Shown here: positions 1 through 30,971 of the stretch, piece by piece
How the letters are laid out: the number at the start of each line of letters is the position of its first letter
How positions within the stretch are numbered: the stretch's first letter is position 1
IMG/VR virus record: IMGVR_UViG_3300025736_000113
Coordinates: 1 to 30,971 of that record
Strand: one strand, 5' to 3'
DNA: 30,971 bases
DNA from: a virus
Position numbers and translations under genes: made by a program
The notes under the pieces: model-generated
The model's database searches: none
What the model was told of the DNA's origin: nothing
The model's input: the letters and a program-made list of their open reading frames with translations, nothing else

Positions 1-75
1 TCAACCAATACTAAAAAAACAAGATTTGATTATCATTTTGATATAATGGAAATTTCTTTTACGGAGAATAAGTGA
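1..75 (+). CDS. 3' end of an unidentified virion-module protein (partial)
   Basis: The frame starting at base 1 is open from the window edge to the TGA at 73-75 (24 codons), ending in the residues EISFTENK. The stop overlaps the ATG of the next gene (TGATG), which is the coupling style used throughout this operon. Only the C-terminal tail is visible, so no function can be given. Its place upstream of the scaffold and capsid genes would suit a portal or another head gene, but that is inference from position only. Confidence 0.5.
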   Translation, partial: STNTKKTRFDYHFDIMEISFTENK

Positions 76-500
76 TGGCGGCGACAGCTAAAATTACCAT
101 ACGAGTTGAAGTAAGTGGATTAGGAAGTCAGGATATTGATTTATCTCATCATTTTACTAATAGTGTAAATCCTGAAGAAATTCTCCACCAATACGCTGTA
201 ATTGGTGCAACAGAAACAGACCTTAACTTGGGCGATATTGCTGTTACAGATTTATTGGGTGTCCTGCTTATAGCTAAAGGCACTGCTGATATTGATTATG
301 TAGGAATAATGATTGATAAAACAGATATTGATTCTGTTCCTTCAACTGCCGCTGACAATATAACTCTTAATGCAGGAGAATCTATTTATTTGAGTTTTAA
401 TGGGTCAGACCAGGGGTTGAAGTCAACGGGAAATATCAGAGTAAAAGGTGCAGCAGCTACCACCGCAATAGAATATTTTTGTTTTGCTAAGAATACCTAA
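75..500 (+). CDS. Hypothetical virion-region protein, 141 aa, beta-rich
   Basis: I do not recognise this protein. It begins MAATAKITIRVEVSG and is rich in short hydrophobic, Thr- and Ile-rich stretches typical of beta-sandwich virion proteins, with few charged runs and no membrane segment. A GTG at 72 directly precedes the ATG at 75. I prefer ATG 75 because GGAG at 63-66 then lies 8 bases away and the start overlaps the stop of the upstream gene. It ends in TAATG, so the next gene is translationally coupled. A minor structural or decoration role is possible but unproven. Confidence 0.7.
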   Translation: MAATAKITIRVEVSGLGSQDIDLSHHFTNSVNPEEILHQYAVIGATETDLNLGDIAVTDLLGVLLIAKGTADIDYVGIMIDKTDIDSVPSTAADNITLNAGESIYLSFNGSDQGLKSTGNIRVKGAAATTAIEYFCFAKNT

Positions 501-694
501 TGACTAAAAAAGAAATTCATATTGCTTTATTGAAAATTGTAGAAATTATTAGTCCAAAGTCTAGCTTGAATAAAAATAATTCAATCAAGGATTTTTTGTC
601 ATATACCGAGACTGCTGTTGTTTATTTGAAATTAGATAGTGAGGCTCTGCAAAGAGAAAAGAATATTTTGAAAAAACAATTAAAGGAAAAATAG
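500..694 (+). CDS. Small hypothetical protein, 64 aa, charged helical
   Basis: No family recognised. The protein is Lys- and Leu-rich with a helical C-terminal half (residues 40-64) ending in a basic tail. The ATG at 500 shares its A with the TAA of the upstream gene (TAATG), so it is probably translated by coupling. No cysteine motif or membrane segment is visible. It sits among the small genes before the scaffold gene. Confidence 0.65.
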   Translation: MTKKEIHIALLKIVEIISPKSSLNKNNSIKDFLSYTETAVVYLKLDSEALQREKNILKKQLKEK

Positions 695-1006
695 ATGCCA
701 ATTTATGGATATCAGTGTGAGTGTGGAAATTATTTTGATGATTTTTGCAGAATCAAAGACCGGAAGGCTGAATTAAAATGTCCTCATTGTGGTGAAATGG
801 CACAGCGAGATTGGACTAATAATTCACCACAGAAAGATAATGTAAGATATTCCTGGTCAATGGCAGTTAATCCAGACCAGATACAGGCGGCTATGAAGGC
901 TTACCCTGGAAGTAAGTATCTTTCAAATGGGCAGCTTGTTGTTAAAAATAGAAGAGAAAAATTAACTCGTATGAAACAAAGAGGGTTGGTAGAGCTTGAC
1001 AATTAA
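695..1006 (+). CDS. FmdB-type zinc ribbon protein
   Basis: The N-terminus MPIYGYQCECG matches the start of FmdB/zinc-ribbon regulatory proteins, which begin MPIYEYxC. Zinc ligands are C8, C10, C29 and C32 (the second pair as CPHC). The cysteine module fills the first 40 residues. The remaining 60 include a WSMAVNPDQI stretch and a basic C-terminus. The gene starts at the base after the TAG of its upstream neighbour. Small zinc ribbons of this type are common between head genes in phages. Their role is not established and could be regulation or assembly. Domain call is solid, role unknown. Confidence 0.75.
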   Translation: MPIYGYQCECGNYFDDFCRIKDRKAELKCPHCGEMAQRDWTNNSPQKDNVRYSWSMAVNPDQIQAAMKAYPGSKYLSNGQLVVKNRREKLTRMKQRGLVELDN

Positions 1007-1016
1007 GGAGACAGAA

Positions 1017-1397
1017 ATGAATGAAAAATGTGATTTAAATGTTCGTGAATTTTTCTTTCAAGTACATCCTGAAGAGTGTAAAGAAAAAGTAAAAACTATG
1101 ATTGATGATTTCCTGCGATTATCATTACAGCAACATCCAAAAGTAGATATTTATGATTATCCTACTGGAGCAGGGTTTGTTCAACAGTTAGAGTATGGTT
1201 TTGGTACAGCTTTTCGTGGTTTTGATTTGAAAAAAATAAGAACTGACGAACAGTTATTTGAATTGGTTAAGAAGAAAATATTAGATTCTTTTGTAAATAT
1301 TAAAAATCTAATAGATTCTGATTTTATAAGTATAAATAGTATGGGTATTGATGATATAAAATCTTTAAATGGGGAGACAAATTGTGGAACTTTTTAA
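1017..1397 (+). CDS. Hypothetical protein, 126 aa
   Basis: No family recognised. An in-frame TTG at 996 would extend the gene, but AAGGAG at 1005-1010 lies 6 bases before ATG 1017, which decides the start. The protein is mixed alpha/beta, with an early helical acidic region (HPEECKEKVKTMIDDF) and an Ile- and Asp-rich C-terminus. Its last 14 bases overlap the next gene, which indicates a shared transcript. Confidence 0.65.
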   Translation: MNEKCDLNVREFFFQVHPEECKEKVKTMIDDFLRLSLQQHPKVDIYDYPTGAGFVQQLEYGFGTAFRGFDLKKIRTDEQLFELVKKKILDSFVNIKNLIDSDFISINSMGIDDIKSLNGETNCGTF

Positions 1398-1728
1398 TCA
1401 TGTGTTTGTAGATGGGACTTCATTGATAGTGCTTGATAAGAAACTTGGCATTGCTGAGAAGGAGGTTTTGACAATTCAATTTAATTTTATGCGGGGTGGT
1501 CAAAGGAAATCTATCGAAGCTGCTCTGTATGATATGGATAGGCAGAAAGATTTAGGTGTTATTTTATACAAGGCTCTGCAAGAAAGATATGGAACTGTAG
1601 AGACCTTATCAGATACAACTTCTGTGGTTAAAAAATATAACGTAAAAACCTGTGCTGAATGTGGGAAGGAATTTACACCTACCTCACCAGCAATGAAAAA
1701 ATGTTTGAATTGCAAGGGAGACAAATAA
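1384..1728 (+). CDS. Small protein with C-terminal zinc knuckle, 114 aa
   Basis: An ATG at 1369 is in frame, but the ribosome site GGGGAG (1371-1376) lies inside that extension and 7 bases before GTG 1384, so GTG is the better start. The first 80 residues are unrecognised. The C-terminus carries four cysteines as CAEC...CLNC, a rubredoxin-like or zinc-ribbon knuckle, and ends in a basic tail. It overlaps the upstream gene and lies one base before the scaffold gene. A nucleic-acid or assembly role is possible. No specific family is claimed. Confidence 0.6.
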   Translation: MELFNHVFVDGTSLIVLDKKLGIAEKEVLTIQFNFMRGGQRKSIEAALYDMDRQKDLGVILYKALQERYGTVETLSDTTSVVKKYNVKTCAECGKEFTPTSPAMKKCLNCKGDK

Positions 1729-1729
1729 T

Positions 1730-2806
1730 ATGGCAGATGAAATTGAAAAACAGGATACCCAAGAGACTGTTGAGCCGGATACTGAAGAACAGGTTGTTGC
1801 TCAAAATGAAGAGGATGAAAATGGAGTTCCTTCTGCTCTTACAAAAATATTAAATAAGTTACGAGGTAAGAAGGAAACTTCTGAGGATAGTGAAGAAAGT
1901 AAAGATACTGAATCTGAGGATTCAGCTGAAAAAGAAAGTGATAGTGATTTTGAAAAAAATCAAAATACTGAAGATTCTGAGGAATCTGAAGAAAAAGAGG
2001 CAGAGAAAACTTCCGAGTCTGAGGACGAAAAGGAAGAGATTGACTCTCGCTTAGTGGCGGCGGGAAGAAGGCGTGGTTGGAGCAATGAGAAGATTGTTTC
2101 TATTGCCGAAAACGCTCCAGGAGTATTGGAAGATTTAGCTGATTTGATGGATACTTTAGACAAAGAAAATGCTCCTAAACAGGATGTTCAGGTAGAAGAG
2201 AACCCTAAGCCACAAGTTACAAAAATAGATAAGTTTGAGTTAAATGAAAAAGCTATCAGTGAGTTGAAAGAAAAATATGGCAATGAAGCTGTCGAAGGAA
2301 TGATTGATAATCTTATTCGACCCCTTGCCGGAGTGTTAAATGATACCACTGAACAGATTAATTCCCTGCGGGGAACTCTTAAAGAAAAAGAAGAGACTCA
2401 AACTCGTGATGAGCAAATATCTGTTTTTGAAAACGTAAATGGGGTTTTTGATGATATGTCAGAAGATTTTCCTGAACTTGGTAAATATTCTGATATTACT
2501 ATGAAAGGTGAGCTTGATAAAAATTCAAAGGCTTATCAAGTTCGTTCACAACTGTATGATGTTATGATGATGTTTCACAACAATGGACACTCTTTATCTG
2601 ATTCTATCGATAGTGCTTTTCGATGGTATAAGGGTGAGGGTGCTGAAAAGGCTATACAGAAGAAGGTTGTAAAAGACCTTGCTTCTCGTAAGAAAAAGTT
2701 TTCTCCTAAACCTTCTAATAAGAAACTCCAAAAGACTTATAAGACACCGGAGGATGAAGGAGTGGCTATTATTGACGAGGCTAAGAAGAAGGCTGGTATT
2801 ACATAA
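1730..2806 (+). CDS. Putative scaffolding protein
   Basis: This 358-residue protein has a very acidic, low-complexity N-terminal third (residues 1-110, runs of Glu, Asp and Ser), a helical coiled-coil middle (about 165-235, KAISELKEKYGNEAVEGMI onward) and a strongly basic C-terminus rich in Lys and Arg (about 310-358). Known: scaffold proteins of tailed phages are highly charged, helical, end in a basic capsid-binding helix and are encoded directly before the capsid gene. Both composition and position match. The ribosome site GGGAG lies upstream of ATG 1730. No protease domain is seen. Confidence 0.75.
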   Translation: MADEIEKQDTQETVEPDTEEQVVAQNEEDENGVPSALTKILNKLRGKKETSEDSEESKDTESEDSAEKESDSDFEKNQNTEDSEESEEKEAEKTSESEDEKEEIDSRLVAAGRRRGWSNEKIVSIAENAPGVLEDLADLMDTLDKENAPKQDVQVEENPKPQVTKIDKFELNEKAISELKEKYGNEAVEGMIDNLIRPLAGVLNDTTEQINSLRGTLKEKEETQTRDEQISVFENVNGVFDDMSEDFPELGKYSDITMKGELDKNSKAYQVRSQLYDVMMMFHNNGHSLSDSIDSAFRWYKGEGAEKAIQKKVVKDLASRKKKFSPKPSNKKLQKTYKTPEDEGVAIIDEAKKKAGIT

Positions 2807-2847
2807 TCTTTTCACAAGGATGTTAAAGATAAAAAAGGAGTTAAATC

Positions 2848-3936
2848 GTGGAAATTTCAATAGAACAATCTATAGATGTAGGTATGGCTACACTGTCTGC
2901 TCATAAGAAAGATGCTTTGCAGCTTACTTTCAATGAGTCCTGCTATACTCCAATAAATATGTTGTTTGGTGAGAAGAAGGAAATTCTTGGTGGTGGTGAT
3001 AATGTTAAGGGTTGGATTACTCTCGGCGATACCGGCAATGCACGTCATATCTCGCTGTGGGAAGAGGATACCGAAAACGTAGTCAACACTGACCACGAAA
3101 TTAAGGTTGATTGGACTCATGCCTCAACTAATATGTCTTATAATCGTATTGAGTTGGGGATGAATATGGACGATAGCCTTAGAACTTATCGTTATTTGAA
3201 TGGTAAAAGACAGAATATGTTTAGAGAGTTTTCAGAACTCTTGCAGACTGCTATCTTTTTGTCTCCTACCAGTGCAACCGATAAGAAAAATCCTCATGGA
3301 TTGACTTCGTGGCTGTCCCAGGGCACTGATGATTCCACTGGTGATTTTACAGGTACATTGGGTCGTTATAATGATGGTAGTGGTTCTACTTATCCTGTAG
3401 GTGGAATTAGTGGTTCGACTTACAGTCGATGGGCAAGTTACTATGCTGACCATAATGGCAATCTTGGTGATAATCTTTTAGTTCTGCTTGATAGAGCTAC
3501 CCGCAGGACTAATTTTATCCCAATGATTGTTCCTGAAAAGATTGGTGAGGCTGCATCTTTTGGTAACTTCCGTTATCTCACAAACGACAATGTAATTGGT
3601 AATCTTAATCAGTTACTTCTCAAGAGTGATGATAAGGTTGGAGTAGATTTGGGCAAGTATCACGGTCTGACAGTTTATAAGGGTATTCCATTTGTGTATG
3701 TTCAGCAGCTTGATACTGCTAATCAGTATGCTTATGGTGCTGATCCGCTGTGGGGTGTGAATTTTGACCATTACAAAACTCATGTTTTGGCTGCAAATAA
3801 TTTTGTTATCGGTAAGCCCTATCCGAGAGACCAGCAGCACAATGTGTTGAAGGTTACTGTTGATTTGAGTTATTGCTTCTTCTGTGATAATCGTCAAAAA
3901 TTAGGCTTTCTTATTAACGAGTATGAAGGTTCTTAA
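2848..3936 (+). CDS. Putative major capsid protein (HK97-like or N4 gp56-like fold)
   Basis: The GTG start at 2848 has AAGGAG 7 bases upstream (2835-2840). The protein is 362 residues, a usual size for a phage coat protein. It is cysteine-poor and rich in Gly, Asn and Asp, with a long central loop region (residues 130-190) and a C-terminal beta region with GLTVYKGIPFVYVQQLD, resembling P-domain strands of HK97-fold coats. It follows the scaffold-like gene and precedes a decoration-like gene. Codon use looks optimised relative to its neighbours (more GGT, GAC, CTG), as expected for the most abundant virion protein. The assignment rests on context and general fold features, so the exact coat family is uncertain. 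Confidence 0.75.
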   Translation: MEISIEQSIDVGMATLSAHKKDALQLTFNESCYTPINMLFGEKKEILGGGDNVKGWITLGDTGNARHISLWEEDTENVVNTDHEIKVDWTHASTNMSYNRIELGMNMDDSLRTYRYLNGKRQNMFREFSELLQTAIFLSPTSATDKKNPHGLTSWLSQGTDDSTGDFTGTLGRYNDGSGSTYPVGGISGSTYSRWASYYADHNGNLGDNLLVLLDRATRRTNFIPMIVPEKIGEAASFGNFRYLTNDNVIGNLNQLLLKSDDKVGVDLGKYHGLTVYKGIPFVYVQQLDTANQYAYGADPLWGVNFDHYKTHVLAANNFVIGKPYPRDQQHNVLKVTVDLSYCFFCDNRQKLGFLINEYEGS

Positions 3937-4048
3937 GTTTTATCGTGAGCATACGAGAAAGGATTTTCTCAAAGCTCTAAAGGAGTCGCTTGGGGATACG
4001 CTAACGGGCGACTCCACGAATATTATTAAGCGGATTGAAAGGATTTAA
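3923..4048 (+). CDS. Possible small basic protein bridging capsid and decoration genes, 41 aa
   Basis: An ATG at 3923 opens a 41-codon frame that overlaps the end of the capsid gene by 14 bases. It stops with TAA at 4046-4048, one base before the ATG of the next gene. It fills the whole gap between those genes. The product is basic and helical (starts MKVLKFYREHTRKDFLKALK). The ribosome site is weak, and an 8-bp hairpin lies inside the frame, so the stretch could be regulatory rather than coding. Protein evidence or conservation would be needed to settle it. Confidence 0.4.
   Translation: MKVLKFYREHTRKDFLKALKESLGDTLTGDSTNIIKRIERI
3982..4015 (+). promoter_or_regulatory. Hairpin between capsid and decoration genes
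   Basis: GGAGTCGC at 3982-3989 pairs perfectly with GCGACTCC at 4008-4015 around an 18-base loop. No T-run follows, so it is not an intrinsic terminator. It could stabilise or cleave the capsid mRNA, or modulate expression of the downstream gene. It overlaps the possible 41-aa ORF. Confidence 0.45.
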
Positions 4049-4049
4049 A

Positions 4050-5198
4050 ATGCCTGCTATGACACCTTTTGGAACAAATACTAATGCAAGGAAGAAAAGA
4101 GTTTATTACACTGAAGAAAGTGACATCTATGAAGGGATGCCAGTATGTTATGAATTTGATGCTACTGCCAATGTTCTTAACTATGACAAAGAGGCCGGTG
4201 GTGATGCACCAAGTCAATCTTCGCCGAGTACAACTGCTGAAGGTTATCAGAATGAAGGGAAGTTTCTTCGAGTAGAAGACCCTGATAGTGATAACATTCA
4301 TGCTTTTGCTGGTGTTGTTGCTGGAACAAGTCATTCTAATACGGCTGGCCCACGTTGGTTGGATATTTATATTCCCAACGGAGCGGTTGTTCCGGTAAGA
4401 ACAGATGCAAGTACAACTGTTGATGTTACCGTTCTTGGCATTGCCAGCGGCTCAACTTTATGTGCATCTGGGGGTCGTCCTGTGGCCCTTGCTTGTGAAA
4501 CCGTTAACCGTTCAAACATAAATGGTATTACACTTGCTAAGTTAGACCCCAACATGTTTGGACTTTATCAGAACGGTGTTGGCAGTGGTCAGACATTTAA
4601 CGGTTTGACGGGTGCTGTTGCAAACACATTGAAAAATGTATTTGCTAATACTTCTGGTTCAACTTGTAACTTGCTGGTTCACACCACAGTGAATGGAGAG
4701 CTTGCTGCTTCTCATAATGAGTGGTCTGTGTTGGGCTATCTTGCTGTGAGTGGTTCTATTACTGCTGCTGGATATAGTAGAGCAGTGTTGGCTCAGACAG
4801 TAATGAGTGGGACTATCAATCATGGTGGTGCAGTAGCTTGTGGTCTCCATGCCCAAATTACCGGAACTGTTACAAATACACTGGCACAGCGTTGTGCTGC
4901 CGCTATCTTTGAATATGGCCTTAGTGAAAACCCCAATACAGGTGATGCGGATGTTATCTTCCTCTACGCCAATGGTGCAGAGGATGTTGATAGCTACGTT
5001 CATATGTGGGGGGACGGTGAGAGGGCCAGTGTTATCTGGAAGTTTAGTGGTTGTGGTGGTTTGTCAACATCTGCACTCATCAAGTTAATGGGTACTGGTG
5101 GTATGTGGACTAACACAGGTAGTTGGATGCAGATACCAATCGACATAAACGGTACTACATACTACATTCCGGCTGGTGCTGCGTTGTCAGAAGCATAA
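4050..5198 (+). CDS. Capsid decoration/head-fibre-like protein, 382 aa
   Basis: ATG 4050 is chosen over TTG 4035 because GAAAGGA at 4036-4042 lies 7 bases ahead of it. Residues 1-165 form a beta-rich domain with small-residue loops that resembles head decoration proteins placed after coat genes. Residues 185-300 are rich in Thr, Gly, Ala and Val with repeated turns (SGTINHGG, ITGTVTNTLAQ), similar in style to the repeats of the long fibre gene at 11367-13538. The C-terminus INGTTYYIPAGAAL reads like a final strand of a trimeric virion protein. A strong terminator follows, closing the capsid unit. Function is inferred from context. Confidence 0.6.
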   Translation: MPAMTPFGTNTNARKKRVYYTEESDIYEGMPVCYEFDATANVLNYDKEAGGDAPSQSSPSTTAEGYQNEGKFLRVEDPDSDNIHAFAGVVAGTSHSNTAGPRWLDIYIPNGAVVPVRTDASTTVDVTVLGIASGSTLCASGGRPVALACETVNRSNINGITLAKLDPNMFGLYQNGVGSGQTFNGLTGAVANTLKNVFANTSGSTCNLLVHTTVNGELAASHNEWSVLGYLAVSGSITAAGYSRAVLAQTVMSGTINHGGAVACGLHAQITGTVTNTLAQRCAAAIFEYGLSENPNTGDADVIFLYANGAEDVDSYVHMWGDGERASVIWKFSGCGGLSTSALIKLMGTGGMWTNTGSWMQIPIDINGTTYYIPAGAALSEA

Positions 5199-5209
5199 GA
5201 TGTTTTTAT

Positions 5210-5240
5210 GGATAGGGCCATTGTGGCCCTATCCCTTTTT
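5210..5240 (+). terminator. Rho-independent terminator after the capsid genes
   Basis: GGATAGGGCCA (5210-5220) pairs perfectly with TGGCCCTATCC (5224-5234) around a TTG loop, and CTTTTTATT follows. An 11-bp GC-rich stem with a T-run is a textbook intrinsic terminator. It would lower transcription beyond the capsid and decoration genes. Confidence 0.88.
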
Positions 5241-5260
5241 ATTCTTTAAGGAGACAGTTT

Positions 5261-5644
5261 ATGAAGAAGTACAGATTAGACCTAAGTGAGTATAAAGTTA
5301 CTCTCAAAGTCAATGTTCGTAACAAGGAAACCAATACTGTTGAGTTAAAAGAAGAGGCACAAGTTTATCCTCTTAAAAATAACTTATCTCAGTGGTTGAG
5401 GATTCCTGGAATCTGGAAAGACGGTGTGGAGATTTGTGATGCTGTTGATTTAGCAAAGCAAATTAAAAACTGTACTAAAGATTCTTTAGAAATAAATGAA
5501 GAGGAATTGAAACTTCTTCATAGGACGTTAAATAAGTTAATTGAGCAGAAAGAAGATTTAACCAAAGGCATTATGCCTTTGGGTGGTGAGGTACACGAAG
5601 AGGCTATTCGTAGAGTATTTCGTTGTTATGAAGAAATAAAATAG
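5261..5644 (+). CDS. Hypothetical protein, 127 aa
   Basis: No family recognised. AAGGAG lies 7 bases before ATG 5261. The N-terminal half (residues 1-60) looks like beta strands with a WLRIPGIWKDG stretch. The C-terminal half is helical and charged (NKLIEQKEDLTKGIMPLGGE). The gene is isolated between two intrinsic terminators, so it may be expressed at its own level by read-through. An assembly chaperone or head-tail accessory role is possible but not shown by the sequence. Confidence 0.65.
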   Translation: MKKYRLDLSEYKVTLKVNVRNKETNTVELKEEAQVYPLKNNLSQWLRIPGIWKDGVEICDAVDLAKQIKNCTKDSLEINEEELKLLHRTLNKLIEQKEDLTKGIMPLGGEVHEEAIRRVFRCYEEIK

Positions 5645-5665
5645 ACAGAAATGGATTAACTGTCT
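5643..5665 (+). other. Small hairpin at the end of the 5261-5644 gene
   Basis: AGACAG at 5643-5648 can pair with CTGTCT at 5660-5665 (11-base loop). It lies just before the larger terminator hairpin at 5670-5708, so the two form a tandem structure. It may assist termination or protect the mRNA end. Alone it is weak. Confidence 0.3.
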
Positions 5666-5669
5666 CCTG

Positions 5670-5713
5670 TGGAGTGGGAGAGGGAAGGGAAACCAACCGC
5701 CCACTCCATTTTT
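5670..5713 (+). terminator. Putative intrinsic terminator
   Basis: TGGAGTGGG at 5670-5678 pairs with CCCACTCCA at 5700-5708 around a 21-base purine-rich loop, and TTTTT follows. The loop is long, so it is less certain than the terminator at 5210. The ribosome site AAGGAA of the next gene starts right after the T-run. Confidence 0.65.
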
Positions 5714-5724
5714 AAGGAAAAACG

Positions 5725-6471
5725 ATGTCAAGTTTGAAACTCACATTCGAGAATGTTTATGATGAGGTTGGGGTATTCTTAGGAATAGGCACAAGTCCCG
5801 ATACTGCTGAACTTGTTAAGATTAAGAACATAACTTATAGAGGTTATAGGAATTTTCTTTTCCCAGCAGGACATCTTTGGAGTTTTCTAAAGCAAGAAGC
5901 TACAATTACTACCTCAGCCGGTGCTTGGGTTTATGAACTTCCTGCTGATTATGGATTTCTTGTGCGAAAATTTGAGTTTGGTGCTGATGACAGTTATCCA
6001 GTTTTAAGGTCGAGAAGTGTTGCTCAAATTATGTCTATGAGAAATATGAGTGATTCAAATTCTTGTCCAAAATATTATGCTGAACGTGCTGGAAATTATC
6101 AACCGGAATCGGGCCAACGATATGAGGTTATACTCCATAGTCCACCTAACGGAGTTTATACTTTTAATTATTCTTACTGTATTGAGCCTGCAAAGCCTGT
6201 AAATGATGCTGACTACTTTGTGGGTGGAATGTTAGCTTCCGAGTGTATTCTTGAAAGTGCTTTGGCTGTTGCTGAAACACAAGAAGATGAAACAATAGGT
6301 ATTCATAGTCAATTAGCTGCTGAGGCAATAACTAAATTAGTTGCGTGGGACATTAAACATAGCCCCGCATCTGTAGGTTTTAATTATGATACAGGATTAT
6401 TAAGGTCTGTATCCTGGAGAGAGTGGTATATTCCTGAAAAACTGAGCACGGGAGTTTATGGTGTTGAGTAG
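5725..6471 (+). CDS. Head-tail adaptor/connector-like protein, 248 aa
   Basis: The protein opens with a helical segment (LTFENVYDEVGVFLGIG), a beta region with YELPADYGFLVRKFEF, and ends with long helices containing ECILESALAVAETQEDE and WREWYIPEKL. This helix-strand-helix order and length match the general pattern of podovirus adaptor proteins (T7 gp11-like or P22 gp4-like) that link portal and tail. The LPADYxxxxK segment is typical of such adaptors in my experience. It follows the capsid block and precedes tail genes, as expected. The call is moderate because no catalytic or signature residues exist for the family. Confidence 0.55.
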   Translation: MSSLKLTFENVYDEVGVFLGIGTSPDTAELVKIKNITYRGYRNFLFPAGHLWSFLKQEATITTSAGAWVYELPADYGFLVRKFEFGADDSYPVLRSRSVAQIMSMRNMSDSNSCPKYYAERAGNYQPESGQRYEVILHSPPNGVYTFNYSYCIEPAKPVNDADYFVGGMLASECILESALAVAETQEDETIGIHSQLAAEAITKLVAWDIKHSPASVGFNYDTGLLRSVSWREWYIPEKLSTGVYGVE

Positions 6472-6513
6472 AAAATGTTGTTTTATTTAAATCAAAAATT
6501 TTAGGAGAATAAG

Positions 6514-6849
6514 ATGAGTGTTGCAAATTGGGGAACTAATGAGGTAAGATGGCTTGACCTTTACAAAAAGACTATTACTGAAAGTTATACAGTGATTGTT
6601 GGTGCTGACCATTACAGAGATTCTATTATTATTTGTGATGATTGTGCTGCCGATGCTACAATTACTCTGCCTGATGGTATATATATCGGTCAGAGAGTAG
6701 TCATTTTAGTTAAGTCGGATGTAAATAATAAAACTGTTACTGTTACTCCTGATAATGGTACTGGTAGTTCTTTAACTGCGGAGAATGATTTTGTTGAAGA
6801 ATTATGGTCAGGTGAAAATTGGATTAGGATAGCAAGCACAGAAACGTAA
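6514..6849 (+). CDS. Small beta-rich virion protein, 111 aa
   Basis: The ribosome site AGGAG lies before ATG 6514. The sequence alternates short strands and turns (DATITLPDGIYIGQRVVILVK, NKTVTVTPDNGTG) and ends in ELWSGENWIRIAST. That pattern is common in small phage head-decoration or fibre-tip domains that finish with a WIRI strand. No cysteine pair motif, membrane segment or enzyme motif is visible apart from CDDC at 36-39. It is likely a structural accessory, by inference. Confidence 0.55.
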   Translation: MSVANWGTNEVRWLDLYKKTITESYTVIVGADHYRDSIIICDDCAADATITLPDGIYIGQRVVILVKSDVNNKTVTVTPDNGTGSSLTAENDFVEELWSGENWIRIASTET

Positions 6850-6887
6850 AATGAAATAAATTTCCTGAATTTATGGGAGAAATTTAG

Positions 6888-7181
6888 ATGTCTGATTTAG
6901 CAAATTCTAATCTGATTATGGGTAGCACTCTATTTGGGACACAATTATTGACTATTGCAAATAATGTAGCTACTGGAACAACTCAGGCTTGTAAGAGTGT
7001 ATTGGTATTAACTGATGGTTCTGATGTTAATATGGCTGTGCAATCTTCTGGTGCTGCCGATGTTAATGATTTTCTATTGCCTGAAAAACAAGCCATACCA
7101 ATACCTGTTGATGATGTAAGTAAGTTGACGTTTTATGGTGCTACTGACGGCAAAAAGATTTATATTTTATGGCGAGGTTAA
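6888..7181 (+). CDS. Small beta-rich virion protein, 97 aa
   Basis: No specific family. The composition (Ala, Val, Thr, Asp, few charges) and strand-turn pattern, with the C-terminus LTFYGATDGKKIYILWRG, resemble small phage decoration proteins. The 6888 ATG has GGGAG upstream. The gene sits between another small beta protein and a LamG-fold protein, suggesting a set of surface-exposed virion accessories. Confidence 0.55.
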   Translation: MSDLANSNLIMGSTLFGTQLLTIANNVATGTTQACKSVLVLTDGSDVNMAVQSSGAADVNDFLLPEKQAIPIPVDDVSKLTFYGATDGKKIYILWRG

Positions 7182-7188
7182 TTGTGAT

Positions 7189-7947
7189 ATGCTTCTTTCT
7201 GATGGTGTTATAGCTCAATATAGATTTAATGAAAGTTCAGGTATAAATGCTCCTGATAATTCTGGTCAGGGCAATGACGGAACACTTGTCAATATGGGAG
7301 ATACCAACTGGAAGGCTGGGGTGATTGGAAATTGTATCAGTCTGGATGGTACTGACGAGTATGTAAACATCGCAAGTGGTATTTACCCAACGTTACAGGC
7401 TTTGTCTACCGGTAGTATTTCTTTTTGGTTCAATTCCCACAATACGGGTAATAATAATACCATATTTGCTGTCAATGATAGCGATGATGCTGCCAGTTAC
7501 GTTTGGCTGTTCAAATACGGGGTTTCTGATGCGATAGTAATTTGGGTTCAGGAAAACGGTGGATGGCAATTCCGCTGGGAGTCGACGGCGACATTTGCCA
7601 ACGACCAGATTTGGCATCATCTTGTTTACTCTGTTGGCCCAGGTGGTAATGCTATCTACATTGACGGTGAGCTTGCTGCTGGCAATTATATAGTAGGGGA
7701 CGCTACAAGTCAGATATTTTTTGCTGATATACCCAACATCGATTTTGCAGCTATCGGTGCGTATAAGTCTGGTGGGGGCGTAGCTAATTACTGGATTGGT
7801 CTGATTGATAATGTGATAATATATAATCGGGCAATTTCTCTTGAAGATGTAAAAGCTCTTTATAGTAATGGGGAAGGACGTGAAATATTGTTACGCAATA
7901 AGTCCTTCTTTCATAATGCTAATATGACAAATTATTGGGGATTTTAA
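7189..7947 (+). CDS. LamG/concanavalin A-like lectin-fold virion protein, 252 aa
   Basis: The frame opens at ATG 7135 inside the previous gene. ATG 7189, just after that gene's stop, gives a sensible start at MLLSDGVIAQYRFNESSG. Family hallmarks of LamG-type jelly rolls are visible: an early YRFNES, DNSGQGNDGTL, SLDGTDEYVNI, SISFWFNS, WHHLVYSV, then NAIYIDGEL and a final IDNVIIYNRAISLEDVKALY. Known: such domains bind sugars or surfaces and occur on phage tails and capsids. Inferred role: adhesion or host-surface binding. The domain call is strong; the ligand is unknown. Confidence 0.85.
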   Translation: MLLSDGVIAQYRFNESSGINAPDNSGQGNDGTLVNMGDTNWKAGVIGNCISLDGTDEYVNIASGIYPTLQALSTGSISFWFNSHNTGNNNTIFAVNDSDDAASYVWLFKYGVSDAIVIWVQENGGWQFRWESTATFANDQIWHHLVYSVGPGGNAIYIDGELAAGNYIVGDATSQIFFADIPNIDFAAIGAYKSGGGVANYWIGLIDNVIIYNRAISLEDVKALYSNGEGREILLRNKSFFHNANMTNYWGF

Positions 7948-7959
7948 GGAGTAATTAAA

Positions 7960-8190
7960 ATTAGTAACGTGAATTTTGAACTTCCGATGCGAGGAATTAG
8001 CATGTCCATGCCTGGAGATAAACAACCATCTTTGACTTCTGGACACATAAATAATGTGCGTCCACGTGATACCCTTGAGAAACGGATAAGAATAGGACAA
8101 CGACCTGGGTTGGGCAAATGGAGTACAGACCAAGTTGGTGGAGCTGATAATCCAGTTGTGGCTGTTTGTCAGGTGACTTCAATTTCCTAA
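7960..8190 (+). CDS. N-terminal fragment of a tail tubular/propeller stabilisation protein
   Basis: The residues MRGISMSMPGDKQP and INNVRPRDTLEKRIRIGQRP are typical of the N-terminus of large phage tail-tube or head-to-tail propeller proteins (T7 gp12-like). Here the chain stops after about 75 residues, at VVAVCQVTSIS. The GTG at 7969 is 17 bases from AAGGAG (7946-7951), whereas an in-frame ATT at 7960 is 8 bases from it and would give a natural start (ATT-SNVNFELP), so I favour ATT. The gene at 8890, in the same frame, looks like the missing remainder. This is either a split gene producing separate chains or a recently interrupted one. Confidence 0.6.
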   Translation: MSNVNFELPMRGISMSMPGDKQPSLTSGHINNVRPRDTLEKRIRIGQRPGLGKWSTDQVGGADNPVVAVCQVTSIS

Positions 8191-8270
8191 TGAAACGATT
8201 AGAATTATTAAATAGACGTTTTGGCAGACTAAAAGTAATTTATAATTATATGATAACGAGCGTCAGCTAA
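8190..8270 (+). CDS. Micro-ORF, 26 aa, in the TAATG chain; possible AP2/HNH remnant
   Basis: An ATG at 8190 overlaps the stop of the upstream fragment (TAATG). The 26-codon frame stops at 8268-8270, where the next gene starts, again as TAATG. It begins MKRLELLNRRFGRLKVI. The RFGRLKVI stretch resembles the conserved L-x-G-x-[KR]-FGRL-x-V-I strand at the start of phage AP2-domain/HNH homing endonucleases. It may be a coupling peptide or a relic of a mobile endonuclease. The perfect chaining supports translation; the homology is a visual impression only. Confidence 0.4.
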   Translation: MKRLELLNRRFGRLKVIYNYMITSVS

Positions 8271-8890
8271 TGTCTACATTATACGAATCATATTCAACTT
8301 CTGAAGACCCCTGGAATGTTTTAATAATTACTAACCCAAGGGGAGACCCCAATGATTATGCAGCACAGACATTTACTCCTTCTATAAGACATGCAATTAC
8401 GTCTGTTAAATTGCGTATTTCTAAAGGAAATTATACTGATGCTGATTCTGATATTTATATAGGCATTAAAGCTACCGATGTTGATGGCAAACCAACAGGT
8501 GATGATTTATGTAGTGGTATTATAAATACTGATGATGTTCCAAGAAATCGACCAAGCGGCATTGCTAATTATATTGAATGTACTTTTAGTCCTGGATATA
8601 CTTTAGAAATAGGCACTGTTTACGCAATAGTTTTGCGTTATCCTGTACCTCCTGATACAGATAATGTTAGTATACATTGGGGGGGCGGTAGTGGAGACTT
8701 ATACGCAGCTGGAAAGGCTTGGACAACCAGAAATGCTGGAGTGAGTTGGACTGATATAAATACAGATGGTAATTTTGGAGAATACGGTATTCCTGTTGAA
8801 TTTCCTGGTCAAGGAGATGCCTTTATAGGTGCTTATGTAAAAAGGTTGGTTGTTGCTTCTAATAATAAAATTTGGTATGAGAATAATTAA
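8270..8890 (+). CDS. Jelly-roll (choice-of-anchor R-like) domain protein, 206 aa
   Basis: The sequence follows a pattern I know from choice-of-anchor R-type beta domains: AQTFTPSIRHAITSVKLRI, then IGIKATDVDGKPTGDDLCSG, SPGYTLEIGTVYAIVLRYP and WTTRNAGVSWTDI. These occur in surface and adhesion proteins. The last 20 residues, with VKRLVVASNNKIWYENN, resemble the start of the next gene (KKKLVVAGSSAIYYEDI), as if the domain had been inserted with a copy of the boundary sequence. It is in a different frame from its flanking fragments and joined to both by TAATG. Likely part of the tail complex. Confidence 0.65.
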   Translation: MSTLYESYSTSEDPWNVLIITNPRGDPNDYAAQTFTPSIRHAITSVKLRISKGNYTDADSDIYIGIKATDVDGKPTGDDLCSGIINTDDVPRNRPSGIANYIECTFSPGYTLEIGTVYAIVLRYPVPPDTDNVSIHWGGGSGDLYAAGKAWTTRNAGVSWTDINTDGNFGEYGIPVEFPGQGDAFIGAYVKRLVVASNNKIWYENN

Positions 8891-10503
8891 TGGCTGTAGA
8901 TTTAACAGAACAATTTGCTAAGAAAAAATTAGTTGTGGCAGGAAGTAGTGCTATATATTATGAGGATATTGATGTGGCTGATGGAGATATGACAGAACTG
9001 GATACCAGTGGATACACTGTTGATACTACTAAACAACTGGTAATGTTTGAGGGATTTCAGAAAGTATTTGTTGTTAATGGTTCTAAACTTGGAGTAGCAG
9101 ATTTTGTAAATACTAAATTGACTGTAACTGCTTTGACAACTGCCCCAACAAGAGGCTCTATTGTTACACAAGCTACTTCTACTGCTACAATGATAGTTGA
9201 TTTTGTTAATACGGCAAAGACTGAAATTTATGGCTATGTAACAAGTGGAACTTTTGTTACTACTGGTGGTTATACATTATCTGGTGGTGGTATGTCCCCT
9301 GCCCCCGTGCCATCGGCAGTAACCAGTAATCCACATTGGTATCAATGGACGGTTTATCCAGGAGGTTCAGCGGGAACAATGCCTGCTGAAGCATATCTTG
9401 GTTGTCTTTATCGAGGTCGTTGTGTATTAAGCGGCAATAGTAATTATCCCCATCAATGGTATATGTCAAGACAGGCAGACCCCTTTGATTGGAATTATAC
9501 TGCTAATGATGCTCAAGCTCCTGTGGCCGGTGGAAATTCGGATGCAGGGGAAATAGGAGATATAGTTAAAGCAATGATTCCTTATAAGGATGATTATCTT
9601 CTCTTTGGGTGTGCAAGCTCTCTTTGGGTATTAAGAGGAGACCCCTGTGCTGGTGGTTCTCTCGATGAAGTAAGTTTAACTACTGGAATGTTTGGAGCAA
9701 TGAGTTGGTGTTGGGATGATAAAGACAATCTTTACTTTTTGGGAAGCGATGGTATTTATGTAATCCCCCCTGGATTTGGCTCACCTCAAAATATAAGTAT
9801 TGGAACATTACCAAAACTTCTTGATGACTGGAATTTAGACCCATCACTTCATAGAGTTACAATGGCATTTGACCCACATAGAAATGGGATATTAATTTGC
9901 AAAACAACTCTTGCAGATGGCACTAATTTAAATTATTGGTATGATTTAACTACTCAAGGATTTTTCCCCGAAAGTTATCCTACAGCTTGTGGTGTTTATT
10001 CTGCGATGTTTTATAATTCAAACGATGATGCTTATAGGGGATTGATTTTAGGTTGTAAAGATGGTTATATTAGAAGTTTTTATAATGCAGAAAAAAATGA
10101 CGTGGGAGATGCAGATGTAGTAATAGATAGTTATGCAACACTTCCAATACGAGAGTTTAACCCCGATGGAGATAAGGAAGTTAAGTTAAATTCTTTAACA
10201 GTTACACTCGCTGGTGGTGCTGAAGGGGGGTCTTTTGGTGATACAGACGAAGTAACTTGTTCAATATATTCAGGGGCAGACGCAGAGACAGTTCTTGAAG
10301 ATATAAAAGATGGAGAGACTGGACAAATAACAAAAACCTGGGAAACAGTTGATACTGTAAATCCTACGGGGAGACAAAATAGAATAAGAGAAAAAATTCG
10401 TGGACGATATATAGGAATTAAATTTTCCAACGATGGTTCTGATGAGACATGGGCTATTGAAAAAGTCTGTGGAGAAATAAAACAAGCGGGAAGAGCAAAA
10501 TAA
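8890..10503 (+). CDS. Tail tubular/beta-propeller protein (C-terminal major part), 537 aa
   Basis: The start ATG overlaps the stop of the preceding gene (TAATG). The chain shows repeated propeller-like blades: KKLVVAGSSAIYYEDI, LVMFEGFQKVFVVNGS, MIPYKDDYLLFGCASSLWVL, LYFLGSDGIYVI and LILGCKDGYIRSFYN. A block with YRGRCVLSGNSNYPHQWYMS and RQADPFDWNY is typical of T7 gp12-like or stabilisation proteins. Known role: part of the tail tube or connection to fibres in short-tailed phages. Normal family members are single proteins of about 600-800 residues beginning with the MRGI-type N-terminus, which here is encoded separately at 7960-8190. Confidence 0.65.
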   Translation: MAVDLTEQFAKKKLVVAGSSAIYYEDIDVADGDMTELDTSGYTVDTTKQLVMFEGFQKVFVVNGSKLGVADFVNTKLTVTALTTAPTRGSIVTQATSTATMIVDFVNTAKTEIYGYVTSGTFVTTGGYTLSGGGMSPAPVPSAVTSNPHWYQWTVYPGGSAGTMPAEAYLGCLYRGRCVLSGNSNYPHQWYMSRQADPFDWNYTANDAQAPVAGGNSDAGEIGDIVKAMIPYKDDYLLFGCASSLWVLRGDPCAGGSLDEVSLTTGMFGAMSWCWDDKDNLYFLGSDGIYVIPPGFGSPQNISIGTLPKLLDDWNLDPSLHRVTMAFDPHRNGILICKTTLADGTNLNYWYDLTTQGFFPESYPTACGVYSAMFYNSNDDAYRGLILGCKDGYIRSFYNAEKNDVGDADVVIDSYATLPIREFNPDGDKEVKLNSLTVTLAGGAEGGSFGDTDEVTCSIYSGADAETVLEDIKDGETGQITKTWETVDTVNPTGRQNRIREKIRGRYIGIKFSNDGSDETWAIEKVCGEIKQAGRAK

Positions 10504-10521
10504 AAGATTGTAGGAATTATT

Positions 10522-11367
10522 ATGGCACAACCGAATTATGATGTCTTAATCGGGCAGATGGAAAAGGCTGCTGAATCTGCAAGGGCTGCTAATGAAAAAC
10601 GATATGAGCAAGCCATGTCTTTATATGAGGGAATTGTTCAGCGTTATCAACCTGGCGGAACATTTGAAGCTGCTCACGAACAATTACTTCAAACTCAGAA
10701 GAAACGAGATGTAGCTGGTGGTCAGCAAGCATTAGTAAGTTCTGGATTATTTGGAACTACCCGTGCTTCTGGACTTGGTAGAGCTTGGGAAGAGCAAGTA
10801 GGTGGGCCTTCAAGATTGCAACGTAGCGATATTCTTGCACAGAGATTGACTCAGGCTGAAATAGGTAAGGCAGGTCTTGTTGAAAGACGTGAGGATGTCG
10901 GGCCTTCTTACTCAGATATTTTTAATATGGCTCAAGCAGCAGGTGCAACTGGTGGCAAAACAACTTCTTTTACAACAGCACCACATAAAACTCTGCACCA
11001 AGAAGCATTAGAGCGGGATGCAAGAGCATCAGCAGAAAGACAAGCATCATCGGCAGAAAGAATAGCAGAATTACAGGCTGAGGCAGCAAAACGACAACCA
11101 ACAGTAGCAAGAGAGGCCACACCTACACAAGAGGGTGGAACAACACAGTCGGGAGGAACAACAGATAAAGGTGGGGTTTCTCAATGGATTGCCCCCTCTC
11201 AAGGCCCACGACCAGGATTTTCTCCAAGTTATGTTAGAGGCAAGCTTATTGGATGGGTGAAACGTGGAGGTGTTGCACCATCAGGCAAGACTCAAATAGC
11301 AACTACTTCGGAATATGCAAAAATTCAAGAAGAAATGAGAAAAAAATATCCAGGTAGAGGGTACTAA
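10522..11367 (+). CDS. Putative internal virion protein, 281 aa
   Basis: No clear family. Residues 1-60 are helical and Ala/Glu-rich (MEKAAESARAANEKRYEQAM). A middle region carries GLFGTTRASGLGRAWEEQVGG. Residues 150-185 form a coiled coil rich in Ala, Arg and Glu, followed by a Gly/Thr-rich linker and a basic C-terminus ending KKYPGRGY. Gene order (after the tail tube, before the fibre and large ejection protein) and the alanine-rich helices suit a small ejection or internal protein such as T7 gp14-type. It ends in TAATG with the fibre gene. Confidence 0.5.
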   Translation: MAQPNYDVLIGQMEKAAESARAANEKRYEQAMSLYEGIVQRYQPGGTFEAAHEQLLQTQKKRDVAGGQQALVSSGLFGTTRASGLGRAWEEQVGGPSRLQRSDILAQRLTQAEIGKAGLVERREDVGPSYSDIFNMAQAAGATGGKTTSFTTAPHKTLHQEALERDARASAERQASSAERIAELQAEAAKRQPTVAREATPTQEGGTTQSGGTTDKGGVSQWIAPSQGPRPGFSPSYVRGKLIGWVKRGGVAPSGKTQIATTSEYAKIQEEMRKKYPGRGY

Positions 11368-13538
11368 TGTCTCTTTTATCAATTTCATTACGAGATGGGG
11401 ATTGGGTAAAGGTTCGTCAGATACTTCAACATATCTCTCATCTACAACTTGGTATTGATTCTACACCAACATTTGCTGGATTTACACTTTCTAAAACTTG
11501 CGAAGTTGCTGCCGGATTAAATATTTTACGAGTTACTGGTCTACAGGTAGATGGAACTGCTATGACCGGTACTCTGCGTGGTGCTTATGTTGATATAAGC
11601 AACGGCAGCACAGCGGCGACTGGCACGATAAGAGCAATGGAGCTAAAAGCTCGTACTGAAGCTCCTGGAGATATTGGTAGTGATGTAAATGTTCTTGAAG
11701 GATTATCAATCAGTGCTGACTCCAAAGACCACAGCGTTACTACGATGCGAGCAGCGGAGTTTATCCTTGATGGCTCAACTGGTGGCACAATCACCGAAGC
11801 AGTTGGATTAAGAATAGCAAACAATTTACAAGCGAATAAAGCTACAACTTCTTATGGCTTACAGATTTATCGAGATAGTTTTGATTATACAGCAGATATA
11901 CAACTCTCAGGTGGTGGAACAATAGGTGGTTTATCTGGAGTTATGCAACTCTCATCTGCTGGTTTGTTGGAAATTGCTGATATAACTGCAACTGGAACAG
12001 GAACATTTGCTAATGTAGTTGTCGAAAATACAAGTCTCCCTGCTGGAAATTCAAGAGCTATAAAAGTAAATCATCGTAAGGCTGCGGCAGGAGGTGTTTT
12101 ATATGGAATTGATGTTGATGTAAGACATGATGTTTCAGGAAGTTCAAGTAGAGTAGTTGCCTTAAATCTTAACGCACAGATTTCTGATGGAACATTTGCG
12201 GATAGCCAAAGAATTTTGGATTTTTATGGCACTATAAGTGGAGGTTCATTTACTGGTATTCGAGGGATGCAAAATGCTATTTATGTTTCTGGTTCACCAA
12301 CTTTTAGTGCTGATTTAGTTGGTGCATGGAATTCTATCACGGTGGCAGCTACTGTAGATATAGGCGGGGATATAATAGGACAAGAATTTACTATATCTGA
12401 TTATGGAGCTACAGTTACCGGAGATGTGTATGTTTTAAAATTTGCTGGTACTGGTGTTGATTATGGAATATGGGACAGTTCTGGTGGTGATTGGGTTTTA
12501 GATGCTGATAATCAAAAACTTTTATTTGGTGCTGGTCAAAACTCCTCTATATATTATGATAGCACTGATTTAATTATTAAAAGTGATGAATTAGATACAG
12601 GTTCTTGTATAATTAATGGCCTTACCATAGATAAAGATGCAAACTTAACAACAACTGGTACAGCAAAAACAGGAAATTTAGGGGTAGGAACAGACCCAAA
12701 TGTATTATATAATACTTATAGTCGTAATCTTTCACCAACTGCAAATAAAGTATCCATAAAGGGAGTTCAATATTTAACTGGAAATACAGGGAAGGTAACT
12801 GGTGGGCAGTTTAATGCTTACTCAATTGCAAATGCAGAAAGTGACGCAGTCATACTGGGACTTGTTGCTACTGGACAAACATATTCAGGGAATACCCAAG
12901 ACCATACAGGAGATATAGAGGGAATTTGGGGTTATGGATTGCATTGTGGAACAGGAACTGTAGCTAATGTTAGGGGATTGCACTTTTCAGCTTATAATTA
13001 TTCAACGGGAACAATCACAGACGCAAGGGCAATGGACTTGCAGGTAATTAACAGTAATGCAGGTGGGACAATAGATAATGGATATGCCACTTATATCAGA
13101 ACACCTCTTGCAACTGGAACAATCACAAATAATTATGGCATCTATCTTGAAAACCAAACAGGAGCAGTAGAAGATAATTATGCCATTTATTCAGAAGGTG
13201 GAATGTCATATCACGCAGGAAATTTTGGTATAGGCAAAATTCCCACCGTAGCTTTAGATGTAACAGGTGCAATGAAAGTATCTGCAAATGCAGATATAAC
13301 TGGAATAACAACTCTTGGCGATGGTGGAACTACAAATTATGCTCAATTTTCTGCTGCCGGTGATTTAACTTTTGCTGGTAGTGCTGGGTTTTACCCTGCA
13401 CGATTAAGCACTGTGGTAGGTTCTGAGCCTACACCGGATACAGGTGAATTAATAATGTGGCATGATTCAACTAACAATAAAGTATATTTAAAATATAATG
13501 ATACAGTTGAAGGTAGTAAAAAGGTGGAGTTAATATAA
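11367..13538 (+). CDS. Tail fibre/spike-like protein, 723 aa
   Basis: Residues 1-60 form an N-terminal attachment segment with LSISLRDGDWVKVRQIL. A long repetitive beta region follows, with many variants of GTITNNYGIYLEN, GTVANVRGLHF and TGTITDARAMDL, typical of beta-helical fibre shafts. The C-terminus PTPDTGELIMWHDSTNNKVY and the final KKVELI are a common fibre tip. There is no S74 intramolecular chaperone motif. Known role of such proteins: host recognition. The start is coupled by TAATG to the preceding gene, with AGAGGG as ribosome site, and the end is coupled by TAATG to the next gene. Confidence 0.75.
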   Translation: MSLLSISLRDGDWVKVRQILQHISHLQLGIDSTPTFAGFTLSKTCEVAAGLNILRVTGLQVDGTAMTGTLRGAYVDISNGSTAATGTIRAMELKARTEAPGDIGSDVNVLEGLSISADSKDHSVTTMRAAEFILDGSTGGTITEAVGLRIANNLQANKATTSYGLQIYRDSFDYTADIQLSGGGTIGGLSGVMQLSSAGLLEIADITATGTGTFANVVVENTSLPAGNSRAIKVNHRKAAAGGVLYGIDVDVRHDVSGSSSRVVALNLNAQISDGTFADSQRILDFYGTISGGSFTGIRGMQNAIYVSGSPTFSADLVGAWNSITVAATVDIGGDIIGQEFTISDYGATVTGDVYVLKFAGTGVDYGIWDSSGGDWVLDADNQKLLFGAGQNSSIYYDSTDLIIKSDELDTGSCIINGLTIDKDANLTTTGTAKTGNLGVGTDPNVLYNTYSRNLSPTANKVSIKGVQYLTGNTGKVTGGQFNAYSIANAESDAVILGLVATGQTYSGNTQDHTGDIEGIWGYGLHCGTGTVANVRGLHFSAYNYSTGTITDARAMDLQVINSNAGGTIDNGYATYIRTPLATGTITNNYGIYLENQTGAVEDNYAIYSEGGMSYHAGNFGIGKIPTVALDVTGAMKVSANADITGITTLGDGGTTNYAQFSAAGDLTFAGSAGFYPARLSTVVGSEPTPDTGELIMWHDSTNNKVYLKYNDTVEGSKKVELI

Positions 13539-13756
13539 TGGCAGAAGAAGAAAATAGATTTCTTGAAATCTCAACACGATTAGATATTCTTAGGGACAAG
13601 AATGATAAATATCATGGGGCAGTGGATAAAATCTTTGAAGATGGAGATTTGCCTGTGGAATTAAAAAGTGCTTTTGGGACACAGGTTCAAAAAGTGTTTC
13701 GTTGTATGGTAGAAGCAGAGTCAGTAATTAAAGAACATTATGAGCCGGAGATATAA
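13538..13756 (+). CDS. Small helical hypothetical protein, 72 aa
   Basis: Acidic and wholly helical by composition (ENRFLEISTRLDILRDKNDKY). GGTGGAG lies before the ATG, which overlaps the fibre stop (TAATG). No family recognised. Its place right after the fibre gene suggests a fibre chaperone or another assembly accessory, but that is inference only. Confidence 0.6.
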   Translation: MAEEENRFLEISTRLDILRDKNDKYHGAVDKIFEDGDLPVELKSAFGTQVQKVFRCMVEAESVIKEHYEPEI

Positions 13757-13758
13757 AT

Positions 13759-14478
13759 ATGGCTATTAGGATTGAACATGGAGAACCTTCAACTTATGCT
13801 GAATTAGGACGTTTGGTTGGGGAAGGTCAAAGAGAAGAAAGAGAAATTGCAAGAGCCGAGCAAAGAATATCTGAAGCAAGGCAACTGAAGTTTCGTCAAG
13901 AGAGCCAACAATTACAGGCTGACCTTGCTGAACAAAATGCTCAACGACAAATAGCTTTTCAATTTGAAAGACTTAGTAGAGTTCAGGAACATGACCTTGA
14001 AATGTTTCTTCAGAGAAATCAAATTCTGCAAATGAACCAACTTCAAAAAGAAATCAAGGCAGAGAACGAACGTGATACTAAGCTTAGAGTTATAGATGAA
14101 ACTGATACTTTATCCACAGAACAAAAAGCAACAGCAAGACTTCAGGTTTTAACCGGTGTAAGATTGCCCGCTAAACAGGAAACCTTATATGATAAATATC
14201 TTAGGGGTGAATTGGGTAATATAGTTTCTAATGGGGTTGCTGAAGGAACTGTTACAGAACCACTTAAAGAACCATTTAAAGAACCATTTAAATATAAAGC
14301 TCCTGAAGGGCCAACACTTACAGACCTTTATGCTTCTGAACGTGGAATAAAAAGAGAAAAACCTGTTCAAACAAAATCTACGCCGGAAATACCTGAGCCT
14401 AAAACTGAAGCAGAAATAGCTAAATTACCAAAGGGTACAGTTTTTCGTGCCCCTGACGGTACACTTAAATACAGGTAA
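13759..14478 (+). CDS. Coiled-coil internal virion-type protein, 239 aa
   Basis: Residues 15-115 are a continuous charged coiled coil rich in Gln, Glu and Arg. The C-terminal third is Pro-, Lys- and Thr-rich with a short repeat (EPLKEPFKEPFK) and a terminal strand GTVFRAPDGTLKYR. That last motif is common at the end of phage DNA-ejection or internal core proteins. The gene is followed 5 bases later by the 1073-residue ejection-type gene. A DNA-injection or core role is likely but unproven. Confidence 0.55.
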   Translation: MAIRIEHGEPSTYAELGRLVGEGQREEREIARAEQRISEARQLKFRQESQQLQADLAEQNAQRQIAFQFERLSRVQEHDLEMFLQRNQILQMNQLQKEIKAENERDTKLRVIDETDTLSTEQKATARLQVLTGVRLPAKQETLYDKYLRGELGNIVSNGVAEGTVTEPLKEPFKEPFKYKAPEGPTLTDLYASERGIKREKPVQTKSTPEIPEPKTEAEIAKLPKGTVFRAPDGTLKYR

Positions 14479-14483
14479 CAATT

Positions 14484-17400
14484 ATGGCTGATTGGTGGAA
14501 TAAATACCAAACAGTAGAAACTCCAAAAGAGAATTGGTGGGATAAATACCAGTCCGCAGAAGATGTATCTTTTACTCCTGGTGAATCTCTTAAAGAAATT
14601 GGCAAGGCTGCTCTTCGTATGCCTCAACACATGCTTGCCGGTGTAGGTAAGGTGATTAATTATCTGGCTGAATATGACCCTGCTAAATCCTGGCTTCCTC
14701 CTGAGAGATTAATAGGAAAGGCTATGGATTATATTCAACCTGAATGGCACAGGAAATTAGAAGATAGTCAAAGAAAAATGATTAGCAATCAAGGAACAAA
14801 GATTGCTGACTTCTGGACTGAGGCCGCCAATACTGGAATGGAAGCCCCAAGTAAAAAACTTGGAATGACTAAGTGGTACGAAGCTCCTGTTACTAAGGCC
14901 CTTACTTCTGCAATAGAAGGGTCAGGTTCTTTTCTCTCTGCTATTGCTGCCGGTGTTATTACTAAGAATCCCCATATTGGACTTGTTTTATTGGGAGCAA
15001 TGTCAGGAGCACAAACACATTATGGACTGCGAAAAAGAAATGTAGACCAGGAAATAGCTCAAAATATAGGGTTGCTTGCCGGTGCGTGGGAGGCAGGAAC
15101 GGAATTAGTTCCCTTTAATCTCATCTTTAATAAACCAGCACAAAGTTTGTTAAAGAAATTTTTGACTGTTGGTTCAGTTGAATCATTACAGGAATTTATA
15201 CAGGGAATGGGAGAAAATTGGCTGAATAATTTTGGTTACAAGGTTAAAAAAGGAGATTGGAGTTCTGTTCCTAAAGCTGCCAGAATAGAGTGGTCAGAAT
15301 TAATGAACGGTTGGTTTGAGAATATTACCGCAGGATTTTTACTTGCTGGAACTGCCGGTGCTGCGATAGGAGTAACAAGACCATCTGGAAAAGCTCCGAC
15401 AGTTTCGGTTGAACCTACAGTTCCAGCAGCCCCCGCAGAAGCCATAGTTCCTGCTGAAGAAAATATTACTGCACCTGAGTTGGATGAAGCTAAGAGAAAA
15501 GAAGATGTAATGGCAAACAATCCTGATTTTACTCCTGAAGAAATTGATGCTGTTTTTCAGGCAGAATCAGATGAACAACTCAAAAATGAAATTGGACTAT
15601 TATTAGAGGGGGTTGAAAGATTTACTGCTCCTGCTGTAGCCGAACGTAAAGAAGCAATACGAAAAGAAAGAGGTAAAAGATTTGGTGCTGCAAGGGAAAT
15701 AACAAGAACTGGTGGTGAAAGAGAATTACTCTTTATAGCAGAACGTGAACTAAAAGGCCCAATGGAGAAGGCTGTTGAATTTACTCCACTAAAAGAACTT
15801 GGAAAATTTACACCATATAAAGAGGCCAGAGCAAGAATACTTATAAGAACTGACCCATCTCTTTTAAATGCAGAATCTATAAGGGCTGAAGTTGCTTTTA
15901 ATAAATTTTATGAAGATGGCATAGTTCCACAAGATGCTGAGATAAAACTTCTGGAAAGAACGTTGGGTTCAAGAGTAGCTGAAGGTTTAATAAAACTAAA
16001 AGGAAAAAATCGTGCAACTATAAGTCGTTTAATGGACTATCTCAATGCTCCAAGAACCTTAAAAGCCTCGATGGATTTATCTTTTATTGGTAGACAGGGT
16101 TGGATATTAGGTATTATGCACCCTAAATTATGGGTTGACTCTGCTGCTGTTGGGTATAAAACACTTTTCTCTAAGGACATAGAAAAATATGCAGAACAAA
16201 TAGATTTTGATATACGAACTTCAAAATATTATAGGTTGTCTAAAGAAAGTGGAATGGATTTAACTGATTGGCGTGGCCCAATAACTAAGAAAGAAGAAGA
16301 GTTTCAAAGCTCATTGTTTTATAAGTTATCAAAATCCAATGTTCCTGTATTGAAACAAGTTGCCAGTTTAATTAAAAAAAGTGGCATAGCATTTACTACC
16401 GGTGCTAATAAACTTAGGATGGGTGTTTTTAGTGAGTGGGCATCAAAATGGGAAGGAAGAGGTCAAAGTAAAGAAGAATATAAACACTTGTCTAAATTTA
16501 TAAACCATACAACAGGCCGTGCTGATTTAAAATGGTTTAAAGAATATGCTCCTATGTTAAATGCTGCATTCTTTTCACCTCAATTCAGGTCGTCAAGGTT
16601 TTTAATTCCAGTTGATTTAGCTGCGGAAGTTTATAGAAGTGGAAGAAATACTCAATGGACGGCAGCTTCTCAGATGATGTTCAGCACTGTAGCTGGATTC
16701 GTTGGTTCGGGATTATTGGCATTAGGATTATTTTCAATGATTCCTGGAGTAGATGTAGAAGATGACCCGCGTTCTGCCGATTTTGGCAAGATTCGTTATG
16801 GTGATATGAGAATAGATTTTTGGGCTGGTTATCTTCCTATTGTTAGACTTGCTGTTCAACTTATGACGGGGCAACGCAAGGTTACCGATACTGGAAAAAT
16901 TCAAGATGTGGATGCTGGGGAAGTATTGTGGCGTTATTTTAGGTCAGGATTTTCACCACCTGTTTCTCTTACTACAAATCTTTTGACAGGTAAGAATTGG
17001 AGAGGTGAAGATATGGAATTAACTGCCGGTTCTGTTGCTGAAAGTATGAAAGATGTTTTTGCACCACTTGCTTTGCAGGATATGTATGAAGCATTTAAGA
17101 ATCAGGGATTGATTGCTGGTACTGTTGCTATTCCACTTGCTTTTCACGGGGTTGGTATTCAGACTTATCCTATACCACCATCTAAACAATCTTATCTTAC
17201 AAAAGATAAAATATCTCAAACAACCTTTGGTAAAAGGTGGGATGATTTAGGCCCATTTGCTCAAAAACTTCTTAGGGAAAACAGTCCTCAAATAGAGTTG
17301 GCTGAAATGAAAGCAAAAGCAGAGAGAGACCGTCCACCCTATCTTGAAAAAATGTTACAGGAACAATTTAAGGTTGGGGAAAGGTTACAAAAGAATCTGC

Positions 17401-17705
17401 CTAAAGATATAAGAAATGAATTAAAAAGGTTGATGGTTAAAACAGGTGGGCTTAGTCGTAGAATAGGCAGTAATTGGTGGCTCAATGATAAGAGATATAA
17501 GACTTATCAACAGGAAGTTTCCAAAGGATTAAATCGAGTTTTATCAAATATTATTCGTAATAAAAATTGGAAGGTCTTATCTGATGAGCAGAGACAGGCA
17601 TTGTTGAACGAAGTGGTTGATATGGTCAAAAAGAGAGCAAGACAACAGGTAATTGAGACTGCACAATTAAGGGATATAATAGACACAAAGGAATTGTCGG
17701 GATGA
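14484..17705 (+). CDS. Large internal virion/DNA ejection-type protein, 1073 aa
   Basis: This is the longest gene in the window. It opens with two copies of a WWxKYQ motif (WWNKYQ at 4-9, WWDKYQ at about 18-23). Hydrophobic, Gly/Ala-rich segments near residues 140-215 and 280-305 could be membrane-interacting. A helical, Pro/Ala-rich linker follows, then long amphipathic helices, a second hydrophobic patch near 725-755 (VAGFVGSGLLALGLFSMIPG) and a basic helical C-terminus. Large proteins of this build with a WWxKY start are internal or injection proteins, sometimes polyvalent, in podovirus-like genomes. I see no lysozyme or protease catalytic motif. It overlaps the next small gene by ATGA. 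Confidence 0.65.
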   Translation: MADWWNKYQTVETPKENWWDKYQSAEDVSFTPGESLKEIGKAALRMPQHMLAGVGKVINYLAEYDPAKSWLPPERLIGKAMDYIQPEWHRKLEDSQRKMISNQGTKIADFWTEAANTGMEAPSKKLGMTKWYEAPVTKALTSAIEGSGSFLSAIAAGVITKNPHIGLVLLGAMSGAQTHYGLRKRNVDQEIAQNIGLLAGAWEAGTELVPFNLIFNKPAQSLLKKFLTVGSVESLQEFIQGMGENWLNNFGYKVKKGDWSSVPKAARIEWSELMNGWFENITAGFLLAGTAGAAIGVTRPSGKAPTVSVEPTVPAAPAEAIVPAEENITAPELDEAKRKEDVMANNPDFTPEEIDAVFQAESDEQLKNEIGLLLEGVERFTAPAVAERKEAIRKERGKRFGAAREITRTGGERELLFIAERELKGPMEKAVEFTPLKELGKFTPYKEARARILIRTDPSLLNAESIRAEVAFNKFYEDGIVPQDAEIKLLERTLGSRVAEGLIKLKGKNRATISRLMDYLNAPRTLKASMDLSFIGRQGWILGIMHPKLWVDSAAVGYKTLFSKDIEKYAEQIDFDIRTSKYYRLSKESGMDLTDWRGPITKKEEEFQSSLFYKLSKSNVPVLKQVASLIKKSGIAFTTGANKLRMGVFSEWASKWEGRGQSKEEYKHLSKFINHTTGRADLKWFKEYAPMLNAAFFSPQFRSSRFLIPVDLAAEVYRSGRNTQWTAASQMMFSTVAGFVGSGLLALGLFSMIPGVDVEDDPRSADFGKIRYGDMRIDFWAGYLPIVRLAVQLMTGQRKVTDTGKIQDVDAGEVLWRYFRSGFSPPVSLTTNLLTGKNWRGEDMELTAGSVAESMKDVFAPLALQDMYEAFKNQGLIAGTVAIPLAFHGVGIQTYPIPPSKQSYLTKDKISQTTFGKRWDDLGPFAQKLLRENSPQIELAEMKAKAERDRPPYLEKMLQEQFKVGERLQKNLPKDIRNELKRLMVKTGGLSRRIGSNWWLNDKRYKTYQQEVSKGLNRVLSNIIRNKNWKVLSDEQRQALLNEVVDMVKKRARQQVIETAQLRDIIDTKELSG

Positions 17706-17869
17706 ACCAAGAAGAACATGATTTATTAATTCGTATAGACGAACGATTAGGTGTGGTAGAAAAGAACTTAACTAATCACTTGAAGAGCCACAATAAATTA
17801 GCCTGGGCATTATTAACTACTACGTTCTCATCTATTACTGCATTAGTTATCTCTCTTTTGTATCATTGA
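17702..17869 (+). CDS. XhlA-like small membrane protein (possible holin partner), 55 aa
   Basis: The ATG overlaps the TGA of the ejection-protein gene (ATGA). Residues 1-31 form a charged amphipathic helix (DLLIRIDERLGVVEKNLTNHL). Residues 33-53 form a single membrane segment (LAWALLTTTFSSITALVISLL). This N-out charged helix followed by one C-terminal transmembrane helix matches the XhlA/hemolysin family often found in phage lysis cassettes. No endolysin lies next to it. It is the last plus-strand gene before the convergent early operon. Confidence 0.65.
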   Translation: MNQEEHDLLIRIDERLGVVEKNLTNHLKSHNKLAWALLTTTFSSITALVISLLYH

Positions 17870-17918
17870 GGGCTTGCCCCATTTCTATGTCTTTCAATTT
17901 ACCTTCATTCGTAAACAT
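17847..17918 (-). CDS. Possible micro-ORF at the convergent junction, 23 aa
   Basis: On the minus strand, ATG 17918 opens 23 codons ending TAA at 17847-17849, overlapping the end of the XhlA-like gene on the other strand. GGTGG lies about 9 bases upstream. The peptide is charged (MFTNEGKLKDIEMGQALN). The region otherwise holds no clear terminator. Coding status is doubtful. Confidence 0.22.
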   Translation of the reverse strand: MFTNEGKLKDIEMGQALNDTKER

Positions 17919-17920
17919 TT

Positions 17921-18211
17921 TTACTTACCACCTTTCTCCAGGGCTTCCCTCGCAAATCGTCTCGCTTCCATTATTTCATCGGAGCCACAAATCTTAATTA
18001 AGCCATCTTTCAGCCTCTCGTTTTCAGTTCGGAGATTCCACTCTCCATCCTCAGCTTCTTCCTTTAACCCTCGAAAATACTCTACATCGTTATTTAAGCT
18101 GCAAATATCACCCACATGAAGATTCATTGTTCTTAATAACTTATCCCGCTCGGCTTGGAGTTCTTTATTCTTTCGGAGGAGTATTTGCATTTCCGCAATT
18201 AAATTACTCAT
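17921..18211 (-). CDS. Coiled-coil hypothetical protein, 96 aa
   Basis: The frame extends to a TTG at 18238, but AAGGAG lies 6 bases before ATG 18211, which decides the start. The protein is a coiled coil (IAEMQILLRKNKELQAERDK and LKEEAEDGEWNLRTENERLK). Two cysteines occur without a metal motif. It is the last clear gene of the early operon. Coiled coils of this type are frequent among phage accessory proteins; no function can be given. Confidence 0.65.
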   Translation of the reverse strand: MSNLIAEMQILLRKNKELQAERDKLLRTMNLHVGDICSLNNDVEYFRGLKEEAEDGEWNLRTENERLKDGLIKICGSDEIMEARRFAREALEKGGK

Positions 18212-18212
18212 A

Positions 18213-18386
18213 TTATTCTCCTTCCACTTCTGGTACAAACTCTATTTCCAAATCCACTTTACATTGAGCACATACTAATCCAGGTAAAACGCTTAGATTT
18301 GGAATATCTCCAAACAATTCTTTATATGTCCCTTCATTCTTTTTCCTGCATTCGGGGCAGGATATTCTTATTATTTCTTCATCCAT
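18213..18386 (-). CDS. Tiny zinc-ribbon protein, 57 aa
   Basis: A GGAG ribosome site lies before ATG 18386, and the frame closes at 18213-18215, one base before the next start. Cysteines occur as CPEC (residues 10-13) and CAQC (39-42), a four-cysteine zinc ribbon. A glycine- and hydrophobic-rich linker separates them, and the C-terminus is acidic. It fills an otherwise empty gap in the operon. The strict pairing of cysteines supports a real product. Its role is unknown; it could bind nucleic acid or a protein. Confidence 0.65.
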   Translation of the reverse strand: MDEEIIRISCPECRKKNEGTYKELFGDIPNLSVLPGLVCAQCKVDLEIEFVPEVEGE

Positions 18387-18387
18387 C

Positions 18388-18612
18388 TTATTCTCCTTTC
18401 AGGGCTTTGCCATCTATTTCTGTTTTCAAAGGAATTACTTTGCATTGTGATTTGAAATGCCTTTGGTTATCTTCTGTGATTAACCATTCTCTACCTCCAC
18501 TTCGCACGGAACGCTCTGACCATAATTTACGGCCACATTCGTTGCAGGTATAAACAGGGTGCATACTACATTCGGCTATTTTTGGTAGAGATAAGTGTTT
18601 GTGTTGAACCAT
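18388..18612 (-). CDS. Small putative zinc-binding protein, 74 aa
   Basis: AGGAG at 18620-18624 lies 7 bases before ATG 18612 (MVQHKHLS) and only 1 base before ATG 18618, so 18612 is preferred. Cys and His are clustered: C15, H18, CNEC at 23-26, H52 and C56, enough for one zinc site. The rest is basic. It starts 11 bases after the metallophosphoesterase gene ends. No named family recognised. Confidence 0.6.
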   Translation of the reverse strand: MVQHKHLSLPKIAECSMHPVYTCNECGRKLWSERSVRSGGREWLITEDNQRHFKSQCKVIPLKTEIDGKALKGE

Positions 18613-18622
18613 TCTCATTCTC

Positions 18623-19318
18623 CTATTTTTTAAAATTGCTTTTATGGTAGTTTTCGCCTGGGGCACAAGGCATTATTTCGTGGTAAGGTGTACCATCAAT
18701 AATTACAGCAGCAGAAAGAATGGGTCGTTCTTTAATATGTCTGCCATAGGCAAATTGCCAAGCATCAACATTAATACCACAACCAACATCTACACTAAAA
18801 ATACGGCGTAAGGAATTAGCTCTCCATTTAACACCAGACCTTGTATGACAGTGGCCCATAACTGTAGACATCAGCATTTTTCCAGCAGCACCATAAGCCG
18901 GATGTACTCCACTTAGGCCTGTACCATGAAAATAATATACCTCATCAATGATATGCTCAAAGGCCCAATCCCATCCAGGAGTTTCCCATATTTCACCATA
19001 ATCACGCAGAAATTTTGATGGTATATTAACTGATTGAGCTAATCTAATAACTCTTTCATCGTGATTGCCAATACATACTTTTGCTTTTGGAAATTCTTTA
19101 TACCATTTTTGAATTTCTTGTTTTGCTAAATCATATTCATCATCCGGCCCAGGACACATGGGATTGTTAGCATGAAAACTAATAGCTTGAAAATCAGCTA
19201 TGTCTCCAATGAAAAGCACAGTATCACAATTCCATTCTTCATACAGGTCTTTGCAAAATGATAAATATCCAGGGTGAACTACCGGACAATGCAAATCTCC
19301 AATTACTAAGACTTTCAT
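18623..19318 (-). CDS. Calcineurin-like metallophosphoesterase, 231 aa
   Basis: All classic metal-binding blocks are present: GDLH (7-10), GDIAD (38-42), GNHDE (84-88), a lone H at 131 and GHCHT (155-159). Together they build a two-metal site for hydrolysing phosphomonoesters or phosphodiesters. Length is normal for a single-domain phage enzyme. GGAAGG lies before the ATG, and the start overlaps the stop of the upstream gene by ATGA. The substrate cannot be told from sequence; known members act on nucleotides, RNA ends or proteins. No essential residue is missing. Confidence 0.88.
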   Translation of the reverse strand: MKVLVIGDLHCPVVHPGYLSFCKDLYEEWNCDTVLFIGDIADFQAISFHANNPMCPGPDDEYDLAKQEIQKWYKEFPKAKVCIGNHDERVIRLAQSVNIPSKFLRDYGEIWETPGWDWAFEHIIDEVYYFHGTGLSGVHPAYGAAGKMLMSTVMGHCHTRSGVKWRANSLRRIFSVDVGCGINVDAWQFAYGRHIKERPILSAAVIIDGTPYHEIMPCAPGENYHKSNFKK

Positions 19319-19515
19319 TTTTTTCCTTCCAAGAGTTCTACTGTTTCGGGGTCAACTTCGACAAAGCCTTTTATGGCATACTTATTTGAATATTCAATCA
19401 TGCACAATTCAGCGTCATCCAGAATGATATAATGCTCACCTTCAACCTGGCAGTAATAACCATAGGCCCACCTTTTTGTGCCTGTGGTCAATCCTCTATA
19501 CTTAATCAGTTGCAT
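19315..19515 (-). CDS. YopX-like protein, 66 aa
   Basis: IKYRGLTTGTKRWAYGYYC at the start and GFVEVDPETVELLEG at the end match the two ends of the YopX family (R-G...TGxWxYG and VDPETVG). The usual length is 100-150 residues, so this is a short member with the middle reduced. AGGAG precedes ATG 19515. Function in phages is unknown; YopX proteins are common accessory genes in early operons. It overlaps genes on both sides. Confidence 0.7.
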   Translation of the reverse strand: MQLIKYRGLTTGTKRWAYGYYCQVEGEHYIILDDAELCMIEYSNKYAIKGFVEVDPETVELLEGKK

Positions 19516-19687
19516 CTTCTTCTCCTAAAATAACCAATGGACGCCATTGCCACATTACACATACAGGCCCGATATTAATTGAGAGTAGTGGGGCGTCAAC
19601 TTCACCACCTAACAACCAACTTTTCACATTAAAAACAACAGCAAAATACTTACCAAAGATGTTTCCTTTTCGATATAAGTAAATCAT
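19502..19687 (-). CDS. Small hypothetical protein, 61 aa
   Basis: AAGGAG abuts a GTG at 19696 but is properly spaced (8-9 bases) from ATG 19687, so the latter is chosen. Hydrophobic and aromatic residues are frequent (FGKYFAVVFNVKSWLLGG) with no clear membrane helix. It overlaps the YopX-like gene by 14 bases. Not recognised. Confidence 0.55.
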   Translation of the reverse strand: MIYLYRKGNIFGKYFAVVFNVKSWLLGGEVDAPLLSINIGPVCVMWQWRPLVILGEEDATD

Positions 19688-19704
19688 TCTAACCACTCCT
19701 TGTC

Positions 19705-19819
19705 ATACAGTTTATTTCAAAAAGTCATAGGTGGCACTATTATAGACATCTACGAATTTGCCAATTTTAAGTCCTTGCTATTACTATACTTACAAACGCT
19801 CCAAACCATAAACTGTATT
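19705..19819. repeat. 11-bp inverted repeats bounding a gene-free segment
   Basis: ATACAGTTTAT at 19705-19715 and ATAAACTGTAT at 19808-19818 are perfect inverted copies about 92 bases apart. The stretch between genes 19687 and 19824 holds no convincing ORF. A TATAAT is present near 19736-19741 on the minus strand, but its best -35 is only 14 bases away. It could be an operator pair, a looped RNA or a small deleted element. Chance cannot be excluded. Confidence 0.35.
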
Positions 19820-19823
19820 ACGC

Positions 19824-20183
19824 TCATCGATTTTGTAATCTGTATTTTTTCTGGTATTCTCGTTGAGTTTTCTTTCGTCTTTTATAATTGCACTTATCAC
19901 AATATTTTTGGTGTGGTCTTAATCCAATACCACAATCAGGACAAGTTCTTTCCTGTTCTTTTTGAAGATGTTTATTTATCTTACAGTATTTTTCATAGAA
20001 TGAATATAGCCTTTTACTTTGACCAATATCCATAGCTGTTGGTAATACTGCTTTTTCAAAATAATTACATCTTTCTCCCTGTTCTACCTTACAGGTTTTT
20101 TTAAATAAGCATCCACCATAGTAATGGTCATAGTTAGCACAGCTCGATTTTAAAAATATATTTAAACCAACTTGTTTATTCAT
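19824..20183 (-). CDS. Cysteine-rich protein with VLP motif (Cys_rich_VLP-like) and zinc ribbon, 119 aa
   Basis: Residues 14-50 hold CANYDHYYGGCLFKKTC...C-YFEKAVLP, the layout of the Cys_rich_VLP family, named after its invariant Val-Leu-Pro. A second metal module, CPDCG...CDKC, lies at about 81-97, followed by a very basic C-terminus (RRKKTQREYQKKYRL) that may bind nucleic acid. The gene starts directly after the four 22-bp repeats, so its ribosome site region is made from repeat sequence. It may act on, or be regulated by, those repeats. Family function is not established. Confidence 0.7.
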   Translation of the reverse strand: MNKQVGLNIFLKSSCANYDHYYGGCLFKKTCKVEQGERCNYFEKAVLPTAMDIGQSKRLYSFYEKYCKINKHLQKEQERTCPDCGIGLRPHQKYCDKCNYKRRKKTQREYQKKYRLQNR

Positions 20184-20186
20184 TTT

Positions 20187-20274
20187 TTGATTTCCCTGAA
20201 ATCACTATTTGATTTCCCTGAAATCACTATTTGATTTCCCTGAAATCACTATTTGATTTCCCTGAAATCACTTA
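20187..20274. repeat. Four tandem 22-bp palindromic repeats (iteron or operator array)
   Basis: Four units lie at 20187-20208, 20209-20230, 20231-20252 and 20253-20274. The first three are identical and the fourth differs only at its end. Each contains GATTTC-CCT-GAAATC, a 6-bp inverted repeat with a 3-base spacer. The 22-base period is close to two DNA turns, placing all sites on one face. The array fills the gap between two genes, overlaps the stop of one and abuts the start of the other. This suits a repressor operator or a replication-origin iteron set. Confidence 0.9.
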
Positions 20275-20543
20275 TCTAACTCCGAGACAGGGCCATTTTC
20301 CTCACGTTTCTTATCTTCATACTTATCCATTACACTACGCTTAAATTCATCAAGAGCATCAACAAGAATACTTTTTGCCTCACTTAAAGCAAAATAACAC
20401 ATATAATTACGATATGTTAAAACCCATAAATGAATAAGTTTTGTAACGGCATAAGTAACTTCCCCCTTTGATTTCAAAACATCAAAAAGAGATTTAACAA
20501 AAGGGTCAATCTTTTTTCTTCTTTCAAGTGCTATATATGGCAT
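20268..20543 (-). CDS. Conserved phage protein (DUF6899-like), 91 aa
   Basis: The layout MPYIALERRKKIDP...GEVTYAVTKLIHLW...FKRSVMDKYEDKKREENG matches a family of small phage proteins I know as DUF6899 (MPYI..ERR at the start, YEDKKxxENG at the end). GGAGG is 6 bases before ATG 20543 and 3 before ATG 20546, so the second ATG is likely. The upstream gene's TGA overlaps this start. Function unknown. Its end runs into the repeat array. Confidence 0.65.
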   Translation of the reverse strand: MPYIALERRKKIDPFVKSLFDVLKSKGEVTYAVTKLIHLWVLTYRNYMCYFALSEAKSILVDALDEFKRSVMDKYEDKKREENGPVSELDK

Positions 20544-20905
20544 CATTCACCTCCATAGGATTTCCATCGAATAACCTGGTCTATTGTTTGTTCAATTTCT
20601 TTTATGCTTTTAGAACTTACATCACTAAAGTAATGTATGGGAAAATTATTTTCTTCTGCGTATTCAATTTCTATTTTCATTCCTCTTGATATAAAATCAT
20701 CTTTAGCATACACCAATAGTAAATCTCGCTGAGAAAGAATACTACAATCTACACTGAGAATTTGTGTTTCATTTAAATATCCCTTTTGATAAGCTATTAA
20801 AACAAACTCATCATGTTCAGCAGGACAATAAAGTTCTATCTTGCCACCAAACTTCCGGCGTAATTTGTCTGCTACAAGCATAGCAAGATTGTTATTCCGG
20901 TTCAT
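20543..20905 (-). CDS. Possible nucleoside deoxyribosyltransferase-like/DUF4406-type protein, 120 aa
   Basis: The core RDLLLVYAKDDFISRGMKIEIEYAEENNFPIHYF resembles the C-terminal half of small Rossmann-like enzymes in the nucleoside 2-deoxyribosyltransferase/DUF4406 group, where a serine-Arg-Gly-Met segment precedes a helix and a final strand. (The listed stretch is cited as two parts: RDLLLVYAKDDF and SRGMKIEIEYAEEN.) ATG 20905 lacks a good ribosome site. The frame is open upstream to a TGA near 20957, so a non-ATG start is possible. If an enzyme, it would act on nucleotides. The call is tentative. Confidence 0.45.
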   Translation of the reverse strand: MNRNNNLAMLVADKLRRKFGGKIELYCPAEHDEFVLIAYQKGYLNETQILSVDCSILSQRDLLLVYAKDDFISRGMKIEIEYAEENNFPIHYFSDVSSKSIKEIEQTIDQVIRWKSYGGE

Positions 20906-20961
20906 ATCTATATCTGTAGCTTTTTCGCCACCCTTGCCCCTGATAGAATGAGCGGGTCAAA

Positions 20962-20990
20962 GATAGACCTTAACTGTACGTTGGTCTATC
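20962..20990 (-). other. Inverted repeat between HNH-like and deoxyribosyltransferase-like genes
   Basis: GATAGACC at 20962-20969 and GGTCTATC at 20983-20990 form an 8-bp stem with a 13-base loop. On the minus strand TTTG follows, too little for a strong terminator. The 92-base gap between genes holds nothing else clear. It may attenuate transcription or stabilise mRNA. Confidence 0.4.
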
Positions 20991-20997
20991 ATGTGCA

Positions 20998-21528
20998 TCA
21001 CCTTACCTTTCTATGTATTTTTCCGTGGCATTTTTCACAAACCCAATCTACTTCAAAAGGTTTGCTGTAATCTGAATGATGTCCACAGACAAGACCCCTT
21101 TTATTACACATCTGACAATGTGTTGGTCTTATAATTTTACCTAATTTAATTGCATTACCAAACCTATATCTTGTTTTGTATTTATCAGAATTCATTAAAT
21201 TATATTTCTTTGTTCTTTCACTTATATTATTTCTATTTTTCCAATAATATTTTTTTGTCGCTTTTCGATTTATTTCTCTGCCTTTTTCACTTCTTGCAAA
21301 TTCCCTTGCTTTTAAATTTAGGTGTTCTAAATGATTCGTCCTGTATTCCTGCATTTTTTCTAAACGTTTCTCTCGATGTTTTTGATGGTATTTTGCATCA
21401 GCAATTTTTTTACATTCTTTACATTCATCTGATAACCCATCTTTTTTAGAACGATTTTTACCAAATTCTTTTATGTGTTTATTTTGTTTGCAAGCGTAGC
21501 ACCACTTAATAGTATTACAAACTTTCAT
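20998..21528 (-). CDS. HNH-type endonuclease-like zinc protein, 176 aa
   Basis: GGAGAG precedes ATG 21528. The frame also extends to TTG 21558, which has no ribosome site. The N-terminus has a four-cysteine zinc module (C10, C13, C36, C39, as CYAC and CKEC). A long basic coiled middle follows (KYHQKHREKRLEKMQEYR). The C-terminal 40 residues hold CQMC, then CGHHSDYSKP and CEKCHGKIH, the common HNH or treble-clef pattern of phage endonucleases with a CxxCH end. It may be a free-standing homing enzyme. It overlaps the upstream gene by 14 bases, so it is part of the operon. Confidence 0.65.
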   Translation of the reverse strand: MKVCNTIKWCYACKQNKHIKEFGKNRSKKDGLSDECKECKKIADAKYHQKHREKRLEKMQEYRTNHLEHLNLKAREFARSEKGREINRKATKKYYWKNRNNISERTKKYNLMNSDKYKTRYRFGNAIKLGKIIRPTHCQMCNKRGLVCGHHSDYSKPFEVDWVCEKCHGKIHRKVR

Positions 21529-21844
21529 TATTGATTCTCTCCGTAATAAGAGCTTCAAGTAAAATATGATAATTAATTGTGTCTCGTGTTTTTTCCTGCC
21601 AAAAAGTTAAGGGCCTTACCACACCGTCATCAAGGTCATTGATAAAATCCTGAGTGGCGATGATATGTTTAGCTACCATTCCCCATAAGGCTTTCTCAGG
21701 AGTTTCTCCCTTCATATCTCCAGCCTTCTTAAAATTAGCAAGTTTGTCGCCGTCTCTTGCATATTCATCACTTTTACCAATCATTAACGCCAAACAAGAC
21801 TTGGTTATACTTTGAGCGAGTTCATTAAATTTCTCTGTGTTCAT
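21515..21844 (-). CDS. Nucleotide modification-associated domain (Nmad1/DUF1599)-like protein, 109 aa
   Basis: The sequence has the pattern KSDEYARDGDKLANFKKAG, then KALWGMVAKHIIATQDFI and TRDTINYHILLEALI, which matches the all-helical Nmad1/DUF1599 family (N-x-DY...FxNF...K...D...NY). Known: this family is MazG-like and is linked to modified-base metabolism in phages. Acidic residues that could bind metal are conserved (E27, D30, N37, D88). Start at ATG 21844. It overlaps both neighbours. Whether this phage modifies its DNA cannot be judged from the window. Confidence 0.6.
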   Translation of the reverse strand: MNTEKFNELAQSITKSCLALMIGKSDEYARDGDKLANFKKAGDMKGETPEKALWGMVAKHIIATQDFINDLDDGVVRPLTFWQEKTRDTINYHILLEALITERINNESL

Positions 21845-21995
21845 TTTTCTTCTCCTTTTCGTAAGCAGCAGGACACCTTTTTAGAACTTTACGTTTACGA
21901 TATAGATTTTGTTCTCTACATTCATCACCACATTTTTGTCCGGTACAAGCACAATAAATTTGTTCATCTTGAGATTTCAAGAAATCTATTTTCAT
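21825..21995 (-). CDS. Cysteine-rich small protein, 56 aa
   Basis: GGGGAT lies 5 bases before ATG 21995 (MKIDFLKSQ). Cysteines are at CACTGQKCGDEC plus one near the end (RCPAAYEK). This would suit a zinc knuckle. The C-terminus is highly charged (EKEKKNEHREI). It overlaps the Nmad1-like gene by 20 bases. Not recognised as a named family. Confidence 0.6.
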   Translation of the reverse strand: MKIDFLKSQDEQIYCACTGQKCGDECREQNLYRKRKVLKRCPAAYEKEKKNEHREI

Positions 21996-21996
21996 T

Positions 21997-22107
21997 TTAT
22001 CCCCACATACCATAGATTTTTAGGTAACGCTCATTGCGACCATACTGACGGGACGAGCCAACTGGATATTTCCTGTCCAACCCATCCCGCCGATGGTCTG
22101 TTAGTTA
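21997..22107 (-). CDS. Possible small basic protein without a standard start codon upstream
   Basis: On the minus strand the frame is open from the TAA at 22105-22107 to the TAA at 21997-21999, ending two bases before ATG 21995. It encodes an ordered-looking, Arg-rich peptide (DHRRDGLDRKYPVG, SSRQYGRNERYLKIYG). The only standard start is TTG at 22080, giving 27 residues and placed 5 bases after GGCGGG. The codon pattern and position look like a real small gene, perhaps truncated at its start. Alternatively the stretch is a structured RNA. Confidence 0.35.
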
Positions 22108-22113
22108 AACACT

Positions 22114-22209
22114 CTACCCTAAAAGATTAGGAAAGATTTTCTCGTACAGAGGTCTTAAAAGAACTCCAAGTACATGAGAAACTAACAATACTGCGATTGT
22201 TCCTACCAT
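22114..22209 (-). CDS. Small membrane peptide, 31 aa
   Basis: AAGGAAAAAAG precedes ATG 22209. The 31 residues begin with one hydrophobic helix (MVGTIAVLLVSHVLGVLL), followed by RPLYEK and a short hydrophobic end. It is too short for usual gene calling, but the ribosome site, composition and placement between two operon genes support it. It may be a membrane-inserted phage peptide affecting lysis or host entry; role unknown. Confidence 0.55.
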   Translation of the reverse strand: MVGTIAVLLVSHVLGVLLRPLYEKIFPNLLG

Positions 22210-22234
22210 CTTTTTTCCTTTCTAATTTTAATAA

Positions 22235-22510
22235 TTAATATATTTTCTCTAAAATCTCAAATAGATTTTCTTCTTTCTTTACTATAATTTCGTCAATAGT
22301 TCCCAATATTTTTTTGATTGGGTCGCTAGTAGTAGTAGGGGAAGATGTTTCTTCCAACCAATCTTGTTTGAGTCCATCTATCAAATACAAAACCCCACCC
22401 CTTATTTTCAATCCTGTTATTCCATTTTCATACTCAAAAACTGTGCCAGTAGTCAAATCTTTCCAGTCGATTTTTTCTGTTTTTTCTTCTTTCTTTACTG
22501 TGATTTTCAT
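22235..22510 (-). CDS. Hypothetical protein, 91 aa
   Basis: AAGGAG lies before ATG 22510, and the upstream gene's TGA overlaps it (ATGA). The N-terminus is basic and charged (KITVKKEEKTEKIDWKDL). A beta segment follows (TVFEYENGITGLKIRGGVLY), then a Ser/Thr-rich linker and a helical end. No family recognised. Its tight coupling to the membrane protein gene upstream suggests joint expression. Confidence 0.6.
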   Translation of the reverse strand: MKITVKKEEKTEKIDWKDLTTGTVFEYENGITGLKIRGGVLYLIDGLKQDWLEETSSPTTTSDPIKKILGTIDEIIVKKEENLFEILEKIY

Positions 22511-23052
22511 TTCTTCTCCTTTATTTTCTTAACAATTTTTTGGGTTGACGGTGATTGCTTAGAGTCTTGATTAACATTAAAACATCCTGCAATACTATGT
22601 TTATTAGTTGTTCTCATAACATCCTTAAAATTTTCCCCACCCCGCACAATTTCCTTGAGTGCTTTATTCTTTAAGAAAATTGTATAAACTGATATTCCCG
22701 CTGCTCCAACTAAACCAATAATAGATACAATGGTTGAATATTTTAACACTGCTAAATTCAAAGACAATGCTGTTAAACAAGCAACAGCAGCAGGTATTGC
22801 CCATTTACTTCCATTGATAAATGCAAATACACTTAACCCCACACCAATTATACACCACCAGGATAAACCGGTAAGCCCCCGTAACGAATTTTGTAGAACC
22901 CCTGAAATTGGTTCCTGTAGAACGTTTGTGGGGGCTTCCGGTTGAGGGGGGAGAGAAAATGACGTGCAGCCCGTACCAATTATAACCATAACTGTAAGAA
23001 AAACCATTAAAATTATTGCAACAAATACTCTAATTGCTGTTTTGTCATCCAT
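22507..23052 (-). CDS. Multi-spanning membrane protein, possible lipoprotein-like or lysis-related, 181 aa
   Basis: A signal-like hydrophobic segment lies at residues 8-27, ending GTGC, which resembles a lipobox but has Gly rather than Leu/Val/Ile at -3. A proline-rich spacer follows (SLPPQPEAPTN). Then come two or three membrane segments between about 62 and 127 (WWCIIGVGLSVFAFI, AIPAAVACLTALSL, IVSIIGLVGAAGISVYTIFL). The C-terminus is basic. Holin, spanin-like or superinfection-exclusion roles are possible. It overlaps the NinG-like gene and the 91-aa gene. Confidence 0.6.
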   Translation of the reverse strand: MDDKTAIRVFVAIILMVFLTVMVIIGTGCTSFSLPPQPEAPTNVLQEPISGVLQNSLRGLTGLSWWCIIGVGLSVFAFINGSKWAIPAAVACLTALSLNLAVLKYSTIVSIIGLVGAAGISVYTIFLKNKALKEIVRGGENFKDVMRTTNKHSIAGCFNVNQDSKQSPSTQKIVKKIKEKK

Positions 23053-23443
23053 TATTTAATTCCTTAACCAATTTCTTATATTTGTCTATTATTTCTTCAA
23101 GCTCATAAATCTTAAATTGTTTACAGGAATGGGCCAGATATTGAAGGTCGCTTAATTGTTTTTTAGTATAATGAGCATACATATATTCTGCAAAACCAGA
23201 CTTACTTCCTTCAAGAAATCTATTACAATACCTACATTGGGGCCAAACATTGTTCTCATTATATCTTGTTGCTGCAAACCTGCGACTTAACCAATGACCT
23301 GCATCTACATTTTTCCAATGTTCCACCTTGCTGCAAGATACACAGCGAACATATCCATCTGGAGTTGCAGACTTTCTTCTGATATATTCTGAAAATATCT
23401 TATCAGCTTTTTTCTTTAATTTACTTACAGTTTTCTTAGCCAT
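23045..23443 (-). CDS. ninG: NinG-like recombination nuclease, 132 aa
   Basis: KKADKIFSEYIRRKSA at the N-terminus, then VRCVSCSK, AGHWLSRRF, ATRYNENNVWPQC and YCNRFLEGS, form the NinG pattern of lambdoid phages: an HNH-like zinc nuclease with CxxC plus AGH...C..CN. ATG 23443 (MAKKTVSKLK) is chosen; a longer frame to 23485 lies inside the primase gene. Overlap with the primase gene is 19 bases. Known role: phage recombination, where NinG can substitute for host functions in the RecBCD/RecF setting. The placement beside primase and helicase fits. Confidence 0.82.
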   Translation of the reverse strand: MAKKTVSKLKKKADKIFSEYIRRKSATPDGYVRCVSCSKVEHWKNVDAGHWLSRRFAATRYNENNVWPQCRYCNRFLEGSKSGFAEYMYAHYTKKQLSDLQYLAHSCKQFKIYELEEIIDKYKKLVKELNNG

Positions 23444-24234
23444 TCTTCCATTGTTCCTTTTATATTGGGGTCTTTTTGTCTCCACTCTCGTACATCCTTA
23501 AATTCTATGGGTGGATTAACAACAGCCGTAGAAGCAATATTGATGGAACAAAATAGTTTCCACGCCCCATCTTCTCCAACCCTGTCATTATCCCCAACTA
23601 TTAAGGTTTTCTTAATAGTTGGATTATTTTCAATAAATTCTTCGATATATTTTGTTCCACCACTACAATTAGGACGACCAATAGCAAAGAATCCTAAATC
23701 TAAAAGAGTTGCACAATCACTGGCCCCCTCTACAATAATTAATTCTGGTTGAACACTATTGTGGGAATCATAAAATAATCCATTCTTTGAGCCACTAACA
23801 GCACACTTTCCTCCGTTAGGAAATCTTCGATGGATTCCAATTATTTCTCCCTTTTCGTCCCGCATAGGAATAGTATATGCCTTACCATCCCATCCCACAT
23901 ATAAATTGTCTAAGGTGGTAAGAGATACATTCCATTCTTTTGCCAACTCAACTAAAAAAGTATTTGCACTATCATAACCACAAGCATAATAATCATCAGC
24001 AAACTTAGTCCAATCAATAGGTGGATATTCTGGTGCTACATAAGGTTTAGATACATATTTCTCATCAAGAATGTGTAACCAACCTCCACCAAAAGGCTCT
24101 CCTATTAATTTGATTGCTCCATTTTTAACACGAGAACATAGTGCGGCTTTGCCATCACCTGTTATCAAGCAACCATCAGTTCGACCACATATATAGCAAG
24201 GATTATTTTTATTGACACGCAGCATAAGCATCAT
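23425..24234 (-). CDS. DnaG-type TOPRIM primase, 269 aa
   Basis: A zinc module with C13, C16, C22 and C33 (CYICGRTDGC...LC) lies at the N-terminus. The TOPRIM fold shows IIVEGASD (E169) and IVGDNDRVGEDG (D215, D217), which are the metal-binding residues. This is a short primase, similar to the primase half of T7 gp4. Three ATGs cluster at 24225, 24231 and 24234 with AAAGGA just upstream, so the exact start is uncertain by a few residues. The DnaB-type helicase lies directly upstream as a separate gene, so primase and helicase work here as two proteins. Confidence 0.85.
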   Translation of the reverse strand: MMLMLRVNKNNPCYICGRTDGCLITGDGKAALCSRVKNGAIKLIGEPFGGGWLHILDEKYVSKPYVAPEYPPIDWTKFADDYYACGYDSANTFLVELAKEWNVSLTTLDNLYVGWDGKAYTIPMRDEKGEIIGIHRRFPNGGKCAVSGSKNGLFYDSHNSVQPELIIVEGASDCATLLDLGFFAIGRPNCSGGTKYIEEFIENNPTIKKTLIVGDNDRVGEDGAWKLFCSINIASTAVVNPPIEFKDVREWRQKDPNIKGTMEEWLRKL

Positions 24235-24264
24235 TTCCTTTGAAAGTTAATTCAATTTTTTTCA

Positions 24265-25125
24265 CTAAAATTCCCGCCAATTGATAGGGACAAACTGCAT
24301 AGATTCACTTATCCAAACAGCCTTAGTCACACCCGTAGGCCCTTGTCTATTTTTTCCAATGATAAAATGAGATTCACCATCATCCCCCTCTCCAAAATTT
24401 CCTCCTTCCTGTTGTTTATAATAATTTGGTCTATGAATTAGAATAACTGCATCGGCATTTTGTTCTATTCCACCCGAAGAACGCAAATCACATAGCCGAG
24501 GGATATGATTTTCACGCTGGTCAGGCTGTCTATTTAATTGAGATAGAAGAACTACGGGTATATGATACATTTTGGCGATGGACTTTAACTCCTTAGTTAT
24601 ATTATCTAAATCCTGCGTAAGATTTCCTGTTGGTTTAGTTGGACTCATTAACTGGAGATAATCAATCATAATACAGCCTGATTTTTCTCCAAACTCAGTT
24701 AGTTTTTTATTAATAAAAGACGGTGAAAGATAAGATGAGTCATCTACGAATATCTTTCTGTTATCTAATATCTCCTTTGCTTTTGTTATCTTTTCCTTAT
24801 CTTGATTAGAACAATATCCAAGTTTTATATTATGATAATTTACTTTAGCAAGATTAACTAACATTCTCTCTACTATAATCTTAAAACTCATTTCCAAACT
24901 GAACAAAACTACATTTTTTTCTTTGCTAATTTCAAGGGCTGCTCCTATCATCCAGCTTGATTTTCCCATAGATGAGCGACCAGCTACCACAATTAGTTCA
25001 TCATTTTGTAACCCACACAGTTTTTCATCCAATGATGGCAAATTTGTTGATAGTCCCATTGAATTTACTGAGATATTTTCAGCAATATCATTTAATCTGG
25101 TTTTTATATCAGTAATAGATTCCAC
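24265..25125 (-). CDS. DnaB-type replicative helicase (RecA domain only), 286 aa
   Basis: The Walker A loop is GRSSMGKSS (K55), followed by the catalytic-type Glu in FSLEMS (E78), Walker B IMIDYLQL (D154), LSQLNR with the sensor Gln (Q195), and the C-terminal GKNRQGPTG loop. These match the RecA-like C-terminal domain of DnaB. At 286 residues it lacks the N-terminal primase-interaction domain of full DnaB (about 450 residues). The start is GTG 25125 with GGA 8-9 bases upstream and a TAA just before. It should unwind DNA at the phage fork. Confidence 0.88.
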   Translation of the reverse strand: MESITDIKTRLNDIAENISVNSMGLSTNLPSLDEKLCGLQNDELIVVAGRSSMGKSSWMIGAALEISKEKNVVLFSLEMSFKIIVERMLVNLAKVNYHNIKLGYCSNQDKEKITKAKEILDNRKIFVDDSSYLSPSFINKKLTEFGEKSGCIMIDYLQLMSPTKPTGNLTQDLDNITKELKSIAKMYHIPVVLLSQLNRQPDQRENHIPRLCDLRSSGGIEQNADAVILIHRPNYYKQQEGGNFGEGDDGESHFIIGKNRQGPTGVTKAVWISESMQFVPINWREF

Positions 25126-25146
25126 TGTGTCATTCCAAAGAAATAT

Positions 25147-25383
25147 TTAACTTGGTTTATTATCCTCATAACGCTGTCTAAACGTAGTTTTTGGTTTTAG
25201 GGGCTGGTCTTTTGCAACCCATAGTTGGAAACTTGATTTCCAATTAGAAATTGGGTAAAGACGGTTTCCAATTCTTGTTTTCCAACCCAGAGTTTCTTTT
25301 TGTAAGAACCATTTTTCCACATCAAGAGTAACACCAATAGATTTGGCATAGTCTTTAACTTGTTGTAATGTAGGTTTTTTCAT
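25147..25383 (-). CDS. Replisome organiser C-terminal-like domain, 78 aa
   Basis: The pattern PTLQQVKDYAKSIGV...DVEKWFLQKETLGWKTRIG...ISNWKSSFQLW is the helical motif found at the C-terminus of phage O-type/DnaD-like replication initiators (P-T...V..Y......F...GW..........DWK...W). Here it is alone, without the DNA-binding N-terminal part. Lying immediately upstream of the helicase gene, it may recruit the helicase. The leader carries a duplicated copy of the start region. Confidence 0.65.
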   Translation of the reverse strand: MKKPTLQQVKDYAKSIGVTLDVEKWFLQKETLGWKTRIGNRLYPISNWKSSFQLWVAKDQPLKPKTTFRQRYEDNKPS

Positions 25384-25427
25384 TTTTTGTTACCTGTTAA
25401 ATGTAGGTTTTTTCATTTTTTGTTACC
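25367..25427 (-). repeat. Tandem duplication of a translation start region
   Basis: A 28-base block at 25367-25394 is repeated exactly at 25400-25427 (period 33), with a third partial copy near 25441-25452. The block contains the start codon and first codons of the 78-aa gene (MKKPT). The upstream copy therefore encodes a decoy start, giving MKKPTFNR and a stop just before the real start. It may be a small leader ORF controlling the gene. Confidence 0.85.
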
Positions 25428-25460
25428 AATTAAAAACCTAAAATGTAGGTTTACACATCT

Positions 25461-25688
25461 TTAATACGTCCACTTTCGCCTAATTGAAATCCGAGTGAAG
25501 GGGCGACATAACCATGTCGATGAATTTTCCTCACCCGCTGTGATTTCCAACAAAAGTCCACTTTCTAAACGTTTACCTTTTGAATCACAGGCTATTAAAT
25601 CTACACTATTACCAAATTCATCTTCTATAAGCCTAAGATAAACCTCAGCTTCTTCTTTAACTGGTTTTGTAAATACTTTAAGTTTCAT
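25461..25688 (-). CDS. Hypothetical protein, 75 aa
   Basis: GGAG lies before ATG 25688. The N-terminus is beta-like (MKLKVFTKPVKEEAEVYLRL). The C-terminus abruptly becomes basic (RPFTRISIRRKWTY). No family recognised. The change in character could mean a past frame change at the end, but no frame partner is evident. Confidence 0.55.
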   Translation of the reverse strand: MKLKVFTKPVKEEAEVYLRLIEDEFGNSVDLIACDSKGKRLESGLLLEITAGEENSSTWLCRPFTRISIRRKWTY

Positions 25689-25716
25689 TTTATTCTCCTA
25701 AATTATTTTATTTTCC

Positions 25717-25899
25717 TTAAAATGGGGCTTCCGGTTCGGACTTTTCTTTTGGCTTATTCTCAAAAACACTAAATATACCATCAAGCCAACTTAATTTCAA
25801 AGTAATTTTACCGCCATCTTTGACAAACAAAACGCCAATTTTATTCCAATTAACCTTGCCCTTGTATTCGTCTCTTTTACACACATTATAGGACTTCAT
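25717..25899 (-). CDS. Small conserved-type phage protein, 60 aa
   Basis: AAAGGAA precedes ATG 25899. The sequence MKSYNVCKRDEYKG...NKIGVLF...KLSWLDGIFSVFENK resembles small phage proteins with a VGxLxxxDxGKxxLxLxxLxGxFxVF pattern of unknown function. It has a tight beta core and an acidic proline-rich tail. It sits in the replication operon. Confidence 0.6.
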   Translation of the reverse strand: MKSYNVCKRDEYKGKVNWNKIGVLFVKDGGKITLKLSWLDGIFSVFENKPKEKSEPEAPF

Positions 25900-25913
25900 T
25901 CTGTTTTCCTTTC

Positions 25914-26171
25914 TTAATCATTAAACACATTGCCAACTTTTTTGTAACCATTATTGGCAAAACTCTTCTGGTTATTACAAACCAGGTCTCCTTCAAAATC
26001 ATAAGCTGCTACATTCTTTCCTTTTCCAAAAATTATTCTTTTCATACCCCCATAATCGACTATATCTCCGTGTTTGAATTGATACTCTCCAAATTCTTTC
26101 CTTAAATTCTCAGCAGTTTCATCACTGATGTCAATTTTCTTGTCATCCAAATAAATGTAGTTTTTACTCAT
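25914..26171 (-). CDS. Hypothetical protein, 85 aa, SH3-like beta core
   Basis: GGAAGGAG is followed by ATG 26171 (MSKNYIYLDDKK). The frame runs a little further upstream, but this start has the ribosome site. The core KHGDIVDYGGMKRIIFGKGKNVAAYDF looks like a small beta barrel with a GDIV strand, as in SH3-like phage proteins. No family named. Confidence 0.55.
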   Translation of the reverse strand: MSKNYIYLDDKKIDISDETAENLRKEFGEYQFKHGDIVDYGGMKRIIFGKGKNVAAYDFEGDLVCNNQKSFANNGYKKVGNVFND

Positions 26172-26476
26172 TTTTTCTCCTTCCAAACCTTTACTTTTGT
26201 TTCTACTTGAATTACTTCATAACATTCAACTTCTGCACCAGCATATTCATAAGCATGTTCACCTTGAGATTCTGTTGCTCCTACTTCAATTATTTCAGCT
26301 CGAGATTCTGTTGCTCCTACAGAATAGTAGGATTGATAATATTTATCCTCAAATTTAAATATTATTGTGTGAGATGCTGACCATATAAGATGGTCTATTA
26401 TTCTATCTTCAATTATTTCAACTCCATCAGCTTCATCATAAACAACGTCTTGTAAAAACTCTCTCTTAAACTTTAT
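26168..26476 (-). CDS. Conserved phage-type protein, 102 aa, probable ATA start
   Basis: The frame runs from a stop upstream to TGA 26168-26170 and contains no ATG, GTG or TTG at all. The best start is ATA at 26474-26476, with AAGGA 8 bases upstream, giving I/M-KFKREFLQDVVYDEADG. That beginning, the HTIIFKFEDKYYQSYYSVGATES core and the acidic end resemble small phage proteins I know as conserved hypotheticals. VGATES occurs twice 12 residues apart, from a 19-base exact repeat (26266-26284, 26302-26320). It overlaps the next gene by ATGA and the upstream gene by 11 bases. Confidence 0.65.
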   Translation of the reverse strand: MKFKREFLQDVVYDEADGVEIIEDRIIDHLIWSASHTIIFKFEDKYYQSYYSVGATESRAEIIEVGATESQGEHAYEYAGAEVECYEVIQVETKVKVWKEKK

Positions 26477-26885
26477 TTTGTTTTTCCTTCCACGATTTAT
26501 CAGGTTCAGGTGTTATTACACCACACTTAGCAGCAGATACTCTACACATATCAATATAGTCTGAAAGTTCTGCTCTATTCAAATCAGTCTTGTTCTTTAC
26601 ATATTCTCTATTAGTATCAGGATTTATTGTTAAGTGCTTTTTCTTTAACACACCATCCAGTTCCTCTATTGAATAACCAACCGATGCTGCCAATGGCTGA
26701 TAAACACAAGCAAAAAGATAAGAAAGCTGATTGTTAGTGATATTATTAGACTTCTTAGAAATAGTAATCTGTATTTCCCTGCCCTCAAACTGTTGTATAT
26801 ATCCATTAAATATGCTCCTGCGATTAAATACAACCTTACCATCCTTAACCGTACCTAAAAATTTTGGATGATACATTCTCCTCAT
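26466..26885 (-). CDS. NinB-like recombination protein, 139 aa
   Basis: The core IQQFEGREIQITISKKSNN, then NNQLSYLFACVYQPLAASVGY, SIEELDGVLKKKHL and a closing ELSDYIDMCRVSAAKCGVITP, matches NinB-type phage proteins, which read QNRYxW...L....G......L......LN..EF..y...ir..A. ATG 26885 overlaps the upstream stop (ATGA) and is preferred over 26939. Known role: single-strand DNA-binding recombination mediator. The presence of both NinB and NinG types in one operon supports the call. Confidence 0.6.
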   Translation of the reverse strand: MRRMYHPKFLGTVKDGKVVFNRRSIFNGYIQQFEGREIQITISKKSNNITNNQLSYLFACVYQPLAASVGYSIEELDGVLKKKHLTINPDTNREYVKNKTDLNRAELSDYIDMCRVSAAKCGVITPEPDKSWKEKQNKV

Positions 26886-27076
26886 TCTCCTCGGATATAT
26901 TTGACTATGACCTCGCTGAACTTTTGTACGTTTTCCCATTTAATCAGGTCTGGATTATTTTCTAACTCAGCCCTTGTAGTCAACAACTCTACTGCATTTT
27001 TAAGTCCGGATTGGCGGGCAGACATATGGTCTTTTTTACGAAAAGCTGCTATCTCTTCTGCTGTATAATTACTCAT
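26882..27076 (-). CDS. Small helical conserved-type phage protein, 64 aa
   Basis: AAAGGGG precedes ATG 27076. The sequence SNYTAEEIAAFRKKDHMSARQSG with a C-terminal helix VQKFSEVIVKYIRGE recalls small phage proteins next to recombination genes. All helical, charged, no metal motif. Its stop overlaps the start of the NinB-like gene. Function unknown. Confidence 0.6.
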   Translation of the reverse strand: MSNYTAEEIAAFRKKDHMSARQSGLKNAVELLTTRAELENNPDLIKWENVQKFSEVIVKYIRGE

Positions 27077-27230
27077 TTATAAATCCCCTTTCAAAATCTT
27101 CATAATCAAATTCACCAAAATATCCATGACTACAAAATTCACAGGTATATTCTTCACCATCTAATAGTGGAATATCTATGTCATACCAAATTAAACATGT
27201 TGAACATTGAACACTGTATTTTTTATACAT
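27069..27230 (-). CDS. Tiny zinc-ribbon protein, 53 aa
   Basis: ATG 27230 (MYKKYSVQC) has AAAGG about 9 bases upstream; the frame extends further but inside the nuclease gene. Cysteines occur as CSTC (9-12) and CEFC (30-33), a rubredoxin-like zinc ribbon. The C-terminus is acidic. It overlaps both neighbours by 8 bases. One of several very small zinc proteins in this operon; role unknown. Confidence 0.62.
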   Translation of the reverse strand: MYKKYSVQCSTCLIWYDIDIPLLDGEEYTCEFCSHGYFGEFDYEDFERGFINE

Positions 27231-28167
27231 AAGGACATACCTTTCGACAAACACAGTAAGACTCACATTTTACATTAGAACCCTTATGTTCTTCAATGGA
27301 ATAACCGGTTTTTAATTTTCCCTCTGTGAGCAATCCCTTTTCCGCAGCATAAAACTTTATATGTTCTTCACTATCTTCATTTTTAACAGATGTTTTGCGT
27401 CCTTCCTTTTTTAACTTCCACACACTTTTTCTTGTCCATTTCTCTTCAGGAGTACATTCTGTTGCAGGGGCAAGATGTAATCTAATTCTCTCCTTAATAT
27501 ATTTTTCTTGTTTTTCAAAACCCCAATTAGGAATTGAGAATCTCATAAAACTTGTTTTTGGATAATCCCAATCAACAGTTTTGCTCTTCATCCAGTCTCT
27601 TAAAATTGCTTCAATGTATAATTGTTTTGGTTGACAAATATCAGGCAAGTTTTCTTTTTGAATATGTTTAGTAACAAGCCAAGCATAAACATTAAGTTGT
27701 GCTTCCCACTCAGGTTTGTCCCCCAACAGAAAAGAATAGACGGAAGTAAATTTGAAATCCTCCAATGTTCCTGTTGTAGTATCATATCTATCAAGTCTAC
27801 CACTTAAAGTAATTCCATCAATAACATGCTCCAAGTGTTTTTCTGCCCAAACATGTTCAGAAAGGCCATTAAATATACTAAGAACTTTTTCCCCAATTTC
27901 AGTTAATTCTAAGGAACTGTTTACAATGGATTTAATTTTGGAATAGACATCAGGTTCAAAAACTCTGTGTCCCATTTTTCCCAGCAAACTCCACAATCTA
28001 TCTGAAGCATCTTCTTCTAACTCATTCCAATGCTTTAACATCAACTGCCGTTGCAGAGGTGCATTTATTAAATGAGTTATCCAAATTTTATCGGGTTTGG
28101 GGCTGTAGGTATCACTCAAAACACCATACACACTTTGTGGAAGATTGTAATTGTTAGTAATTTTCAT
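27223..28167 (-). CDS. PD-(D/E)XK exonuclease (RecB/Cas4-like), 314 aa
   Basis: The catalytic pattern is clear: LSGRLDRYD (motif II Asp), LEDFKFTS (D/E-x-K), and QLNVYAWLV (the QxxxY helix) around residues 125-165, as in RecB-family phage exonucleases. The C-terminus has four cysteines as CESYCVCRKVC, which could hold an iron-sulphur or zinc centre as in Cas4/AddB types, but no N-terminal partner cysteine is seen. ATG 28167 is used; TTG 28185 lacks a ribosome site. Likely role: end resection in phage recombination, with NinB-like and NinG-like partners in the same operon. Confidence 0.78.
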   Translation of the reverse strand: MKITNNYNLPQSVYGVLSDTYSPKPDKIWITHLINAPLQRQLMLKHWNELEEDASDRLWSLLGKMGHRVFEPDVYSKIKSIVNSSLELTEIGEKVLSIFNGLSEHVWAEKHLEHVIDGITLSGRLDRYDTTTGTLEDFKFTSVYSFLLGDKPEWEAQLNVYAWLVTKHIQKENLPDICQPKQLYIEAILRDWMKSKTVDWDYPKTSFMRFSIPNWGFEKQEKYIKERIRLHLAPATECTPEEKWTRKSVWKLKKEGRKTSVKNEDSEEHIKFYAAEKGLLTEGKLKTGYSIEEHKGSNVKCESYCVCRKVCPYV

Positions 28168-28199
28168 TTTCTGCTTCTTCTCCAATATTTTATCAATAA

Positions 28200-28376
28200 C
28201 TATTTTAATTGTTTGTTCTTTCCTTCATAAGCAACATTGGGTGTGTTATAAAACTTCATTACAAGAGCTATGGCCTTTTTCAACTGTCTGTTACCCTCTT
28301 CAAATTCTTTTAATGCTTTTGTTAGTTGGTTATTTTTCAAAGCCAATTCCTCGTAACTTGGCAAATCCCCGTTCAT
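28200..28376 (-). CDS. Coiled-coil small protein, first gene of the early operon, 58 aa
   Basis: ATG 28376 is preceded by GAGGG at 8 bases and lies 20 bases downstream of the -10 box, so it is the first gene of the transcript. The frame upstream (to 28424) runs through the promoter and is not used. The protein is a coiled coil (YEELALKNNQLTKALKEFEE). Unrecognised. First genes of early operons are often host-takeover proteins, but nothing here proves that. Confidence 0.58.
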   Translation of the reverse strand: MNGDLPSYEELALKNNQLTKALKEFEEGNRQLKKAIALVMKFYNTPNVAYEGKNKQLK

Positions 28377-28395
28377 ATCGATGCCCTCTCTATAA

Positions 28396-28424
28396 ATTAT
28401 ACGACATTTTCTACCAAAGTGCAA
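28396..28424 (-). promoter_or_regulatory. Sigma70-type promoter of the early operon
   Basis: On the minus strand TTGCAC (28419-28424) and a perfect TATAAT (28396-28401) are separated by exactly 17 bases. The -35 matches the consensus at three of six positions. The start of the first gene is 20 bases downstream. The promoter lies just after a terminator-like hairpin. Confidence 0.75.
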
Positions 28425-28430
28425 GTAAAA

Positions 28431-28448
28431 TTTCGGAAAAATCCGAAA
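28431..28448 (-). terminator. Intrinsic terminator closing the ubiquitin-like operon
   Basis: TTTCGGA and TCCGAAA form a 7-bp stem with a 4-base loop, flanked on the minus strand by a T-run before and ATTTTAC after. The stem is short and AT-rich, so efficiency may be moderate. It separates the operon at 28522-30928 from the early promoter. Confidence 0.55.
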
Positions 28449-28521
28449 AAATCACGCTTTCTTCTTCTGGTTATAGTGGTTATATCCTTAATCCTGATTA
28501 TTCCTATTATATCACTTGCTT

Positions 28522-29169
28522 TTATTCACTTGAGATACTTAATTCTGAAGCCAATAAGTTTAATTGTATATCATAATCAATAGGCATATTTCGTAGGTAT
28601 TTTGTAAACTGTGTTATCATAAATCCTGCTGCGATATTTGCACAATAGATAGTAGTTTTTGCAGTACAAGCACCCACAAATGCCTCTTCAGAACTAAATA
28701 ATGTAGTTGGGTAATGTTTTTTAGATTCATAGTCATAAGCTGTTATAATCCTTACTGATTCTGCTGTCATTCTACCATCAACAATAAAATCTGTTTTGTT
28801 TTCTAATGCTTTCCAGATAAAACCTCTTGTTTTGATTTTGTCCACACATACAAAAACTGCTTTCCCAATATCAGGTGTGTTTTTGCAAAATCGACCGTTC
28901 ACCAACCCAATACTTATGCCGCTGTTGATGTTTTGACAGAGTTTATTGGTAGCCACAGTTTTTAGTTCATTTAGATTTTCTTCAAGATAGCCTTGACTTG
29001 CTAAATTACTTTCCTCTACAATATCAAAATCAATAAGTTGCAAGGAAACGCCCATCGCTGCTAATTGTAAAGCAACCTGTCTGCCAATAGCACCTATACC
29101 AATGACAGTAACTTTGTTAATTTTCTCAAGAGGTACAATATCTTCTTGCCTGCTATATCTTTCACTCAT
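28522..29169 (-). CDS. ThiF/E1-like adenylyltransferase, 215 aa
   Basis: The nucleotide-binding loop VIGIGAIGRQ (G24, G26, G29), LIDFDIVEESNL (D47, D49, N55) and the upstream RYSRQ match E1/ThiF/MoeB enzymes, which adenylate the C-terminus of a ubiquitin-like or sulphur-carrier protein. A cysteine at 168 (GACTAKTTIYC) sits where E1-type enzymes carry the catalytic Cys. The arginine normally found in SNLxRQ is replaced by Ser (NLASQG), a variation I have seen in phage and plasmid ThiF-like proteins. The start is ATG 29169. The 215-residue length means no separate E2-binding domain. Works with the JAB and E2-like genes directly upstream. Confidence 0.85.
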   Translation of the reverse strand: MSERYSRQEDIVPLEKINKVTVIGIGAIGRQVALQLAAMGVSLQLIDFDIVEESNLASQGYLEENLNELKTVATNKLCQNINSGISIGLVNGRFCKNTPDIGKAVFVCVDKIKTRGFIWKALENKTDFIVDGRMTAESVRIITAYDYESKKHYPTTLFSSEEAFVGACTAKTTIYCANIAAGFMITQFTKYLRNMPIDYDIQLNLLASELSISSE

Positions 29170-29178
29170 ACTATTCCC

Positions 29179-29922
29179 CTATCCACTATATCCATAATTA
29201 TTATAGTCCTGTTCTCCTTCATCTGATGAAAGATACTCATCATCCCTTTTTGCTTCACCCGATGAAAGATAGTCATCAAACTCTTCATCCGTCATTAGTG
29301 CTATGTCAGGTTGATAATATTCATCAAATTGATGATGTTCATTAAGAGGAACATACCGTTTTATTACCCCACCCCCCCTCTCGTCTGATACAGTGTATTT
29401 CTTAGACAGTATTTTCTCTTCTTCAACATTAGTTTCATAATCTAAATCCCAAAGTTTGTGATTGCTTTTCTCAAAATCACGGCTATAATCTACTTTCATT
29501 GATATTGGTGTATTTCCACTAATACCCGCGTTAAACATCAAGTTAGTAAAAACTTTATTATCCTGTGCCAAAATAAACATTATAGCCCATTGACATTTTC
29601 CAAAAACCCTCTGAAAAGTATCTTTATCGACCGAACTTGGCAAGGGTGAGTCTCCTGGATGTGTGTGTAGCCAAATCCTCGCAAACTGTTCAGGTTTTCT
29701 GCTTAAATCAACCTGTTTATCGAAGAAATCAGCTACTGATTCGTCATCAAACTTTACTGTTGCAAGGCTAACCCTTTGTTTGATTATTACAAAATCGGTG
29801 ATGTAAAGCAAGTCATCAGGACTTGTAATACCAAACCCACTCACTTCATTTTTAGATTTATCCCTGTAATATATTAACTTTGCCCAAGCTGTCGGATTAA
29901 ACCTCAGTACTGGGTTTTTCAT
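29179..29922 (-). CDS. JAMM/JAB-domain isopeptidase, 247 aa
   Basis: The metalloprotease signature is complete: NEVSGFG with E26, then H86-T-H88-P and S96/S97 with D99, which is the H-x-H-x10-D spacing of JAMM enzymes. These cut ubiquitin-like proteins from conjugates or mature their C-termini. AAGGAGG lies 6 bases before ATG 29922; the longer frame to 29961 is inside the E2-like gene. The last 45 residues are acidic and repetitive (DDYLSSGEAKR, DDEYLSSDEGEQD), a tail not usual in the family. It overlaps the E2-like gene by 26 bases. Confidence 0.88.
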   Translation of the reverse strand: MKNPVLRFNPTAWAKLIYYRDKSKNEVSGFGITSPDDLLYITDFVIIKQRVSLATVKFDDESVADFFDKQVDLSRKPEQFARIWLHTHPGDSPLPSSVDKDTFQRVFGKCQWAIMFILAQDNKVFTNLMFNAGISGNTPISMKVDYSRDFEKSNHKLWDLDYETNVEEEKILSKKYTVSDERGGGVIKRYVPLNEHHQFDEYYQPDIALMTDEEFDDYLSSGEAKRDDEYLSSDEGEQDYNNYGYSG

Positions 29923-30928
29923 TTTCTTCCTCCTTTTCAGCACATTCTTCACATAGTTCATCCTCGTTTATACAACCAGGACAGAAAAACTGACCACAAC
30001 CTTCACATCTTGTTAAACAACTTTTACAATACACACCCCCACAACATTCACATACAAAACTACAGTCATCACAAATATCATTACCACAATTACTACATGT
30101 AGTTGAGCAACTACTACAAATATGTCTACCACAAATAGAGCAGAGGTTTATACACTCATCACAATACGAACCACCACAAATAGAGCACACAACCACACAT
30201 TGGTCGCAGAATCGTTCTTCACAGCCCTCACAAATATAAATATCTTCACTATTAGTACTTTCTCCACAATTACAACATTCTATACCAAACCAATCCTCTA
30301 ATGATATATAAGGACTTTCTGGATTATATGTTTCTAAAATGCTTTTGATTATCAAAAAGAAGTCGGCAATTCTGCCATTTTTTAATGCACTGCCTATGGG
30401 TACGGTTCCATTTCCTTCACAAAGATGTCCATTTCTTATGTGTGGATGTGTAACACCTTCATCCCCATGAGCAGGGTTTGGATTAACAGCTTCAATATAA
30501 TATAGGTGGTCTGTATTATGTAAGTCTATAACTATCTTAAATTCTCCGAGCGGTATATCTTCAAGAGTTATCGCTTCAGTTATTACAGATAATTTATTGT
30601 CTATGAAAGTTACTTGTCCGAACTCTTTTTCTAACTGTTTTAATTCATCAATTAAATCATATATGTCTGGAATATACGATTTTTTATGGTTTATTACTTC
30701 TCTTTTCGTATAACAATGTAACACATCTATGGCTCTCATCATTTGAGCCAATTTTATCTGTTTAGCAAATATCAAATCATGTTCTTCGGCTTTAAGATAC
30801 GTTACAATACACCCATTAAAATACTCACTTGTATTTTTGAGATATTGTGCAACGGGGCGAAAGTCAATATCATTTATTTTTGCTTTGTTTTGGTACGCTT
30901 CTCTTAATTTTAGTGCTATTTTTATCAT
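29897..30928 (-). CDS. E2-like conjugating protein fused to a six-unit cysteine-repeat domain, 343 aa
   Basis: The N-terminal part (1-215) contains a beta-sheet core (EFKIVIDLHN, HLYYIEAVNP) followed by THPHIRNGHLCEGNG, with C170 placed like the active cysteine of E2 enzymes in the HPN...C motif. Bacterial and phage E2-like proteins often use HPH. From 218 on, CCNC leads into six consecutive 15-residue units (232-321) of the form CxxCGxxxCxxC, then LCEEC and an acidic tail. RING or treble-clef zinc domains have such CxxC pairs, so this may be an E3-like partner in the same chain. ATG 30928 is preceded by GGGGAT. Its order with JAB and E1 genes fits prokaryotic ubiquitin-like cassettes. Confidence 0.75.
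   Translation of the reverse strand: MIKIALKLREAYQNKAKINDIDFRPVAQYLKNTSEYFNGCIVTYLKAEEHDLIFAKQIKLAQMMRAIDVLHCYTKREVINHKKSYIPDIYDLIDELKQLEKEFGQVTFIDNKLSVITEAITLEDIPLGEFKIVIDLHNTDHLYYIEAVNPNPAHGDEGVTHPHIRNGHLCEGNGTVPIGSALKNGRIADFFLIIKSILETYNPESPYISLEDWFGIECCNCGESTNSEDIYICEGCEERFCDQCVVVCSICGGSYCDECINLCSICGRHICSSCSTTCSNCGNDICDDCSFVCECCGGVYCKSCLTRCEGCGQFFCPGCINEDELCEECAEKEEENEKPSTEV
29966..30235 (-). repeat. Six in-frame 45-bp repeats encoding CxxCGxxxCxxC units
   Basis: Residues 232-321 of the E2-like protein are six 15-residue units in register; examples are VCSICGGSYCDECIN, LCSICGRHICSSCST and VCECCGGVYCKSCLT. Every unit has four cysteines at identical spacing (C-x2-C-x4-C-x2-C). The DNA copies differ widely, so this is an old or selected repeat, not a recent slippage. 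Confidence 0.9.
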
Positions 30929-30971
30929 TTTCTAATCCCCAAAATATATGCACTCCTGCTCACTTTCAAAG

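Follow-up and report, generated by a model that had tools for sequence, protein, structure and literature searches.

We found that the DNA analysed here, a 30,971-bp virus record representing a viral fragment (the window), probably carries a self-contained and reversible operon for conjugation of a ubiquitin-like protein (Ubl), which lies among the replication genes of a phage and would have been captured from a mobile operon of planctomycete type. Genes for an E2-like protein, a JAMM metalloprotease and an E1-like adenylyltransferase were contiguous on the minus strand (28522-30928), and with a Ubl gene located on an overlapping contig the order of the cassette was Ubl-E2-JAMM-E1. The features were as follows.

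23425 to 25125, minus strand: primase-like and DnaB-like helicase genes (phrog_239, phrog_19), context of the cassette.
27223 to 28185, minus strand: PD-(D/E)XK exonuclease (phrog_2139, 5.7e-31), downstream of and outside the cassette.
28522 to 29169, minus strand: E1/ThiF-like adenylyltransferase, 215 aa, with GIGAIG at residues 24-29 and an invariant C168.
29179 to 29922, minus strand: JAMM/MPN+ metalloprotease, 247 aa.
29626 to 29667, minus strand: JAMM motif HTHPGDSPLPSSVD (H86, H88, S96, D99), these residues being invariant.
29897 to 30928, minus strand: E2-like protein, 343 aa, with a helical N-terminus, a putative UBC domain at about residues 93-215 and a zinc array at residues 216-337; HPH and Cys invariant in 20 aligned homologues.
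29942 to 30283, minus strand: zinc array of the E2-like protein, 30 Cys in a 15-residue repeat, C-x2-C-x4-C-x2-C-x3.
30419 to 30448, minus strand: putative E2 active-site motif HPHIRNGHLC, residues 161-170.
30945 to 30971, minus strand: hairpin arm at the contig end; in the overlapping contig (L002) the hairpin lies between Ubl and E2, and the arm is inverted relative to L002.
L002, 5720 to 5941: Ubl gene, 73 aa, with an AGGAGG site ahead of it and a 59-bp gap between it and the E2 gene that follows.

The initial annotation had read three adjacent minus-strand genes as E2-, JAMM- and E1-type enzymes beside phage replication genes. This was borne out by the gene coordinates and by the residues on which it was based, namely H161-P162-H163 and C170 in the 343-aa protein, E26, H86, H88 and D99 in the JAMM protein, and G24, G26, G29 (GxGxxG) and C168 in the E1. 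The JAMM residues are numbered from the ATG at 29922, which follows an AAGGAGG ribosome-binding site and yields a protein of 247 aa (260 aa in the program-made list of reading frames). The E2-like and JAMM genes overlap by 26 bp, and the DnaB-like helicase, primase-like and exonuclease genes lie on the same strand as the cassette.

The E1 matched Pfam ThiF at 1e-16, and C168 was invariant among its aligned relatives, as expected of an E1-like adenylation domain with a catalytic cysteine. As a single sequence the JAMM protein gave only a weak match to Prok-JAB (18 bits, below cut-off); an 18-sequence profile matched RPN11 at 3e-4, the best solved relatives were RPN11, and a match to the Rpn11 homologue of Caldiarchaeum was obtained. 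E26, H86, H88, S96 and D99 were invariant in the alignment, so that the metal site of a JAB/JAMM enzyme is intact.

Since the window extends only 43 bp beyond the first codon of the E2 gene, the Ubl gene falls outside it. The initial annotation had pointed to the sequence past position 30971 as the place to look for a small ubiquitin-like gene, and a scan with the 343-aa protein returned a 13.7-kb contig ending inside the same gene, on which the 73-aa Ubl was found. Identity between the window and this contig extends over 124 bases, with an inverted hairpin arm as the outermost 22, and the linkage of the Ubl to the cassette is to be read with this in mind. The inversion of the arm between contigs (window 30945-30971; L002:5944-5978) may be an assembly snap-back or a real inversion. 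The Ubl-bearing contig also encodes DNA polymerase A, and a large opposite-strand reading frame on it, which had no Pfam match, reads like a large terminase subunit.

The match of the Ubl to ThiS was weak. A profile of the Ubl and five relatives (A6) matched SAMP2 at 2.4e-4, and this match was lost with a later profile (A12). The AlphaFold model was a beta-grasp fold (pLDDT 85.6), for which Foldseek returned Caldiarchaeum ubiquitin as best match, followed by SUMO and MoaD-type folds. The protein ends in KIEGA, with a candidate junction KIEG|A, and in all 24 planctomycete-type Ubls detected the junction KI[DE]G was followed by a variable tail (among others A, AE, AGC, ALR, ACRLGQQTA and ARDNKPVVICAKR). 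A fixed glycine followed by a tail that is free to vary is what would be expected if the JAMM enzyme trims a precursor form at this point, and is the strongest single piece of sequence evidence for the mechanism proposed here. A beta-grasp Ubl with a C-terminal glycine junction, an E1-like adenylation domain with a catalytic cysteine and a JAB/JAMM enzyme with an intact metal site, all of which the cassette has, are hallmarks of prokaryotic Ubl conjugation systems (Iyer/Burroughs/Aravind), as is a UBC-fold E2 with His and Cys, for which the evidence is given below.

In the proposed mechanism the 73-aa Ubl would be synthesised in a precursor form with the terminus KIEG|A, from which the JAMM enzyme would remove the residue after Gly72. 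The E1 would then adenylate the exposed glycine and take the Ubl on C168, and the E2 would receive it on C170 and pass it to lysines, while the zinc array, being part of the same polypeptide as the E2, might take the role of an independent E3 and keep the substrate or the E2~Ubl in position. The JAMM enzyme could later cut the tag off its targets, and the proteins modified in this way would belong to the infected cell or to a competing phage. The position of the cassette within the replication genes points to expression during the replication stage of infection. We infer the catalysis, the E3 role, the targets and the benefit, and the steps most likely follow the established chemistry of these families.

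The origin of the cassette was indicated by a genome scan which returned 64 loci, mostly in Planctomycetota; at least 23 loci, most of them planctomycete, had Ubl, E2, JAMM and E1 genes in that order. The initial annotation had proposed a comparison of operons, and the related operons do contain the JAMM and E1 genes. The planctomycete operons (L042-L101) share the gene order, the zinc array and the KI[DE]G junction of the window cassette, with identities to it of up to 63% for E1, up to 67% for JAMM, 51-63% for Ubl and 38-50% for the E2 domain. They differ in lying on bacterial contigs or chromosomes, often in several copies, and in that many have upstream a TOPRIM-like gene and an AAA gene, or other partners, which are absent from the window phage. 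A tree of E1 sequences grouped the window E1 with eight planctomycete rows in a set of nine (support 98/90, the bootstrap values being rough), with another viral contig (L011) at the base of the group. This placement is explained more simply by capture of the genes by the phage, and as the third-position GC of the cassette is close to that of other genes of the phage this capture would not be recent. The phage terminase had no match in 294 planctomycete genomes, and neither this search nor the CRISPR spacers described below linked the phage to a host.

Two types of planctomycete operon were distinguished by their partners. Group A operons carry upstream a TOPRIM-like gene and an AAA ATPase whose best matches were CDC48, PAN, IteA and FtsH, and group B operons, which are closer to the window, have different partners that are uncharacterised in function. 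The window phage retains the four core genes only. Multi-copy modules with the order TOPRIM-like, CDC48/PAN-like AAA, uncharacterised protein of about 315 aa and Ubl-E2-JAMM-E1 (L108-L111 and L113 in genome G251; L063, L075, L077, L085) are a candidate conflict system, and the presence of an unfoldase next to the Ubl genes may mean that these bacteria remodel proteins once they are tagged.

One explanation of the role of the phage cassette is that it serves counter-defence or takeover, in that the phage would use the core conjugation genes from a planctomycete conflict operon to modify or jam host factors, the TOPRIM-like and CDC48/PAN-like AAA partners having been left behind at capture. It would account for the joining of TOPRIM-like, AAA and Ubl genes in group A, and for the result that seven group A and B partner proteins gave no significant tblastn match in the window and L003 (best E 0.21); a related Ubl system has moreover been tied to FtsH-ternary conflict systems (Kaur et al. 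2020, PMC7159879). Against it, a defence role of the planctomycete operons is itself conjectural, and group B, with its functionally uncharacterised partners, comprises the closest kin of the window. We regard this explanation as possible, though short of an even chance, and as about equally likely as the exclusion of rival phages considered below.

More distant relatives, with an E1-JAMM pair and in most cases an E2-like and a Ubl gene as well, were found in crAss-like, Flavobacterium and many uncultured phages; cultured phages of Flavobacterium psychrophilum and crAss-like phages of Bacteroides are among those that carry the distant cassette. A search with the E1 returned crAss-like phages, Flavobacterium Fipvunavirus, Dulem virus 41, a bajarodcaudo virus and a jumbo Xanthomonas phage. 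Alignment A1 was too divergent for pattern searches; an E1 pair alignment (A4) succeeded and returned 31 further viral loci. A JAMM gene was near the E1 in 37 of the 38 phage or viral E1 loci, mostly directly adjoining it, and a reading frame with the pattern H[PS]H..C was present in about 21 of them. Taken with the 23 ordered planctomycete-type loci, this co-occurrence goes beyond chance. The exception, Xanthomonas PhiXhv, had a Ubl ending in GG and no JAMM was seen, which fits a requirement for JAMM in maturation. Ubl-like, E2-like (HSH..C), JAMM and E1 genes followed one another in this order in the crAss-like, Flavobacterium, Dulem and bajarodcaudo records, with a uracil-DNA glycosylase close to the cassette, and an exonuclease lay downstream of the cassette in the crAss-like records and Dulem virus 41. 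The best phage E1 other than that of the window was 37% identical. Scans of viral contigs with the E2, Ubl and E1 as single proteins returned only the overlapping contig or nothing, and tblastn with the E2, JAMM and Ubl in phage records found no relatives. A match in a Listeria phage (L008) was rejected as an ordinary MoeB in a molybdenum-cofactor cluster. In the records with Ubl/E2/JAMM/E1 sets (L004, L009 and L010, crAss-like and bajarodcaudo; L005, Flavobacterium phage Fpv3; L006 and L007) the Ubl and E2 had been deposited as hypothetical and the E1 mostly as a thiamine biosynthesis or ThiF protein.

Bacterial Ubl conjugation has so far been linked mainly to antiphage defence. Tentatively, and with rather less than even confidence, we propose that complete Ubl pathways serve as a core tool of infection in tailed phages from many lineages, among them crAss-like, Flavobacterium, jumbo Xanthomonas and planctomycete-type phages, and that in the present branch E2 and a zinc E3-like part form one polypeptide. 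Prokaryotic Ubl conjugation as such is known (Iyer 2006, PMC1779556), as are Bil (reviewed in PMC11354881) and the FtsH-ternary Ubl systems (PMC7159879). As far as the surveyed literature shows, the complete phage-borne set, the fusion of E2 and zinc array with a free Ubl, and the wide spread in phages appear to be new; the planctomycete operons may have been described earlier, for example in the 2011/2012 Burroughs papers. In the crAss literature searched, ubiquitin was mentioned only in one unrelated review. The fused zinc array, the planctomycete origin and the spread of such sets in phages also go beyond the initial annotation. Here a complete set belongs to a phage, and its components are found again in crAss-like and other phages, for the most part under the annotation thiamine biosynthesis or hypothetical. 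It thereby becomes testable what a phage tags and who benefits. The invariant glycine junction offers a ready JAMM substrate, and the E2-zinc fusion a compact system for studying the rise of E3 function.

The likeness to Bil and PRTRC systems which the initial annotation had suggested was upheld as a resemblance in kind but not as membership, no model scoring above its cut-off. In Bil, as in the cassette, Ubl, E2, JAMM and E1 are four separate adjacent genes; the Bil JAMM enzyme exposes the C-terminal glycine (PMC11354881), as is proposed for the one here. BilA however has two Ubl domains where the cassette has a single Ubl; BilD has an inactive and an active half plus a Cys domain, whereas the cassette E1 is a single ThiF domain of 215 aa; and BilB has a CEHH motif with histidines after the Cys, whereas the E2-like protein has HPH before the Cys and a zinc array. 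In PRTRC (Iyer type 6d) systems Ubl, JAB, E1 and E2 are likewise separate genes on mobile elements, but the E2 is without the classical His and the JAB has an N-terminal domain; the PRTRC_ThiF model TIGR03736 gave 20.6 bits with the window and 28 bits with L042 against a cut-off of 144.75. FtsH-ternary Ubl systems, also found in planctomycetes, combine JAB, E1, E2, Ubl and a RING-type zinc E3 (Kaur et al. 2020, PMC7159879), and relatives of the cassette similarly adjoin an AAA ATPase with FtsH among its best matches. Those systems have a fusion of Ubl with E2 and EAD1, a double-FtsH AAA, and separate RING and vWA/MoxR genes, unlike the free Ubl and the E2-zinc fusion seen here; one planctomycete AAA partner had no tblastn match in the window and L003, and the cassette was not assigned to this class. 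The Caldiarchaeum cascade (PMC5654768) resembles the cassette in its separate Ubl, E1, E2, RING and Rpn11-like JAMM, and differs in its separate small RING, its eukaryote-like E2 and E1, and its archaeal origin. Lambdoid TAPI/TAPK also pair a phage Ubl with a JAB peptidase (PMC1779556), but are without E1 or E2 and belong to tail assembly. For CBASS, in which Cap2, an E1-E2 fusion, and Cap3 lie beside a CD-NTase, the Cap3 model scored 18.7 bits against a threshold of 200, and the E1 and E2 of the cassette are encoded by separate genes.

These comparisons bear on the second explanation of the role, in which the same chemistry would be directed at a rival phage, the cassette being a Bil-type antiphage system for superinfection exclusion that spoils virions by placing Ubl on structural proteins of the competitor. 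The four-component set is that of BilABCD, where the JAMM enzyme trims BilA (PMC11354881), and the chromosomal relatives have a patchy distribution, with the JAMM gene in 10 of 294 sampled planctomycete genomes, up to six copies per chromosome (in G251), and transposases and recombinases in the vicinity. One planctomycete copy also lies a few kb from a CRISPR array (L112:226-1465, 19 repeats, GTCGCTCCC...ATTGAAAC), whose spacers gave no match to the window. On the other hand, the BilA, BilB and BilC profiles had no match to the cassette, and the BilD match spanned the adenylation domain only (15.6 bits with the window; 26.7 and 22.9 bits with E1s from planctomycetes). The genes moreover lie among replication genes, an arrangement shared with crAss-like phages, in which the position is conserved, and this suits a core function over exchangeable defence cargo. 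Exclusion of rivals is in our view unlikely, at perhaps one chance in a few.

Whichever role applies, the conjugation mechanism depends on the 343-aa protein being an E2, and motif, neighbourhood and profile evidence taken together make this very probable. The HPH and Cys were present not only in the 20 aligned homologues but as a motif in 44 planctomycete-type loci. Eukaryotic E2s have the active-site pattern HPNxxxxGxICLDIL, with which HPHVNTDGYLCLGD in L011 aligns very nearly, and the helix after the active site ends in YNPxxP where E2s show DPNPxxP. To compare profiles we used five human E2s as reference and 150 column shuffles. The window and L011 together scored 38.4 (shuffle maximum 21.3) and a phage profile without the window 33.1 (shuffle maximum 22.2); the window alone scored 18.0 (shuffles 22.2), a planctomycete-only profile 18.1, not above its shuffles (24.7), and a 20-row mixed profile only 24.0. 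Control comparisons gave nothing, and a profile search of the PDB returned only UBE2A/B, at E 0.5. As these subsets were tried successively, the best score is not to be taken alone.

The alternative, in which a zinc-array protein uses its HPH and Cys to bind metal or substrate and the E1 transfers the Ubl directly, would agree with the failure of the planctomycete-only profile, with the lack of E2 family matches and with the poor model of the domain. The 343-aa protein had no E2 match in Pfam, PHROG, NCBIfam or PADLOC; the 20-row profile found no E2 in the PDB, and a single UQ_con match in phage records was rejected since it lay in an interrupted frame. The AlphaFold model of the full protein with nine sequences was poor in the UBC part (pLDDT about 35-60). 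Foldseek with this low-confidence E2-domain model placed E2 enzymes at the top of the list, individually non-significant, and no UBC fold was present among the VIA matches listed; because the model is poor there, neither was counted as proof. The zinc array was modelled better (pLDDT mostly 80-90), with a weak resemblance to FYVE/RIM-type zinc fingers, and 8-11 CxxC pairs were kept in nearly all planctomycete homologues. Against this alternative stand the alignment of the L011 motif and downstream helix with those of eukaryotic E2s and the two profile scores above their shuffles, and we consider it improbable.

A sulfur carrier of ThiS/MoaD-ThiF-JAMM type, serving cofactor, cysteine or tRNA thiolation beside an unrelated HPH-C zinc protein, is the least probable explanation. 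In its favour, the Ubl resembles ThiS/MoaD and SAMP2, the E1 is ThiF-like, and operons for sulfur assimilation are known that combine JAMM, a ThiS-like protein and E1 (Iyer 2006, PMC1779556). Against it, we noticed no rhodanese, ThiG/MoaE or sulfur gene close to the cassette or to its relatives, and the HPH-x-C protein is a constant partner whose active-site region can be aligned with that of eukaryotic E2s.

Further reading frames were observed at some of the viral loci. One of about 370-390 aa, resembling a reverse transcriptase, lay downstream of the E1 in L016, L021, L022, L024, L026, L027 and L030, an association with the Ubl cassette that was seen in one phage branch. In L011 a second small beta-grasp-like reading frame of 69 aa directly followed the E1 (6783-6992), and in L012 (1007-4226) two E2-like reading frames in tandem, the first with HPH..C and the second with CPH...C, lay upstream of the JAMM and E1 genes.
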